Source of the DNA: Bacteroidales bacterium
GTDB taxonomy: Bacteria > Bacteroidota > Bacteroidia > Bacteroidales > UBA932
NCBI GenBank assembly: GCA_017544005.1
Contig: JAFYEZ010000013.1
Coordinates: 1-64,000 of the forward strand
DNA length: 64,000 bases
Direction of reading: 5' to 3'
The position numbers were made by a program, and so were the translations under genes. Every line of letters starts with the position of its first letter. Position 1 is the first letter of the stretch. Below the pieces are notes generated by a model, which ran no database searches, had not been told where the DNA came from, and was given only the letters and a program-made list of their open reading frames with translations. Shown in pieces: positions 1 to 64,000 of this stretch.

Positions 1-446
1 AGCACGCGAAGTGGGACCGCGAGGACGGCTACGAAGTGCCGCGTGACTGCTACAACAGCTACTTCTACATCGTGGAAGACGACTCGCTAAACATCCTCGA
101 CAAGTTCCGCCTGCACGGCCGCAACTACATCGAGCACCTCACCGGTGGTTCCGCCCTCCACATGAACCTCGAGGAGCACCTCTCCAAGGAGCAGTATCGC
201 CAGTTGCTCAAGGTGGCCGCACAGGAAGGTTGCAACTACTTCACCTTCAACATTCCGAACACCATCTGCAACGACTGCGGCCATATCGACAAGCGCTACC
301 TCGGCGAGTGCCCGAAGTGCCACAGCAAGAATGTGGACTATGCAACCCGCATCATCGGCTACATGAAGCGCATCAGCTGCTTCTCGATGCCGCGCCAGAA
401 AGAAGCTGCCAAACGCTTCTACGCGAAAGCCTCCTCGCTGAAATAA
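1..446 (+). CDS. nrdD: Anaerobic ribonucleoside-triphosphate reductase, C-terminal part (5' truncated by window edge)
   Basis: The frame is open from base 3 and ends at TAA 444-446. This is the C-terminal end of the oxygen-sensitive class III reductase that makes dNTPs from NTPs using a glycyl radical. A zinc-type four-cysteine cluster is visible (CNDCG, then CPKC 14 residues later). It is followed by the glycyl-radical loop RIIGYMKR, in which the Gly is the expected radical site about 27 residues from the C-terminus. The stop codon shares a base with the nrdG start (TAATG), so the two are translationally coupled, as expected for a reductase and its activase. The rest of the catalytic barrel lies outside the window. 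Confidence 0.95.
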   Translation, partial: HAKWDREDGYEVPRDCYNSYFYIVEDDSLNILDKFRLHGRNYIEHLTGGSALHMNLEEHLSKEQYRQLLKVAAQEGCNYFTFNIPNTICNDCGHIDKRYLGECPKCHSKNVDYATRIIGYMKRISCFSMPRQKEAAKRFYAKASSLK

Positions 447-946
447 TGTTGAAATTCTACAACTTCGACATTGTTTTTCAGGAGATTCCGGACGAAACGA
501 CCCTGGCTGTGAACATAACCGGCTGCCCCTTCCGGTGCGAAGGTTGCCACAGCCCCCATCTTCGGGAAGACATCGGAGAGCCTCTCACGGAAGAGGCTCT
601 GCGTGTCTTGTCGGGCCGCTATGCCGGCATTACCTGCGTGGCGCTGATGGGCGGAGACGCCGATCCGGCGGCCGTTTCGGCGCTGGGTGGATTCATCCGC
701 CAGGGGCTCGGGCTGAAAAGCGCCTGGTATTCCGGCGCAGAGGAGATTCCGGAGGCGATTGACCGCAGCCACTTCGATTTTATCAAGATCGGGCCCTATC
801 GGGCGGAGGCCGGCGGATTGAAGGATCCTCACACCAACCAGCGGCTCTACGCGGTGCGGTCCGACGGTACGCTGGAAGACATTACCGACCGCATCCGCCG
901 GAAAGCGCCCTTCCCCGATGCGGAATCATCGTCCATTTTTGAATAA
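446..946 (+). CDS. nrdG: Anaerobic ribonucleotide reductase-activating protein (radical SAM)
   Basis: A 166-residue radical-SAM activase that generates the glycyl radical on NrdD using S-adenosylmethionine and a [4Fe-4S] cluster. The cluster motif CxxxCxxC is present as CPFRCEGC near residue 28, preceded by the family-typical NITGCPF. A Gly-rich segment (MGGDAD) follows at the expected SAM-contact position. The ATG at 446 overlaps the nrdD stop. Longer upstream frames run inside nrdD and lack family similarity. Length matches the short NrdG type. Transcription probably ends at the hairpin overlapping its last codons. Confidence 0.95.
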   Translation: MLKFYNFDIVFQEIPDETTLAVNITGCPFRCEGCHSPHLREDIGEPLTEEALRVLSGRYAGITCVALMGGDADPAAVSALGGFIRQGLGLKSAWYSGAEEIPEAIDRSHFDFIKIGPYRAEAGGLKDPHTNQRLYAVRSDGTLEDITDRIRRKAPFPDAESSSIFE

Positions 947-961
947 TGGACGATTTTTTTT
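931..961 (+). terminator. Rho-independent terminator after nrdDG
   Basis: A perfect 7-bp stem (GTCCATT at 931-937, AATGGAC at 945-951) with a 7-nt loop is followed directly by a run of eight T. The stem overlaps the nrdG stop codon. The loop also contains the -33 box of the following promoter. Confidence 0.85.
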
Positions 962-968
962 ATTTTTG
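938..968 (+). promoter_or_regulatory. Bacteroidota-type promoter for the C45/M14 hydrolase genes
   Basis: TTTG at 938-941 and TATTTTTG at 961-968 are separated by exactly 19 bases. This matches the Bacteroides -33/-7 consensus TTTG-N19-TAnnTTTG. A start site near 974 would leave almost no leader before ATG 980 but about 18 nt before ATG 992, which favours 992 as the translation start. Confidence 0.75.
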
Positions 969-991
969 AGCAAAATACAATGGATCGAATC

Positions 992-2242
992 ATGAAAACA
1001 TTCCGCAAAGCAGCGCTCGCGCTGACACTTCTCCTCTTCGCAAGCGCCGCAGTCTCGTATGCTTGCACCAGCATCATCGTTTCCGGTAAAGTGACGCCCG
1101 ACGGACGTCCGCTCATCTGGAAAAACCGCGATACGGGCGCAGCCCGCAACATCATGCGCCACTTCCCGGCCGTAGATGGCAAATATGCCTTCACCGCCAT
1201 CGTGGCGGAGAAATCCAAAGATCCCGCATCCGTCTGGGTGGGCAGCAACTCCGAGGGTTTCTGCATCTTCAACACCGTTTCCTACAACATCGAGCCCGAT
1301 ACGCTGAACGCCAAGAGCGGCAGCAACGGCAGCCTGATGCGCAAGGCCCTCGAGCAGTGCGCGACGGTGGACGAATTCGAAAAGATGCTCAACGACCTTC
1401 CCAAACCCTGGCGGGTGGAGACCAACTACGGCGTGATGGACGCCCAGGGCAACGCCGCTTACTTCGAGGTCGGCAACAACGCCTATTATAAATATGACGT
1501 GAACGACCCGAACGTTGCGCCGGACGGCTACCTCGTGCGCAGCAACTTCTCCTACAACGGCCGTCCCCGGATCGAGGGCAAGGGCCACTGCCGCTACATG
1601 ACCGCAGAGGCGTTGACCCGCAAGGGCCTCGAAGTGGGTATTACGCCGGAGTTTCTGCTGAACAACCACGTCCGCTGCTATGCCAACGTCCTGATGGATC
1701 TCAACCTTCGCGGTGACGAGAACCATGCCCCCAAAACCACGGGCTGGGCATTCGACAACGATTTTATCACCCGCAAGACCACGACCTGCAGTGTCGTCAT
1801 CACGGGCGTGAAGCCGGGCGAGAACCCCGAACTGACCACCATGTGGACCGTCGTCAGCTATCCGGGCACCACGGTGGCCGTTCCCGTCTGGGAAGCGGTC
1901 GGTGAAGAGGGCCTTCCGGTGATGCTCCGCGGCGATGACAAATACCAGGCACCCCTCTCCAAGTGGGGCTACAAGCTCAAGGAGCGCGCATACTGCTTCG
2001 ACCTGGACAACAACGAGGACAATCACAAGCGCTACTTCAACTGGGAGCTCTTCTACAACGGCGAAGGCACCGGTTACCTGCAGAAGGTGCTCCGGCTTGA
2101 GGCCGAGATCATCCCGCCCTATCGGGAGGCGCTCACCCGCTGGTATGCCGCCGGGAAGATTGACCGCGACGAGCTGAAGAAACTCAATGCTGTCTCAGAC
2201 GAAAAGATCGAGACCTTCTACAAAGCGAACTTCGATTTATAA
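992..2242 (+). CDS. Secreted C45/penicillin-acylase-like Ntn hydrolase
   Basis: A 416-residue exported protein with a signal peptide (KTFRKAALALTLLLFASAAV). It is followed by A-C-T-S-I-I, where the Cys becomes the N-terminal nucleophile after processing. This is the hallmark of choloylglycine-hydrolase/C45 Ntn hydrolases that cleave linear amides. WKNRD (about residue 39) and the later NYGVMDAQGNAAYFEV and RSNF segments fit the family's core strands. The substrate is not readable: N-acyl amino acids, peptides or bile-salt-like amides are all possible. An in-frame ATG at 980 is the alternative start, but the promoter geometry favours 992. The M14 peptidase follows after 12 bases, so the two are probably co-transcribed. 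Confidence 0.85.
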   Translation: MKTFRKAALALTLLLFASAAVSYACTSIIVSGKVTPDGRPLIWKNRDTGAARNIMRHFPAVDGKYAFTAIVAEKSKDPASVWVGSNSEGFCIFNTVSYNIEPDTLNAKSGSNGSLMRKALEQCATVDEFEKMLNDLPKPWRVETNYGVMDAQGNAAYFEVGNNAYYKYDVNDPNVAPDGYLVRSNFSYNGRPRIEGKGHCRYMTAEALTRKGLEVGITPEFLLNNHVRCYANVLMDLNLRGDENHAPKTTGWAFDNDFITRKTTTCSVVITGVKPGENPELTTMWTVVSYPGTTVAVPVWEAVGEEGLPVMLRGDDKYQAPLSKWGYKLKERAYCFDLDNNEDNHKRYFNWELFYNGEGTGYLQKVLRLEAEIIPPYREALTRWYAAGKIDRDELKKLNAVSDEKIETFYKANFDL

Positions 2243-2254
2243 GTCATTCATACA

Positions 2255-4789
2255 ATGAGCAATTTCAAAAGCAATCTTGCAGCAGTCGTCCTCGGGGCGA
2301 CTGCCTTGCTTACGGGCCTGACCGCTTCTGCGCAGCCCGGAAGCCCTGCCGCCGTTCCCACCGATCCGGCGACTGTGGAGTACTTCCTGCCTGTCTCGGG
2401 TGAGAGCTACAATCCGGCCATTCAGACGCCGAACGCCTTCTTCGGATTTGAGGTAGGCGAACGCCTGGCTGACTGGGGTGACATCACCCGCTACATGAAT
2501 TACCTTGCGCAGGCCTCCGACCGCGTTTCCCTCAAAACCTTCGGCAAGACCTTCGAGGGCCGTCCTTTCCTGCATGTCTATATCACGGCGCCCAAGAATC
2601 AGGCACGCCTGGAGCAAATCCGCCAGGAGCACATGCAGTTGCTGGATCCTCAGGTTTCCGGGGATCTGAATATCGATGCCCTGCCGCTCGTGATCAACCT
2701 GGGCGGCACCATCCACGGCAACGAGATTTCCGGCAGCCAGGCCCTGCTGGCCATCGCCTACTACTTTACCGCCGTGCAGGGTGCAAAAATCGAGAAGACG
2801 CTGGAGAATACCGTCCTGATCCTGACGCCGGGCTTCAACCCGGACGGCCTGAACCGCTTCTGTTCGTGGATCAACACCACGGCCAGCCGCAACCATTTCC
2901 TGGACCGTCAGGGGCGCGAGTACCGCGAGGCGATGCCCTCTTCGCGCGCCAACCACTACTGGATGGACTGCAACCGTGACTGGCTGACCGCCCAGCACGA
3001 TGTGGGCCGCAACGGCGCTGCGATGTATGAATACTGGATGCCGACCGTGCTGCTCGACATGCACGAAATGGGCACCCGCAACCTCTTCTATTTCAGCCCG
3101 GGCGATCCGAACCGTACCTACCATTATATCCCGCAGGAGAACCAGGATCTGACCCTGGCCATTTCCAAATATACGGCGCGCAACCTCAAGTCTATCGGCA
3201 CGCAGTTCTATACCCGCCGCGGCTATGATGACTTCTTTATCGGCAAGGGCGCCTGCTACGGCGATATCCAGGGTTCCGTCTGCATCCTGCATGAGGCGGC
3301 TTCCTCCCGCGGACACCTGGCCAACTCCCCCAAGAACGGCAACTTCTCGCTGCCCGAAACCATCCGCTGGCAGGGCCATGCCGCCATGGCTGTTGTGGAA
3401 GGCGCCATCGCCAACCGCTACGCGCTGATGGATTACCAGCGCCGCTTCTATGTCAATGCAGCAGTTGCTGCTGCGCAGGATGCGAACCAGGGCTACCTCT
3501 TTGACGCTCGCGGCGACAAGGCCCTTGCCTGGCACTTCATTGACAACCTGCGCCTGCACGAAATCGACGTCTATAAGACGACCGACAAGCAGGGGGGCGA
3601 ACGCTACTATGTCCCGTTCCGCCAGAAGCACTATTATAAGATCAAAGGCATCTTCGAGGATATCACCGAATACCAGGACAGCGTCTTCTATGACATCTCC
3701 ACCTGGTCGCCGGCCCGGGCCTATGGCCTGAACTACGGCCTGACCCAGGAAGCGCCCAAGGTGGCCGAAAAGATCGAAAAGTGGGACTTCCCGCAGGGAA
3801 CCGTGACGGGCGGCGTGAGCCCCATCGGCTATGCGTTCAGCGACGGCGACTACTATGCGCCGTATCTGATCGGCGCCCTGCAGAAGAAGGGCATCCGCGT
3901 GGAGGTGGCTCCCCAGCCTTTCGAGTACCGCTACAAGGCCGCCAAGGTCAAGAAGAGCTTCCCCGCCGGCACACTGATCGTTCCGGTAAATGACCAGCCG
4001 TTGGATGCGGAGGCCCTCTATGCCCTACTCACTGAAGAGGCCGCCAAGAGCGCCGTCGATCTGACTGCCCTGCAGGCCGACAAACGCAAAGGCTTCGACC
4101 TGGGCAGCGTCAAGCGTGAAGTGGTCCGCCAGCCCCGCACGGCGCTGATCACCTCAAGCAGCGCCTCCATCATGCAAGGCTCCCTGTGGTACCTGCTCGA
4201 TGCGCGCTATGCGATGAACCACACGCTGGTCGAGGCGACCTCCCTGGCTGATTCCGCTTTCGATTTCAAGCGCTACGATGCGGTGATCTTCGCCGGCAAC
4301 GGCACCCCCAAGCCGGAGAAATATGCCGAAGCTTACACAAAACTGACCGAATGGGTGAATGAGGGCGGTACGCTGATCCTGATTGGCGGCGCCAACCACG
4401 TGGGTGAATATATCGGTGCCATGAAGCCGAAGGTTCGCTATGCCAAGAGCAACATCAGCGGCGCCGTGCTGAATGCGGAGCTGGTGGGCGAAAGTCCGGT
4501 TCTCTGGGGCTACGACCGTAAGGACCTGGATCTCTTCAAGGCCCGCGCTACAGCCTGGAAGATGCCCGCTGATGCCAACGTGATTCTGCGTTTCTCCGCG
4601 GAACCCTATCGCTCCGGCTACATCACGCCGCACAATATCGAACGGCTCGCCGGCTCGCCGGCTGCCGCAACGGTCAAGGTCGGCAAAGGTTCGGTGGTTT
4701 ATTTCCTGGATGAGGTGAACTACCGCTCCTACTGGTTCTGCACGAACCACCTGCTGACCAACGCAATTTATTTCGGAAATCTGCTTTAG
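2255..4789 (+). CDS. Secreted M14-family zinc carboxypeptidase
   Basis: An 844-residue exported protein with a signal peptide ending near TASAQ (residues 1-27). The M14 zinc ligands are visible as HGNE (His154, Glu157) and a third His in LLDMHEMG (about 270). Substrate-site residues typical of the fold occur around NPDGLNRF and MDCNRDW. The last third (about 560-844) resembles the extra alpha/beta, ThuA/glutaminase-like domain common in large Bacteroidota M14 enzymes. It is likely a periplasmic or surface peptidase that trims peptides. It ends with TAG and overlaps the convergent ABC transporter gene by 4 bp. Confidence 0.88.
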   Translation: MSNFKSNLAAVVLGATALLTGLTASAQPGSPAAVPTDPATVEYFLPVSGESYNPAIQTPNAFFGFEVGERLADWGDITRYMNYLAQASDRVSLKTFGKTFEGRPFLHVYITAPKNQARLEQIRQEHMQLLDPQVSGDLNIDALPLVINLGGTIHGNEISGSQALLAIAYYFTAVQGAKIEKTLENTVLILTPGFNPDGLNRFCSWINTTASRNHFLDRQGREYREAMPSSRANHYWMDCNRDWLTAQHDVGRNGAAMYEYWMPTVLLDMHEMGTRNLFYFSPGDPNRTYHYIPQENQDLTLAISKYTARNLKSIGTQFYTRRGYDDFFIGKGACYGDIQGSVCILHEAASSRGHLANSPKNGNFSLPETIRWQGHAAMAVVEGAIANRYALMDYQRRFYVNAAVAAAQDANQGYLFDARGDKALAWHFIDNLRLHEIDVYKTTDKQGGERYYVPFRQKHYYKIKGIFEDITEYQDSVFYDISTWSPARAYGLNYGLTQEAPKVAEKIEKWDFPQGTVTGGVSPIGYAFSDGDYYAPYLIGALQKKGIRVEVAPQPFEYRYKAAKVKKSFPAGTLIVPVNDQPLDAEALYALLTEEAAKSAVDLTALQADKRKGFDLGSVKREVVRQPRTALITSSSASIMQGSLWYLLDARYAMNHTLVEATSLADSAFDFKRYDAVIFAGNGTPKPEKYAEAYTKLTEWVNEGGTLILIGGANHVGEYIGAMKPKVRYAKSNISGAVLNAELVGESPVLWGYDRKDLDLFKARATAWKMPADANVILRFSAEPYRSGYITPHNIERLAGSPAAATVKVGKGSVVYFLDEVNYRSYWFCTNHLLTNAIYFGNLL

Positions 4790-6420
4790 CGGCTTGCGGG
4801 GCCGATACTCAGTACGGTGTCGGCCGCGGAAGTCACTGCCTCCCGATGGGAGATGAACAGAATGGTCTTGCGCCCGTGAAAGCGGGCGCTAAGATTTTGT
4901 AGCAACCGCTCTTCGGTTGCCGGATCGATCGCGGAGGTAGCCTCGTCGAGCACGAGGATGCCGCCGCTGTGGAGCAGGCCGCGGGCAATGGCGATGCGCT
5001 GCGCCTGACCTTCACTCAGGCCGCCTCCCTTCTCGCTGCACGGCGTGTCGAGCCCCTGCGGCAGGTCAAAGACGAATTCCGCCGCCGCCAGCTCCAGCGC
5101 TTCCCGCAGCTGCGCTTCATCGGCCTCGGGGGCCACCCACTGCAGGTTTTCGCGGATGGTGCCGCTCAGCAGGGTGTTGCCCTGGGGCACATACATAAAG
5201 TTGCTCCGGAGGTCGGGTCCGACGGGCATGCCGCCTACCCGGATGGATCCCTTCTGTGGCTGCAACAACCCCAGGATCAGTCGGATCAGCGTGCTCTTTC
5301 CGATTCCGGTGTGACCGGCGATGGCGGTCATTTCGCCCCCCTTGAAGGTAAAGGAGAAGTCCTTGAAGACCGGTTCGGCCTGTCCTTCGTAGGCAAAGGT
5401 CATCCTGTCAATCACGATGTCAGGCGCCCCCTCGAGCAGGATATCCTTGCCGTGGGCTTCCAGCGGCAGTTCTTCCAGCTCCATGAGCCGCTCCACGGAG
5501 GTGAGCGAGTGGATGAAGGCGGGCACGTGGCGCGCCAGCTCCGCGATCGGGCGCTGAATCTGGCCCACCAGCTGCAGGAAGGCGGTCATCATACCGTAAG
5601 TGACGGCGCCCGAGCGGATGCCGAAGACGCCCCAGAGGAAGGCGGCCGCATAGCCGGAGAGGAAGCCGAGCCCCATGAAGCTGCGGGCCACGGCATTGTA
5701 GTTCGTGCGCTGGATGGTGGCATCCCGCACATCCTTCTGCAGCCAGCCCAGCCGCTGAAGCACCTTTTCGGTACCGATCAGGGTGAGCACGACGATCCTA
5801 TTCAGCAGGTTCTCCTGCATGTAGGCCTGGATCTCGCTGTCCCCCGCGCGGATCCGGGCGGTGAGGCGGCGCAGCGTGCGGAAGAAGAGCCGGCTGCCCA
5901 GCACGGCGGCCAGCATCAGGATAATCAGAATCCAGGAGAGGTTGGGGGAGAGGGTGAGCAGGAAGAGGGAGGCGGCCACCAGCTGGCAAAGGGTGACGAT
6001 CGCGCCCGGCAGGCGGGAGCAGAGCAGCTCCACCACCACGCGGATGTCCTCTTCCAGGCGGTTGACCGTGTCCCCGCTGTGGAAGGCCTCCCGGCCGGTC
6101 CAGACGCTCCGCAGCACATGGCTGAAGGTCTGGTGCCGGAATTGATTCTGTGCCGTTACCGTAATGTAGCTCTCCCACCAGGAACTGGCTACGGTAGAAA
6201 GAATCTGCGCGAGCAAGATGGCGGCCATGATGGCGATGTTCTCACCCAGCGGGGCCGCCAGCGTTCCGGTGGCGATATCCACCAGCCGCTTGCAGATCCA
6301 GACAAAAGCCAGCGAAGCGGCAATCCGCACCAGGCCGATCGCCACGCCGACGGCGACGGGCCCTCGCAGCGGGCGCGCCATCGTGCGCAGTCCTTTGAGA
6401 CAGGTGCGGAAACTCTTCAT
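4786..6420 (-). CDS. ABC exporter, fused membrane and ATPase domains
   Basis: A 544-residue half-transporter of the type I exporter fold. Several membrane helices occupy residues 20-290 and the nucleotide-binding domain 330-544. Walker A is GHTGIGKST (369-377), the signature LSEGQAQR (468-475), Walker B ILVLDEA (488-494), and the switch His is in FISHRE. The domain order and length fit peptide/lipid exporters such as those in RiPP clusters. No C39 peptidase domain is present; a separate S26-type peptidase is encoded just upstream. It starts 3 bases after the PqqD-like gene and is the last gene of the susCD-kinase-peptidase-PqqD-ABC unit. The cargo is unknown. Confidence 0.9.
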   Translation of the reverse strand: MKSFRTCLKGLRTMARPLRGPVAVGVAIGLVRIAASLAFVWICKRLVDIATGTLAAPLGENIAIMAAILLAQILSTVASSWWESYITVTAQNQFRHQTFSHVLRSVWTGREAFHSGDTVNRLEEDIRVVVELLCSRLPGAIVTLCQLVAASLFLLTLSPNLSWILIILMLAAVLGSRLFFRTLRRLTARIRAGDSEIQAYMQENLLNRIVVLTLIGTEKVLQRLGWLQKDVRDATIQRTNYNAVARSFMGLGFLSGYAAAFLWGVFGIRSGAVTYGMMTAFLQLVGQIQRPIAELARHVPAFIHSLTSVERLMELEELPLEAHGKDILLEGAPDIVIDRMTFAYEGQAEPVFKDFSFTFKGGEMTAIAGHTGIGKSTLIRLILGLLQPQKGSIRVGGMPVGPDLRSNFMYVPQGNTLLSGTIRENLQWVAPEADEAQLREALELAAAEFVFDLPQGLDTPCSEKGGGLSEGQAQRIAIARGLLHSGGILVLDEATSAIDPATEERLLQNLSARFHGRKTILFISHREAVTSAADTVLSIGPASR

Positions 6421-6423
6421 CGG

Positions 6424-6693
6424 TTATTCGTCAAGCAGTTCGGCTTTGCGCCAGTTTTCTACCAGCGTGGCGGCGTCAGCGGCAGCCGTGGCCTCGTCCA
6501 CCTCGTAGTTGTCGCAGAGCAGCCGGGTGATGGTGTCGGTGGTGAAATCCTTGCCGGAGAGCTCCTTCCAGAGGAAGGCGGCCGTGCCGTTGAGGGAGAT
6601 CATTTTATTGAAGTTGACTTGCGCGATGCCTTCGCCCACCACGATGAACTCGCGGCCGAGCGGGCGCAATTTGAATCCTTCTTTCAGTTTCAT
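6424..6693 (-). CDS. PqqD-like (RRE-fold) protein
   Basis: An 89-residue protein from ATG 6693. The pattern LKLRPLGREFIVVGEG-like strands, then NxxxxLNGTAAFLW and a C-terminal helix (VENWRKAELLDE), is that of PqqD family proteins. These winged-helix modules bind the leader of ribosomally made, modified peptides and present it to the modifying enzyme. Upstream in-frame extension to 6834 runs inside the peptidase gene and adds no PqqD-like sequence. It is separated by 1 base from the peptidase and 3 bases from the ABC gene. No radical-SAM or cyclase partner is encoded nearby, so its client is unclear. Confidence 0.8.
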   Translation of the reverse strand: MKLKEGFKLRPLGREFIVVGEGIAQVNFNKMISLNGTAAFLWKELSGKDFTTDTITRLLCDNYEVDEATAAADAATLVENWRKAELLDE

Positions 6694-6694
6694 A

Positions 6695-7129
6695 TCAGGC
6701 GGTTTTATAAATTCTGCGGTAGATGAAGAGCAGATAGCGGCGCACGGGGCGCAGCCACTGCCAGAGGCGGGCTTTGCCGGGTTTACGGCGCTTCCCGCCG
6801 GGGCGGATATAGGCAATCGCGGTGCCGAGCACATCGGCCGTGGTGCAGGCCTCCGTGCCGCGGATGTTGCCGTCGCCCATCAGGGTGAGCCGTTCCCCCT
6901 CGATGGCCCGCACGCGGTGGAGCACATACCGTCCCGGTGCAATCTGGGCCAGGACGACATCGCCCTTTTCCACCTGCGGCAGTTTGCGAAGCTGTACGCT
7001 GTCGCACTCGTTCCGGAGGAAGGGAAGCATGCTGTTGCCCTTGACGGAAAGCTCCACGTCCCGCCCCTCCGCGAGCAGCGCACCCGCTTCCGCGAGCAGG
7101 ATCTCGTTGGGCAGGATGCGTTTCTCCAT
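6695..7129 (-). CDS. S24/S26-type signal-peptidase-like protein
   Basis: A 144-residue protein with the Ser region KGNSMLP (Ser33), then YVLHRV (His71) and MGDGN (Asp86). A His rather than a Lys in the second box resembles the SipW/ER-type Ser-His signal peptidases, not LexA. The hydrophobic segment is at the C-terminus (LLFIYRRIY), so membrane anchoring is weak or reversed. It could remove a leader from an exported peptide handled by the neighbouring ABC transporter. The ATG overlaps the upstream kinase stop by one base (TGATG), which indicates coupled translation. Confidence 0.75.
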   Translation of the reverse strand: MEKRILPNEILLAEAGALLAEGRDVELSVKGNSMLPFLRNECDSVQLRKLPQVEKGDVVLAQIAPGRYVLHRVRAIEGERLTLMGDGNIRGTEACTTADVLGTAIAYIRPGGKRRKPGKARLWQWLRPVRRYLLFIYRRIYKTA

Positions 7130-8028
7130 CAGCGGGCGATTGTGTCGTGGCAGAGCCGGGCTGCGGCCGCATCGGGCAGGCAGTCCAGCACATAGCAGGG
7201 GATATCGAGCGCCACCTTTTCAATGGAGGCGTGCATGCCATCGCCGATCTCGGGGATGGCACGCAGACCGGAACAGGAAGGATAGACCGTTGCGTAGGCC
7301 TCGAAGAGGCTGCAGCGGCGGATCCGGTTCTCCGGATACTGGTTGAGGCGGACAATTCCGCCCACCGGGGCATCGAGGTCGCGGTAGCAGGGGGTCTTGC
7401 CGCTCCACGGGGAGCCATAAACCCGCACGGTGCCGTCATCCCCGATCCGGATGATGGGATTGTCGTCGTTGAGCAACTCGCTGCCCGGGATGTGGTCCAG
7501 CCACAGGCGGGAGTGGGTGCTCTTGCCGGTGCCGCTCTTGCCGAGGAACAGGTAGCCGCGGCCCCCGTTCAGAATCACGGAAGCATGCAGTTCCAGCGTG
7601 CCGAGCGGTGCAGTGCGGAAGGCGTAGAGCAGCATCAGCGCATTGTTGATGGCAAACTCGCCGACGGCCTCCGCACTGGCGGTGGCCAGTTGGGCGCGGG
7701 AGAAGTCCGCAGATACGGTCATCCGCGCGCAGATGTTCATCGACTGCAGCGGCGCCATCTCGAAGATCCACGCCAGGTTGCGCGGATCCTCGGGATTGCC
7801 GTTTCGGTAGATTTCAATGCGGGGCTGGTCGGGATCCCCGGCCTTTTCCGTATAGACGGGAATCTTGACCACGGGATCCATCCGCTCCACATATTCCAGC
7901 TCGAACAGCGCCCTGTCGCCGGGTTCGGTAAGGAAAGGGGCGTAATTGCCCAGTCTTCCCCACAGGGGGGAGCCGTCCGCCAGGGTAAGGGCGAAACGGT
8001 GTCCGGCGACAAGGTACTGTTGCGTCAT
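7129..8028 (-). CDS. HPr-kinase-like P-loop protein
   Basis: A 299-residue protein. The C-terminal half carries the HPr kinase/phosphorylase core: LELHAS (His148), Walker A GKSGTGKST (163-171), the acidic NDDNP box (187-190), and a later GxPWSGKT loop. The N-terminal 130 residues are unlike HprK and have no recognised fold. Such stand-alone HprK-like proteins occur in Bacteroidota and Firmicutes next to PqqD-like and ABC genes, and some phosphorylate peptides in lasso-type clusters. Here they suggest a peptide kinase rather than carbon-catabolite control. Start chosen at ATG 8028; the alternative at 8064 would overlap susD. Confidence 0.75.
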   Translation of the reverse strand: MTQQYLVAGHRFALTLADGSPLWGRLGNYAPFLTEPGDRALFELEYVERMDPVVKIPVYTEKAGDPDQPRIEIYRNGNPEDPRNLAWIFEMAPLQSMNICARMTVSADFSRAQLATASAEAVGEFAINNALMLLYAFRTAPLGTLELHASVILNGGRGYLFLGKSGTGKSTHSRLWLDHIPGSELLNDDNPIIRIGDDGTVRVYGSPWSGKTPCYRDLDAPVGGIVRLNQYPENRIRRCSLFEAYATVYPSCSGLRAIPEIGDGMHASIEKVALDIPCYVLDCLPDAAAARLCHDTIAR

Positions 8029-8041
8029 GGTCTTAAGCGGA

Positions 8042-9715
8042 TTAGTCGTCAGATTCAACTTCACCGCCGACCACAGTGATGGCCTTGTTGTAGTCAGTCT
8101 CCTTGCGCGGGATAATCCAGGTCCAGCGGTTGGCTGCCGTCGGGCCGATAATCTTTGCGAAGGAAGCGTGGAAGCTACCGCCGTTGGCCAGGCTCTTGCG
8201 GGAGATGGTACCGCGCCAGCGCTTCATGTCAAACCAGTCGAGACCTTCGCCCCAGAGGTCGAAAGCACGGTAGGTCTTGACCTCCTCCCACAGTTTGCTG
8301 CCCGTCAGCGAGCAGGTGTAGGAAGGATTGCGTTCCGCGTTGACTTCCTCAAGCAGGGCCTGAATCTTCGCGTCGTTGCCACCCTGGAAGTAGAGGGCCT
8401 CCATCTCGATGTAGTACATCTCGGCGGCACGCATGACGCAGACACAGCCGACTGCCGGCAGTTTGGCTGCCTGGAACTTGAACTGCATGTAGATGTAGAT
8501 CGAGGAGATCAGCTGGCCGGTGTTCTTGTCGATATAGAGCTTGTGGCCATACTCCTGTTTTGCACGCTGCGCGAGCGGGCCCACGCTGCGGCCGGTGGTC
8601 GGATAGTAGAGCACGTCGATCTCACCCGGTTTCGGTTCGAGGTAAGCCTTCTTGCGGACGTCCGTAGCGGGGATCTTGTCGAAGAGCTCCTTGCTGATGG
8701 CAGAAGGATAGGTCACGGTGTTGGACGTGGTACCGTTGCTGCCCATGTATGCATAGAAGTTGTTGGTACCGACATTCTCGTCCGGAGCGTCGTACGTACC
8801 CCAGATCCACTCCTGGTTGGCCTTGTTGAAGCCGCTCTCCATATACTCGGTATTGGACATCAGCGGATAGTTGGCGCGGGCCAGGCGGGCAAAGTTGGCA
8901 ATGTCTGCCCAGCGGGATTCCGGGTCGCCGGTGAAGGCGTAGGTCAGGGCCGCACGGGCGTAGATGGCGTATGCCACATCGATGTTCGGCTTGTAGTACT
9001 CGTCCCGGCCGCGGTCGATACCGCAGGACTTGTAGTAGGCAATCGCCTGATCGAGGTCGGCATAGACACGGTCACGCACCTCGCGCAGGTATGCGCAGGG
9101 GATATCGCCCGTAGAGGTGTCCAGGCGGAGCGGAACGCCCTGGATGGCACCGTAGACGTTGGTCATGGTCTGGGTGTTTCCGCTGGAATCCTTGTACTTG
9201 TAGTCGCCGCGGGAATCCTGCCATCTCCAGCAGTAGAGCTCGCTCAGACGGAAGAACGACCAGGCGCGGAAGGTGAGGGCCTGAGCCTTGATGAACTGCT
9301 TCTCCTCATCGGGGCCTTCAGCGGCGTCCACGTGTTCGAGGATCCGGTTGGCATTGTTGATGAGTTTGTAGTAGTAGAACCAGGGATAGATATCATAGCT
9401 GTTGTCCACCAGCAGGTGATAGGTCTGGTTCATCAGATAGGCCAGACCGGTACGGTTGCACTTCTGGAAGTACTGGCCCGGGTAGTTGCCGTAGTAGAGC
9501 ATGATGGTTGCCTCGCCGTTCTGGCCGGCGCTGGCATAGCTCGTGGTCTGCAGGCGGCAGAGTCCGTTGATGGCCATGGCGGTTGTCTTGGTTGTTTTGA
9601 AGACATCGTCCTCCAGGATGGTATTCTCGGGATAAGTTTCCAGATAATCCTTGCTGCAGGCGCAGAGGAAAAGGATTCCTGCGAACAGTGCGAAATATTT
9701 GATACTCTTTTTCAT
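8042..9715 (-). CDS. SusD/RagB-family surface lipoprotein
   Basis: A 557-residue outer-membrane lipoprotein with signal MKKSIKYFALFAG and lipobox LCAC (Cys20). It is followed by the SusD-typical SKDYLETYPENT and TPR-like helices (for example KAQALTFRAWSFFRLSELYC). SusD proteins form the lid over a SusC barrel and bind the ligand before import. No glycoside hydrolase is encoded nearby. Instead peptide-handling genes follow, so a peptide ligand (as for RagAB) is a reasonable guess. It lies 11 bases after susC and 13 bases before the HprK-like gene, in one transcription unit. Confidence 0.93.
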   Translation of the reverse strand: MKKSIKYFALFAGILFLCACSKDYLETYPENTILEDDVFKTTKTTAMAINGLCRLQTTSYASAGQNGEATIMLYYGNYPGQYFQKCNRTGLAYLMNQTYHLLVDNSYDIYPWFYYYKLINNANRILEHVDAAEGPDEEKQFIKAQALTFRAWSFFRLSELYCWRWQDSRGDYKYKDSSGNTQTMTNVYGAIQGVPLRLDTSTGDIPCAYLREVRDRVYADLDQAIAYYKSCGIDRGRDEYYKPNIDVAYAIYARAALTYAFTGDPESRWADIANFARLARANYPLMSNTEYMESGFNKANQEWIWGTYDAPDENVGTNNFYAYMGSNGTTSNTVTYPSAISKELFDKIPATDVRKKAYLEPKPGEIDVLYYPTTGRSVGPLAQRAKQEYGHKLYIDKNTGQLISSIYIYMQFKFQAAKLPAVGCVCVMRAAEMYYIEMEALYFQGGNDAKIQALLEEVNAERNPSYTCSLTGSKLWEEVKTYRAFDLWGEGLDWFDMKRWRGTISRKSLANGGSFHASFAKIIGPTAANRWTWIIPRKETDYNKAITVVGGEVESDD

Positions 9716-9726
9716 GATGCGCCTCC

Positions 9727-12700
9727 TTAGAATTTAATGCTGAGATCCAGTGTGACGATTCGCGGTGCCACGAACACGTGTCCGTGGTAACCGGTGAGAG
9801 ACTGCTGCGGGTTCATACCCCGGCGGGCACTGAAGGTCAGCAGGTTTTCGCCGGTGATGCTGCAGTTGACACCGCGGACGCCGTTCAGCTTGCGGATGGC
9901 CTTCTTGGAGAGGGCGTAACTCAGCTTGGCGTTCTTGATGATGAAGTAATCGGAAGGGGTCAGCCAGTGCGTGGAGTTGGCGTTGCTGTTACCCGTGTAG
10001 TAGGAGCTGTTGAGCGGGGTCACGCCGGAGACTGCGATCCGGTCCGGGGAGTCCTCGGTCATACCGTCCGGGATGCCGGCCCATGCCTTTTCCTTCAGGT
10101 CGCGGTGGAACTGGTGCATCGAGATGGAGGAGTTGCCCATCAGGCTCTGGTAAGCCGCATCGTAGGTGTAGCCGCCGAGCGAATAGGTGAAGAGCGAGGA
10201 GAGGGTCCACTGCTTGTAGCTCAGGGAAGCCGTCACGCTGCCGAAGATGCGCGGGTGCGCGTCGTACTTGTAGGAACGCGCTGCGTATGCGTAATGGTAG
10301 CAGTACGGTTCGCCGTTGATGATGGTGTAGGTCTTCGGGAAGAGGTTCGTGATATTGCCGTAGTCATCATAAACCGGGGTACCGTAGAGCACCTCGCCGT
10401 CAGCGGCTTTGTTGTCGGTGATGCAGTAGTCGGCCAGGTTCGGACGGTAGAGGGAACGGCCGTTCATCTGGTCGATACCCACCCAGTCGTAGGTGTAGTA
10501 GGAGTAGAGCGGGTGGCCTTCCTGGATTCGCTGGATAGCCCTGCCGCCCACATAGTTGATGATACCGTCCTCGTTGCCCTTCGGCAGGTGGGTCACGGTA
10601 TTCTTCATGATGGTGGCGTTGGCGCCGATGTTCAGTTTCCACTTGCGGTGCTTGATGACGTCCACGTCGGTCTCGATTTCAAGACCGCGGTTGTCGACGT
10701 CGCCCAGGTTCTTGACGATCACCGATTCGGTGGAGCTGGTGGAGGTGGCACCTGCGGAGAGCGGGTTGTACACCTTGAAGAGCAGGTCCTTGTTGACGCG
10801 GTCAAAGTACTCGACGTTGAGGTTCCAGCGCTTGAACAGACGGGCCTCGAAGCCGACACCCCAGGACTGTCCGGTCTCCCACTTCAGGTCGGGGTTGCCG
10901 ATCTAGGAGAAGTAGAGAGCGGGTTCGTTCGCGTTCTGCGAAATGGTGTAGAGGTTGTAGCCGGAGAAGTATCCCGCTGCGGCGTCGTTACCCACTTCAC
11001 CGTAGTCTGCGCGGATCTTCAGGGAGTTGATCCATTTGACCTTGCGCATGAACTTTTCGCGGGTGATCACCCAGTTGGCACCGACGGACCAGAAGTTGCC
11101 CCAGCGGGCGCCGTCAGCAAAACGGGAGGAACCGTCCCGGCGGAAGGAACCCTCCAGGTTGTACTTGTCGAGGTATGCGTAACGGACGCGGCCCAGGTAG
11201 CTCTCGGTCCGGTAGAGGACGTTGTAGCTCGTCAGGGCCTCGATTTCCGTAAAGTTGACCAGCGACTGGACATCCGGGTAGATCTCGTTGTTCTTCTTGC
11301 CGTAGCTGTAGTCGCGGTTGTAGTCGTAGGTCTCGTGGGCGACCAGCGCACTGACGGTGTGGCTGCCGAACTGGTGTGCCCAGCGCAGCTGCTGCTGGAA
11401 GGTCAGTTTCGTGTAGGCATTCTCCGTGCGGGTTGCGGCACCGATACCGCGGTTGGCACCGAGCAGCGAGCTGTAGTAGCGCTTCTGGGTGTTGTTGCGG
11501 AGGTTGAGGTTGGCCTTGACTGTGAAGGTGAAATCCTTCCAGTAAAGGTCCACGTATGCGGTACCCTGCAGGATGATACGTTTGGAGTTGTTGGAGTTGA
11601 CGATGTTCTCCCAGATGACGTTGCGGTCTTCGAACTGGAGACGGGTGTTCTGCACGTAGCCGTCCTTGTCGGTGAAATAACCGATGTTGTACTGCTTGTT
11701 GCCGGCAGCGTCGAGGACGTACTCACCGGTTTCCAGGTCGTGGATGTGGACCGGATAGACCGGGGCGACCATACGGCAGACGTAGGTGTAGTTGGTGTAA
11801 CTTTCGTCGCTGCCGTCGGAGTGGTTGGTGTTGAGGTAGCTTCCGTAGAGGTTCAGGCCGGTCTTGATCCACTTGAAGGGTTTGGTGTTGACCACGGCAC
11901 GGGCCGTCAGACGGGAATAGTCTGCGTTAACCACATAGCCCTGCTCGTCGAGATAACCCAGCGAGAAGTAGTAGTCGCTCTTGTCGGCACCGCCCTGGCC
12001 GCGGAAGTTGTATTCCTGACGCCAGCCAATCCGGTAAGCCTCCTTGAACCAGTCAAGGTCGTCCAGATAGCCGTCGCGGATCTTCACGCCCTCTGCCAGT
12101 TTACCCTGGGAGGTGAAGAGCTTGTCGTCGTCCACGTTGTAGATATTGTGCTTGACACGGTCCAGGATCAGGTAGTTGCTGGCGTAAACGCCGGCGGCCG
12201 TTGCATCGTAACCGTTGCCGATATACTGGTTCTTCATGTTGAGCCACTCGGCTTCCATCCACTCGTCCGGGGTCAGCACATCATACTCTTTCTGACCGCG
12301 GGCGTAGATACCCTGGCGGATGTCGAGACGCATCTGGACCTTCTCGTTGGGGGTACCCTGCTTGGTGGTGATGAGCACGACACCGTTGGAAGCGCGGTTA
12401 CCGTAGAGGGCTGCCGAAGCGGCATCCTTCAGGACGGAAACGCTCTCGATGTCGGCCGGGTTCAGTTCGGCGCTGTCGCCGTCATAGGGAACGCCGTCCA
12501 CCACGTACAGCGGGGAGGCGTCGCCGTTGACGGTACCGATACCGCGGATACGGATGGTCGGGCTCTCACCCGGTGCGCCATAGGTGCTGTTCACCTGGAC
12601 GCCGGCCACCGTACCTTCGAGGGCGGAGGTGACGTCGGAAGTGATTCGGTTCTCAATCTTTTCGGCGCTGACCGAGGCCACGGCGCCGGTCAGGCTGGAT

Positions 12701-13047
12701 TTTTTGGCAGCGCCATACGCGATGGTGACGACAGCCTCTTCCAAAAGTTCCGTGGAGGGCTTCATGCGGACCGTAATTTCCGGCCGGATGGCAACCTCCT
12801 CCGACTGCATGCCGATAAAGGAAACGACGAGCATCTTGGCGTCCTTCGGAATGCCCGAGAGGACGAACTTTCCATCGATGTCGGTCGTCGTACCTACACC
12901 GGGCGCATCCTTGACCAGCACGGATGCCCCGATAACCGGCGTCCCGTCATCTTCGAAGACGACGGTACCCTTCACCTTGGTAACCTGGCCGTAGGCGAGG
13001 CCTGCAAAGGTGAAAAGACAAGTCAACAGAAGAAAGAATCTTTTCAT
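9727..13047 (-). pseudogene. SusC/RagA TonB-dependent transporter with an internal in-frame amber codon
   Basis: The reading frame spans 1106 codons, with a single TAG at 10905-10903 (codon 715) and no frameshift. The first part (714 residues) has a signal peptide, a CarboxypepD-like domain (KVKGTVVFEDDGTPVIGASV), the plug (PLYVVDGVP, DAASAALYGNRASNGVVLITT) and most of the barrel. After the stop, the same frame continues IGNPDLKWETGQSWGVGFEA and runs to the barrel end ...VTLDLSIKF. CAG to TAG is the simplest change. The prematurely ended product would lack the last strands and probably not fold. A sequencing error, a recent nonsense allele or suppression are all possible. The paired susD lies 11 bases downstream and is intact. 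Confidence 0.85.
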
Positions 13048-13054
13048 GAGGGTT

Positions 13055-13090
13055 GGTTATTGGTTGTTGGTTATTGGTTGTTGGTTATTT
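13055..13090. repeat. 14-bp tandem repeat in the susC leader
   Basis: About 2.5 copies of GGTTATTGGTTGTT (plus strand), read on the susC strand as AACAACCAATAACC, occupy the bases just upstream of the susC ATG (13047). The leader is A/C-rich and unstructured on the mRNA strand. It fills most of the 61-base gap between susC and the upstream PiT gene, which is transcribed in the same direction. Confidence 0.85.
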
Positions 13091-13108
13091 GGTTTCAGTT
13101 CGGGGCGT

Positions 13109-14149
13109 TTATACGCCGAAAACCTGCATCAGTTTATAAATCAGTCCGGAAACGACAATCGTGGCCGGGATGGTAAGGACCCACGCCCAGACAATCCGCT
13201 TGGCGGTGACCCACTTGACACTCTTGACGCCCTTGGTCAGGCCTGTACCGATGATGGCGCCCGTCACGGTGTGTGTGGTGGAGACCGGAATACCGAGAGC
13301 GGCGGTGATGATCAGCGTCAGGGAACCCGCCGTTTCGGAGCAGAAGCCGGTGACCGGGGTCACCTTGGTCAGTCCGCCGCCGAGGGTCTTGATGACCTTC
13401 CAGCCGCCGATGATGGTGCCCAGCGAGATCAAGGCGTAGGAGAGGATAATCAGCCAGTAGGGGACGAACTGTCCGTCGCCGACGTTGTAGAGCACCTGCA
13501 GCAGGCCGTTGTCGGGGTTCTGCGCCAGGGCTGCGGAGAGCAGGATGGCGATGATACCCATCGTCTTCTGGCCGTCGTTGAGGCCGAAGCTGAAGGAGAA
13601 GACGGCGGAGGAGAGGAGCTGCAGCCGGCGGAAGTTCTTTTCCGTGCGGCGAAGTTTGGTGTTTCGCAGCGCCCACATGAAGAAGCAGTGCATGAAGAAT
13701 CCCAGCACCATGCCGATCAGCGGGGAGAGTACGATAAAGAGCAGGATCTGGCCGATGCCGCTCAGGATGAGGAACTCTCCGCCGAATCCGAACCAGACCG
13801 GGCCAATCAGGCCGCCGATCAGGGCGTGCGAAGCGGAGATCGGGAGACCGAACTGCGTGCAGATCCAGGTCCAGAGCACGGCACCGAGCAGGGCGGCGAG
13901 AATCACGAAGTGGTCAATGACGCTCTCCTGCACGATTCCGCGGCCCATCGTCTCGGCGACATGCGGAGCCACGAAGAAGAAGACAAAGCAGGAGGCGAAA
14001 ATCCAGAAGCCGGCCCACCAGACCGCTTTCTTGGGGCTGAGAGCCCGTGTAGCCACGACCGTCGCGATGGCGTTCGCGGCGTCGTTCATGCCGTTCATGT
14101 AACTGAAGGCAAGTGCGATAAGGGTGGCTATGATGACAACGGCAATCAC
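13109..14149 (-). CDS. pit: PiT-family inorganic phosphate permease
   Basis: A 346-residue inner-membrane protein with about ten helices. It has the duplicated family signature GMNDAANAIAT (about residue 20) and GLNDGQKTMG (about 205), and the paired GxPISASHAL and GIPVSTTHTV motifs. PiT proteins import phosphate coupled to protons or sodium. It follows the DUF47 gene by 3 bases, the usual accessory pairing. At 346 residues it is the short bacterial form. Confidence 0.93.
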   Translation of the reverse strand: MIAVVIIATLIALAFSYMNGMNDAANAIATVVATRALSPKKAVWWAGFWIFASCFVFFFVAPHVAETMGRGIVQESVIDHFVILAALLGAVLWTWICTQFGLPISASHALIGGLIGPVWFGFGGEFLILSGIGQILLFIVLSPLIGMVLGFFMHCFFMWALRNTKLRRTEKNFRRLQLLSSAVFSFSFGLNDGQKTMGIIAILLSAALAQNPDNGLLQVLYNVGDGQFVPYWLIILSYALISLGTIIGGWKVIKTLGGGLTKVTPVTGFCSETAGSLTLIITAALGIPVSTTHTVTGAIIGTGLTKGVKSVKWVTAKRIVWAWVLTIPATIVVSGLIYKLMQVFGV

Positions 14150-14152
14150 GGA

Positions 14153-14803
14153 TTAACCCATTTTAACGAGAATCGTGCGGATGGTTTCGGACACGTCCTT
14201 GCCTTCGTCGCAGGTTTCCTCGAGCGTCTGGATGATATTTTTCTTCTTGACCAGTTCGATGAAATCGACATTTCCCTTGAACAGGTCGCTCATGTAGGCG
14301 GTAAAGATGTCGTCCGCGCTGTGCTCTGTCTCCTGGATGGCGTCGCAGAGGCGGCCGATTTCGCCGAGATCCCGGCGCATGGTCTCGAACTTCGCGGTGA
14401 TTTCATCCATCAGTTCGGCATCGCGGAGAATCATCAGGGCCATTTCGGTCAGTTTCTCGTCCGTACCCACGGGCTGGTAGATGGCGAACTTCTTGGCCGA
14501 TTCACGGATTCCGTCCAGGAACGTATCCAGGTCCTGGGCCAGCTGGTGGACGTCCTCCCGGTCGAACGGAGTGTTGTAGGCGTCGATCAGTTTTTCGATG
14601 ATGTGGTCGGTGAAAGTATCGCCGGCGGTCTCGCATTCCTTGATGCGATTGGCGAGCATCTGGCGGTTGACGGGATCGGCTTCGCGGGTCAGGTCAACCA
14701 GCAAATGGGCGGCCTTGACAATGTTTCCGGTTGTCTGAATAAAGAGGGGGAAAAAGGTTTTCTCCTTGACGACAAACAGTTGTAGGAACTTGTCCAGTTT
14801 CAT
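14153..14803 (-). CDS. DUF47/PhoU-like accessory protein of PiT
   Basis: A 216-residue all-helical protein from ATG 14803 (MKLDKFLQLF). It carries the PhoU-like pattern of acidic helices: KECETAGDTFTDHIIEKL, TPFDREDVHQLAQDLDTFLD and TEHSADDIF. Members of this family sit beside PiT permeases and tune their activity or phosphate storage. An ATG three codons upstream (14812) is possible. A -7 box at 14832-14839 would give a short leader of about 20 nt. It is transcribed with the permease 3 bases downstream. Confidence 0.88.
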   Translation of the reverse strand: MKLDKFLQLFVVKEKTFFPLFIQTTGNIVKAAHLLVDLTREADPVNRQMLANRIKECETAGDTFTDHIIEKLIDAYNTPFDREDVHQLAQDLDTFLDGIRESAKKFAIYQPVGTDEKLTEMALMILRDAELMDEITAKFETMRRDLGEIGRLCDAIQETEHSADDIFTAYMSDLFKGNVDFIELVKKKNIIQTLEETCDEGKDVSETIRTILVKMG

Positions 14804-14831
14804 CTGACGCAAATTAGGGTATAATATGCGC

Positions 14832-14839
14832 CAAAGATA
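14832..14839 (-). promoter_or_regulatory. -7 promoter element for DUF47-pit
   Basis: On the minus strand this reads TATCTTTG, a perfect TAnnTTTG. No clean TTTG is seen at the -33 distance (a CTTG lies about 22 bases away). Confidence 0.55.
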
Positions 14840-14840
14840 A

Positions 14841-14872
14841 CAAAAAATCAGATGCGTTCTGCAAGCAGAACG
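14841..14872 (-). terminator. Terminator of the heptose/glycosyltransferase operon
   Basis: On the minus strand an inverted repeat CGTTCTGC/GCAGAACG (14855-14872) in the last codons of the glycosyltransferase gene is followed, a few bases on, by a six-T run after the stop codon. The loop is short, so about 7 pairs would form. Confidence 0.5.
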
Positions 14873-15960
14873 ACTTCTTCAGCGAAATGTTTCCAGGTAG
14901 CGGTGCGCTTGAAAGCGGCGATGGCAGCCCGGCATCCGGCCTCTTTTCCGTCGAAGTAGTCGCGGATGGCATCGGCGATGGCCTCCGGCGAAGCGTCGCG
15001 GGCCATCACGCCCACGCCCGTCTCTCCGATGCTCTCGGGCAGACCGCCCACCGGCGTGGCGGCCAGCGGCAGGTCAAAGTGGAGGGAGATGGCGGTGATG
15101 CCGCTCTGGGTGGCGCTGCGGTAGGGCAGCACGCACAGGTCGGCGGCCGAGAAGAAGAGAGGCACCTCTTCGTCGCCGATATAGCGGTTCTGCAGGTGGA
15201 TGCGGGGATGGCCGGCGGCCAGCTGCTCATAGCGGTCAAAACTGCCGTAGCACTCGCCGGCGGCCACCAGCTGGTAGTTTTCATTCAGGTGTTGCATCGC
15301 TTCAATCAGCAGGTCGAGTCCCTTGTAGTCCCGGATCAGGCCGAAGTAGAGCAACGTCCGGAGGCCGGGATCGAGCCCGAGCGCCTGCTGCGCCGCGGTG
15401 CGGTCCATCCGGCTCCCGAAGTGGTCGTAGAGGGGGTGGGGCACCAGGGAGAAGGGCTTTTCCGGGGTGAGCGACTGCATGTCTGCGAGTACGGAGCGGC
15501 TCATGGCGATACAGCCGGAGACCGAGCGCAGGAACCAGCGCGAGAAGGGTTTGTCAAAGAAGCGGGCTTCGTGCGGAATGACATTGTCCAGCACGGCGAC
15601 GACCTTGATGCCGCGCCGGCGCAGCCGCCGTGCCACGCAGCCCAGCGAAGGGGCCAGGTAGCTCATCCAGTATTTCATCACCACCACGTCCGGCTTCCAG
15701 GCGGCGATGCGCCGGGCGGTCCGGCCCCAGGAGAGGGGATTTGCGGTGTTGAGAAGGGCTTCGCTTTCAATCACTTTCGCCTTGTCCCCTTCGGTGACGT
15801 ACTGCGTCTTGCCGGGGAAGAGGATCTTCGGATACTGGCAGGTAAAGGTGAAAGCCTTGACCGTATGCCCCGCCTGCTGCGCCGCCTCATAGAGGTTGGC
15901 GTTGAACTGGGCGATGCCGCCGCGGAAAGGGTAAAATGTTGAAAGGAAAGCGATTCGCAT
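14848..15960 (-). CDS. Glycosyltransferase, GT4-type
   Basis: A 370-residue GT-B enzyme. The N-terminus MRIAFLSTFYPFRGGIAQF is the classic acceptor-side glycine loop. The C-terminal donor domain has LLYFGLIRDYKGLDLLIEAM, FFSAADLCVLPYRSATQSG and the nucleotide-contact EX7-like region TPVGGLPESIGE. The ATG at 15960 fits the family start; an upstream frame extension would overlap the previous gene. Being last in the hddA-gmhA-hddC/gmhB operon, it may transfer heptose, or a sugar onto a heptose-containing surface glycan. The donor cannot be read from sequence. Confidence 0.85.
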   Translation of the reverse strand: MRIAFLSTFYPFRGGIAQFNANLYEAAQQAGHTVKAFTFTCQYPKILFPGKTQYVTEGDKAKVIESEALLNTANPLSWGRTARRIAAWKPDVVVMKYWMSYLAPSLGCVARRLRRRGIKVVAVLDNVIPHEARFFDKPFSRWFLRSVSGCIAMSRSVLADMQSLTPEKPFSLVPHPLYDHFGSRMDRTAAQQALGLDPGLRTLLYFGLIRDYKGLDLLIEAMQHLNENYQLVAAGECYGSFDRYEQLAAGHPRIHLQNRYIGDEEVPLFFSAADLCVLPYRSATQSGITAISLHFDLPLAATPVGGLPESIGETGVGVMARDASPEAIADAIRDYFDGKEAGCRAAIAAFKRTATWKHFAEEVVLLAERI

Positions 15961-15965
15961 AGCTA

Positions 15966-17153
15966 TCAAAGGTTGGCGATCCATTCATCTGCAAGTTCCC
16001 GGAGACCATATTCCGGGCCGACCTTCACGCCGGTGAGGCCGCAGTTCGCAGCGAATTCCATGTCGGTGGGTTTGTCGCCCACCATCAGGCTGCGCTGGGG
16101 GTCAATCATCGGAAAATCCTCCAGGGCATCCAGGTACATGCCGTTATTGGGTTTGCGCCGGGGATCGGATTCGTCCAGTCCGGTGCTGAAATAGATCTTG
16201 TCGATATGGCCGCCCGCCGCCTCGATCCGGGTCAGCATGTAGCGGTGGACCCGTTTCAGGTCCTCGAGGGTCATCACTCCTTTGGTCACACCCCGCTGAT
16301 TGGTCACCACCAGGGTGCGGGCGAAGAGGGGCTGCAGCCGGGCGATAGCCTCGAGGGCCCCGGGGATGAAAAGCATCTCCTCGGGCCGCTTGACATAGTC
16401 TGACTCCAGTTCCACGTCGATCACGCCGTCGCGATCCAGGAAGAGGGTGTCGTAACGCTTGTGGGCGCCCAGGAAGAAGTCGGCCTGCGCCCGCTCGTAG
16501 TCTTCCGGCACCCCGATATCCAGGAAGTAGCCGTCGCTGACAAAGCCTGCCAGAGCGGCCGTATCAACCTGTTTCTCAAACCAGTCGCGTTCGAGGGAGA
16601 ACTTCTCCGGCATGGCGGTAAGGGCGTCGCGTTCAAGCAGATACACGCCGCCGTTGATCAGGCCCTCTGCGCAGGGGGCCTTCTCGTGGAAAGCGGTGAT
16701 GGTACGGCCGTCTTCCGCCAGCGAAACCGTGCCGTAGCGGTCGAAATCCCGCATCGGCTTGAGGGCCAGCGTAGCCTTCGCCCCGCTTTCGCAGTGGGCC
16801 TCCAGCATTTCACGGAACGAAAGGTCAAAATAGGTATCGCCGTTGATCACGAAAACCTGCTCTTCCCGTGCATGGGCGAGTGCAAGACGCACGGCGCCGC
16901 CGGTGCCCAGCGGTTCGCGCTCCACGATGCAGTCAATCTTGGCCCGGGAGGCGCGCTGCGAGGCAAAGGCCTCCACCGCGTCGCTCCCATAACCCAGCGA
17001 AAGGAGGATATGGTCGAATCCGCATAGTTCCAGATTGTCGAGCAGCCACCCCAGAAACGGGCGTCCGGCTACCGGAGCGAGGGTTTTGGGAAGCGTTCCC
17101 ACCACGCCCCGCAGGCGCGTGCCCAAGCCGCCGGAGAGTACGATGCACTCCAT
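15966..17153 (-). CDS. Fused heptose-1-phosphate nucleotidyltransferase and heptose bisphosphate phosphatase (HddC-GmhB type)
   Basis: 395 residues in two domains. Residues 1-230 are a sugar-nucleotide transferase with LSGGLGTRLRGVVGTLPK (6-23), GTGGAV (83-88) and NGDTYFD (104-110). Residues 232-395 are a HAD phosphatase with DRDG (nucleophile Asp240, acid Asp242), VVTNQRGV, RRKPNNGM and MVGDKPTDMEFA. Together they cover the last two steps from heptose 1,7-bisphosphate to NDP-heptose. The zinc-cysteine loop of E. coli GmhB is absent (STGLDESDPRRKP in its place). The neighbours hddA and gmhA point to the GDP-D-glycero-alpha-D-manno-heptose route. Confidence 0.88.
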   Translation of the reverse strand: MECIVLSGGLGTRLRGVVGTLPKTLAPVAGRPFLGWLLDNLELCGFDHILLSLGYGSDAVEAFASQRASRAKIDCIVEREPLGTGGAVRLALAHAREEQVFVINGDTYFDLSFREMLEAHCESGAKATLALKPMRDFDRYGTVSLAEDGRTITAFHEKAPCAEGLINGGVYLLERDALTAMPEKFSLERDWFEKQVDTAALAGFVSDGYFLDIGVPEDYERAQADFFLGAHKRYDTLFLDRDGVIDVELESDYVKRPEEMLFIPGALEAIARLQPLFARTLVVTNQRGVTKGVMTLEDLKRVHRYMLTRIEAAGGHIDKIYFSTGLDESDPRRKPNNGMYLDALEDFPMIDPQRSLMVGDKPTDMEFAANCGLTGVKVGPEYGLRELADEWIANL

Positions 17154-17156
17154 GGA

Positions 17157-17741
17157 TCAGTTGCCGAAAATGGCACTTTCGACCTGTTCGCAGAGGATAT
17201 GGCCGAGGGTGATGTGGGCTTCCTGAATGCGCGGCGTATCGGTGGAGGGAACCGCCAGCAGGTGGTCTGCCAGCGCAGCCAGCGCGCCGCCGCCCTCGCC
17301 GGTGAAGGCCACGGTGGCGATGCCCTTGGCGCGGCACACCTCGAAGGCCTTGACAATATTGACGGAGTTGCCGGAAGTGGAGAGGCCCACCAGGACATCC
17401 CCCTTGCGGCCGATTCCGGAAATCAGGCGGGAATAGACGATATCGTAGTTGAAGTCGTTCGAGACCGCCGTCAGGTAGGAGGTATTGCAGTGGAGCGCCT
17501 CGGCGGGCAGGCAGTCCCGGTCAATCAGATACTTGCCGGAGAACTCGGCGGCCAGATGCTGTGCATCGGCCGCACTGCCGCCGTTGCCGCAGAACCAAAC
17601 CTTGCCGCCGGCGCGGAAACAGGCCTCGATTACCGAAGCGGCCCGGCTCAGTTCCCCGAGCAGCGCCTCGTCGGAGAGGATGTTCGAAATCAGTTCGCCG
17701 TGGCTCTCCAGCCGCGATTTGAGCAGTGCTATACGGTCCAT
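17157..17741 (-). CDS. gmhA: Sedoheptulose-7-phosphate isomerase
   Basis: A 194-residue SIS-domain enzyme that converts sedoheptulose 7-phosphate to D-glycero-D-manno-heptose 7-phosphate, the first step of heptose synthesis. Motifs: WFCGNGGSAADAQHLAAEF (about residue 49), VLVGLSTSGNS and the C-terminal QEAHITLGHILCE carrying the catalytic His. Length matches GmhA. Its start overlaps the hddA 3' end by 13 bp, and the fusion gene follows after 3 bases. Confidence 0.93.
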   Translation of the reverse strand: MDRIALLKSRLESHGELISNILSDEALLGELSRAASVIEACFRAGGKVWFCGNGGSAADAQHLAAEFSGKYLIDRDCLPAEALHCNTSYLTAVSNDFNYDIVYSRLISGIGRKGDVLVGLSTSGNSVNIVKAFEVCRAKGIATVAFTGEGGGALAALADHLLAVPSTDTPRIQEAHITLGHILCEQVESAIFGN

Positions 17742-18757
17742 GTCGTCAGGCCCTCCTTGCAGAATTCAAAATCGTAAACCTGTCCGATACCCAGCTTTTC
17801 AAGTGCCTGTACCACCGCGTAGCGGGTATTTCCCGGACAGTGAAAGAACATAAATCCGCCGCCGCCCGCTCCGGAGATCTTGCCTCCGGTGGCGCCGGAG
17901 TGGATGGCGGTATCGTAGATGCGGTCGATAAAGTCGTTGGAGATTTCGGCCGCCATCTTTTTCTTGTTGATCCAGCTGACATTCAGCGCATCGCCCAGCG
18001 ATTCGAGATCGCCCCGCAGCAGGCAGTCCTTGATGCGGAAGGCCTCCGCCTTGACGCGGTGCATGGCCTCCACGGAGTCGCTTTTGCGTTCGCGTACGTT
18101 GGCCATCTGCTCCTCGATGATGCGGGCTGATTCGCGGCGCTTGTCGGTGTAGAGCAGCACAGTGTTCATGGCCCATTCGTTGAGAATGGCCTCGGGCAGG
18201 GTCAGGTGATTCACCACCACCCGCTCGCCGTCCCGGAACTCCATGAAGTTCACACCGCCGAAAGTGGCGGCATACTGGTCCTGGCGGCCGCCGGCCATGC
18301 CGAGATCGATCCGCTCGATCTCATAGGCCAGGCGGGCGATATCGTAGCGGCCCAGCGGCAGGTGCAGCCACTCCACAAAGGCGCCGAGGATGGCCACCAC
18401 GAGGGTGGAGGAGGTGCCCAGGCCGCTCCCGGAGGGAACATCCAGCTGGGTGGTCAGCTCCAGGGAGAGGGGTTTTCCGCCGCAGAATCGCGCCGCGACG
18501 GCATTGTAAACGCCGCACTGCAGCTCCAGCCCCTTGACGGGCTCGAGGTGTGCGGCAGCCGGCAGTTCCGCGCAGAGCCCTTCGTTGACATGGATCAGCC
18601 GCACCTGTCCGTCCTCCGTGGGACGGAGCGTGGCGTGGGCGAACCGGTTGATGGTCACGTTGAGGATGGCACCGCCGTAGAGGTCGGCGTAGGGTGACAC
18701 GTCCGTGCCGCCGCCGGCGATACCCAGTCTGAAAGGCGCTTTGCTTCTGCAGATCAT
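17729..18757 (-). CDS. hddA: D-glycero-alpha-D-manno-heptose-7-phosphate kinase (GHMP kinase)
   Basis: A 342-residue GHMP kinase starting MICRSKAPFRLGIAGGGTD. The phosphate-binding loop is PSGSGLGTSS (about residue 108) and the C-terminal motif GAGGGGFMFF. HddA phosphorylates heptose 7-phosphate at C1. ATG 18757 is chosen because a good promoter lies directly upstream. The ATG at 18766 would sit inside its -7 box. It is first gene of the heptose operon. Confidence 0.9.
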   Translation of the reverse strand: MICRSKAPFRLGIAGGGTDVSPYADLYGGAILNVTINRFAHATLRPTEDGQVRLIHVNEGLCAELPAAAHLEPVKGLELQCGVYNAVAARFCGGKPLSLELTTQLDVPSGSGLGTSSTLVVAILGAFVEWLHLPLGRYDIARLAYEIERIDLGMAGGRQDQYAATFGGVNFMEFRDGERVVVNHLTLPEAILNEWAMNTVLLYTDKRRESARIIEEQMANVRERKSDSVEAMHRVKAEAFRIKDCLLRGDLESLGDALNVSWINKKKMAAEISNDFIDRIYDTAIHSGATGGKISGAGGGGFMFFHCPGNTRYAVVQALEKLGIGQVYDFEFCKEGLTTWTV

Positions 18758-18763
18758 AATCCA

Positions 18764-18795
18764 CAAATATAGGAAAAATCCCTTACTGCGCCAAA
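18764..18795 (-). promoter_or_regulatory. Promoter of the heptose operon, with its -33 box inside aroC
   Basis: On the minus strand TTTG (18795-18792), 20 bases, then TATATTTG (18771-18764). The -7 box ends only 6 bases before the hddA ATG, so the mRNA should be leaderless or nearly so. The -33 box lies in the last codons of aroC. Confidence 0.75.
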
Positions 18796-19781
18796 CAGAG
18801 GGCGGTCAGCGCCTCCACCACGGGCGGAACCCGCAGGGCGAAGCAGGTATCGTGGCGTCCTCCGGCCGCGAGCGGGCGCATCTCCCGCGCCGCGAAATCG
18901 AAGGTTTCCTGCGGCCGGGCGATCGTGGCGGTGGGTTTGACCGCCACCCGGAAGACGATGGGGTTGCCGTTGGAGATGCCGCCGTTGATGCCCCCCGCCC
19001 CGTTGGTGGCGGTCCGGCCGGTGGCATCGATAAAGCGGTCGTTGTGCTCCGAGCCCCGCTTGCGGGCGGCTGCGAATCCGTCGCCGAATTCGATGCCCCG
19101 GATGCCGGGAATCGAGAACATGGCGTGCGAAAGGAGTGATTCCAGGGAGTCGAAGAAGGGCTCGCCGAGCCCGACGGGCACATCGGAGCAGATGCATTCC
19201 ACGATACCTCCGAGCGAATCGCCGTCGGCTTGGGCCTGCTCCAGGGCGGCCGTGACGCCCGCCTCGTCGGTGGCGGGAATGCCGCCGACCTCGATCAGCC
19301 GCGCTTCCACGCGGATCGGGGCGATCAACCGTTTGGCCAGCACGCCGGCCGCCACCAGGGGCAGCGTCATGCGCCCCGAGAAGATGCCGCCGCCGGAGGT
19401 CGCCTCCACGCCGTACTTGACGGCCGCCGTAAAATCGGCATGGCCCGGACGCGGATGAAACTTGAAGGGCTCGTAATCCTGCGGGCGGATATCCTGGTTG
19501 TCAAAGGTGATGGTCAGCGGTTGTCCGGAAGTGACGAAACTTCCGTCCTTGCATTCCAGCATGCCGCCGGAGAAGTGGGGAATGTCGGCCTCCCGCCGCG
19601 CCGTGGTGCCGGGGGCACCGCTGCGTCGCCGGGCCAGATCGGGCTCGAAATCATCAGGATGCAGGTCGATTCCGGCCGGCAGCCCTTCCAGGGTGACGCC
19701 CACCGTGGGTTCATGCGAAGCGCCGAAGAGGGTAACCCGCAGCCCCTGCGGTCCGCCGAAGGTATTGTGCAGTGCGCTCAT
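18783..19781 (-). CDS. aroC: Chorismate synthase
   Basis: A 332-residue FMN-dependent enzyme converting EPSP to chorismate, the last common step to aromatic amino acids. Family signatures are GASHEPTVGVTLEGLPAGI (about residue 20), FKFHPRPGHADFTAAVKYG, the GGGIFSGR loop and ISNGNPIVFRVAVKPT. It is slightly shorter than the usual 350-370, with a brief C-terminus. The ATG overlaps the aroDA stop by 4 bp, so aroB-aroDA-aroC form one coupled operon. Confidence 0.95.
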   Translation of the reverse strand: MSALHNTFGGPQGLRVTLFGASHEPTVGVTLEGLPAGIDLHPDDFEPDLARRRSGAPGTTARREADIPHFSGGMLECKDGSFVTSGQPLTITFDNQDIRPQDYEPFKFHPRPGHADFTAAVKYGVEATSGGGIFSGRMTLPLVAAGVLAKRLIAPIRVEARLIEVGGIPATDEAGVTAALEQAQADGDSLGGIVECICSDVPVGLGEPFFDSLESLLSHAMFSIPGIRGIEFGDGFAAARKRGSEHNDRFIDATGRTATNGAGGINGGISNGNPIVFRVAVKPTATIARPQETFDFAAREMRPLAAGGRHDTCFALRVPPVVEALTALCLAQ

Positions 19782-21739
19782 TTTCGTTTTCTTCCCAATA
19801 GTTTATCCAGCTCCTCCGGGAACTCCGGCCAGGATTTTCCGGCGCAGGAGAGGTCGTCGATGTGCACCTTCCGGCGCGACATACCGTCCGCCACGGCCAG
19901 CGCCATGGCCAGCCGGTGGTCGCCGTGCGAGGAACAGTGACCGCCGCGCAGCAGCAGCGAGGGGGAGCCTTCGATATAGAGTTTGCCATCCTCCGCGATG
20001 AAGAGGTCGGCCCCGATGGCGCGGAACTCCTCCACAAAGGTCCTGGCCCGGTCACTCTCCTTGTTGCGGAGCCGCTCCAGGCCGCTGATGCAACTTTCGC
20101 CGCCCGCCCGGAGGGCCAGGATGATCAGTGCGCCGAGCAGGTCGGGGGTGTCCGTGATGTCGTAGTCAAAGGGGACGGTGAGTCCCTTGCGGATGTTGAT
20201 GTCGCCGTTTTCGTAGCGCACCAGGTCGCTGTTCTGCTCCACCAGCAGGTCGTACATCTCGGCGTCGGGCTGCAGGGAATTGATGTTCAGCCCGTGCAGC
20301 GTCACGTCGCCCATCGCGGCGCCGGCGGCCAGCATCAGCGCCGCAGCGCTCCAGTCGGCTTCGCAGGCCAGTCCGACCACCGGGCGCACCCGCTGTCCCG
20401 TGCCAAAGAAATAAGTCCGCTCGTCCAGGTCGTCCTGCTCTTCCGGGAAATCGGGCACCTCCAGGCCAAAGTAGCCCATCACCTCGCAGGTCAGATCGAG
20501 ATAGAAGCGACTCGTGAGGTGGTGGATGCGCAGGAAGGTGGGCAGCTGGTTGCGGGTGGGGCAGAGCGAAAGGGCAATCAGCAGTCCGGAAATCATCTGG
20601 CTGCCGTGCTTGCCGTTGATGGGCGTCAGCGGCGAAGGGCGCAGCGTGCCGGAGACCGTCAGCGGCAGGAAGCCGGTGCGCTCGCCTTCCACCTTCAGCC
20701 CGAAGTGTTCCAGCATCGTCTTGTAGGGGCAGACGCGCCGCCGGAGCAGCGACTTTTCCCCGGTGATGGTGACCGGTCTCCGCGCCAGTCCCGCCAGCGG
20801 AATGCAGAGACGCGCCAGCAGGGCGGATTCTCCCACAAAGAGGGTGTCATCCTTGAGAATGAGGCCCTGGCGCTGGATATCCTGGTGACCGGTGATGATG
20901 AGCGTATCGCCTTCGCGCTGCACCTCGGCCCCCAGCTGTTCGGCTACATGCAGGGCCGCCTCGCTGTCGTAGCAGGGGGTGTAGCGGTAGAGCCGCGTGG
21001 TGCCGGTGCAGAGCGCGGCCAGGATAATGGCGCGCTGCGCGAAACTCTTGGAAGCGGGCAGCCGCATCACGTCGCCCTGCAGGGGAATGTCCTCCTCCTC
21101 CCAGAAGTCAAAGACGGTGTACTGGCCCGGGGCGGTGCGGGTTTCGCGGCCCGGCGCCAGGTAGATGAAGGGCGCCCGGTGCTGCGTGACGGCTTCGATG
21201 CGGGTCTGCGCGCCGGCCTCGCCCATGGCGAAAGCCTCCAGCCGCCCCGCAGGGAAGTGCGGGTAGAGCGAGAGAATCCGCCGGCAGTCTTCCGCATCTT
21301 CCGCCATCGTGACGATTTTCACGAGGTCCGCTCCCTCCTTGAAGGCCTCTTCTGCAATCTTGCGGAGGGCCGCCTCCTGGGGCGTACAGCTGAAATTATG
21401 ATAGGAAAGGATAATCTTGCAGTCCTTGTTCAGCGCCAGCGAAATGAGCCAGCGGCGCGCGGGCTCCGGGAGCGAGAGGCTGATGTCCACGTAGTCCGCT
21501 CCGGCGAGGATGGCCAGCGAGAGCCGTTCCACCGCCACCGATTCGTTGAGCGAGGTGGGGTTCACGTAGGAGGCCATCAGTTTGACTTCGCGTTCGCAGG
21601 AGAAGAGTTCCTTGAACTGCTCCTCCTTCCAGTCGCACGGCTCCAGCCGGATCTCCACGACATCCTGCATGAAGCCCTGCGCCAATGCGCGGCAGTACTC
21701 GAAATCGTCCGAGCGGACACTCAGGCAAAGCTGGCTCAT
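19778..21739 (-). CDS. Fused type I 3-dehydroquinate dehydratase and EPSP synthase
   Basis: 653 residues. Residues 1-212 are an AroD-like type I dehydroquinase with the catalytic His in LSYHNF (His114), the Schiff-base Lys in ADLVKIV (Lys141), an Arg at about 180, and APGQ (203-206). From about 217, EPSP synthase begins with LPASKSFAQRA (Lys231), then GESALLAR in place of the NxGT loop, DTPDLLGAL with the catalytic Asp, NKESDR and DHRLAMALAV. It thus covers steps 3 and 6 of the shikimate pathway. The GESxLxxR form of the loop is a divergence I associate with Bacteroidota AroA. It overlaps aroB and aroC by 4 bp each. Confidence 0.92.
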   Translation of the reverse strand: MSQLCLSVRSDDFEYCRALAQGFMQDVVEIRLEPCDWKEEQFKELFSCEREVKLMASYVNPTSLNESVAVERLSLAILAGADYVDISLSLPEPARRWLISLALNKDCKIILSYHNFSCTPQEAALRKIAEEAFKEGADLVKIVTMAEDAEDCRRILSLYPHFPAGRLEAFAMGEAGAQTRIEAVTQHRAPFIYLAPGRETRTAPGQYTVFDFWEEEDIPLQGDVMRLPASKSFAQRAIILAALCTGTTRLYRYTPCYDSEAALHVAEQLGAEVQREGDTLIITGHQDIQRQGLILKDDTLFVGESALLARLCIPLAGLARRPVTITGEKSLLRRRVCPYKTMLEHFGLKVEGERTGFLPLTVSGTLRPSPLTPINGKHGSQMISGLLIALSLCPTRNQLPTFLRIHHLTSRFYLDLTCEVMGYFGLEVPDFPEEQDDLDERTYFFGTGQRVRPVVGLACEADWSAAALMLAAGAAMGDVTLHGLNINSLQPDAEMYDLLVEQNSDLVRYENGDINIRKGLTVPFDYDITDTPDLLGALIILALRAGGESCISGLERLRNKESDRARTFVEEFRAIGADLFIAEDGKLYIEGSPSLLLRGGHCSSHGDHRLAMALAVADGMSRRKVHIDDLSCAGKSWPEFPEELDKLLGRKRK

Positions 21740-22719
21740 CGCAGTTCCTCCGGTTTCAGGGGTTGGACCATCACGCGGCCGATGGCGACGGGCAGCACGA
21801 ACCGTACGGCGCCTTCACGCGACTTTTTATCTTTGGCAACCGCCTCGATCAGCGCTTCCCGCGGAAGGGGGCTCTCTGTGGGGAGGCCGCAGGCGGTGAA
21901 ATCGCGCTTGAGCCGCTCCACCAGTGCGGGTTCGGCCTCGCCCAGCCGAACGGCCGTTTCCGCAGCCAGGATGATTCCCATGGCCACCGCATCCCCGTGC
22001 GTCACGGCACCCTGGGTACATTTTTCAATCGCATGGCCGAAGGTGTGCCCAAGGTTCAACAGGTGGCGCGGCCCCTCGTCGAGAAAATCCTCCTCCACGA
22101 GGTTCGATTTGATCTCCACGGCCCGGCGGATGAGCGAGAGGCGCTCCGCTGCGCAGCGGGGAAGGGGCGCACTGAAGTGCACCACGGCCCGCGCATAGGC
22201 GGCCGCGTCGCACAGCAGGAAGGTCTTGAGCATCTCGGCGATGCCGCCCCGGTCGTCGGCTCCTTCAGCCAGCGGCGGGCAGATATAGATGAACTCGGGC
22301 GCGCGGAAGGTTCCGAGCATGTTCTTGTAGCCTTCGAGATTCACCCCGTTTTTGCCCCCGATGGCGGCATCCACCTGCGCAAGCAGGGTGGTGGGGACCA
22401 GGGCACAGGCCACGCCCCGCTGATAGAGTGCGGCCAGCAGTCCTGTGAGGTCGGTCGTCGTGCCGCCGCCGATGCCCAAGAGCAGCGCGTCGCGGTCAGC
22501 TCCCGCTGCCAACAGCTTGGCAGCCAGTGCTTCCACGGTGGCCATCCGTTTGGCCGCCTCGCCCGCTTCAATGCGGAAAATGTGGTCCGGGCGGAAGAGT
22601 CCCGTCAGCCGCGGCTCCTTCACCTTGTCGTCCAGGACGGCATAGACCTCGCGTCCCTGGAGCCGCTGTTCGAGCAGTTTCAAGTTGCCGGAGAGAAGGA
22701 TGCTGTCGGGAAGAGCCAT
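21736..22719 (-). CDS. aroB: 3-dehydroquinate synthase
   Basis: A 327-residue NAD- and metal-dependent enzyme converting DAHP to 3-dehydroquinate. Motifs: LLLGIGGGTTTDLTGLLAAL (NAD loop), VPTTLLAQVDAAIGGKNGV, GGIAEMLKTF, and the metal ligands in NLGHTFGHAIE and THGDAVAMGI. It is a little shorter than the typical 350. It heads the aroB-aroDA-aroC operon and starts 5 bases after the end of the upstream serine hydrolase gene, so read-through from that gene is possible. Confidence 0.95.
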   Translation of the reverse strand: MALPDSILLSGNLKLLEQRLQGREVYAVLDDKVKEPRLTGLFRPDHIFRIEAGEAAKRMATVEALAAKLLAAGADRDALLLGIGGGTTTDLTGLLAALYQRGVACALVPTTLLAQVDAAIGGKNGVNLEGYKNMLGTFRAPEFIYICPPLAEGADDRGGIAEMLKTFLLCDAAAYARAVVHFSAPLPRCAAERLSLIRRAVEIKSNLVEEDFLDEGPRHLLNLGHTFGHAIEKCTQGAVTHGDAVAMGIILAAETAVRLGEAEPALVERLKRDFTACGLPTESPLPREALIEAVAKDKKSREGAVRFVLPVAIGRVMVQPLKPEELR

Positions 22720-22724
22720 GGCGT

Positions 22725-23900
22725 TTATTTCAAGGAAGATGCAACGATATTGGAAACGGTCCGACGCAGCTGCGAAATACCGCCTTTGTCATAAGGATGG
22801 ACGCGGTTTGTGAGAAGAATGACGGCCGTTCCGGTCTCGAAATCAAGCACCATCGAAGTGCCGGTATAGCCGGTGTGGCAGAGGACGGTCGTGGGGTTGA
22901 AGCCCTCGCCCTTGAGGCCGGAGGAGGTGCTTTCGGCATCCCACCCCAGGCTGCGGCCGTTCGGGGCGCGGAAGGTTGCGAGCCGCTCCACGGTGGTCTC
23001 CCCGAGGATCCGCTTTCCGCGGAAGGCACCGCCGCCGAGCAGGGCCTTGGCAAAACGGGCCAGGTCCTCCGCCGGGGCAAAGACTCCTGCGTTACCGCTG
23101 TTCCCGTCGTTCACCAGTCGGGCGGTCGGGTCGTGCACCTCGCCCCGCAGGGGAAGCCCGTCTGCCTGGAGGGTGGTCGGCACCACCTTCGGCATCAGGT
23201 CGCTGCGGGTTGCCGCCGGGCTGTAGCAGGAGTGCTTCATGCCGAGGCGGTCAAAGACCTCCCGCTGTACATAATCGCACAGCCGCTCCCCGGTGACGGT
23301 TTCGAGGATATGCTGCAAAGTAATGAAATTTAGGCAACTGTAGAGATATCCGTCGGCTCCCGGGCGGAATCTGCGCGGAAGCTCCACGGCGATGTGCCGG
23401 ATCAGGTCATCGGGCGAATGGGGGCCGTATCGCTCCAGGTAGGAGGCCACGTGAATCTCGGGCGGCAGCCCGGCGCTGTGCGTCAGCAGGTCGCCGATCC
23501 GGATATCCACCGCTTCTCCCGTTTCGGGGTCCACCCAGGGGGCGAAACCGGGAATGTATTGAGAAACCTTGTCGTCCAAATGGATACGGTGCTTCTCCAG
23601 CAGCTGGAGAATGGCGGTCGTCGTCCCCACGCACTTGCTCACGCTGGCCAGGTCGAAGATGGCATCGGTCGTCATCGGGATGGTATCGGGCACCACCTGG
23701 CGGTTGCCGTAGGCCTTGAGATAGACGGTCCGTCCGCCGCGCACCACGGCCAGCACCGCCCCGGGAATCTGTCCCGAGTCGATGGCCGCTTCGATGGCCG
23801 CGTCGGCCTGCGCCATCTGCTGCAGGTCCAGTCCGCTAGTCCGCCCGCATCCCGCGAGCAGCACCAGCACCAACAACCAACCGCCAAAGAATCTCTTCAT
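22725..23900 (-). CDS. Beta-lactamase-fold serine hydrolase lipoprotein
   Basis: A 391-residue lipoprotein (LVLLAGC, Cys18) of the class C beta-lactamase/S12 fold. The catalytic SxxK is SVSK (about residue 88), with YSCLNF in the place of the Tyr-x-Asn box and HTGYTG replacing KTG. This family includes D-aminopeptidases, esterases and cell-wall-fragment hydrolases. The substrate is not predictable. A -7 box lies 5 bases before the ATG. Confidence 0.85.
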   Translation of the reverse strand: MKRFFGGWLLVLVLLAGCGRTSGLDLQQMAQADAAIEAAIDSGQIPGAVLAVVRGGRTVYLKAYGNRQVVPDTIPMTTDAIFDLASVSKCVGTTTAILQLLEKHRIHLDDKVSQYIPGFAPWVDPETGEAVDIRIGDLLTHSAGLPPEIHVASYLERYGPHSPDDLIRHIAVELPRRFRPGADGYLYSCLNFITLQHILETVTGERLCDYVQREVFDRLGMKHSCYSPAATRSDLMPKVVPTTLQADGLPLRGEVHDPTARLVNDGNSGNAGVFAPAEDLARFAKALLGGGAFRGKRILGETTVERLATFRAPNGRSLGWDAESTSSGLKGEGFNPTTVLCHTGYTGTSMVLDFETGTAVILLTNRVHPYDKGGISQLRRTVSNIVASSLK

Positions 23901-23905
23901 ACCCC

Positions 23906-23913
23906 CAAAGGTA
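23906..23913 (-). promoter_or_regulatory. -7 element adjacent to the serine hydrolase start
   Basis: On the minus strand this reads TACCTTTG, ending 5 bases before the ATG at 23900. This is another candidate leaderless start. There is no convincing -33 box. Confidence 0.5.
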
Positions 23914-23921
23914 ACAAAAAA

Positions 23922-24614
23922 TCACCTGACGGCTAACGCAGGGTCTGGAATCTCCGGGAGTGCATAGTAGTTCTTCAGAAAAACGTCGCCGGTTATATCG
24001 GTATATGCCTTTCTTTTGATTCTCACGGAATCAGGGGAAGTGAGGGGCTCTTCCAGCCGTCTTTTTATGTAATCCAATCCTTTTTGTTTATTTCCCATCA
24101 GATAGTACATAATAGGCAGAGTGGTATCTCTCTCATAATCAGTATATCCTTTCTCCTTTTCAAAAGAGTACACGACGTTGTCCCAATCCTGATATCTGTC
24201 AAAGAAAACGGAACCATACTGATGAATATCATTCATGATTTGTCGACAAGTTAAAGGAATTGCCTCCAGATTCGACTGGTCAAGGTCATATTCAAAGAAT
24301 TCAGCTCCGGGCAACAACATGTATAATTGATGTGATATAGTCGGTTGGAGACAGTACTTGTTATAGCGGTGGAGTTCGTTTAACTGGTAATACAATCTGG
24401 AAATATTATCAAAACAAATGCCTATGCTGGAACTAACTCCTATATGTCCTGGGTACATGTAAGAAGTAAAGCCAAAACCAATAGAAAGTCCAATATTGTC
24501 AGAAACTCTCTTGAAGTATTGACGAACTGAAGATATCCTTTCTGTATTAAAACCTTCCCCTTTTATTAATTGATCGATTTCTTTTTCGAAAATTATTCTT
24601 GCAGGTGATTTCAT
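23922..24614 (-). CDS. Unrecognised protein, probable second immunity protein of the Rhs locus
   Basis: 230 residues from ATG 24614 (a TTG at 24629 is an alternative overlapping the previous gene). It has no signal peptide or membrane helix, and I recognise no family. The composition is rich in Tyr, Ile and Asn and markedly AT-rich compared with the flanking aro and ribosomal genes. It directly follows a fragment of a toxin C-terminus, the standard position of the cognate immunity gene in displaced toxin-immunity cassettes. Function is inferred from position only. Confidence 0.6.
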   Translation of the reverse strand: MKSPARIIFEKEIDQLIKGEGFNTERISSVRQYFKRVSDNIGLSIGFGFTSYMYPGHIGVSSSIGICFDNISRLYYQLNELHRYNKYCLQPTISHQLYMLLPGAEFFEYDLDQSNLEAIPLTCRQIMNDIHQYGSVFFDRYQDWDNVVYSFEKEKGYTDYERDTTLPIMYYLMGNKQKGLDYIKRRLEEPLTSPDSVRIKRKAYTDITGDVFLKNYYALPEIPDPALAVR

Positions 24615-24625
24615 GCTAATATTAA

Positions 24626-24859
24626 TCAAGGTTTAAATGCTCCGCCAATGCCTCTCCAAATCTGAAAATCGTAATTGTTAATTGTCTGTTGCTTGAATAA
24701 ATTAGATGCCTTTGATCCGACATGAAGGATAGTTTCCCCTACTTCCATTTTGGGGTAAACAATACTTTGATTCTGAGTCAGCGGGGCCGTAGCGCTACTC
24801 TTAACTTCCACAATAACTACCTGACCATTTAGCTTACCGACAAAAACGGCTCGAATCAT
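24626..24859 (-). CDS. Orphan polymorphic-toxin C-terminal fragment (nuclease-like)
   Basis: 77 residues from ATG 24859 (or 81 from GTG 24871). The segment VIVEVKSSATAPLTQNQ is typical of the end of PD-(D/E)xK-like nuclease tips of Rhs and other polymorphic toxins, in which ExK carries active-site residues. The N-terminal half of such a domain, including the first acidic residue, is missing, and the frame upstream is closed by the TGA of the immunity gene. It therefore looks like the leftover end of a former toxin tip displaced when the current Rhs C-terminus was acquired. It overlaps or abuts the following immunity candidate. Confidence 0.6.
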   Translation of the reverse strand: MIRAVFVGKLNGQVVIVEVKSSATAPLTQNQSIVYPKMEVGETILHVGSKASNLFKQQTINNYDFQIWRGIGGAFKP

Positions 24860-24871
24860 AGTGTTACCCAC

Positions 24872-25213
24872 TCATTCTTTCTCCATGATTTCGCCAGAAG
24901 GATTTACGATAAAGAGACGCTCCTTTTCTGAAATCGATGGAATGTAGGTATTAATATTTAGTCTCTCTCTCAAGCCTTTAAGATAGACCATTTTTTGATA
25001 AAAAGCAGCGCAGGCTTCATCCTCAGTCATGTACTCACTTCGATTCTCCTCCTCGCCGCGGTCTCCAATTTCGATAATCACCCAATAGCCGGCTTTTCCC
25101 CCGCCCTTCTGAAGGATGTACTTGTACGGAGGCGTTAGTTCTCCATCCAATGAGTAAAGAGACTTGTCAATACCGAGTGTTTCTATTCTTTTTTTTAATA
25201 TATTTTTTTTCAT
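24872..25213 (-). CDS. Probable immunity protein for the Rhs TNT toxin (Imm59-like?)
   Basis: A 113-residue cytosolic protein with no signal peptide, located 55 bases after the Rhs stop codon. The layout (KRIETLGIDKSLYSLDGEL, then WVIIEIGDRGEE, then EYMTEDEACAAFYQKMVYL) resembles, from memory, the small Imm59-type immunity family. A profile search is required. It is AT-rich like the toxin gene. Its position immediately behind the toxin tip is the main evidence for function. Confidence 0.6.
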   Translation of the reverse strand: MKKNILKKRIETLGIDKSLYSLDGELTPPYKYILQKGGGKAGYWVIIEIGDRGEEENRSEYMTEDEACAAFYQKMVYLKGLRERLNINTYIPSISEKERLFIVNPSGEIMEKE

Positions 25214-25268
25214 AATTAATTACCAGAAAGGACCATGTCTTCTCGTTATTAAACAATAACTGCATTTA

Positions 25269-28200
25269 CTATGGGACAGGTAGAGGAATGATAATGCCAA
25301 ACTTAATCAGCTTATCAATGGGAATTGGTGCCATATATTGAATTCCCATTCCTGGTTGACCGTAATAAGGCGCAATAGGACCGAATTGAACAGGAAAAGG
25401 TTTTTGTATAAGAAACACATCATGAATACCCGTATTTAATGTGGGCGGTAACGATCTGCTCGGAATTGGCGTTTCTATAGGGGAGAAGAAACGAGAATAA
25501 CTGTTTGTACCACCATATCGGTCTACCATTTCACCAGGATAAAGATACTTCATCTCCGGCCTTCCCAGGAAACCTTGATTCGGCGGATAATCGACATATG
25601 AAGAAACAGCATTCGATGACGAAGAGGCTGACGCCATTATTCTTCCATCTTGAAATTGAGCTGGAGACGGAATGTCTTCCACCGTTGGGCCATCAATTGT
25701 GGGTTTATAAGGGGATTCGATAATAGGCGTTGCTGCTCTAGGTATTTTTCCAGTGATAAAATTACCACCTTTTGATGCAGCCATGGAACCGGCACATAAC
25801 CCTCCTAGGGCTGTCCCTGAAACAGTACCCATCAAAGCTTGTGCTCCAGCTGCGGCCCAAGCAGCCTGAGGTGTGCCACCCGCAAGTCTTGTCATTCCAT
25901 ATCCATTGATGGCACCGCCGATTGCTCCTGCAAGCCCGCCGGAGATGGCGCCTCCTACGAAGCCGCCCACTCCGACAGCTGCCAATCCGGCAGAAATGGC
26001 AGCCCCTACTGCTGCTGAGCCTCCCCCAGATACAGCGCCTATCAGTGCACCACCGAGAATATACCCTGCAGCGACAATTCCTTTTGCTCCAGCACTTTGA
26101 GCCATGTCATATCCAACAAAACCGCCAACAATAGCACCAATTGCAGCCCCAATAATAATGGCTGTAACAATGAACTCTCCACTCTCATCCTCATATTTCA
26201 GCGGATTATTCAAACAGTAAGCATACCTGTTGAAACTCTGCGAGAAGTCGGGCATCTGGACATAGGGGTCCGGACTGTAGAAGCGGCCGGTGAACGGGTC
26301 GTAGAGACGTGCGTTCATGTTGATCAGGCCGAACTGTTCCAGATGTTCGTGGCCGCAATAGCCCCGGTGCAAGACAGGGATGGTGATGGTGTTCGCCGTC
26401 CGGGATTCTTCCTCTTCTTCATCGCCACTTGGTAGAGGACCGTATGTCGCAAAGGCGTGCGTACCCGGGTTCCTCTGACGTCCCCAGGGATCGTAGCTGT
26501 ATTCCTGCAGCAGGTCTCCGTTGACCGTCGCCAAGTGAGTGATGCTTCCCTGGACATCACGTCCGATGTTGTAGAGTGCTCCGCCCGTGTTGCTTTCCCG
26601 GTAGAAGATCATCGGGGCGCTGTAGGCATCGCCGCCCAGCCAGAGCGTCTCGCGGGTGGTATTGTCGATCACTTCCCGTTCATACCGGCCTCCGATGTAG
26701 TACCGGCCCCAGATGAAACGGTATCCCTCTTCACTCCCCATGTATACGCTTGAGACAGTCGACACCCGCTCTCCCGCATCGTTGTAGGTGAATTCGACAA
26801 GGCCGGAAGAACTGTTAATGTACATCGGCCGGTCATAGGCGGTATAGCCCAGGCTGATGTTCGGATCCGGGCACCAGGCAAGTTCGCCAATATCTCCTCC
26901 GGATATCCTGTATGGGTAACGTCTCTGGTTGTTCGGATAGTAGAAATCGCCGTTTCCGTCGATCGAAGTGATGTTGCCCGAATTGCTGTAGGTCACATCC
27001 CGGGGACCGGAAAGCAGATTGTCGCCCATCGAGGTGAGGCGGTTGAGGGCGTCATAGGTGAACGTCTCACGGACAGGATTGTTTCCGGAGAACCGCGTGT
27101 GGTCTTCCCGCCAGGTCATGTTTCCCGTAGCGTGATTATAGTTGTAGCGGAAGTCCATCGTCAGTTCGTCCTGGTCATTCCAAAGGGTACGCTGCTGCGG
27201 AAAACCGTATGCATCGTAGGCATAACTTCTTCCCGCCGTGCCCGTTGCCGCCAGGGTCGGCTGGCCCAGGCTGTTTTCCGCGAGCAGCTGCCAAATAGTC
27301 GTATCGCGGGCGGTCGTGGCCGTATGGTATCCGTTCGTATACGTATAGCTTTCGGTTACGGAGATACCCGTTCCCGTTGTATAGGCGGTCGAGGCTACGC
27401 GTCCGGCTGTATCATAGGAGAAAGTGCGCTGCAGCCACTGGCTGCCCGGGATGTTCTCCCGCTGCGTGGCAACCCGTCCGTGCGTATCGTAGGTATAATA
27501 GGTCGAAGTCCCGTTGTTCGATACGGCGGAGACAAGGTCTCCATAGCCGTTGTACGTATAAGTCGTGCTGAAGTTGGTGGAACGGTCCGATGAAGGATTG
27601 CGGACGATTGCTGAATCTATTGCAGTGCCTGCCACGAGTGTGTCTGCCACGCGTTGTGCCCGTTCTTCCGGCTCATCCGGATCGGGAACCGGTATCGATC
27701 CGTTGTCATGGCGTTGCACGAGAATAATGCGGCCAAGGGTATCGCGGTAGGTTGTCACCGTTCCGTTAGAAGTCGTGTGTACTACGCTCGATGAGCCGTT
27801 GGCATTGTCGGTATAGGCATCCGACCGGGTGCCGGCGGAAGGGTCAATGACCGAAGTCCTGCGGCCATAATCGTCATACGTGAAACGGGTCGTCGCCCAG
27901 ACGGGAGAAGACTCCGTTCCGGCGACCATGACACGTACCGAATCCGGCTGGCCGTCGGGACGGTAGAAGTACCGGATGTCTCCTCCGGGATCTTGGGAGA
28001 GGTACACGTTGCCGTCAGCACCAAGTGTCCGGGTTATCGTTATTCCCTCCTTGGTCGTTCCTGTCGTCCTACCATTATACACATACGATGTCACCGCGCC
28101 AGAGGCGGCAGTGATTGAAGATATCCGTCCCAGAGTGTCGTAGCTGGTTGTATTCCACCGGATGGTGTCAACCGGCATCTTGTAGGGCAGGGACTCGCGC

Positions 28201-31200
28201 AGGAGACGTCCGCCGTTGCTGTACTGCTTGTCGGTATAAATAATATCGCCATTGAACCGCTTCGTACCGGTTCGCAGTTCCTGTCCCAGGGAACTATACC
28301 AGGTAGTCTGTGTAGGAGATGCGTTGCCGCTGACCGTAACCTTGTAAAGGCTGCCCAGGTCTTCATCGACCGCCCACTGCCGGGAGGTGTTCTCGGTGCT
28401 GCCGTCCGGGTGAGTGACAGATGTAAGGTTGCCCCAGTTGTCATAGGTATATGATGTCACATTCCCGCGCGGATCTGTGACCGTTGTAGGTTTGCCGAAG
28501 ATATTGTAACCGGAGTATGAAGTAGTCAGTCCGGCAGCATCGGTTTCGCTCAGGAGGAAGCGGCCCTGTGCATCGTAGGAATATGTCGGTCCGCGAAAGG
28601 CCGTTCCGCCGTAGGTTGCGGTCCGCTCCGAGAGAACGTTTCCGTGGCTGTCGTAGGAGTAACGGGTCTCGGAAAGTAGATTCTCTGCCTCGACAATCCC
28701 TTCGGGATAATCGACGATCCCCACATAATGCCTGACAGTATCCGGTTGGTTGCTTCGGTACGAATAGGTATTCTTCGTACACTCCTCCCATCCCTGTATT
28801 GTTGTATCGTTGAACAGCGTGGACGACTGTGTGATAACGTTGCCCAACAGCCAAAGACTGTCAGCGTCCCCAATCTGATGGCCATACTGCCTGAAGTAAT
28901 AGGTATGGGATGTGCGCCCGGGACCGGGGATGGTGTCCAAAGCCAAAGCTATAACTTCTTGATTTGTTACAAATTCATAAGGGTCATACTGGTAGCGGGA
29001 TATGGTGCGTATTCCGGCGAGAAGATCCACTTTGATGACAGTGTCCAACCGCGGAATGAACTTTTTGTAGGGATGGGATATCTTTGTGTAACGATAGATT
29101 GTTGAGTCGAGTTTCGTTCCGAAAATGCTGCCCTCATATACTGTCGTTTTAATTGGAACTGAAAAGGTTTCCGGATCGGAAACGGTTTCGGTAACTATAT
29201 GTGAAATGCCGATCGCTCCATCAGAAAGGCTCTCTTTACGAGTAGTTTGGAATCCACAAAAACCGAGGCCTCTCCGATTAATAATGGCGTTTGAATAAAA
29301 ATACCACTCCTCATTTCTTTCTGTTCCGTCAGGTGTTTTGACCACAGTGCCGTCCAGGACAATAAGAGGGAACCGCATTTTACAGAACCCGTCGGAAAGA
29401 GAATTCGCAGAGGTGTTTTCAATACCATATGGCGCATCGTCTTCTTCAGTGATATTGCGGTACTCGTTCTTATATCGGTTCGCATAGCTGTCAAATGCAG
29501 ATGTGAGCAGGCGCTCACGAGATCGGTCATAACCATAATCGTAGATATCCAATCGGGTGCCACTCAATGTCATCACGGCACTGATGCCTCCGGGCATCGC
29601 AATATTCGCAGGAACGAGTTCCGTTGCATTGTCCAGTGTCAAAGATGTGACGTAGTTTTGACTAAACCATGCGTGGTCGTTAATAAAGACGGTCAAGTCG
29701 TTTCCTCTTTTTCTTATGAGGTCGTTAAATCCGTCTTTATTGACATCCATCAACAGATATTCATCAGAAAGGTTAGTGAAGTAATTGTTATCAAAAGAAT
29801 ATCGGGTAAATGATTTTCCATCGTAACTATAACAAAACAGGCCATTGGACCCAAATGCTGCACAGACAAACTCGGCATAATTATCCCCGTTGATATCACC
29901 AATCGCTATAACTTCATTTAGTCCATTAGATTTAGGCGAAGGAAGGTTATGTGTCTTTTGAAGCCCAATATTTGTAAAACGGTAAATATCAAAACCGTTC
30001 AAAGTGGCTTCACAAACCTCGGTAATACCGTCCCCATCAATATCATGGACGAAAAGATCAGAAAGGGAACTGACGGGATCAAATGTATAAGCGTTATAAA
30101 TGACAGATTTGGTTTTAAGATCAATTACCCGGGTCGCCTCATTGCTACCATTGATAGATGCGTTGATAATCATCAACTGAGTATAACCTTTATCTCTGAA
30201 ATCGCCATAGTAGTAGACAAAGCGATCTGGTCCGTACGAGCCGAAGGATCGGACACTGCCCTTCATACCTGCAGTAAAGCTATACAGGGAATCCAATCCT
30301 CCCGCCTGACCATTGAATTTAAAGACGGAAAACTTGAGAAAAGTACTGTCATTCGTGTGGCTCGAATAATTGATTCTCACAACCTCGTCGCATCCGTCTC
30401 CGTCAATATCTACTGCTTGAATATCCTGAAACCCTTCTCTGCAATACAAAGTATCTGGTTTCCTCAGCTCATCAATGAAATCATATACAAGAATAGATTG
30501 TTCCGGAGGATAAAGGCTTCCGTAGTGGTTAAACCCATAGATGGAAACTATTACGCCATAGTTATCGAACTTCGGTAATATGATAAGTCCGTCCGAGTAA
30601 GAATTTGGATTCATTTTTCCCCGGATGAGTTGCAGGTCATTCGCTGACGGAAACGAATGAATCCAAAAAGGAATCTGAGCAAGCAATGTGTCCGTTTCAG
30701 TGCCGGAATAATCTTCGTCTATCTCTCCATAGCGGAATCTTAACGGATTCAAACAATCGGAGCCGCGAGATCTGGAATAGCGGGTAAGCAGATGCGTTCC
30801 ATAGAGAGGTTCATGAAAAAGGCTGTCAATGCAAATAACCTGATTCCCGCTAATTCCTATAATGGCTTTTAATAACAGGCTTCGTTGTAGTCCTCTGCCG
30901 GCCATGGATGGCGGGATGGCGACAGAACTTCGGTCTTCATACCGGAATATGATGGCCTCTTCCAGATTCTTTCCGTATAGGATAGTGTCTATCGGATAGG
31001 GAAATTGCTGATCGTTATAGATGTACTTGATCGTGTTGTCGCGAATGTCAGAAACTTCGCTCAATGGGTAGATGGCATCCGGTGATGGGGCATCGGGCAG
31101 TCCATAAAAAGCGCGACGGCCATCGGGAAAGAGGACACGAAAAGAAACTACCTGATTGCTCTCATTCCGGATAGCTTTTGCGAGAACGTTCCCTGTCACC

Positions 31201-31850
31201 GTTTCGTAATCATATGAATACATTCCGGCGTGGGAATTCCTGACCAGAGGAATACCATCCAGGGCATACTGTTCATCAGTTCCGTCGTATATGGCAGACC
31301 TTGTCACTCCATCATAGTAAAAACAGTGATTTCTGACCGTTATGGCGGAAAGGCCCCCAATACTCCATCCAAATCCGGCAATGCCTTCGTCGGACTGGCT
31401 ATTATATAGTAGGTTGACTTCAGGGACAAAGCCATAGCCGGATGAGGTCGGAAAAGGAATGGAATAGGTACGGGCGCCTGTCTGGGTCACAAAGGGGGTT
31501 ATGGGTATCTGTCCAAGGACTAGCGAGGTATCGACTGCGCATGCGGCTTCCTGATTGCCTCGGTTCCACCGGGCTTTGATGGCAGCATGTCGGGCGTTGG
31601 CGCTGTCACGGTAGTGGGAATGAAGAGTGTTCAAGGCTTTTCTATTGTAGGCAGCCTTGTTGACGGTGGAAAGAATAGGTGCGTATAAGCTATCTGGCGC
31701 TGCATCTGTATGGGCGATTCTTTCGCCATTCTCAGTCGATCGGCTCGTCAAATCTCCGATAGAATTGTATAAATAGGAAACCTGGTTTTGACAGTATAAA
31801 GACTGGCAAAGGAGAAGAAAAAAAGAGAAGTGGAAGAGGAATAGCTTCAT
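25269..31850 (-). CDS. Giant Rhs/YD-repeat toxin with SpvB-like N-terminus and TNT-like C-terminus
   Basis: 2193 residues. A signal peptide (1-20) is followed by an SpvB-type segment (about 120-170: IPFPTSSGYGFVPEVNLLYN). FG-GAP-like repeats with DIDGDG/DINGDN calcium-type motifs come next. Many YD repeats then follow (YSYDSHGNV, YTYDNWGNL and others), then the RHS core (1828-1893: ARLYDPFTGRFYSPDP). After the core comes a Gly/Ala-rich, membrane-prone stretch (1894-2035), then a tip at about 2094-2185. The tip has DRYG, RSLPP and GQPGMGIQY, which I recognise as the TNT NAD-glycohydrolase fold of tuberculosis necrotizing toxin. The likely role is a secreted antagonistic effector. The gene is AT-richer than its neighbours. 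Confidence 0.9.
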   Translation of the reverse strand: MKLFLFHFSFFLLLCQSLYCQNQVSYLYNSIGDLTSRSTENGERIAHTDAAPDSLYAPILSTVNKAAYNRKALNTLHSHYRDSANARHAAIKARWNRGNQEAACAVDTSLVLGQIPITPFVTQTGARTYSIPFPTSSGYGFVPEVNLLYNSQSDEGIAGFGWSIGGLSAITVRNHCFYYDGVTRSAIYDGTDEQYALDGIPLVRNSHAGMYSYDYETVTGNVLAKAIRNESNQVVSFRVLFPDGRRAFYGLPDAPSPDAIYPLSEVSDIRDNTIKYIYNDQQFPYPIDTILYGKNLEEAIIFRYEDRSSVAIPPSMAGRGLQRSLLLKAIIGISGNQVICIDSLFHEPLYGTHLLTRYSRSRGSDCLNPLRFRYGEIDEDYSGTETDTLLAQIPFWIHSFPSANDLQLIRGKMNPNSYSDGLIILPKFDNYGVIVSIYGFNHYGSLYPPEQSILVYDFIDELRKPDTLYCREGFQDIQAVDIDGDGCDEVVRINYSSHTNDSTFLKFSVFKFNGQAGGLDSLYSFTAGMKGSVRSFGSYGPDRFVYYYGDFRDKGYTQLMIINASINGSNEATRVIDLKTKSVIYNAYTFDPVSSLSDLFVHDIDGDGITEVCEATLNGFDIYRFTNIGLQKTHNLPSPKSNGLNEVIAIGDINGDNYAEFVCAAFGSNGLFCYSYDGKSFTRYSFDNNYFTNLSDEYLLMDVNKDGFNDLIRKRGNDLTVFINDHAWFSQNYVTSLTLDNATELVPANIAMPGGISAVMTLSGTRLDIYDYGYDRSRERLLTSAFDSYANRYKNEYRNITEEDDAPYGIENTSANSLSDGFCKMRFPLIVLDGTVVKTPDGTERNEEWYFYSNAIINRRGLGFCGFQTTRKESLSDGAIGISHIVTETVSDPETFSVPIKTTVYEGSIFGTKLDSTIYRYTKISHPYKKFIPRLDTVIKVDLLAGIRTISRYQYDPYEFVTNQEVIALALDTIPGPGRTSHTYYFRQYGHQIGDADSLWLLGNVITQSSTLFNDTTIQGWEECTKNTYSYRSNQPDTVRHYVGIVDYPEGIVEAENLLSETRYSYDSHGNVLSERTATYGGTAFRGPTYSYDAQGRFLLSETDAAGLTTSYSGYNIFGKPTTVTDPRGNVTSYTYDNWGNLTSVTHPDGSTENTSRQWAVDEDLGSLYKVTVSGNASPTQTTWYSSLGQELRTGTKRFNGDIIYTDKQYSNGGRLLRESLPYKMPVDTIRWNTTSYDTLGRISSITAASGAVTSYVYNGRTTGTTKEGITITRTLGADGNVYLSQDPGGDIRYFYRPDGQPDSVRVMVAGTESSPVWATTRFTYDDYGRRTSVIDPSAGTRSDAYTDNANGSSSVVHTTSNGTVTTYRDTLGRIILVQRHDNGSIPVPDPDEPEERAQRVADTLVAGTAIDSAIVRNPSSDRSTNFSTTYTYNGYGDLVSAVSNNGTSTYYTYDTHGRVATQRENIPGSQWLQRTFSYDTAGRVASTAYTTGTGISVTESYTYTNGYHTATTARDTTIWQLLAENSLGQPTLAATGTAGRSYAYDAYGFPQQRTLWNDQDELTMDFRYNYNHATGNMTWREDHTRFSGNNPVRETFTYDALNRLTSMGDNLLSGPRDVTYSNSGNITSIDGNGDFYYPNNQRRYPYRISGGDIGELAWCPDPNISLGYTAYDRPMYINSSSGLVEFTYNDAGERVSTVSSVYMGSEEGYRFIWGRYYIGGRYEREVIDNTTRETLWLGGDAYSAPMIFYRESNTGGALYNIGRDVQGSITHLATVNGDLLQEYSYDPWGRQRNPGTHAFATYGPLPSGDEEEEESRTANTITIPVLHRGYCGHEHLEQFGLINMNARLYDPFTGRFYSPDPYVQMPDFSQSFNRYAYCLNNPLKYEDESGEFIVTAIIIGAAIGAIVGGFVGYDMAQSAGAKGIVAAGYILGGALIGAVSGGGSAAVGAAISAGLAAVGVGGFVGGAISGGLAGAIGGAINGYGMTRLAGGTPQAAWAAAGAQALMGTVSGTALGGLCAGSMAASKGGNFITGKIPRAATPIIESPYKPTIDGPTVEDIPSPAQFQDGRIMASASSSSNAVSSYVDYPPNQGFLGRPEMKYLYPGEMVDRYGGTNSYSRFFSPIETPIPSRSLPPTLNTGIHDVFLIQKPFPVQFGPIAPYYGQPGMGIQYMAPIPIDKLIKFGIIIPLPVP

Positions 31851-31854
31851 ACCC

Positions 31855-31862
31855 CAAAGGTA
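31855..31862 (-). promoter_or_regulatory. -7 element at the Rhs gene start
   Basis: TACCTTTG on the minus strand, 4 bases before the ATG at 31850 and directly after the ribosomal operon terminator. It would allow the toxin its own leaderless transcript. No clear -33 box. Confidence 0.5.
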
Positions 31863-31906
31863 ATAAAAAAAACCGGCCGGAAGGCTTCACCCTCCGGCCG
31901 GCGGTT
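31863..31906 (-). terminator. Strong terminator after rpsC
   Basis: On the minus strand, a GC-rich hairpin with arms CCGGCCGGA and TCCGGCCGG (about 11 pairs, one bulge) is followed by eight T. It ends the ribosomal operon at rpsC and insulates it from the Rhs gene. Confidence 0.9.
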
Positions 31907-31923
31907 CAAATCCCTGATCCGGA

Positions 31924-32688
31924 TTATTCGGCATCCTGACGGGGACGACGGTCACGGCCACCGCGACGCTCGCCGCCACGGCCGCCACGACGGCGTTCGC
32001 CGCCGCGCTCGCCACGGGGAGCTGCCTGGCTCTGTGCCGAGGTACCTGCATTCGGGGAGAGGTCGCGCTTGCCGTACACTTCACCGTTGCAAATCCAAAC
32101 TTTGACGCCGAGCACGCCGACTTTGGTGTGAGCCTCTGCCAGTGCGTAGTCGATGTCTGCACGGATGGTGTGAAGCGGGGTACGACCCTCCTTGAACATC
32201 TCGCTGCGAGCCATTTCGGCGCCGCCGACGCGACCGCTGATCTGAATCTTGATGCCCTCAGCGCCCATGCGCATCGTGGATGCGATGGCCATCTTGACGG
32301 CACGGCGATACGAGACGCGGCCCTCGAGCTGACGTGCGATGTTGTTGGCGACGATATTGGCGTCAACTTCCGGACGTTTCACCTCGAAGATGTTGATCTG
32401 GATGTCTTTACCGCAGATCTTCTTCAATTCCTCTTTGATCTTGTCGACCTCCTGGCCGCCCTTGCCGATGATGACACCGGGACGTGCCGTGTGGACGGTC
32501 ACCGTAATGACCTTGAGGGTACGCTCAATCACAATCTTCGAAAGCGATGCCTTCGCCAGACGTGCGTTGAGGTATTCGCGGATCTTGGCGTCTTCCAGAA
32601 TCCGGGTGGGGTAGTCACCGTACCAGTTGGAGTCCCAACCGCGGATAATACCTACACGATTGCTGATAGGGTTGGTTTTCTGTCCCAT
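31924..32688 (-). CDS. rpsC: 30S ribosomal protein S3 with Arg/Gly-rich tail
   Basis: 254 residues. It starts [20 protein letters not shown] and contains the KH-domain GxxG loop region ([16 protein letters not shown]) and the C-terminal [20 protein letters not shown]3 binds the 3' domain of 16S rRNA and lines the mRNA entry. The last 35 or so residues form a repeated R-G-G-E-R tail ending PRQDAE, longer and more arginine-rich than in most bacteria. It is normally followed by rplP; here the operon stops. It is separated from rplV by 1 base. Confidence 0.97.
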
Positions 32689-32689
32689 G

Positions 32690-33127
32690 TTACTTTGCCT
32701 CCTCTACTGGTTTGGTTTCTTCTTTGACAGGTTTCACGTCGAGCACGATGGTGACGTGGTTGGAACGCTTGCGGATGCGTGCGGCACGACCCTGCGGGGC
32801 GGTGCGGATGCGCTTCAGCGTGCGGCCCTCGTCAACCATGATGGTCTTGACGATCACATTGCCGTTTTCAAGTTCCTTGCGGCGGTCTTCGTTCTTGGCT
32901 TCCCAGTTTGCGATGGCGCTGCGAAGGAGTTTCTCCAGGCGGACGGATGCCTCTTTCTTGGAATACTTGAGGATATCCAGCGCCTTGTTGACCTCGACAC
33001 CGCGGATGATGTCAGCCACGAGGCGCATCTTCTGCGGGGAGGTAGGAACATCATTCAGCTTTGCGATAGCTGTCTGTTTCTTTATTTCTTTCAGCCTGTC
33101 GGCCATTTCTCTTTTACGTTTTCCCAT
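32690..33127 (-). CDS. rplV: 50S ribosomal protein L22
   Basis: 145 residues. The core [26 protein letters not shown] and [24 protein letters not shown] are diagnostic of L22, whose beta hairpin lines the peptide exit tunnel. N-terminal ([14 protein letters not shown]) and C-terminal ([12 protein letters not shown]) extensions make it longer than the usual 110. A second in-frame ATG (33106) could be used. Part of the rplC-rpsC operon. Confidence 0.96.
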
Positions 33128-33145
33128 TGTAATCTGCTTTTACTG

Positions 33146-33412
33146 TTAACGATTACCGGAATGGCCCTTGAAAGTACGGGTCGGAGCGAATTCGCCGAGC
33201 TTGTGGCCAACCATGTTCTCAGTCACATATACCGGAATGAATCTGTTTCCGTTGTGCACAGAGATGGTGTGACCTACGAAGTCAGGGGAAATCATACTGG
33301 AACGGGACCAGGTCTTGATGGCCTCTTTGTTCATCTTGCCCTCGTTCATCGCGAGGACTTTCTTTTCCAGGCTGTCCTGAATGTAAGGACCTTTTCTAAG
33401 TGAACGACTCAT
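33146..33412 (-). CDS. rpsS: 30S ribosomal protein S19
   Basis: 88 residues starting [19 protein letters not shown], with [20 protein letters not shown] and [18 protein letters not shown], the S19 signature. It contacts S13 and the A-site finger region of the 30S head. Normal length. It lies between rplB and rplV as in the S10 operon. Confidence 0.97.
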
Positions 33413-33433
33413 AGTCTTGTAGATTTAATTCCG

Positions 33434-34258
33434 TTATTTGTGTCTTCTTTCGATGATGAACTTGTTCGAGTTCTTCTTCGGGTTACGGGTCTTGTAGCCC
33501 TTAGCAGGCAGACCCTTGCGGGAACGCGGGTGTCCGCCGGATGCGCGGCCTTCACCACCACCCATCGGGTGATCCACAGGGTTCATGACGACACCACGGT
33601 TGTGCGGGCGGCGTCCGAGCCAGCGGCGGCGACCAGCCTTACCATGAGACTCGAGGTTGTGGTCGGTATTCGACACGACACCGACTGTTGCGCGGCAGCT
33701 GACGAGCACCATGCGGGTTTCACCCGAAGGGAGGCGGAGGACAGCGTGGTTGCCTTCACGTGCGGTGAGCTGTGCGTATGCGCCGGCGCTGCGTGCCATG
33801 ACGGCACCTGCACCCGGGCGCAGTTCGATGTTGTGAACGAGGGTACCGAGCGGAATTTCTGCAAGCGGAAGCGTGTTGCCCACTTCGGGAGCGACACCGC
33901 TGCCGGAAGCGATCACCTGACCGACCTTAAGGCCGTTCGGGGCGATGATATAACGCTTCTCACCGTCAGCGTAAACAACGAGTGCGATGCGTGCGCTGCG
34001 GTTCGGGTCGTATTCGATGGTCTTGACCGTGGCGGTGTACTCATCCTTGTTGCGGAGGAAGTCGATCACGCGGTACATCTTCTTGTGGCCGCCGCCGATA
34101 TAGCGGACGGGCATCTTGCCCTGGTTGTTGCGGCCACCGCTGCGGCGGCGGGGTTCGAGCAACGATTTCTCAGGGGTGGTGCAGGTAATCTCTTCGAAGG
34201 TGCTGATGACCTTATTGCGGGTACCGGGAGTTACCGGTTTGAATTTACGTACTGCCAT
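33434..34258 (-). CDS. rplB: 50S ribosomal protein L2
   Basis: 274 residues. It starts [16 protein letters not shown] and has the L2 C-terminal signature [20 protein letters not shown] containing the conserved His of the GGGEG loop. L2 is needed for subunit association and peptidyl transfer. Normal length and operon position. Confidence 0.97.
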
Positions 34259-34263
34259 AGTCC

Positions 34264-34554
34264 TTAGATGTTGCTATAGAAATCAATCTTATCATCACCG
34301 GCCAGCGTCACGAACGCCTTCTTGTAGTGGTTCGTGCGGCCTGTCAGCATACCGGCTTTCGTGTAGCGGCTCTTGCGCTTGCCGTGGTAGTTAACGGTGT
34401 TGACGTCCTGAACGGAAACGCCGTACATCTGCTCGACTGCCTTCTTGATCTCGATCTTGTTGGCATCCTTGTCGACGATGAAACCGTAACGGTTCAACTT
34501 ATCGCCTTGAACCGTCATTTTCTCAGTTACGATTGGCTTAATTAAAATTCCCAT
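34264..34554 (-). CDS. rplW: 50S ribosomal protein L23
   Basis: 96 residues. [16 protein letters not shown] and [20 protein letters not shown] are the L23 core. It sits at the tunnel exit, where SRP and trigger factor dock. Normal length; 5 bases from rplB and 11 from rplD. Confidence 0.96.
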
Positions 34555-34565
34555 TGCTGTGCGGT

Positions 34566-35192
34566 TTATTTACGTCTGTCAGCGAGAATGTCCTGGACAC
34601 CGTCAACCAGCACCAGGTGGTTTGCATGAAGCAGCACGTAGGTGTTGATCTCGTCAACAGTGATAACCTTGGCTTCCGGCAGGTTGCGAGACGATAAGTA
34701 AATGTTCTTGGAGTTTTCGGGAAGGATGACGAGGGTCTTGCGGCCGTTGACCTTGAGTGCGTCGAGGATCTTGATGAAATCCTTGGTGCAGGGCTTCTCC
34801 ATGGAGAAGGGCTCAACCATCGTGATGGCGCCGTCCTTTGCCTTGTAGGTAAGTGCGGAGAAACGGGCCAGCTGTTTCACCTTCTTGTTGAGTTTGAAGT
34901 CGTAATCGCGCGGGCGCGGACCGTGTGCGGTACCACCACCTACATAGATATTGGACTTGATGGAACCGTGGCGTGCGCCGCCGCCGCCCTTCTGGCGACC
35001 CATCTTCTTGGTGGAGTAGGCGACTTCGCTGCGGTCTTTGGTCTTGTGGGTACCCTGACGCTGTGCAGCGAGATACTGCTTCACGTCGAGATAGATAGCG
35101 TTGTCATTCGGTTCGATGGCGAAGATGTCATCAGCGAGCTCGGCCTGCTTGCCGGCTGCGGTACCGTCGATTTTGTAAACGTCGAGTTTCAT
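34566..35192 (-). CDS. rplD: 50S ribosomal protein L4
   Basis: 208 residues. The tunnel loop KMGRQKGGGGARHGSIKSN and the GPRPRDYDFKLNKKVKQLAR segment identify L4. In many bacteria L4 represses its own operon; a leader hairpin upstream of rplC could be relevant but does not look like the E. coli S10 leader. Normal length. Confidence 0.97.
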   Translation of the reverse strand: MKLDVYKIDGTAAGKQAELADDIFAIEPNDNAIYLDVKQYLAAQRQGTHKTKDRSEVAYSTKKMGRQKGGGGARHGSIKSNIYVGGGTAHGPRPRDYDFKLNKKVKQLARFSALTYKAKDGAITMVEPFSMEKPCTKDFIKILDALKVNGRKTLVILPENSKNIYLSSRNLPEAKVITVDEINTYVLLHANHLVLVDGVQDILADRRK

Positions 35193-35197
35193 AACGC

Positions 35198-35821
35198 TTA
35201 GTCCTCCACAATTACATAAGAACCTTTGGCTCCGGGGATGGAACCCTTGAGAATGAGAAGATTGTTTTCAGGGATGACCTTGATGACCTGCAGGTTGAAA
35301 ACCTTGACGCGGTCGCCGCCCATGTGGCCGGCCATACGCATACCCTTGAAAACGCGGGAAGGCCAGGAGGATGCGCCCATGGAACCGGGGTGACGAAGTC
35401 TGTCATCCTGGCCGTGGGTCTGACCACCTACGCCCTGGAATCCGTGGCGTTTCACAACGCCCTGGAAACCTTTACCCTTGGATGTTCCGGTGACATCTAC
35501 CCACTCGACACCTTCGGAAAGGTCTGCGAGGGTGATCACCTGGCCGAGCTTCAGCTCCATGGGGAAATCATTCTTGAATTCCACGAGCTTGCGCTTCGGC
35601 GTGGTTTCTGCCTTTTTGAAATGGCCCTGAAGGGGCTTGCTGGCGTGTTTTTCCTTGATATCGTCATAGGCAAGCTGTACAGCGGCATAACCATCTTTCT
35701 CTACTGTACGGATTTGCGTAACAACACACGGACCAGCCTCAATAACGGTGCACGGCAGATTTTTGCCGGCGGCATCGAAAACGGAAGTCATTCCGATTTT
35801 TTTTCCAATTAATCCAGGCAT
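35198..35821 (-). CDS. rplC: 50S ribosomal protein L3
   Basis: 207 residues. [20 protein letters not shown], then [16 protein letters not shown] and HRxPGSMGAS-like and [14 protein letters not shown] sequence, identify L3, with the conserved Gln-containing GVGGQTHGQ loop. It heads the ribosomal operon here because rpsJ (S10), which normally precedes it, is absent and a divergent lipoprotein gene lies upstream. Confidence 0.97.
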
Positions 35822-35860
35822 TGGGTTGTTAATTTGGTGTAAATAAATAAGTTAACATTT

Positions 35861-35879
35861 CCCTGCACTTTTTGCAGGG
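35861..35879 (-). promoter_or_regulatory. Hairpin at the 5' end of the rplC transcript
   Basis: A perfect 7-bp inverted repeat CCCTGCA/TGCAGGG with a 5-nt loop lies 3 bases downstream of the -7 box (minus strand) and 40 bases before the rplC ATG. The transcript would begin within or at the edge of the stem. It may be a 5' stabilising or regulatory element. It has no T-run and so is not a terminator. Confidence 0.6.
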
Positions 35880-35882
35880 CTG

Positions 35883-35914
35883 CAAAGATACGCTTTAATT
35901 TTCAACTGACCAAA
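35883..35914 (-). promoter_or_regulatory. Promoter of the ribosomal operon
   Basis: On the minus strand TTTG (35914-35911), 20 bases, then TATCTTTG (35890-35883). Both boxes match the Bacteroidota consensus exactly. Confidence 0.8.
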
Positions 35915-35916
35915 TA

Positions 35917-35948
35917 TTTCCGTCTTTCCGTAGGAAACATTATCTTTG
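35917..35948 (+). promoter_or_regulatory. Promoter of the divergent lipoprotein gene
   Basis: TATCTTTG at 35941-35948 is a perfect -7 box. TTTC at 35917-35920 is a one-mismatch -33 box at 20-base spacing. It faces away from the rplC promoter, with the two -33 boxes only a few bases apart. Confidence 0.65.
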
Positions 35949-35974
35949 CCCAAAAGAACGAAACCTTCTTTGTC

Positions 35975-36685
35975 ATGAATCGAAAACCGCTGTTGATCCT
36001 GGCGCTGCTTGCGCTGCTCTTTACCGGCTGCTCGTCGGCGCGCTATGTGTCGAAAACCCCGGCCTCCGTGGCGCAGCCCATCGCCCTGCTGGAGCCGATG
36101 AGCGAGATTTTCTTTGTTGAAAAGAATGGAACGGAGACGCTCGATATCGGCCTCTCCGAAACTTCCACGCAGATTCTTTCGGAGGCTTTGACTTCGCTTC
36201 CGCTGCCGGTGGAGCAGCCCGACGGCTACCCCGTGGCCGAGGTGATCCCCGTGGACTACTCCGGGGAGGACAATCCCTATGCCTGGCATGTCAGCGCCCT
36301 GGCCGGTGTCCGTCCAAAGGCCCTGAAAAATGCCGGCGTCCCCGATGAAATCACCCGTCTGCTGCGGAGTTACGGCTACCGCTACGGCATGCTGGTCTAT
36401 CACACGGGATTTACGCGGGACCGTTCCAATTATGCGAAATCGGTGGCCATGGATGTCGGGCTGTCCATTGTGACCGGCGTGATTGCCGGGCTGCTTGGCG
36501 GCGGCGCCGTCTATACCGGCCATCACCTGCGTCACCTCTCCCGGATCTTCATCATGATCGTGGACGTCGAGGCCAACGAGATTGTCTATTTCGCCTCTAC
36601 CGCCAACATGGAAGAAGAGCGCAATCCGCTCAACGCTCCGCTCCAGAAGGAACGCGTCCTCCGCCTCCTGCGACGCTTCAAATAA
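35975..36685 (+). CDS. Hypothetical lipoprotein with a glycine-rich hydrophobic hairpin
   Basis: 236 residues with a lipoprotein signal (LLALLFTGC, Cys19). I do not recognise a family. The middle has a conserved-looking HVSALAGVRPKALKNAGV region. Residues about 155-182 (VGLSIVTGVIAGLLGGGAVY) could insert into a membrane or form a glycine-zipper. An IMIVDVEANEIVYFAS strand pair follows. It stands alone on the plus strand between the ribosomal operon and djlA-like gene, with its own promoter. Confidence 0.8.
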   Translation: MNRKPLLILALLALLFTGCSSARYVSKTPASVAQPIALLEPMSEIFFVEKNGTETLDIGLSETSTQILSEALTSLPLPVEQPDGYPVAEVIPVDYSGEDNPYAWHVSALAGVRPKALKNAGVPDEITRLLRSYGYRYGMLVYHTGFTRDRSNYAKSVAMDVGLSIVTGVIAGLLGGGAVYTGHHLRHLSRIFIMIVDVEANEIVYFASTANMEEERNPLNAPLQKERVLRLLRRFK

Positions 36686-36694
36686 AAAAGCCGA

Positions 36695-37456
36695 TCAATT
36701 CATCCCGCGCTCGCGCTTGATGGCCTCGTAGGCTTCCTGGACCTGGCGGAATTTGTCGGCGGCGGCCTTCTGGATGTCCGGGCCGAGGGTGGCGACCTTG
36801 TCGGGGTGGTTCTTCATCGCCATCCGGCGATAGGCGGCCTTAACCTCGTCATCGGTGGCCTCGGGCTTGATCTCCAGTACGGCATAGGCGGAGCTGGTGT
36901 CCTTGTAGAACATCGCGATGACGGAGTTCATATCCGCCGCCGAAATCCCGATTGCCGCGGCGATTGTTTCAAGCACCGTCTTTTCGGATGCGCTGAATTC
37001 GCCGTCCGCGGCCGCCAGCTGGGCCAGGTAGTGGAACAGTTGCAGCCGCTGGGAATAGTTCATGTTCGCAGCAATCTGCGCACCCACCGACCGGACATCC
37101 ACCGCCTTCCGGTTGAGCTCGTCCAGGATGCGCATGGCTTCGTCTTCCGCAGCGAAGCCGAAGTTTTGCCGCACGAAATTCCGTACATAGTCCAGTTCCG
37201 AGCGCAGCGTCTTTCCGTCGGCCCGGATGACGGCCGATGAAAGCACGAGCAGACTTACCAGGAAGCTGTTGCGCTGTTCCTGGGCGGAGTAGCTGTGGCC
37301 CGCGGTCGAGGAGGAGCTGCCGCCTGCCGCTGTCGGGTTCGCCGATACAGTTCCCCGCACGTCCGAGGCGGCTCCGAGAAAGTATCCAATCAGGCCTCCG
37401 ATGGGCCCGCCAATGACCCATCCCAGCAAACCGTATAACCACCTGCGTGCTCCCAT
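36695..37456 (-). CDS. DjlA-like membrane co-chaperone (TerB and J domains)
   Basis: 253 residues. An N-terminal glycine-rich membrane segment (about 8-28) is followed by a TerB-like helical domain (about 60-185: SSAVIRADGKTLRSELDYVR, AAADGEFSASEKTVL). A C-terminal J domain (about 187-250) has the HPD triad in KNHPDKV. This is the DjlA architecture, which recruits DnaK to the membrane face. It is the last gene of a minus-strand run S9-S9-rmuC-djlA with gaps of 1-12 bases. Confidence 0.9.
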   Translation of the reverse strand: MGARRWLYGLLGWVIGGPIGGLIGYFLGAASDVRGTVSANPTAAGGSSSSTAGHSYSAQEQRNSFLVSLLVLSSAVIRADGKTLRSELDYVRNFVRQNFGFAAEDEAMRILDELNRKAVDVRSVGAQIAANMNYSQRLQLFHYLAQLAAADGEFSASEKTVLETIAAAIGISAADMNSVIAMFYKDTSSAYAVLEIKPEATDDEVKAAYRRMAMKNHPDKVATLGPDIQKAAADKFRQVQEAYEAIKRERGMN

Positions 37457-37468
37457 CGCCGTTCTCTG

Positions 37469-38779
37469 TTATTCTTCCACCTCGGGCAAGGCGGCTTTCT
37501 TGGGGTTCTGGGAGATCTTGCCGAGGCGCTGGACCTCGAGGGCGGCGCGGATGATGCTCTGGCCGCCGTCCTGCAGTTTCCGGGTCCCTTTTTCGTGGGC
37601 GGCCACCGCCTTCTGGAGGGCGTCGCCCACCGCGGCGTTGGCTTCGCAGTAATCCTGCACCCGCTCCACGATCTGGGAGGCGGCCTTGATGATCTTCTCC
37701 TGGTTGCGGATCTGGTCCACGTTCACCCAGGCCGTGTGGAGCACGCGCAGGAAGGGCATGATGGTCTCTTCCGTGGTGATAAGCACGTTCTGACGGAAGG
37801 CCTCGTTCACGATGCCCGGCTCCAGCGTGCGGGCCAGGGCCAGCGCGCCGTAGTTGGCCACGTACATGATGACGTAGTTCAGTGTCTTGTGCCCGTCGCG
37901 CACATACTCCGCATAGCGTTTGCCGGAGAGCGAGGCCACCTGCGCCTTGACGGCGGCGAGGTTGCGCTTGGCGCATTCGGCCTTTTCGGCGGCGGTCTCG
38001 GCGTTGTACCAGTCCACGAAGGCGTCGAGGTTCATCTTGGCGTCGATCAGCAGGTCGGTGTTGTCCGGGAAGTGCAGCACATAGTCCGGACGCATCTTCC
38101 GGCCAGAATCCTCATTGCGCAGGATCTCGCCGGTCTCGTCGCGGAGGTAAACCTCGCGGTGGTAGTCGCGCCCCTCCACGAGCCCCTCCTGCACGAAGAT
38201 GTTGTTCAGCATCTGTTCGCCCCAGTTGCCCTGCATCTTGTTGTCGCCACGCAGTGCGCTGGCCAGGTGCTCGGCGGTGTCGCCCAGCGACTTGCTCTGC
38301 TCGGCGAAGTGGCGCACCGCCTCATCCACCTTGGTCTTGAGCGAGGCCGATTCCTCCGTGTGTTGTTTCTTCTGCGCCTCGAAGGCTTCGGTCATGGTGG
38401 TGATGCGTTGTGCCAGGCCGCCGGTGATGTTGGTCATCATTTCTCCGGCCGTCTTTTTCAGTGACTCTTCCCGCTCGCGCAGGGCCTTCTCGCTCTGCAG
38501 CGCCAGCTCTTTTTTCGTGGCCTCGAGGGCCTGCACCTGCGCCGCCTTCATCTCGGCGAGCGAGCGGTCAAAATCGGCGCGGGCATCCGCCAGCCGTTCT
38601 GCTGCGGCAGCTGTCTCGCGCTCTCGCAGGGCCTTTTCGGTCTCGAGCGCAGCCTGCGCCGCCGTCAGTTCCCGGGTGTAGCGGGCCTTCAGCGAAAGCC
38701 GCGTCAGCAGCCACGCCAGCAGCGCGGCCAGGGCGGCGGCCGAGAGGGTGATCGTAACGATTAAACCGGTGATACTCAT
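37469..38779 (-). CDS. rmuC: RmuC-family protein
   Basis: 436 residues from ATG 38779. An N-terminal membrane helix (ALAALLAWLL) precedes a long coiled coil (about 30-170), then the RmuC core: LASALRGDNKMQGNWGEQML, RKMRPDYVLHFPDNTDLLIDAKMNLDAF and NYVIMYVANYGAL. RmuC limits recombination at inverted repeats in E. coli and has a nuclease-like (D...ExK-like DAK) fold. An earlier start at 38812 overlaps the upstream peptidase and lacks support. Confidence 0.9.
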   Translation of the reverse strand: MSITGLIVTITLSAAALAALLAWLLTRLSLKARYTRELTAAQAALETEKALRERETAAAAERLADARADFDRSLAEMKAAQVQALEATKKELALQSEKALREREESLKKTAGEMMTNITGGLAQRITTMTEAFEAQKKQHTEESASLKTKVDEAVRHFAEQSKSLGDTAEHLASALRGDNKMQGNWGEQMLNNIFVQEGLVEGRDYHREVYLRDETGEILRNEDSGRKMRPDYVLHFPDNTDLLIDAKMNLDAFVDWYNAETAAEKAECAKRNLAAVKAQVASLSGKRYAEYVRDGHKTLNYVIMYVANYGALALARTLEPGIVNEAFRQNVLITTEETIMPFLRVLHTAWVNVDQIRNQEKIIKAASQIVERVQDYCEANAAVGDALQKAVAAHEKGTRKLQDGGQSIIRAALEVQRLGKISQNPKKAALPEVEE

Positions 38780-38783
38780 ACGC

Positions 38784-40874
38784 CTATCTGCACCAACGAT
38801 CCACCCATGCAAAGAACTCGCGGTGCCAGTGCACGGAGTTCTGCGGCTTGAGAATCCAGTGGTTCTCGTCCGGGAAGAGGACCATCTTGGAAGGAACGCC
38901 CAGCATCTGGGCGGTATTGAAGGCAGCCATGCCCTGGTCCACCGGCACGCGGTAGTCCAGTTCGCCGTGCATCACGAGGATCGGGGTGTTCCAGTTCTTC
39001 GCGAGTTTGTGGGCGGAGTTGGCGTAGTGGCGCACGGAAGCCGGGGTCTTGCTCCACGGCGAGCCGGCCATGTAGGTCTTGGGATCCTTGCAGCCGCCGT
39101 TGTCCCAGTTGGGGAACCACATCTCCTCGGTCTCCATGAACATGTGTTCCTGGTTGAAGATGCCTGCGTGGGCAATCAGGGCCGAGAAGCGGTTCTGGTG
39201 AATGCCGGCCAGGTAATAGACCGAATAGCCGCCGTAGCTGGCGCCGGCCGCACACATCTTGCCCACGTAGGGCTCAGCGAGCAGCGCATCGGCTGCGGAG
39301 AGGTAATCCTTCATGTTCTGGCCGATATAGTCGCCGGAAATCTGCTCGCACCACTCCTGCCCGAACGCGGTGGTTCCGCGGCGGTTGGGCAGCACGACGA
39401 TATAGCCCTGTGAAGCCATCAGGCGATAGTTCCAGCGGGTGGACCATCCCTGCGTGATGGCGCCCTGCGGACCGCCGAGGCAGATCAGGACGGCGGGGTA
39501 CTTGTTGGTCGGATTGAACTTGGGCGGATAGACGACCCAGGTGAGCATCTTCTTGCCGTCGGTCGTGGGAATCCAGCGCGCCTCCATCGTAACGGGCGCG
39601 AGCTGCGCGAGGAGATCGTCATTCTCCTGGGTGAGCTGTTTCCAGCTGCCGTCGGCCGTCGAGACGCAGACAATCTCCGCGGGACGCATCATCGAGCAGT
39701 TGGTGGCCAGCAGCGCCTCTTCGCCCAGCAGGCTCAGGTTGCTGAAATCCACCCAGTCGCCCTGCGTAAGCTTGCGACAGGATGCGGTAGCCAGATCGGC
39801 GAAGCAGATCTCCTTGAGCCCTTCCATCTCGGAGGTGAACCAGAGGCCGGTGGAAGCGGCGTTCCAGAGAAGTCCGCCTGCATTGTATTTGAACCCAGCG
39901 GTCAGTTCCGTCTTGACGCGGGTGGCGAGATCCAGCACGAAGATGCGCTCCTTGTCGGCCTCATAGCCGTCGCGGGCCATGCTTATCCAGGCCAGTTTGC
40001 TGCCGTCCGGCGAGAAAAGCGGATCGGTGTCGTAGCCCGGCATCCCTTCGGTGAGGTTCTCGCAGTTTCCGGTGGCGATATCATACAGGTAGATATCGGT
40101 ATTGGTGGAGAAGGCGTATGCGCGGCCGGTCAGCTTGCGGCAGGAGTAGGCAATCTGTCGGCCGTCCGGGCTGAAGTCGAGCTGCTCGATGCCGCTGAAG
40201 GGTTCGGTGGGCAGTTCGAACGGCGCGCCGTCCAGCAGGTCGCGGCCTTCGCCCAGCTTTTCACCGTCAAAGGATGCCAGAAAGGTGTGCGGAATGTTCT
40301 CCACAAAGTGGTCCCAGTGGCGGTACATCAGCCCCGTAATGGTGCGGGCGGTGGACTTGGGAATGTCCGGATAAATGTCTGCCGCCTTGGGCGCCACCTT
40401 GAAGTCGCTCACATAGAGCACCCGGGTCTCGTCCGGCGAGAGCTTGAATTCGCCGATTCCGCCGGGAACGTCACTGACCTGGTGCGCTCCTTTGCCCTGG
40501 GCATCCGCCACCCAGATCTGTCCCTTGTGGAGGTAGGCGATCTTGCGGCCGCCGTCCATCCAGCGCGCATTGGATTTGCTGCCGGCCGAGCGGGTAATCT
40601 GGTGATTGCCCGTGCCGTCGGCATTCATCACGAAGAGTTCGCGGTTGCCCTTGTTCAGTTCGATGGAGGTATAGGTCACTCCGTAGAGAATCTTGCCGGT
40701 GGCCGCGCAGTACTGCGGGTCGGAGACCTTCCCCATCTGGTGCATGATTTCGGGGGTAAACTGTCCATTTACCACCGCCACGTAGTGTTTTTCAATCAGG
40801 GCGGGCGTTTCGTTTTTCGGGGCGCAGGAGAAGGTTGCTGCCATGGCCATCATCAAAACAAGTATCTTTTTCAT
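38784..40874 (-). CDS. S9-family prolyl oligopeptidase-type lipoprotein
   Basis: 696 residues from ATG 40874, with a lipoprotein signal (MMAMAATFSC). A beta-propeller of TolB-like repeats (ISYSCRKLTG-like, LFSPDGSKLAWIS) covers residues 60-430, then the alpha/beta hydrolase domain. The catalytic Ser is in GASYGGYS, Asp in HGELDYRVP, and His in DENHWI. It likely cleaves oligopeptides in the periplasm. It is separated by 1 base from another, unrelated-length S9 peptidase, so the pair is co-expressed. Confidence 0.9.
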   Translation of the reverse strand: MKKILVLMMAMAATFSCAPKNETPALIEKHYVAVVNGQFTPEIMHQMGKVSDPQYCAATGKILYGVTYTSIELNKGNRELFVMNADGTGNHQITRSAGSKSNARWMDGGRKIAYLHKGQIWVADAQGKGAHQVSDVPGGIGEFKLSPDETRVLYVSDFKVAPKAADIYPDIPKSTARTITGLMYRHWDHFVENIPHTFLASFDGEKLGEGRDLLDGAPFELPTEPFSGIEQLDFSPDGRQIAYSCRKLTGRAYAFSTNTDIYLYDIATGNCENLTEGMPGYDTDPLFSPDGSKLAWISMARDGYEADKERIFVLDLATRVKTELTAGFKYNAGGLLWNAASTGLWFTSEMEGLKEICFADLATASCRKLTQGDWVDFSNLSLLGEEALLATNCSMMRPAEIVCVSTADGSWKQLTQENDDLLAQLAPVTMEARWIPTTDGKKMLTWVVYPPKFNPTNKYPAVLICLGGPQGAITQGWSTRWNYRLMASQGYIVVLPNRRGTTAFGQEWCEQISGDYIGQNMKDYLSAADALLAEPYVGKMCAAGASYGGYSVYYLAGIHQNRFSALIAHAGIFNQEHMFMETEEMWFPNWDNGGCKDPKTYMAGSPWSKTPASVRHYANSAHKLAKNWNTPILVMHGELDYRVPVDQGMAAFNTAQMLGVPSKMVLFPDENHWILKPQNSVHWHREFFAWVDRWCR

Positions 40875-40875
40875 A

Positions 40876-43752
40876 TTATTCGTTGTCATCAAATCCAAAA
40901 CCGTAATCGATGCCCTTGAGGGTGGCGGGCACGCCGCGGGACATCCAGACGGGCATCGGAGCGCCCTTGAGGAAGTGGTCGAAGAACTGCTGCAGGCGGA
41001 CGCTGAGGTCCTTGCGGTTGCGGCGTTCCTTGAGGTTGTGGGCCTCGTCGTTGTACTGGAGCATCCACGCCTGCTTGCCGCAGCGGCGCAGGGCGTTGAA
41101 GAATTCGATACCCTGCCACCAGGGAACGGCGCCGTCCTGGTCGTTGTGCATGATCAGCACCGGGGTGGTGACATTCGGTACGAAGAAGAGCGGAGAGTTC
41201 TCCACATAGAGGTCAAATCCCTCCCAGAGGTCCTTGCCGATCCGGCTCTGGCCCTTCTCATACTGGGCCGTGCGGGCCACGCCGCTCTCCCAGCGGATAC
41301 CGCCGTAGGCCGAGGTCATGTTGCTGACCGGCGCACCGGCACCGGCTGCCGCGAAGCGGTTGGTCTGGGTAATCAGGTAAGCGGTCTGGTAGCCGCCCCA
41401 GCTCTGGCCCTGGATGCCGATATGGTCGCCGTCCACCCACGGATTCTCGCAAAGCATGTCCACGCCCGGCATCAGGAAGTTCATGCAGCTCTTGCCCGGA
41501 TGGCCGTCCTTGTAGCGCAGATCCGGCACGAAGATCAGGTAGCCGTTGCTGACGAAGTAAGGGATGTTCACCGTGGAGGCCGAAGGTGCCGGCACGCGGG
41601 GACGGTAGAGCGTCTCGGAGTTGCGCTCGTAGAAGTAGCAGATCATCGGGTACTTCCTGGCGGGATTGAAGTCCTCCGGCTTGAAGAGCAGACCCTCGGC
41701 GGGGGTTCCGTCCCAGGCCGTCCACTTGACCAGCTCTACGGTGCCCCAGTTGTAGGCTTTCAGCTGGTCGCCCGTGTGGGTGAGCTGCTCCTGTTTCTTG
41801 AAGTTGTCCTTGGTCATCCAGAGGTCGCTGCCCTCCTCGAAGTTGCCGCGGAGGTAAAGCGCCACCGGCTTGCGGCCGCCGCTGACGGCCAGTCCCTGAT
41901 AGAGGTAGGGACCTTTGGCGAGGTTTTCCACCTTGGCCTTGCGGCGCGTGATGTCGAGCCGCGCGATGCCGTTTTCCTTGGTGACTTCGTCAAACGTGGT
42001 GAACCAGACCGGGCGGTCGGTGAAGAGGATGCCGCCGCGCGGGACACGGATGTCGGTGCGGTGGTAGGGCATCGTCACATTGTAAACCAGGCGGCTGTCC
42101 CGGCCGAATGTCTTGCGCTCAGGGGCCTTGACGCCCTTCGGGTCAATCTGCCACCAGTCATACCGGTCGCGGATCCAGAAGTAGCTGCCGTCTTCCGCCC
42201 AGATGGCGCCGGCATAGGCCGACGGCAGGGCGGGATGGTCGTCCTCCTCATCCCAGAAGGCGTTGCCGATGGCGGAGGAAACTTCGCGTTTGGTGCCTGC
42301 TGCGATATCGATCACATACCAGTTGCGCTCCTTCTCGTCATAGCTGGCCAGGAAGGCGCCGTCGGGCGATTCGGAGGCATAGGTGAGGGAAGAGGCCTTC
42401 TCGAGCAGTTTGCGGGAGCCGCTGCGGAGGTCAATCTGCCAGAGATCCGAGCAGGACGAATAGTCCCACTGCCGCTGGATGCGATAGGGTTTTTCGTTGG
42501 CTACCAGCGTATAAGGGCAGGTGTGCTTGTCGGCCAGCGTGACGCTGGGCATGTCCTCGTCTGCCAGCTGCACGAACCCGTGACCGTCATAGCCGATCTT
42601 GGCCAGGTAGGTGCGGTTCTTGTCGCGGGAGAGGCGGTTCTTCTGGATGGTCTGGATGTAATCCTCATTCCAGACCCAGATGTCGAGCTGTGCCTGCTCA
42701 AAATCCACCAGCGTGGTGTCCTTCTCCGGCGGGACAGGGCGGGTGCCGAAGGTCAGGTAGCCGTCGTAGAAATTCACGTCAGCCTTCTGGCCCAGCTCCC
42801 AGCCTTTGGGCAGCAACGAGGCCTTGTGGGTGAGCAGCATCCGCGGCTCTCCGCCTTCCCAGAGGTAGAGATCCTGATTTTTGGCTGCCTCCTTTGCGGT
42901 GTCGAGCGAAGCGTAGAAGGCAATCCGGTTGCCCTCCTCGTTGAAATAGAAGCTGCCGAAGGAGGCCTTCTTCTCGCCGGTCAGCACCGCTTGGGATTCG
43001 CGGGTGGCGGGATCGTACACGAAGAGGCCGCGCACCGTGACGCTGTCCTTTTTCTCCGGCTTGGTCACGTAGGCCATCCGTTTGCCGTTCCGGTCAAAAT
43101 GGTAGGATTCGACACTCTTCAGCGTATCTACAGCCAGCGTCTTGATGTTCAGGACATAGACCGTGGTCTTGACAGAAGGCTTGTCGGCCTTGGCGCTGTC
43201 TTTGGGCGCTTTTTCTTTTTCAGGCTTTTCGGGCTTTTCCCCCTTTTCGGGTTTGCCTTCGCCCTTCTTCCCCTTCGGGGCGGGTGCCTTCACCTCTTCT
43301 TCCTGGAAAGCAATCCAGTCGCCCAGCACGTCGCCGGACTTGAAGTTGATGACATTCTTGAACTCCTTGATTTCGCCGGTTTTCAGGTCGATCACGGCGA
43401 TGGAGCCCTTGGGGCGCTCATCGGGTTTCTTCTTGTCAATCTTGGCCTGGCGGGTCTCCAGGAAAGGCGGGGTGATGCGATAGACCGCCTTGGTGGCGTC
43501 GGAGGAAATCACGGCGCGGGAGGCGCGGTCAATCGTGTAGGTCTTGCCGCTCTTTACATTGTATAGATAGAGCACGCCGTCGCCCTCCTGGGGTGAGACG
43601 GAATAGGTGGCCCAGTCGCCGCCGTTCTGGATGACGGGACGTCCGACAGATTTCCATCCGTCGTAAACGGAGTGGTCGAGCGCGGGTTTCTGTGCCTGCA
43701 GTGCTGCTGCACTCAACAGCAGCGCAAAGCATAGGAGAAAGGAACGTTTCAT
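40876..43752 (-). CDS. S9-family secreted peptidase, long form
   Basis: 958 residues with a signal peptide ending ALQAQ (about 20). The N-terminal propeller carries a Lys/Glu/Pro-rich linker (about residues 148-185, KKGEGKPEKGEKPEKPEKEK), an unusual charged insert. The C-terminal hydrolase has Ser in GQSWGGYQ, Asp in NDQDGAVPWW and His in NDEAHNL. This is the DPP/acylaminoacyl-peptidase-like group common in Bacteroidota. It is first gene of the S9-S9-rmuC-djlA run. The upstream ThrE-like gene ends 27 bases away. Confidence 0.9.
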   Translation of the reverse strand: MKRSFLLCFALLLSAAALQAQKPALDHSVYDGWKSVGRPVIQNGGDWATYSVSPQEGDGVLYLYNVKSGKTYTIDRASRAVISSDATKAVYRITPPFLETRQAKIDKKKPDERPKGSIAVIDLKTGEIKEFKNVINFKSGDVLGDWIAFQEEEVKAPAPKGKKGEGKPEKGEKPEKPEKEKAPKDSAKADKPSVKTTVYVLNIKTLAVDTLKSVESYHFDRNGKRMAYVTKPEKKDSVTVRGLFVYDPATRESQAVLTGEKKASFGSFYFNEEGNRIAFYASLDTAKEAAKNQDLYLWEGGEPRMLLTHKASLLPKGWELGQKADVNFYDGYLTFGTRPVPPEKDTTLVDFEQAQLDIWVWNEDYIQTIQKNRLSRDKNRTYLAKIGYDGHGFVQLADEDMPSVTLADKHTCPYTLVANEKPYRIQRQWDYSSCSDLWQIDLRSGSRKLLEKASSLTYASESPDGAFLASYDEKERNWYVIDIAAGTKREVSSAIGNAFWDEEDDHPALPSAYAGAIWAEDGSYFWIRDRYDWWQIDPKGVKAPERKTFGRDSRLVYNVTMPYHRTDIRVPRGGILFTDRPVWFTTFDEVTKENGIARLDITRRKAKVENLAKGPYLYQGLAVSGGRKPVALYLRGNFEEGSDLWMTKDNFKKQEQLTHTGDQLKAYNWGTVELVKWTAWDGTPAEGLLFKPEDFNPARKYPMICYFYERNSETLYRPRVPAPSASTVNIPYFVSNGYLIFVPDLRYKDGHPGKSCMNFLMPGVDMLCENPWVDGDHIGIQGQSWGGYQTAYLITQTNRFAAAGAGAPVSNMTSAYGGIRWESGVARTAQYEKGQSRIGKDLWEGFDLYVENSPLFFVPNVTTPVLIMHNDQDGAVPWWQGIEFFNALRRCGKQAWMLQYNDEAHNLKERRNRKDLSVRLQQFFDHFLKGAPMPVWMSRGVPATLKGIDYGFGFDDNE

Positions 43753-43779
43753 GGTATGGATTATGAATTAATTGCGTTT

Positions 43780-45027
43780 TTAAGCGTGGCGGCCCTTGCG
43801 GCTTTTGCGCTTCTGGAAGTACCAGGTGACGATGATCATACCCAGCACGATGGCGACGGCAACCTTAAGGGCCGTGTACCAGGCGGTGAGGGCGGGAGTC
43901 AGCTGCTCGGTGAGCGTGTAGTAGGTGCTCCAGAAGATGCCGCCGCCGGGAATGAGCGGGAAGTTTCCGCAGACCAGGAAGATGGTGCTGGGGCACTTCT
44001 GGCCGATAGAGAGCACGATGGAGAGCAGCGCCACGACAAATGCGCCGGCGAAGGTGGCAGCTCCGATGCCGAGCTGCGCGTAGCGGTAGATCAGCAGGTA
44101 GGTGATCCAGCCGAGCATACCCACCAGACCGGTGCTCAGGTAGAATTTGCGCGGCACGCTGAAGAGGATGGCGAAGGCCAGGGTGCCCATCAGCGCCGCC
44201 AGGGACTGTGCCGGAAGACCGGCGGTCTGGGCGGAGGCAAAGGTGCCGTTGAGCTGGATGATGCCGCCGATAAAGTAGCTGTGAATCACAAAGGCCACGC
44301 AGGTTCCCAGCGCGATGCAGAAGAACATCATCAGCGCATCCATCAGGCGCGTGGCGCCGGAGAGGTAATCCTCGTTGGCCAGGTCGCGGATGCCGTTGGT
44401 GAAAGCGACGCCCGGCACCAGCAGAATCAGGGTGCCGGCAATCATGTTGCCCAGGTGCTCTCCGAATCCGAAACTATGGAACGCGGCGCAGAGGGCGGTT
44501 CCCACCAGGCCGCCGAAAATATTGCCCAGCATCTTGGAGAGGTAGGGCATGCTGACGGTGAGAACGAAGATCCAGAGCAGGATGCCCGCCACGACAGCCG
44601 CCGCACAGTCGAAGAGGCTGCCGCCGAACACCGCGCAGAATCCGCCGCTGCCCAGCGCCGCGCCGATGAGTTGTTCCCAGACGGGCTTGCCGCGCATCTT
44701 GCGGATGGACGCGATTCGCTCCCGGGCTTCGTCGAAGGTGCAGCCGGCATTCTGGATATCCCAGGAAAGCTGGTTCACCGCGATGATCTTGTCAAAGCGG
44801 GCCCCTTTGATGGGAATGTACTTCACGCCGGCATAGGAGTCGCCGGTGGTGATGATGCCGTTGCCCATCGTGAAGAAGTTCTCGGAACTCTCACCGTAAT
44901 TGGCGGCGATGCGTTTCATCGTTTCATCCACACGGGAGATCTCCGAGCCGTTTTCCAGAAGGATCTGGCCAGCTTCCGAGGCGAGTTCCAGCACCTGGCT
45001 GGAGCGGGAGGTTTCAGGGTTTTCCAT
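43780..45027 (-). CDS. ThrE-like threonine/serine exporter family protein
   Basis: 415 residues. The N-terminal DUF1212 region has ASEAGQILLENGSEISRVDETMKRI and a cluster of membrane helices. It continues into the smaller ThrE/DUF3815 domain (FSVPRKFYLSTGLVGMLGW, CGNFPLIPGGGI). About ten helices in total. Such proteins export threonine, serine or dicarboxylates. It has no signal peptide, and its substrate is not readable. Confidence 0.9.
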   Translation of the reverse strand: MENPETSRSSQVLELASEAGQILLENGSEISRVDETMKRIAANYGESSENFFTMGNGIITTGDSYAGVKYIPIKGARFDKIIAVNQLSWDIQNAGCTFDEARERIASIRKMRGKPVWEQLIGAALGSGGFCAVFGGSLFDCAAAVVAGILLWIFVLTVSMPYLSKMLGNIFGGLVGTALCAAFHSFGFGEHLGNMIAGTLILLVPGVAFTNGIRDLANEDYLSGATRLMDALMMFFCIALGTCVAFVIHSYFIGGIIQLNGTFASAQTAGLPAQSLAALMGTLAFAILFSVPRKFYLSTGLVGMLGWITYLLIYRYAQLGIGAATFAGAFVVALLSIVLSIGQKCPSTIFLVCGNFPLIPGGGIFWSTYYTLTEQLTPALTAWYTALKVAVAIVLGMIIVTWYFQKRKSRKGRHA

Positions 45028-45052
45028 CGAGCATATTTTCTCTGCTACAAAG

Positions 45053-45084
45053 TTCGCAATAATTCTGAGCTTTCCTTACTTTTG
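45053..45084 (+). promoter_or_regulatory. Promoter of the YiiX-like gene
   Basis: TACTTTTG at 45077-45084 is a perfect TAnnTTTG. TTCG at 45053-45056 is a weak -33 box at 20-base spacing. ATG follows 18 bases later at 45103. Confidence 0.55.
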
Positions 45085-45102
45085 CGAAAAAATCTGAAAG
45101 AG

Positions 45103-45897
45103 ATGAGACGGATTCTTTTTGCGCTGGCGGTGCTGCTCGTAGCGGCGTGCCATCCCCATCCGGCCGGACCGGTTGCCCTGCAAACCGGAGACCTTCTTTT
45201 TACGGGGCTTCCGATGGGATATCTGCCCGGCGCGGAGCACAATCCGCCGGTGGATTCCATCACCTGCGCAGGGGATTCACTCAATCTGATCCATGTCTCC
45301 ATCCTGGAGGTGGAAGGCGATTCCACCTGGGTGATCGACGCCACCCTCAAACGCGGTGTGGCGCGCTATCCGCTGGCCGATTTCCTGACCGACTTTACCC
45401 TGAGTGAGGGCGGCCTGCCCTGGTTCATCGTCGCCCGGCTCTCGTCGTCGGCAGCTTCCGCTGCCTCCGCTTCTGCGGATAATGCCGGTTGTTCTGCGAC
45501 TTTTACCGTTTCCAGCGGGAATTCTGCCGGTAGCACCTCTGCTTCCTTTTCCTCTGCTCCGGCCGATGCCCCCGATGCGCTCGAGCGCTACGTGGCCCGT
45601 GCTCGCGAGCTTTGCGGTCAGCCCTATGATGTCGCGTTCAAGCCCGACAACGGCGCCCTCTACTGCTCCGAGTTGGTTCGCGAATCCTATGTCACCGCCG
45701 CCGGCGACACCCTCTTCCCGGAGGCCGCCATCGATTGGCGCAACGCCGCCGGCGAGGTCGCTCCCTACTGGACCTGGCTCTTCAACCTGATCGGCGCCGA
45801 CCTTCCCTCCGGTTCCGGCACCCTTCCTGCCTCGCTCCTTGCCTCCCCGCAGCTACAGATTCTTGCCTCCGGCCCCGGCGTCATCTGGCGTCCCTGA
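45103..45897 (+). CDS. YiiX/YebB-type NlpC/P60-fold cysteine hydrolase lipoprotein
   Basis: 264 residues from ATG 45103 with a lipoprotein signal (LLVAAC, Cys16). QTGDLLFTG opens the permuted papain-like fold. His is in NLIHVSIL and the nucleophile Cys in LYCSELV near the C-terminus. This order (His before Cys) is typical of the YiiX/YebB group of amidohydrolases acting on cell-wall or lipid amides. Between the two halves lies a Ser/Ala-rich low-complexity insert (about residues 110-160), probably a flexible loop. A long frame extending upstream to 43756 is antisense to the ThrE-like gene and is not real. Confidence 0.85.
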   Translation: MRRILFALAVLLVAACHPHPAGPVALQTGDLLFTGLPMGYLPGAEHNPPVDSITCAGDSLNLIHVSILEVEGDSTWVIDATLKRGVARYPLADFLTDFTLSEGGLPWFIVARLSSSAASAASASADNAGCSATFTVSSGNSAGSTSASFSSAPADAPDALERYVARARELCGQPYDVAFKPDNGALYCSELVRESYVTAAGDTLFPEAAIDWRNAAGEVAPYWTWLFNLIGADLPSGSGTLPASLLASPQLQILASGPGVIWRP

Positions 45898-45918
45898 CAC
45901 CCCGCCACTTCCAGCGGA

Positions 45919-46031
45919 GCCTTGGCGGCTAACTATCTCTACATCAGTTAGTAACGTAAAGTACTTGTACCCGAAACAGGTACCAGTACTTTGTGCATCG
46001 TAAAGACTCTCAACGAGTTAGCCGCCAAGGC
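45919..46031 (+). repeat. Structured palindromic element, copy A
   Basis: 113 bp with perfect 15-bp terminal inverted repeats (GCCTTGGCGGCTAAC at 45919-45933, its complement at 46017-46031). The central hairpin AGTACTTGTACC/GGTACCAGTACT surrounds the loop CGAAACA. It lies between the convergent YiiX-like and serine-hydrolase genes. It is about 70-80 percent alike to copies B and C in the last 80 bases, with paired changes in the stem. Confidence 0.85.
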
Positions 46032-46065
46032 CGAAACGGGACGGCCCGAGTCACGCCCCGCGTGC

Positions 46066-47145
46066 CTAGTCTTTGGCCTGGACCAGCATATCCAGGAAGG
46101 TGTGGTACTGGCCGTGGGAGGTTTTGCGCTTGTAGACGGCGTCGGTCTTGAAGGCGACGACCATATCCAGTTCCGGGATGACCGTGATGAACTGGCCCAT
46201 CGCGCCGCGAGCGCCGTATGCCCCTTTGTACTGCGGCAGATAGTCTTTGGAGCGCTTGTCAAAGAGCCACCACATATAGCCGTAGCTGTAGCGAGTCGTC
46301 TTGCTGGTGGCGCTGACCTCCTTGAGGGTGGAAACGGGTGTCGTCATCTTGCTGATCCAATCCTTGGAAATCAACTGCTGCCCATCCCAGTTGCCTTCGC
46401 GTAGCATCAGGTAGCCCAGGCGGGCCATGTCGCGAACGGAGAGATAGAAATGGTAAGCCGGATAGATGGAGATCTTCAGGTTGCCGCCCTTCTTCTGTGC
46501 CTCGCGGTCCCAGTCCTGCATCCCGATGGGAATGGCCAGGTCTTCGCCCAGGATGTCATAGATATTCTTGCCGGTCTTCATTTCCAGCACGAAACCCGCG
46601 ACATTGAAGTCCCAGTTGTTGTAAACGAAATACTGGCCGGGCTTCTTGGAGCCGCGCTCCGGTTTTTTGTCGGAGTCGCCCGGATTGGAGGCGGGATGGT
46701 AGCAGCCACTGCGGGCGGTAATCAGGTCATAGACCGTAGCTTTCTTCTCGATGGGAAGCAGTCCTCCGATATCATCGAGCCCGAGATCCTCGATTGTCTG
46801 TGAGAGATCAATCGTGCCGTTTTCCACATATTTGCCGTAGAGCATGGACAACACGCTTTTGCGGCAGGAGGCCAGGTAGCTCAGACGGTCCAGCGCTCCG
46901 AACGAATAAATCATCTCACCACCGACAATCACCGCCACGCCGGTAGCACGGGTGCTGTCAATCAGATAGTTGGTAATCTCATCGAGGGCCTCTTTGGAGA
47001 AGCCGTACTTTTCCGGTTTTACCTTTTTCCAGCCGTTTTCAGCGGAAGGATAGATAGTGGCTTTGTCCGTCTGGGCATCTACTACGGGAGCGCCCAGCAG
47101 CATCAGGACCGCTACGGCGGCCAGGACGAGGAAACTCTTTTTCAT
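46066..47145 (-). CDS. Beta-lactamase-fold serine hydrolase, secreted
   Basis: 359 residues with a signal peptide ending VVDAQ. The SxxK nucleophile is in SCRKSVL (about residue 92), and YNNWDFN serves as the Tyr-x-Asn box. RGAMGQFI lies where KTG normally is. It belongs to the class C beta-lactamase/S12 group of peptidases and esterases. It overlaps the dipeptide epimerase gene upstream by 4 bp; together they suggest recycling of peptidoglycan peptides. Confidence 0.85.
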   Translation of the reverse strand: MKKSFLVLAAVAVLMLLGAPVVDAQTDKATIYPSAENGWKKVKPEKYGFSKEALDEITNYLIDSTRATGVAVIVGGEMIYSFGALDRLSYLASCRKSVLSMLYGKYVENGTIDLSQTIEDLGLDDIGGLLPIEKKATVYDLITARSGCYHPASNPGDSDKKPERGSKKPGQYFVYNNWDFNVAGFVLEMKTGKNIYDILGEDLAIPIGMQDWDREAQKKGGNLKISIYPAYHFYLSVRDMARLGYLMLREGNWDGQQLISKDWISKMTTPVSTLKEVSATSKTTRYSYGYMWWLFDKRSKDYLPQYKGAYGARGAMGQFITVIPELDMVVAFKTDAVYKRKTSHGQYHTFLDMLVQAKD

Positions 47146-48287
47146 AATTTGGTAACGCCGATACCCGGCAGGTCATTCAAGGTTATTTTTCCGTCAACGA
47201 TTTTCATTCCGCTGAAGCAGTCGTTGGAAATCAGCAGGTTGCCGTCGAGGTCTGCGAAGTCGACCTTCGGGGCGAGTTGGGCGGCCGCCGATACGGCGCA
47301 GCTGGTTTCCGTGGTGCAGCCGATCATCACGCCCATACCGAGGCCGCGGGCGGTGTCGATCATCCGGAGCGCTTCCCGCAGGCCGGTGCACTTGATCAGC
47401 TTGATGTTGATGCCGGTGAAAACGCCGTGCAGCCGGGCCACATCCTTCCAGCGCTGGCACGATTCGTCGGCGATGGTGGGCAGCGGGCTGCGCTCGGTGA
47501 CCCAGGCCATGTCGTCTATGACGGTCTTGGGCATCGGCTGTTCCACGAACTTGACGTCCCGTTCAGCGAGCCAGCCGATCATATCCAGCGCATAGCGCTT
47601 GTCCTTCCAGCCCTGGTTGGCGTCCACCACGATAGGTTTGTCGGTGACGCTGCGGATGGTCTCCACGATCATCTTGTCATCCTTTTCCGTGGAGCCCAGC
47701 TTGACCTTCAATATCTTATAAGGGGCGGCTTCCAGCGTCTTGGTGACAATCACCTCGGGGGTGTCCATCCCGATGGTGTAAGAGGTGCAGGGGGTCTTGT
47801 CAGCCGAGAATCCCCAGATCCGGTGGAGCGGCTGCCCCAGCAGTTTGCCGATCAGGTCGTTGAGGGCGATATCGATGCCGCACTTGGGACAGGACATCCC
47901 TTCCGCGAGCGAGTCCACGTAGCCCAGGATGGCGTCGGTCTCGAACGGGTCGGAGAACTGCGAAAGATCCACCTTGTCGAGGAAAGCCGTGGCCGTCTCC
48001 AGCGTCTGGCCGACCATATAGGGCGGCAGTGCCGATTCGCCGTAGCCGGTCACCCCGTCGTAGGAGATTTCCACCAGGATGACGGTGGTCGTGTCGCGGG
48101 AGAATCCGGAACTGGTAAAAGTATGCTGAAGCTCAACGATATAAGGATAGTACCGCAGGGAGAGTTTGCCACCCTTGCCAGCCCGTTTGCCGACTCCGCT
48201 GCCGCCCGCACAGGAGAGCAGTGCGGGGGAAACCGCCGCCGCAGCCGCCGCAGCGGCCGACAACTTCAGGAATTCACGCCTTCGCAT
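47142..48287 (-). CDS. Dipeptide epimerase, enolase superfamily (L-Ala-D/L-Glu epimerase-like)
   Basis: 381 residues. It has an unusual export signal with RRREFLK followed by an alanine run and LLSC, so it may be a Tat-exported lipoprotein. The muconate-lactonizing barrel has KxK (ILKVKLGS), metal ligands VDANQGW (Asp), FVEQPM (Glu) and IADESC (Asp), and a second Lys in NIKLIKC. That ligand set fits dipeptide epimerases that recycle murein L-Ala-D-Glu. It overlaps the serine hydrolase gene by 4 bp. Confidence 0.88.
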   Translation of the reverse strand: MRRREFLKLSAAAAAAAAVSPALLSCAGGSGVGKRAGKGGKLSLRYYPYIVELQHTFTSSGFSRDTTTVILVEISYDGVTGYGESALPPYMVGQTLETATAFLDKVDLSQFSDPFETDAILGYVDSLAEGMSCPKCGIDIALNDLIGKLLGQPLHRIWGFSADKTPCTSYTIGMDTPEVIVTKTLEAAPYKILKVKLGSTEKDDKMIVETIRSVTDKPIVVDANQGWKDKRYALDMIGWLAERDVKFVEQPMPKTVIDDMAWVTERSPLPTIADESCQRWKDVARLHGVFTGINIKLIKCTGLREALRMIDTARGLGMGVMIGCTTETSCAVSAAAQLAPKVDFADLDGNLLISNDCFSGMKIVDGKITLNDLPGIGVTKL

Positions 48288-48308
48288 AGTCGCTAGGGTT
48301 ATTTGCTA

Positions 48309-48316
48309 CAAATATA
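48309..48316 (-). promoter_or_regulatory. -7 element for the epimerase gene
   Basis: TATATTTG on the minus strand, 21 bases before the ATG at 48287. No clear -33 box. Confidence 0.5.
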
Positions 48317-48376
48317 ACGAAAAACCATCGACTCTGATACATATTATTATGTATCCGCGTTCCGGTTTTTTCTGCG

Positions 48377-48384
48377 TACTTTTG
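48377..48384 (+). promoter_or_regulatory. -7 element for the histidine kinase gene
   Basis: TACTTTTG matches TAnnTTTG and ends 6 bases before the ATG at 48391, so transcription would start at or next to the ATG. Confidence 0.55.
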
Positions 48385-48390
48385 CAAGGT

Positions 48391-50178
48391 ATGCGGAAAG
48401 TCCTCGTCATCACCCTGATATTCCTTGCGGTCGCCCTTAGCGGCAGCGCGCGGGACTGGTATGCAGAGGCGGAGGAACTCTACTATGCCAACCGCTATCC
48501 GGAAGCCATCCGGGTGGCGCAGGAGGGGGCTTCGCAGAGCGGCATCACGGAGGAGCAGGCCGTCGAGTTCTGGTCCATCCTGGGCAGCTGCTACGCGCGG
48601 CTCGGGGCTTTCGATAAGGCGGCGGAGTATATGATCCGCTGCTACCGCTACGACAAGGCGCAGGGCGAGCAGAAAGGCTTGACCTCTTCGCTGATCAATC
48701 TGGCCTCGATGTATGTCTATGCCGGCGAGCCGCAACTGGCGCTCGATTATGCCCTGGAGGCCATCGCCAACGAGCAGATGCTGGACCGTCCGGACAAACT
48801 GGCCATGGCCTACGGAAAGGCTTGCGACGTCTATCATGCCCTTGGGGCGGACAGCACCGCACTTCATTTCGCAGACCGGGCCGTAGCGATTGCACAGCAA
48901 CAGAACAACCGTCTTAGACAAGCTATCCGGAGGAGCCAGCGAGCCTATCCGCTCAGTGCATTAGGCCGGCACGAGGCTGCGCTCGCTGACCTCCGCTTTT
49001 CCGAGGATGTTTTCCGGGACAATGACGCCCGGCAATCCCTCGCTATCGTCTGTTTCCAGCTGGCCCAGGAATATGGGCGGAAAGGTGGATCCAAGACGCT
49101 GGAACAGAAATATCTGCAAGAGGCGGCAACCCTCGCGCGGGCATTGAATGACCAGCCTCTGCTGCAAAAGATCTGCAGCCGCCTGGCCGCATCGCTGCGC
49201 GAAAGCCATCCGGCGGAAGCCTACGGTTATCTGGAAGAGGCGGCCCGTCTTCAGGGAGAAATCGCGGACAGCAAACGCAACAATGCACTCGAACTGTTCA
49301 ATGTGGAATATGAAACCGCCCGGCGGGAAGCGACCATCGCCGCCCAGCAGGAAGATATCGCCCACAAACGGCTCCAACGGGATATCCTTCTGATTCTTCT
49401 CCTGCTGCTGGTTGCAGCCGCCTGCGTCACCGTCGTCTTCGCCGTACGGCAACACCGCAGCGAACGTCGGCTTCGACAGAGCAACGCCCAGAAAGACTTC
49501 CTGCTGAAGGTTATTTCCCACGATATCCACTCCCCCGCCGTGGCGCAATTGCGCGGGATTCAGATGATCCGCGAAAGTGCAGCCACCCTCACCCCCGGAC
49601 AGATGAACGATGTTTTCCTGCAGTTGGAGCGGCAGGCGGAATCCGAAGTGGAACTGATCGATAACGTCCTTCGCTGGGCCAAACGCAAAGTGGGCAACGG
49701 GGCCACCGAATCTGTCCGCTTCTCTCTCCCCGAACTGGTCCGCGAAACCCTTACGCAATATGCAGGCGCAGCCGAACTCAAGGAGATCCGCCTTTCGCTG
49801 GAATCCCCGGAAGAGGTCTCCGTCTGCACCAACCGCAATAATCTGGCGCTCGTACTGCGCAACCTGCTTTCGAATGCCGTCAAGTTCTCCTATCGAGGCG
49901 GTGACGTCCTGGTCCGGATCGAGCCGAACGCGGAGGGTGCCGCCGTTTCAGTGGTTGATCACGGCGTCGGTATTCCCCAGGACAAGCTCGCTCGAATCTT
50001 CAACGCCGACTCCACCTGGCGACGCGCCGGCACCGACGGCGAACCCAGCAACGGACTCGGACTGGCGGTCAGCCGCGACCTGATTGAGGAGAGCGGCGGC
50101 AAACTTCTCGTGGAGAGCGGCGAGTGCAGCGGCAGCGTCTTTACCATCCTGATTGTCAACACCCCGGAAAATGGCTGA
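48391..50178 (+). CDS. TPR-containing sensor histidine kinase
   Basis: 595 residues. A signal peptide (MRKVLVITLIFLAVALSGSA) is followed by a periplasmic TPR region (about 20-330), one membrane helix (about 335-360), and the kinase core. H-box: VISHDIHSPAVAQL. N-box: LRNLLSNAVKFSY. G boxes: VVDHGVGIPQDKL and SNGLGLAVSRDL. Start at 48391 is supported by the adjacent -7 box. Frames extending to 48166 run antisense to the epimerase gene. It overlaps the response regulator by 8 bp, so the two form a coupled two-component pair. Confidence 0.92.
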   Translation: MRKVLVITLIFLAVALSGSARDWYAEAEELYYANRYPEAIRVAQEGASQSGITEEQAVEFWSILGSCYARLGAFDKAAEYMIRCYRYDKAQGEQKGLTSSLINLASMYVYAGEPQLALDYALEAIANEQMLDRPDKLAMAYGKACDVYHALGADSTALHFADRAVAIAQQQNNRLRQAIRRSQRAYPLSALGRHEAALADLRFSEDVFRDNDARQSLAIVCFQLAQEYGRKGGSKTLEQKYLQEAATLARALNDQPLLQKICSRLAASLRESHPAEAYGYLEEAARLQGEIADSKRNNALELFNVEYETARREATIAAQQEDIAHKRLQRDILLILLLLLVAAACVTVVFAVRQHRSERRLRQSNAQKDFLLKVISHDIHSPAVAQLRGIQMIRESAATLTPGQMNDVFLQLERQAESEVELIDNVLRWAKRKVGNGATESVRFSLPELVRETLTQYAGAAELKEIRLSLESPEEVSVCTNRNNLALVLRNLLSNAVKFSYRGGDVLVRIEPNAEGAAVSVVDHGVGIPQDKLARIFNADSTWRRAGTDGEPSNGLGLAVSRDLIEESGGKLLVESGECSGSVFTILIVNTPENG

Positions 50179-50815
50179 TCCAATCCGCATCCTGTTGGTA
50201 GACGACCATCCGCTGATGCTGATGGGTATCCGGGCCATGCTGGAAGGGCAGACCGACATTGAGATTGTCGGCACGGCGGCGGACGGGGCCAAGGCGCTCG
50301 CCATGCTCGCCTCGATGGAACGCCTTCCGAATGTCATGCTGCTCGACATTATGATGCCCGGCATGGACGGCATCGAACTGGCGCGGCGGATGCGGGCCGA
50401 GATGCCCGACGTGTCGCTTCTGGTACTTTCGAGCGACACCTCACTGGCCACACTGGAGCCACTGCTGAATATCGGCATCGACGGTTTTCTCTCCAAAGGC
50501 AGCGACAAGCAGACGATGCTATCCGCCATCCGCAGCGTCGCCGCCGGCTACGAGTTCTTCGGCACCGACATCGCCCGGCTCATCGAGCGCATCAGTTTTG
50601 CCAAGAAGGCCTCCGACAGCCTTTTCACACCGCGGGAGCTGGATGTCATCCGCCTCAGCTGCAAGGGCCTGCAATACAAGGAAATCGCCGGCCAGCTGGG
50701 CATCAAGTATCTGACGGTGGTCACCATCAAAAACAATATCTTCCGCAAGCTCGGCATCAACAACACGGTGGAGCTGGTGCTTTACGCCATCAAAAAGGAG
50801 CTCATCACCCTGTAA
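50171..50815 (+). CDS. LuxR/NarL-type response regulator
   Basis: 214 residues. The receiver domain has the acidic pair in LLVDDHP, the phospho-acceptor in VMLLDIMMPG (Asp about 58) and Lys in FLSKGS. A GerE/LuxR helix-turn-helix follows (TPRELDVIRLSCKGLQYKEI). It is the partner of the overlapping TPR kinase. The gene converges on the fimbrillin-like lipoprotein gene, which is a plausible but unproven target. Confidence 0.93.
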   Translation: MADPIRILLVDDHPLMLMGIRAMLEGQTDIEIVGTAADGAKALAMLASMERLPNVMLLDIMMPGMDGIELARRMRAEMPDVSLLVLSSDTSLATLEPLLNIGIDGFLSKGSDKQTMLSAIRSVAAGYEFFGTDIARLIERISFAKKASDSLFTPRELDVIRLSCKGLQYKEIAGQLGIKYLTVVTIKNNIFRKLGINNTVELVLYAIKKELITL

Positions 50816-50831
50816 TCGTTTGAAGCGAAGC

Positions 50832-50862
50832 AAAAAGAAGGGCGGCCTTGCGGTCGCCCTTC
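50832..50862 (-). terminator. Terminator of the fimbrillin/FISUMP gene
   Basis: An 11-bp stem (50837-50847 with 50852-50862, one G-T pair) and TTGC loop. On the minus strand it is followed by a five-T run. It lies just after the 50882 stop and may also slow transcription from the convergent regulator gene. Confidence 0.75.
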
Positions 50863-50881
50863 CTGTTGTCTGCGAAGTGCG

Positions 50882-53176
50882 TTAGTTGTTGATCTTCATG
50901 CAGCGTACCGACAAGGCATTACCGCACCCGATCTCCGGTCCCCATATGTAGGCTCCCCAATCGACGCTATTGTATGTGTGCATAATTTCGACGATAGGAG
51001 CAAGGTTGTCATCTGCTTCGTTCATCGTGGAGGGGCTGTCGTATGCCTTTCTGTCCTGGATGCGCATAAACTGACGATACTTGGTGGTTCCTCCGCTCGT
51101 GGACCAATAAAAGCCCGCATAACGGAAGTAATTGTAATATCCATATCCACGATAGTCGTAATACTGCTGTACAATACCGTGCCCGTCTTCATCAATGTAA
51201 CCGGCATACGGGAAGTACGCGTCGATATTACCATTGAAATCAGCATGGAAGAAATTGACTCCGGCATATTTGTCGGTATTCAGTATATAATCCGATTTTT
51301 CCCATCCAAGGATATCGTTGTAGCTGCCCATCACGGTCCATCCATACGGGCAGGGATCGTCGTTGCTGCTGCTCCAGCGGTCACGGGCCTGCAACTCTTC
51401 CCCTTCCGTATAGACCCAATCCATGTTGCCCCAGCCTCCGGTGCGGTTCGGCTGGATGAAGGTCATCGGGTGAGCGTGCGCATACGCCACGGTGCCGGTT
51501 TCTGCAGTGCACTCAACATAGTTCCAGTTGGCGGCATTGGTGGTATAGATCTGAACCGGATCGTTGTCCGCATAGAGGTTCTTGACACCGCGGAACGGAT
51601 CCTTGCGGCCGAACTGATAGAGCAGGCCGGCGGTTTCCGTGCTGCCGACACCGTTGCTGTCTCCGGTCATGTAATCGTAGCTGAAGCCACCGAGGTTTAC
51701 TTTCATCATGTAGTAGGTGTCCGCATCGTAGTAATCCGTCGTCGGATTGAACGAAGCGCCGGTGCACCAGATATGCCAGCTCCAGAGGATGTTCCCGGAG
51801 CCATCCTTGACGGCGATCAGGGCATTTCCACGCGCGCCGGTGGTCTTGAAATAGACATAACCGTCATCGTAGATGCCGATACCATTCGTAATGGCGGGAT
51901 CGGAAACGTCGATGATGTCACCAACCGAAGGAACATTCATGCCGTTGGCCTTGGACTCCCAGAGGACCTCCGCTGAAACGGCTGTGGAGTTCAGATAATT
52001 AAAATCGGTTCCCTTGCAGTTCTTGAACTTGTAGATGCCCGGCGTGTCGGAAGCCACCACGTAGCAGTTGGCCGTATGGTTCATCGGGCTCAGGTTGGTA
52101 GCGGCGGGCGGCGTGGAGGAAGCCGTCCCCTCGAGATTGACCGTCAGGCGGTACATCTTGCCGGCCTCGAAAGAGGTGAGCGACGGCAGGGTGATGGTCT
52201 TCGTATATTCATCGCCGTTCTCATGATAAGCGGTCACCGTCCAGGTAGTGGAAGCGGGCTGGTCCTTGATGGAAGCGACCATATAGCAGACCAGCGTGCG
52301 GTCGACCGGAAGGTTTATGCCGGTGGAGGTTCCCTCGTTCGGATTCATATTGCCGAAATAGACATCCAGATAGTCGGAGTTCTTGGTAAGAACCATTGAG
52401 GGATCCGCCAGATATCCCCAGTTGCCGTTCGGACCGAAAGAATAGCCGGCAGAAGTTTCCAGACGAATACTCTGGATCACGTCGGAAGAGGTGAGGCCGG
52501 AAGGAAGGACTGCCGTCAGCTTGATGACCGAATAAAGGTTCTGCATCGTGGCATTGAGGGTATGCGTGTACGCATTCACCTCAACAATCTGAGCGTTTCC
52601 GAAGATGACGTTGCGCTCGCGGACCGGAGTCAGGTCGCCGCTACTGGTTACATACGGATAACGCTGATTGTCAAAATGGACATACTCCGTTCCTTTCTTG
52701 ACGCCATAGATGGCGCGGGCCACGTCGATGCGGTCGGTACGGCCGTTGAAGGGACGGGATGCCCAGTAACCGTCATCTTTCGGCTGGTCCACGTCATCCA
52801 ACTCCACGGGTTCGAGAACCGGGTAGAACACGAGAATACGCTCCGCATCAGCGCCAGTGTAGTAGCCCTCAAAGACACCGCTCGCAGTGCCTTCGCCGGA
52901 TTTGAGGGCGAAATTGTCGATGCTGCGGACCGTTGCCGTGCTATTGTCTGCGTTGAACGACACGACGGAGACGCTGTCGCCGAGGGTCCAGGTGCATTTG
53001 AGGACATTGCCTTCCAGTTCATAGTTCGTACGGGTAGCGTCGCCCAGATTGGCGGTCAGGGTCATCAGGACGCCCTGGGGATTTTCAGAACCGGTACCTC
53101 CGAATTGCTCTTTCGGCTGGCAGGAAACAAGCGCAAGGGCGGCGACGGCCGCCAAAAGGATAATGGTTTTCTTCAT
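50882..53176 (-). CDS. Surface lipoprotein with fimbrillin-like N-terminus and FISUMP C-terminus
   Basis: 764 residues with a lipoprotein signal (LALVSC, Cys19). Residues 30-370 resemble the fimbrillin-like/Mfa-type fold (LTANLGDATRTNYEL, CTWTLGDSVSVVSF). The C-terminal part (about 530-764) has the FISUMP pattern: LLYQFGRKDPF, DDPCPYGWTVMGSYNDI, FRYAGFYWSTSG and a final ALSVRCMKI. Such proteins are displayed on the cell surface, possibly as pilus tips or adhesins. It is preceded by a 40-residue peptide gene, 12 bases away. Confidence 0.85.
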   Translation of the reverse strand: MKKTIILLAAVAALALVSCQPKEQFGGTGSENPQGVLMTLTANLGDATRTNYELEGNVLKCTWTLGDSVSVVSFNADNSTATVRSIDNFALKSGEGTASGVFEGYYTGADAERILVFYPVLEPVELDDVDQPKDDGYWASRPFNGRTDRIDVARAIYGVKKGTEYVHFDNQRYPYVTSSGDLTPVRERNVIFGNAQIVEVNAYTHTLNATMQNLYSVIKLTAVLPSGLTSSDVIQSIRLETSAGYSFGPNGNWGYLADPSMVLTKNSDYLDVYFGNMNPNEGTSTGINLPVDRTLVCYMVASIKDQPASTTWTVTAYHENGDEYTKTITLPSLTSFEAGKMYRLTVNLEGTASSTPPAATNLSPMNHTANCYVVASDTPGIYKFKNCKGTDFNYLNSTAVSAEVLWESKANGMNVPSVGDIIDVSDPAITNGIGIYDDGYVYFKTTGARGNALIAVKDGSGNILWSWHIWCTGASFNPTTDYYDADTYYMMKVNLGGFSYDYMTGDSNGVGSTETAGLLYQFGRKDPFRGVKNLYADNDPVQIYTTNAANWNYVECTAETGTVAYAHAHPMTFIQPNRTGGWGNMDWVYTEGEELQARDRWSSSNDDPCPYGWTVMGSYNDILGWEKSDYILNTDKYAGVNFFHADFNGNIDAYFPYAGYIDEDGHGIVQQYYDYRGYGYYNYFRYAGFYWSTSGGTTKYRQFMRIQDRKAYDSPSTMNEADDNLAPIVEIMHTYNSVDWGAYIWGPEIGCGNALSVRCMKINN

Positions 53177-53188
53177 GGTCTTTTCCTC

Positions 53189-53311
53189 CTAGTCGTTGTA
53201 AGGGATATCACCACCGTCTCCGAAGTCCGGAGCGGAAAGGCAGAGTACCTGTTGCGGCCGCACCTCGATCGTCTTGAGTCTGGGTGCAGCATACACTTGT
53301 TTGTTTTCCAT
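53189..53311 (-). CDS. 40-residue conserved-type small peptide upstream of the fimbrillin-like gene
   Basis: The peptide begins MENKQVYAAPRLKTIEV and ends in a Gly/Asp-rich tail (GDGGDIPYND). Small peptides with a Y-x-x-P-x-x-x-x-(V/I) core and a GGD-like tail are common next to surface-lipoprotein genes in Bacteroidales. Their function is unknown to me. A promoter lies about 46 bases upstream of the ATG, and only 12 bases separate it from the lipoprotein gene, so it leads the transcript. It has no signal peptide. It could be a small regulator, a translational coupler or a peptide precursor. Confidence 0.65.
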   Translation of the reverse strand: MENKQVYAAPRLKTIEVRPQQVLCLSAPDFGDGGDIPYND

Positions 53312-53356
53312 ATGCAATAGGGTCATTAAGAATTTGCAATGCAGTTTAATGCACGG

Positions 53357-53388
53357 CAAAGGTACCCTCTCCCGCGTGCGCAGGCAAT
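53357..53388 (-). promoter_or_regulatory. Promoter of the small peptide and fimbrillin-like gene
   Basis: On the minus strand ATTG (53388-53385), 20 bases, then TACCTTTG (53364-53357). One mismatch in the -33 box. Confidence 0.6.
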
Positions 53389-53430
53389 ACATAATTCTAT
53401 GTATCCATGACCTGCGGCTGGTCTTCTAGC

Positions 53431-53538
53431 CTTGGCGGCTAACTTGTTATCACACAGCGACTAACGCGAAGCACTGGTACCCCAAACAGGTACCAGTGCT
53501 TTATGTATCGTAGTGATTCTCTGCGAGTTGACCGCCAA
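53431..53538 (+). repeat. Structured palindromic element, copy B
   Basis: About 108 bp, outer arms TTGGCGGCTAAC and GTTGACCGCCAA (near-perfect). The central hairpin AGCACTGGTACC/GGTACCAGTGCT is fully paired, with loop CCAAACA. It lies between the promoter of the small peptide gene and the 3' end of gcvP. Confidence 0.85.
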
Positions 53539-53570
53539 ACCCCGCAAGGCCGGCCAGATCCCGACAGAGA

Positions 53571-56387
<2,817 letters not shown>

Positions 56388-56422
56388 ATCGGTTGGTTTA
56401 ATGGTTAATTCGAATAATCGTA

Positions 56423-56430
56423 CAAAGATA
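56423..56430 (-). promoter_or_regulatory. -7 element for gcvP
   Basis: TATCTTTG on the minus strand, 35 bases before the gcvP ATG. No clear -33 box. Confidence 0.55.
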
Positions 56431-56455
56431 GAATTTTTGGCGACATCTTTTTTGC

Positions 56456-56463
56456 TAATTTTG
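56456..56463 (+). promoter_or_regulatory. -7 element for smpB
   Basis: TAATTTTG matches TAnnTTTG and ends 8 bases before the smpB ATG, so the leader would be very short. The nearest TTTG upstream is at 16-base spacing, shorter than ideal. Confidence 0.5.
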
Positions 56464-56471
56464 CAGCCGCT

Positions 56472-56924
56472 ATGGCAAAAGGCAAAACCGTTGAAATCAA
56501 GAACCGCAAAGCCTCCTTCGAATACGAGTTCCTGGAGCGCTACACCGCCGGTATTGTGCTGTGCGGCTCGGAGATCAAGAGCATCCGCGCCGGCAAGGCT
56601 TCGCTGGTGGACGCCTATTGCTATTTCTCCGCCGCCGGGGAACTCTTTGTCCGCAACATGAACGTGGCCGAGTATTGGTGGGCTTCCGCCTTCAGCCGCC
56701 ACGACCCCAAGCGCGACCGCAAGCTGCTGCTCAACCGCCGCGAGCTGCGCAAGCTCTCCCGCGCCGTCAAGGAAAAGGGCCTCACCATCGTCGCCACCCG
56801 GCTCTTCCTCTCCGAGGGCGGCTACGCCAAGCTCGATATCGCCCTGGCCCGCGGCAAGCGCGAGTTCGACAAGCGCGAATCCATCAAGGAAAAAGACCTC
56901 CGCCGCGACCGGGAACGCGAGTAG
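56472..56924 (+). CDS. smpB: SsrA-binding protein
   Basis: 150 residues. Motifs: [30 protein letters not shown], here read as FEYEFLERY and [18 protein letters not shown], then [15 protein letters not shown] and the basic C-terminal tail [17 protein letters not shown]. SmpB brings tmRNA to stalled ribosomes. Normal length, though no tmRNA gene is visible in the window. Confidence 0.97.
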
Positions 56925-56937
56925 CGGGGGACGTTAG

Positions 56938-58185
56938 TTATTCTCCATGATATGCACCGGCAGAGAGAATGGCTCCAGTACTGCTTTCAGTGATCAGAAA
57001 TAGGAACGGGTGGTCGGCGTGAAAACGGAATACAGATTCCGCCCCGACACCCGTACTGCCGGCCCAAATGCCGGCTTCGGTAACCGCAGCGGCTTCCGTG
57101 CCTGTCTCATCGACGCGGATTGTCGCCTTCTGTTTTACATCCGAAAGCATAGTTCCCACTGATTCAAACATAGGAGCAAGAGCCGTCCCGCTCGCGGAGA
57201 ATATCTTCCTGATGCCCATTTCCTGCAGAACCGGTTTCAAATCCACTGATGTCTGAATTTCAAATCTTGGCAGCCAAACTTCGATTTTTCGCTGAACGAA
57301 AGAAGAAGGAATGACGACGTCTCCTTTCAGCCATTCATCGATACCCAGGTCTTTTGTCGGAAGGATAATAATCATCGAGTAGGCCCCGTTCCCGTAAGGT
57401 AATTTGAGAAAATCAACTCCAGTTCCCGGTTTCCAAAGGAAATTGTCTGTTTTTTTCATAAACTTGACACGGCAGGTCGAGCCGTCTTCTCGTGTAAAGA
57501 CCTCTGTCTCGGTCTCTTTTTTGTCGAACTTGTCAGACCATACTCCTTTAAACCAGGAGGCATCCAGTAGCAATGCAATGAGTTGCAACCAATTAGTGCG
57601 CTCAAGATCTGCTTTGGTAATCATCTCCGGAATCAGTCCGTTCGTATTTTTCGAACACCAGGTGTTGACCTTCTCCCGAATAGATGCCGGTTTGCTGAAA
57701 TCGACCGTTTCGCACAAGGCATTGTAACGGGTGACGACGGTTTCAGCATAGGTCTTCCGCAGAGGGCTGGTGGGTGAAACGAGAATGGATCGAGCAGTAA
57801 CGAACTGTGTCAGTTTATCGAGAGTCGGTAATTCACGAATCAGTCGGGAACAATAATCATTGACAGCGACAATGTCTCCCGATCCATATCCCAAAACCTG
57901 GCAGATTTCATTGGCTGCGTCCTCCTCCGCTCCGTTGAGTAGCATGCCCAGAACAAACTGAAGACTCAGGGGCGAGATGATATAGCTACTGCTTTCCTTC
58001 GCGTTAATCTGCGACAGCATCGATATGGCGAATGAGTTGCCGGAGGACACCATTGCCTCTTGTTCCATGGTCAAAACAATCGGCTCAAACTCATTGTCCT
58101 CTGCCGTTACGGACAGATTATTACCACAACCGGCAAAAAACAGAATGGACAGCAAGACCGGTATCTGGAAAATAATGCGTTTCAT
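56938..58185 (-). CDS. Serpin lipoprotein (protease inhibitor)
   Basis: 415 residues with a lipoprotein signal (LFFAGC, Cys20). The serpin fold is clear: SYIISPLSLQFVLGMLLNGA, NTWCSKNTNGLIPEMI, LLDASWFKGVW and the C-terminal ADHPFLFLITESSTGAIL. The hinge GTEAAAVTEA is of the inhibitory type (small residues at P12-P9). By spacing, the scissile bond falls at about Gly-Ser in WAGSTG, uncertain by a residue or two. It is 24 bases after a C10 cysteine protease gene in the same direction and shares its AT-rich composition, so it may restrain that protease or host proteases. Confidence 0.92.
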   Translation of the reverse strand: MKRIIFQIPVLLSILFFAGCGNNLSVTAEDNEFEPIVLTMEQEAMVSSGNSFAISMLSQINAKESSSYIISPLSLQFVLGMLLNGAEEDAANEICQVLGYGSGDIVAVNDYCSRLIRELPTLDKLTQFVTARSILVSPTSPLRKTYAETVVTRYNALCETVDFSKPASIREKVNTWCSKNTNGLIPEMITKADLERTNWLQLIALLLDASWFKGVWSDKFDKKETETEVFTREDGSTCRVKFMKKTDNFLWKPGTGVDFLKLPYGNGAYSMIIILPTKDLGIDEWLKGDVVIPSSFVQRKIEVWLPRFEIQTSVDLKPVLQEMGIRKIFSASGTALAPMFESVGTMLSDVKQKATIRVDETGTEAAAVTEAGIWAGSTGVGAESVFRFHADHPFLFLITESSTGAILSAGAYHGE

Positions 58186-58209
58186 AAGTTAGAATGATTG
58201 ATAGTAAAA

Positions 58210-59631
58210 TCAATTTTCTGGATTATACGGAATGAAGTGTGTCATTATTATAGCAGAACTTGTAGGGAAGCCACTTGTCTGACCAGAATAATCAGGCCAA
58301 ACAATCGATTCTGCCGCGAATTCAATGCTATTGCCTAGTCCACTCCACCCCCAATTCATCGTAAAATAATGTTGGGTATTTGGCCATTCTTCAATGTAAT
58401 AATTGTAACCCTCAGGACAGTCAAACGAATAGCCATTTCCCGTATAGTACTCTCCACCCGGCTCATCATCTTCTTCGCTAATATCTCCGCCGGACGGTAT
58501 GACGTAGGTATGCCAAGGATCCCAAATAAAGTATCGCCTTACCGAATGGAAAGCATGGCGATAGCCATCAATAATCCATGCGTGACCATTTGAAACAATA
58601 ATGGATGGAATGCTACTTCTAAGGTTGGCAATGACACTGGATGTATCGTAGGTGGTATATATGGCATCCAAGGAAAACACTCCTCTTAACCAGGAGATAT
58701 TGTCGCTGCATAACAAAGACCCCGTTGATCTTTTAAAGACTGGATCATCATCATACCCATATTCAGTATCGTCATAACGAGATACTTTTGCCATTAAATA
58801 GCTTGCGTAGTCAGCACTTCCTGGCGAAGTAACGGCTGAATCCAACTTAATTTGATTCCATGCAGTAGTAGAACTGTCATTAAAGAAAAACGTATACTGC
58901 TGCTGATCATTAATATAGTCGTTGCAAGAAGCATCGGTGTACATATAGGCAGGAACGCCATATGTATTGTGAGCCCAATAGAGAATCTGTGCGTAAGCGA
59001 CGTTTACACATCCTGTTGCCGAACGAACGCCGGGATAGTTGATACTGATATACGGCGTACACTCATTCCAGGGTTCCAATTGCCCCCAGGCCGTTTCGAT
59101 AATTCTTGGGATATAATCGTAAACTATAGTCGTATCCCCCGTATGGATTAATCGCCACCCTGATCCTGGAGGATCATCCTCTCGTGTATCTCGCTGGTTA
59201 ATGGCGTGTAACCAAAATGAATTGATATCTCCGAAAGGATTCTTCCTCAGCAATTGTAGATAAGATTTTTGGCTATTCAGCCACGATTTTATAGCAGGAT
59301 TATTATCTAAAAGAGTCTTGTCAAAGTGTTCATTTGTACCCCGAGCAAGAATAGGGCAAGTGCGTTTATCAGAAGAAAATAGCATCCATCCCTTCTTTGT
59401 GTTAACAAGAAAGAGAACGGTGTCACTTTCAAACAAAATGGGTTCAATGAGAATAGCATCAGATCGCGTACCCACTTCAATTTCCAGAGCATCTATCAAC
59501 TCTTGAGAAGACACTCTATATGACGGCGATTCAAAATTGGAGGGGAGTATCTCATCGTCATGAGAGGTACAAGAAGAATAAACAAGCAGTGGAAAAAATA
59601 GAACGATTCTGAAAGCAGAAAGAAACTTCAT
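58210..59631 (-). CDS. C10-family (streptopain/interpain-like) cysteine protease lipoprotein
   Basis: 473 residues from ATG 59631 with a lipoprotein signal (LLVYSSC). An N-terminal Spi-type prodomain (about 25-170) includes NTKKGWMLFSSDKRTCPILA. The catalytic Cys is in RSATGCVNVAYAQIL, with His in VSNGHAWIIDGY and the Trp-rich MNWGWSGLGN at the end, all typical of family C10. The prodomain would be cut off on activation. The long frame upstream to 59832 runs through copy C of the repeat and is not supported. AT-rich relative to gcvP. Confidence 0.88.
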   Translation of the reverse strand: MKFLSAFRIVLFFPLLVYSSCTSHDDEILPSNFESPSYRVSSQELIDALEIEVGTRSDAILIEPILFESDTVLFLVNTKKGWMLFSSDKRTCPILARGTNEHFDKTLLDNNPAIKSWLNSQKSYLQLLRKNPFGDINSFWLHAINQRDTREDDPPGSGWRLIHTGDTTIVYDYIPRIIETAWGQLEPWNECTPYISINYPGVRSATGCVNVAYAQILYWAHNTYGVPAYMYTDASCNDYINDQQQYTFFFNDSSTTAWNQIKLDSAVTSPGSADYASYLMAKVSRYDDTEYGYDDDPVFKRSTGSLLCSDNISWLRGVFSLDAIYTTYDTSSVIANLRSSIPSIIVSNGHAWIIDGYRHAFHSVRRYFIWDPWHTYVIPSGGDISEEDDEPGGEYYTGNGYSFDCPEGYNYYIEEWPNTQHYFTMNWGWSGLGNSIEFAAESIVWPDYSGQTSGFPTSSAIIMTHFIPYNPEN

Positions 59632-59759
59632 AAAGAATGAATTATATAACGAACCGCAATGTAGTAAAAATTTGCGAAAATACAATCGAAAACAAGATGC
59701 TGTCTTCCCGTCCCTCTTGTCGCTTGTGCTCTTTTCACAAGCGGTGAGTCTGAGGTGGT

Positions 59760-59866
59760 TTGGACGATAACTCGCTGATAGCCAACGAGTAACGCGAAGC
59801 ACTGGTGCCTCAAACAGGTGCCAGTGCTTCATGTATTGTGGTGATTTTCTGCGAGTTATCCGCCAA
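59760..59866 (+). repeat. Structured palindromic element, copy C
   Basis: 107 bp, outer arms TTGGACGATAACTCGC and GCGAGTTATCCGCCAA (14 of 16 paired). The central hairpin AGCACTGGTGCC/GGTGCCAGTGCT is fully paired around TCAAACA. The A-to-G change from copy B's stem is matched by a T-to-C in the partner arm. It lies in the 380-base gap between the C10 protease start and the outer-membrane protein gene. Confidence 0.85.
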
Positions 59867-59870
59867 TGCT

Positions 59871-59907
59871 GAGGTAGAGCCCGAACCGCAAACGGTTGCT
59901 CGACCTC
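59871..59907. other. Imperfect hairpin next to the old miaA 3' end
   Basis: GAGGT-A-GAGC and AACCG on one side pair with CGGTT, GCTC and ACCTC on the other, around CAAA. It lies just beyond the displaced copy of the miaA stop codon and may be the original miaA terminator, although no T-run follows on either strand. Confidence 0.45.
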
Positions 59908-59911
59908 CCGC

Positions 59912-60008
59912 TACACCTCCACCCACTCGATCTGGATGCCGCGGCGCTCCATGCCGCGGAACCAGGTCATCTGCCGCTTGGCAAACTGGTGGATGGCGAT
60001 GCGCAGTT
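59912..60008 (-). pseudogene. Displaced copy of the miaA 3' end (direct repeat 1)
   Basis: 97 bases, 95 identical to 60698-60794, encoding the last 31 or so residues of MiaA and its stop (TAG here, TAA in the intact gene). One of the two internal differences is synonymous and the other is Lys to Gln (GIKIEW to GIQIEW). No start codon is attached. It ends 2 bases from the stop of the neighbouring outer-membrane protein gene. Confidence 0.88.
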
Positions 60009-60010
60009 CG

Positions 60011-60625
60011 TTACAGACAGTACGCCACAATAAACCGCAGATAATGAACGCGGGAATTGTAAGTGGCGAATTCCTCGTACTTTTTCCGCTGGTTGAGAAG
60101 GCCGATATTCATCCCTAGGCCGTAGATCCAGTGTCCGCTCCCTTGAAACATGATTTCCGGGCGGAGGGACAGATTGAATCGATTGTATACCTCTTTTCCG
60201 TTTCTCGCATCGAGCGGCTCGGAATCTATGTAATAGTACGTTGGATGAATGAAATAGGAGAGGTTCGGGCCAATGCTGAACACCGCGTTGACCTCATTGA
60301 CAACAAAATGATAACCGGCGGCGCAGTACACATCACTCTGGATGGATATTTCCGATGCCGCGTAATTAAAAAGGCCAAGAACTTCCGTATGTACGCCCGC
60401 CCCGGGAATGATAGACCACGCACCGGAAACCGGTATATCAACTCTGTATCCCAGTCCCAGTTCCGGGCCCAATCTCGAAATCAACGGCTCATGGATTTTT
60501 CCGTCAAGCATACAAACAGCCCCATCAGCCAACAGATAGTGGCGTGCATTGTTGTGCCCGGTTCCTTCTTGCGCATAAGCAACGAGGCTTGTAAATAACA
60601 AATAGAGTAATAAGTACCTTTTCAT
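60011..60625 (-). CDS. Small outer-membrane beta-barrel-like protein
   Basis: 204 residues from ATG 60625 (MKRYLLLYLLFTSLVAYAQ signal peptide). The mature part alternates hydrophobic and polar residues in strand-like segments (AAGYHFVVNEVNAVFSIGPN, FNLSLRPEIMFQGSG, HYLRFIVAYCL), as in small outer-membrane barrels of the PorT/OmpW-like kind. I recognise no exact family. AT-rich. It lies between the two copies of the miaA 3' end, which marks it as an inserted gene. Confidence 0.7.
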   Translation of the reverse strand: MKRYLLLYLLFTSLVAYAQEGTGHNNARHYLLADGAVCMLDGKIHEPLISRLGPELGLGYRVDIPVSGAWSIIPGAGVHTEVLGLFNYAASEISIQSDVYCAAGYHFVVNEVNAVFSIGPNLSYFIHPTYYYIDSEPLDARNGKEVYNRFNLSLRPEIMFQGSGHWIYGLGMNIGLLNQRKKYEEFATYNSRVHYLRFIVAYCL

Positions 60626-60696
60626 GATATGATGTTTCGTCTCATTAAAGAAAATATGGCGACACCGCTCGCTGTGAATTGTCAAACGGCAACCTG

Positions 60697-61575
60697 TTAC
60701 ACCTCCACCCACTCGATCTTGATGCCGCGGCGCTCCATGCCGCGGAACCAGGTCATCTGCCGCTTGGCGAACTGGTGGATGGCGATGCGCAGTTTCTCCA
60801 CCATCTCGTCGTAGCCCATCGCGCCGGTTAGATAGAGCGTCAGGTATTTGTATTCCAGACCGTAGTAGAGCAGGTCCTCAGGCGGAATGCCCCGCTCGAG
60901 CAGCCCGCGCACTTCATCCACCATTCCCTCGCGCAGACGCGCCTCCAGCCGGGCGTCGATGCGCGCGTTGCGCACCTCCCGCGAAACCAGCAGGCCGATA
61001 TAGCGGGTATTCTTGGGTAGGAACGAGGTATGTGTCACGGGGTGCGTTTCCTCATAGACGGCGATTTCCAGCGCGCGGATCAGCCGCTGGCGGGTATCGT
61101 AGTCGGTGGTGTTGTGGGGCGTCCGGAGCGCTTCGTAACGGGCAATCAGTGTCTCGGTGGGCAGCGCTTCCAATTCTGCCCGAAGGGCTGGATTGGCCGG
61201 CACGTCCGGCAGGTAATAGCCGCAGGTGGCCGCTTCCAGGTAGAGTCCGCTGCCCCCGCAGAGAATGGGGGTCTTGCCCCGGGCGACGATATCCCGGTAG
61301 GCAGCCTCGAAATCGTGCTGGTAGCGGTAGATGTTGTATTTCTCGCCGGCCTCGGCGATATCGATCAGGTGGTAGGGAATCTCGCCGTAGTCGGAGAGGT
61401 CCTTGCCCGTACCGATATCCATGCCGCGGTAAACCTGCCGGGAGTCGCCCGAGAGAATCTCTCCGTCACAGCGGCGCGCCAGCTCCACGGCATAGCGCGT
61501 CTTGCCGCTGGCCGTGGGCCCCAGCACGCAGACCAGGTCGGCCCCGCGCAGGATATCATCGGCCGCGTTGTTCAT
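60697..61575 (-). CDS. miaA: tRNA dimethylallyltransferase
   Basis: 292 residues. P-loop GPTASGKTRYAVELA (about 20), then GEILSGDSRQVYRGMDIGTGK, HLIDIAEAGEKYNIYRYQHD, GGSGLYLEA and the C-terminal QFAKRQMTWFRG. MiaA adds a dimethylallyl group to A37 of tRNAs reading UNN codons. The gene is complete. Its last 97 bases are repeated downstream at 59912-60008. Its start overlaps the 3' end of rodA. Confidence 0.96.
   Translation of the reverse strand: MNNAADDILRGADLVCVLGPTASGKTRYAVELARRCDGEILSGDSRQVYRGMDIGTGKDLSDYGEIPYHLIDIAEAGEKYNIYRYQHDFEAAYRDIVARGKTPILCGGSGLYLEAATCGYYLPDVPANPALRAELEALPTETLIARYEALRTPHNTTDYDTRQRLIRALEIAVYEETHPVTHTSFLPKNTRYIGLLVSREVRNARIDARLEARLREGMVDEVRGLLERGIPPEDLLYYGLEYKYLTLYLTGAMGYDEMVEKLRIAIHQFAKRQMTWFRGMERRGIKIEWVEV
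60698..60794. repeat. miaA 3' end, intact copy (direct repeat 2)
   Basis: Partner of the 59912-60008 repeat. It forms the true 3' end of miaA. The 689 bases between the two copies hold only the outer-membrane protein gene. Confidence 0.88.
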
Positions 61576-62989
61576 AACACATTCTCAAGTAAATGAATAT
61601 CAAGATGGAAAAGGCCATCAGGGAGGAGCCACCGTAGCTCACCAGCGGCAGCGGAATGCCGATCACCGGCATCAGGCCGATGGTCATGCTGATGTTGATG
61701 ACCACGTGCATCAGGATACAGGTTGCCACGCACCAGCCATAGACCCGCGCAAAGCGGTTGTTCTGCTTTTCGGCGGAGTTGATCAGGAAGAGAATCAACA
61801 GGATATAGCAGAGAATCACGCCGCAGGTTCCCAGGAATCCCCACTCTTCGCCCACCGTGCAGAAGATAAAATCGGTGCTCTGCTCCGGCACGAAGTCGAA
61901 CCGGGTCTGCGTGCCTGCCATAAACCCTTTGCCGCTGAATCCGCCCGAGCCGATGGCGATCATCGACTGATGGACGTTGTAGCCGGCGCCCATCGGGTCG
62001 TCGCGGATGCCCAGCAACGATTCGATTCTCTGCCGCTGGTGCTCCTGCAACACTTTGTAAACCACCGTATCTGTAGAGAGAATCAGGGCCGTACCGATCA
62101 GGTAGATGACCAGGACCCGGCGCAGCAGCTTCTCCCGCTTGTGGAAAAGGGAGCGGACAATGAAGAAAAGGGCCACCGGCGCCGTGAGCAGGGCCAGCCA
62201 GAGCTCCGGCTTCAGCCGGCCGAGCACCGGCGAGAGGGCCTCCAGACGGCACAGCCGCGGGAAAAAGGCGAGCAGCAGCAGGGCGCCGCCGCCAAAGAGC
62301 AGGTAGCGCAGATTCCGCCGGTCAAAATAGAGGTAGATCAGAATCAATCCGCAGAGAATCAGGATGGCCGCATAGGGTGAAAGGACCAGCGAGAGGATGG
62401 CCAGCGTGATGGCCAGCACACCGCCGATCAGCACCCAGGGGTTCATGCCTTCACGGTAGAACACCAGCAGAAATCCGATGTAAACCAGCGCCAGGCCGGC
62501 CTCTTTTTCGAGCAGAATCAAGGCCATGGGCACAACCAGCAGCAGAATCAGTCGCAGGACGTCGCGCCAGTTGGTGAAGGAGAAGGTGAATTTCTCCATG
62601 ACCGTGGCGAGCGCCAGGGCCACCGCAATCTTGGAAAACTCGGCGGGCTGGAACCGGACGGGCCCCAGCACCAGCCAGGACTTGGAACCGTTGATGTTGG
62701 TGCCCAGGAAGATGGTGGCGGCCAGCAGACCCAGCGTCAGGAAGTAGATCCACCAGACGAACACGTTGTAAAACCGTGAGGGAATGACAAAGAGCAGGAA
62801 GATGTCCAGCACCAGCACCACGGCGAACCAGATCAGCTGCATGCCGTATTTGCTGTCCCAGCTCCAGGTGAAGGTCGCTTCGCTGGTGGACGAGGAATAG
62901 ATGTTCAGCAGGCCGAAGAAAATCAGCGCAAAATAGCAGATCACGATCCGCCATTCAATCCGTTTGGTGATGGTTCTTTTGCGGCTCAT
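61556..62989 (-). CDS. rodA: Rod-shape peptidoglycan glycosyltransferase
   Basis: A 477-residue SEDS protein with about ten membrane helices. Motifs: WFAVVLVLDIFLLFVIPSRF, GSKSWLVLGPVRFQPAEFSKIA and the C-terminal GLMPVIGIPLPLVSYGGSSL. RodA polymerises lipid II during elongation together with PBP2. Its ATG overlaps the mrdA stop by 4 bp. Length is above the usual 370-400 because of a helical/loop insert in the middle. Confidence 0.95.
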   Translation of the reverse strand: MSRKRTITKRIEWRIVICYFALIFFGLLNIYSSSTSEATFTWSWDSKYGMQLIWFAVVLVLDIFLLFVIPSRFYNVFVWWIYFLTLGLLAATIFLGTNINGSKSWLVLGPVRFQPAEFSKIAVALALATVMEKFTFSFTNWRDVLRLILLLVVPMALILLEKEAGLALVYIGFLLVFYREGMNPWVLIGGVLAITLAILSLVLSPYAAILILCGLILIYLYFDRRNLRYLLFGGGALLLLAFFPRLCRLEALSPVLGRLKPELWLALLTAPVALFFIVRSLFHKREKLLRRVLVIYLIGTALILSTDTVVYKVLQEHQRQRIESLLGIRDDPMGAGYNVHQSMIAIGSGGFSGKGFMAGTQTRFDFVPEQSTDFIFCTVGEEWGFLGTCGVILCYILLILFLINSAEKQNNRFARVYGWCVATCILMHVVINISMTIGLMPVIGIPLPLVSYGGSSLMAFSILIFIYLRMCYEQRGR

Positions 62990-64000
62990 TTCCTGACTTT
63001 GACTTTATGCAGCAGATTGGCTGAAGTGATCCGGTTTTCCAGCGGCTTGCGCTCCGGCGCAATCTTCTCGTTGAGGTATTGTTCCACCAGCAGCGAGGCG
63101 ATCGGAGCGGCCCAGGTGGCGCCGAATCCGGCATTTTCAATGTAGGCGGCCACGGCAATCTGCGGATCGTCGGCCGGGGCGAAACAGATGAAGACCGAGT
63201 GCTCGTCGCCGTGGGGGTTCTCAGCCGTTCCGGTCTTGCCGCACATCACCACACCCGGTACGCGGGCGATCCGGGCCGTGGCGCCGGCCCCGCCGTGCAC
63301 CGCCAGGCGCATTCCTTCGACCACCGTCGCATAATGGATCGAATCGAAAGGCGTATAGTGGCGCTCCCGGAAGCGGTCGTCAATCGGGGCCTCGGGGCGG
63401 TCTTTTTGGATGTGCGGGATATAATAATAGCCTCGGTTGGCGAGGATGGCCGCCAGGTTGGCCAGGTGGAGCGGCGTGATGCCCAACTCGCCCTGTCCGA
63501 TCGAGAGCGAGACGATCGAGAGCGACTTCCAGGCGTTCTTGCCGTGCAGGCGGTCGTAGCGCTCGGCCGTCGGCATCATGCCGCCCAGTTCGCCCGGAAT
63601 GTCGGTGCCCAGCTTGCTGCCGATCCCGAAACTCCGTACATAGTCGCTCCACGCCTCAAACCCCTCCCGCACGCTGCCATACTTGGGATTGTCGATGATG
63701 GCCCGGAAGGTGTGGCAGAAATAGGCGTTGCAGGACATCATGATGGCCTCCTTCAAATCGAGCGGGCTGGGGTGAACGTGGCACCCCACGGTGAGGCGGC
63801 CCACATGATAGCCCTTGGAGCAGGGGAAGCGCGTCTCCGGCCGGATCACACCCTCCTGCAGGCCGATCAGGGCGTTGACCAGCTTGAAGACGGAGCCCGG
63901 CGGCTGGGGGGACTGCACGGCCCGGTTGAACATCGGCCGGTAGGGGTCGCTGACCAGCTGCGCGTAGTAGCGGTTGATTTCCGCCAGGTAGGAGACGTCG
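62986..64000 (-). CDS. mrdA: Penicillin-binding protein 2, C-terminal part (5' truncated by window edge)
   Basis: The frame is open to the window end. The transpeptidase active-site Ser is in PPGSVFKLV, with the SxN box MSCNAYF and KTG box CGKTGTAENP. DYVRSFGIGSKLGTDIPGE and ITPLHLANLAAILANRG are PBP2-type. It is the elongation transpeptidase partner of RodA, translated just before it in an overlapping pair. The N-terminal dimerisation domain is outside the window. Confidence 0.95.
   Translation of the reverse strand, partial: DVSYLAEINRYYAQLVSDPYRPMFNRAVQSPQPPGSVFKLVNALIGLQEGVIRPETRFPCSKGYHVGRLTVGCHVHPSPLDLKEAIMMSCNAYFCHTFRAIIDNPKYGSVREGFEAWSDYVRSFGIGSKLGTDIPGELGGMMPTAERYDRLHGKNAWKSLSIVSLSIGQGELGITPLHLANLAAILANRGYYYIPHIQKDRPEAPIDDRFRERHYTPFDSIHYATVVEGMRLAVHGGAGATARIARVPGVVMCGKTGTAENPHGDEHSVFICFAPADDPQIAVAAYIENAGFGATWAAPIASLLVEQYLNEKIAPERKPLENRITSANLLHKVKVRK

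Follow-up and report, generated by a model that had tools for sequence, protein, structure and literature searches.

REPtrons, REPINs and TIRtrons have already been described (passages in PMC6006769 and PMC3733652), and binding and cutting of a folded single strand has been demonstrated for the TnpA-REP proteins of E. coli and S. maltophilia (passages in PMC8266576). Quentin et al. (2018) defined a TnpA-Y1 subclass, 2.6, which, in the passages of PMC6006769 that deal with it, is mostly from Bacteroidetes and has the HuH motif NH[LIV]H, the tyrosine motif YIH[QN]NP and a median length of 179 aa; its genes are flanked by 'atypical secondary structures', copies of which are found elsewhere in the genome. 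Di Nocera et al. (2013) described the TIRYT/TIRtron system, in which RAYT-like genes are flanked by non-GTAG inverted repeats (TIRs). According to the passages on TIRs in PMC3733652, some of these are self-complementary and some form repeat families, and the motif GGGGWSAS is frequent among them, although not present in every TIR.

In the window, which denotes the whole 64,000-nt stretch of Bacteroidales DNA analysed here, a preliminary description made from the sequence alone had reported three dispersed palindromes and had suggested three possible readings, namely a four-way-junction RNA, a non-autonomous transposon and a REP-like unit. Our analysis favors the second and third of these jointly, given that a RAYT gene flanked by copies is present in the same genome, whereas the first is not needed. 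We consider it probable (roughly 0.8) that the palindromes are REPIN-like, non-autonomous DNA elements mobilised in trans by a RAYT.

The palindromes of the window and of its genome

The three palindromes proved to be real, with the earlier coordinates right to within 3 nt and with full arm-to-arm extents of 113 nt each. Their positions and central hairpins are as follows (covariance-model scores are those of copies that were themselves among the builders of the model):

45919..46031, plus strand: element copy A, 113 nt, between two convergent ORFs; 98.9 bits
53429..53541, plus strand: element copy B, 113 nt, with the gcvP stop 30 nt away; 93.6 bits
59757..59869, plus strand: element copy C, 113 nt, adjoining a duplicate of the miaA 3' tail; 90.7 bits
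45955..45995, plus strand: central hairpin of A (element columns 37-77), with 17 stem positions per side and a 7-nt loop
53465..53505, plus strand: central hairpin of B (element columns 37-77)
59793..59833, plus strand: central hairpin of C (element columns 37-77)

Over 107 nt, A and C are 76% and 80% identical to B, respectively. A geometry scan of the whole window, based on the central hairpin and the outer stem with a sum of at least 20, returned exactly three palindromes, namely A, B and C. On both strands, their folds are more stable than those of dinucleotide shuffles by 5.0 to 8.3 SD. The duplicated miaA tail that adjoins C is located at 59907-60008 (miaA matches Pfam IPPT). A T-run is absent after A, B and C in the sequences as read. 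Element B had no match in plasmid and phage collections.

The genome to which the window belongs (G000) is assembled into 50 contigs totalling 1.57 Mb, with a completeness of 85.8%, and BLAST with element B revealed dispersed copies in it. Scanning selected stretches of this genome for arm pairs gave 25 pairs, including 15 palindromes with a central hairpin; the other 10 were dropped because the central hairpin was absent or because they overlapped a better frame. All 15 aligned copies are exactly 113 nt long, and their alignment is gap-free and displays dyad symmetry. The central stems vary among the copies, being of the GCACTGGTACC type or of the CTACCCCC or GCGCACCCC type, each of which is self-pairing, and the central hairpin of some copies is unrelated in sequence but identical in length. 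The common orientation noted earlier applies to A, B and C but does not extend to the 15 genomic copies, 7 of which are on the plus strand and 8 on the minus strand. The palindrome is nearly symmetric, and its orientation is thus only weakly defined.

A covariance model built from the 15 copies (R1) was used to search the same genome and gave 16 strong places. Because 15 of these 16 copies had built the model, their scores are not evidence; the remaining strong copy, at C1:11031-11143, was found by R1 and lies outside the model. Ten weaker places were obtained at E <= 0.01, nine of them 111 or 113 nt long and one 67 nt long, and in the four of these ten that were read, the outer or central sequences differ.

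RAYT-type transposases and their palindromes

The preliminary description had seen no transposase nearby, which is correct for the window but not for the genome: a RAYT gene at C49:21421-22407 lies between two copies of the element, at C49:21241-21353 and C49:22411-22523. Four genes of this genome match Pfam Y1_Tnp, one of them below the curated cut-off, and a wider profile detected a fifth, weaker Y1 match at C24:22598. The C49 protein scores 31.9 bits against Y1_Tnp (cut-off, 23). Its residues H59 and H61 of the HUH motif and Y119 of the YxxNNP motif are invariant in 21 of 21 relatives, and it follows from the published motif (passages in PMC6006769) that Y119 is the predicted catalytic tyrosine. 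The nearest model in NCBIfam is NF047646 (REP-associated tyrosine transposase), against which the C49 protein and a protein of another genome, G015, score 26.4 and 23.7 bits, respectively, both below the cut-off of 80. An AlphaFold model of the C49 protein has a pLDDT of 90, and its best fold match in the PDB is 4er8, a RAYT with a REP hairpin (E = 2.3e-5); by sequence profile, ISDra2 transposases (E = 3e-4) rank better than 4er8 (E = 0.16). Approximately 170 residues extend beyond the Y1 core in RAYTs of the C49 type. When the flanks of the Y1 genes on contigs C50, C19 and C32 of the same genome were scanned, the palindrome was not found.

A scan of GTDB genomes yielded 229 relatives of the RAYT alignment, and the best 80 of these 229 loci were analysed. 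All of the best 80 are in records titled Bacteroidales or Bacteroidia, many of them from rumen or gut, and the nearest RAYT among them, from the goat-rumen MAG RGIG3539, is 94% identical. With thresholds of at least 10 of 14 for the central stem, at least 7 of 12 for the outer stem and at least 20 for the sum, 64 of the best 80 loci had a palindrome no more than 300 nt from the RAYT match, and 26 of them had one on both sides. The palindrome density was 94 per 65,095 nt near the RAYT and 32 per 366,667 nt farther away, compared with 1 per 504,257 nt in a mononucleotide-shuffled control of the RAYT loci. The number of positive loci varied with the threshold, decreasing to 38 of 80 at a sum of at least 22 and to 26 of 80 in a stricter first scan; the 16 of 80 loci without a palindrome at a sum of at least 20 include some that perhaps result from contig ends.

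The outer and central stem sequences differ among the RAYTs, whereas the spacing is common to all. The consensus of 180 half-sites from 90 palindromes consists of TG in the outer stem followed by AA, CTGAnnnTCAG, TTA and AAA, whose distances from the centre are constant. Since the stems were used for detection, stem pairing at the RAYT loci is not independent evidence, but the inner motif is. Two palindromes of one RAYT have a median identity of 0.63 (26 pairs), while those of different loci have a median identity of 0.38 (600 random pairs), and 23 of the 26 same-RAYT pairs exceed the 95th percentile of the different-locus pairs. A GTAG-type tag is not in the half-site consensus; in the searched part of the 180 half-sites, GTAG occurs in 9, GGAG in 7 and GTGG in 5.

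Further copies were found in related genomes, so that the refuting condition named in the preliminary description, their absence, did not hold. Under stricter filters, R1, which is most sensitive to palindromes of the window's own family, matched 23 of 61 relatives; all 23 belonged to the window's genus, of which 37 genomes were searched, the window's own among them, and the 24 genomes from other families of the order gave 0 matches. Of 25 genera in the window's family, 9 contain RAYT relatives, and several such loci have palindromes. At E <= 1e-5, elements were detected in 24 of 40 genus genomes, again including the window's own. They were present in 21 of 23 genus genomes with a RAYT and in 3 of 17 without one (Fisher p = 2.8e-6) when RAYT presence was defined as E <= 1e-70, a line drawn after the table had been inspected; at the original limit of 1e-10, the counts were 22 of 26 and 2 of 14 (p = 2.2e-5). 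Both statistics ignore kinship and assembly gaps. With the line at 1e-70, the exceptions among the 40 genomes comprise three with an element and no strong RAYT and two with a RAYT and no element. Up to eight matches to the C49 RAYT occur in one genome.

Genome comparisons and alternative explanations

Comparison with a relative, G157, revealed a difference in the presence of an element at the following site:

36634..36704, no strand assigned: short gap without an element, flanks collinear; G157 has a 113-nt copy there

The G157 copy (C23:11913-12025) begins directly after a stop codon. The gap measures 71 nt in the window and 241 nt in G157, and the site is therefore not base-exact. The relatives thus differ in the presence of elements, but none of the empty sites, which the preliminary description had proposed to look for in sister strains, is base-exact, and movement of elements was not seen in the genomes compared.

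The segment C49:15423-21213 is inverted in G157 relative to G000, and an element lies at each end of it in both genomes. Elements are also found close to both ends of C43:9675-14753 in G000 and in G157, and this segment is inverted relative to its right flank; a plain two-breakpoint inversion was rejected for this segment because its other flank in G157 joins contig C1 of G000 at C1:5124. Gene order around A and B differs between G157 and the window, and a G157 element that is 93% identical to B adjoins the right flank of A. Two observations speak against a simple rule that places rearrangements at elements. Two breakpoints of this change in order are at copies of ATACATAnnnnTATGTAT (48337-48354 and 53387-53404), not at elements, and window positions ~23,921 and ~31,845 are adjacent in G157, the window having no element at that place. 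The stretch from 1 to 23.9 kb is element-free and otherwise collinear with G157 except for the gap at 919-992. The breakpoints were inspected mostly around elements, and these observations consequently give no measure of enrichment.

The copies at C49:1098 and C49:1830 enclose an unrelated stretch, and their G157 counterparts enclose a second RAYT that is 54% identical to the first; a search for this second RAYT in C49:1-6000 did not find it. The palindromes C49:1098, C49:1830 and C1:11031 are 82-88% identical to those of the second RAYT and 51-61% identical to those of the first, which indicates that the family comprises two or more sub-families with separate RAYTs. We put forward only tentatively, as falling somewhat short of an even chance, the broader proposal that RAYTs whose C-terminal part is long form an undescribed class acting on a four-armed DNA palindrome of fixed geometry, that such pairs have co-diversified in gut and rumen Bacteroidales, and that the palindromes serve as joints for inversion and cargo exchange and thereby help to set genome order.

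The positions of the elements relative to genes bear on a domesticated role, in which they would act as transcription ends or protect mRNA 3' ends after stops and which is compatible with the RAYT explanation. A starts 22 nt after the stop of the plus-strand ORF ending at 45897 and ends 35 nt short of the stop of the minus-strand ORF at 46066, and is thus placed past two convergent stops. The stop of gcvP (53571..56702, minus strand; Pfam GDC-P match) is followed by B at a distance of 30 nt, and the G157 copy directly follows a stop codon. In addition, the gcvP end of G015 has, as judged by eye, an apparent ordinary intrinsic terminator. These features are consistent with such a role, but the lack of a T-run argues against it and gene ends may simply tolerate insertions, so that we regard it as possible but rather doubtful.

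The matched changes across stems that had been noticed in the three copies were upheld in the 15 genomic copies, in which covariation is well above that in shuffled and slid controls. In a four-stem model, 80.9% of cells are paired, compared with 72.4 ± 1.0% in shuffles; 26 pairs are changed on both sides, compared with 18.6 ± 2.4; and the covariation score is 0.328, compared with 0.041-0.150 when partners are slid. Because the outer arms were used in copy selection, the central stem provides more independent evidence: 89.8% of its cells are paired, and 12 of its 17 pairs have a change on both sides among the 15 copies. The two side arms are self-paired in 71.7% and 65.8% of cells within the family. 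When different families are compared, Watson-Crick self-pairing of the four CTGA/TCAG columns is seen in only 42-68% of half-sites, and at that level the side arms are hence better termed a conserved motif. An alternative model with a single long hairpin over the same columns gave 75.0% pairing and a covariation score of 0.281 (at most 0.127 with slid partners); for further pair types under this model, 46 of 500 shuffles reached the observed value.

Covariation in dispersed palindromes does not by itself show selection on RNA. Template-switch correction of quasi-palindromes would also give matched stem changes, and conservation of folded DNA would do likewise. A structured RNA, either trans-acting or cis-regulatory, that is kept in intergenic gaps for its four-way junction would agree with the stable folds and the matched stem changes, but we consider it improbable. 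Folding and model scores are nearly equal on both strands, a search of Rfam with the window gave 0 matches at gathering thresholds, and the sequences beside the transposase genes are RAYT-specific. Moreover, at the gcvP end, 19 related loci from among 28 other genomes with a match were examined, and R1 detected a family element in 0 of these 19. Since the two strands fold and score nearly alike and the element tracks single-strand-DNA transposases, the RNA reading is not needed. The geometry scan had given matches at 2 of the same 19 loci; one consisted of two ordinary hairpins, and the other was ~500 nt from the gcvP end and unlike the family.

Dispersal and terminal inverted repeats would also suit a miniature inverted-repeat element of a DDE (cut-and-paste) transposase, but this is very improbable, as a clear target duplication was not found by eye in the flanks, the palindrome continues inward to the central hairpin, and 64 of the best 80 of 229 loci tie the palindromes to Y1 transposases. 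Integron attC sites are characterized by R' and R'' core sites and an integron integrase; an attC-like site was dropped from consideration once the RAYT link emerged.

Proposed mechanism and comparison with known systems

In the REPIN-like explanation that we prefer, two inverted half-sites of ~56 nt each would form one element. The folded form of the single-stranded DNA would comprise an outer stem, a long central hairpin and a pair of small side arms. The RAYT-type Y1 tyrosine transposase encoded at C49:21421-22407 would act on the elements in trans and, by analogy with TnpA-REP of E. coli and S. maltophilia, may bind the folded strand, cut it and spread copies. The strict length might result from the two half-sites being gripped by a protein dimer, although this is a guess.

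If this explanation is right, the REPIN/RAYT partnership also occurs in uncultured Bacteroidales, where the palindrome does not resemble the described REPs. The many pairs with one geometry and different sequences form a panel for studying hairpin recognition by a single-strand-DNA transposase, and they are also useful for asking why bacteria retain RAYT-palindrome partnerships. They further serve as a warning that a functional RNA is not proven by covariation when palindromes are dispersed.

In the literature on REPIN/RAYT systems and on palindromic repeats of Bacteroidetes, as covered by titles and abstract openings, the 113-nt family is not described. Compared with TIRYT/TIRtron systems, the palindromes studied here do not have GGGGWSAS in their consensus, and the fixed 113-nt geometry does not appear in the passages on TIRs in PMC3733652. 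Compared with subclass 2.6, whose flanking structures are known by description only in the passages of PMC6006769, the RAYTs found here mostly have the motifs DHxH and Y[LV][YF]NNP and are longer, at ~305-330 aa. Compared with REPIN/RAYT systems (TnpA-REP and BIME; Proteobacteria), the palindrome studied here lacks the GTAG-type tag and is a single two-fold unit with a constant length of 113 nt and a long hairpin at its centre, and the proteins have ~170 residues after the Y1 core and score under the NCBIfam RAYT cut-off. The likeness to these systems lies in their arrangement, in which, as here, a Y1 HUH gene is flanked by a dispersed intergenic palindrome of two inverted units. We thus regard the pair described here as probably a new variant functioning in the manner of REPIN/RAYT pairs, rather than as an established member of one of the subclasses already described.

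Element C and the duplicated miaA tail

The window contains the final ~100 nt of miaA twice (59907-60008 and 60693-60794, 96% identity), and the orphan copy of this tail is adjoined by element C, one of the REPIN-like palindromes (59757-59869, + strand). Between the two tail copies lies a 233-aa ORF (60011..60712), for which no Pfam match was found. In the related genome G157, window position 56925 is joined straight to miaA, and thus the ~3.8-kb stretch comprising the serpin, the C10-peptidase, element C, and the 233-aa ORF is absent there.

Possible mobility of elements with neighboring DNA

In the genome holding the window (G000), an unrelated ~620-nt stretch is bracketed by two elements (L028:1098-1942, contig C49), whereas the G157 counterparts of this pair bracket a second RAYT transposase gene, indicating that the cargo within an element pair varies. 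One G157 copy (L249:9510-9676, contig C106) bears ~45 nt of the 3' end of the RAYT gene, which suggests that the elements are able to move along with flanking DNA. The left or right end of the copies at L030:7211 (C49:45211) and L032:402 (C5:402) overlaps a TAG stop, and the genes concerned have similar tails, as if gene and element had been duplicated jointly.

Palindromes deviating from the 113-nt form

A 111-nt palindrome on G000 contig C43 (L031:9836-9946) has a different outer stem, CGTGGCAGATAA; in G157, it is missing 70 nt of its interior and retains ~20 nt per outer arm. A 67-nt hairpin (L036:7583-7649; G000 C34:87583-87649) carries the family outer stem without the 113-nt interior.

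A repeat at rearrangement breakpoints

The sequence ATACATAnnnnTATGTAT occurs twice in the window (48337-48354 and 53387-53404), bounding a segment rearranged in G157, where both breakpoints carry it too. A regulator site and a recombination site are both possible readings of this repeat.
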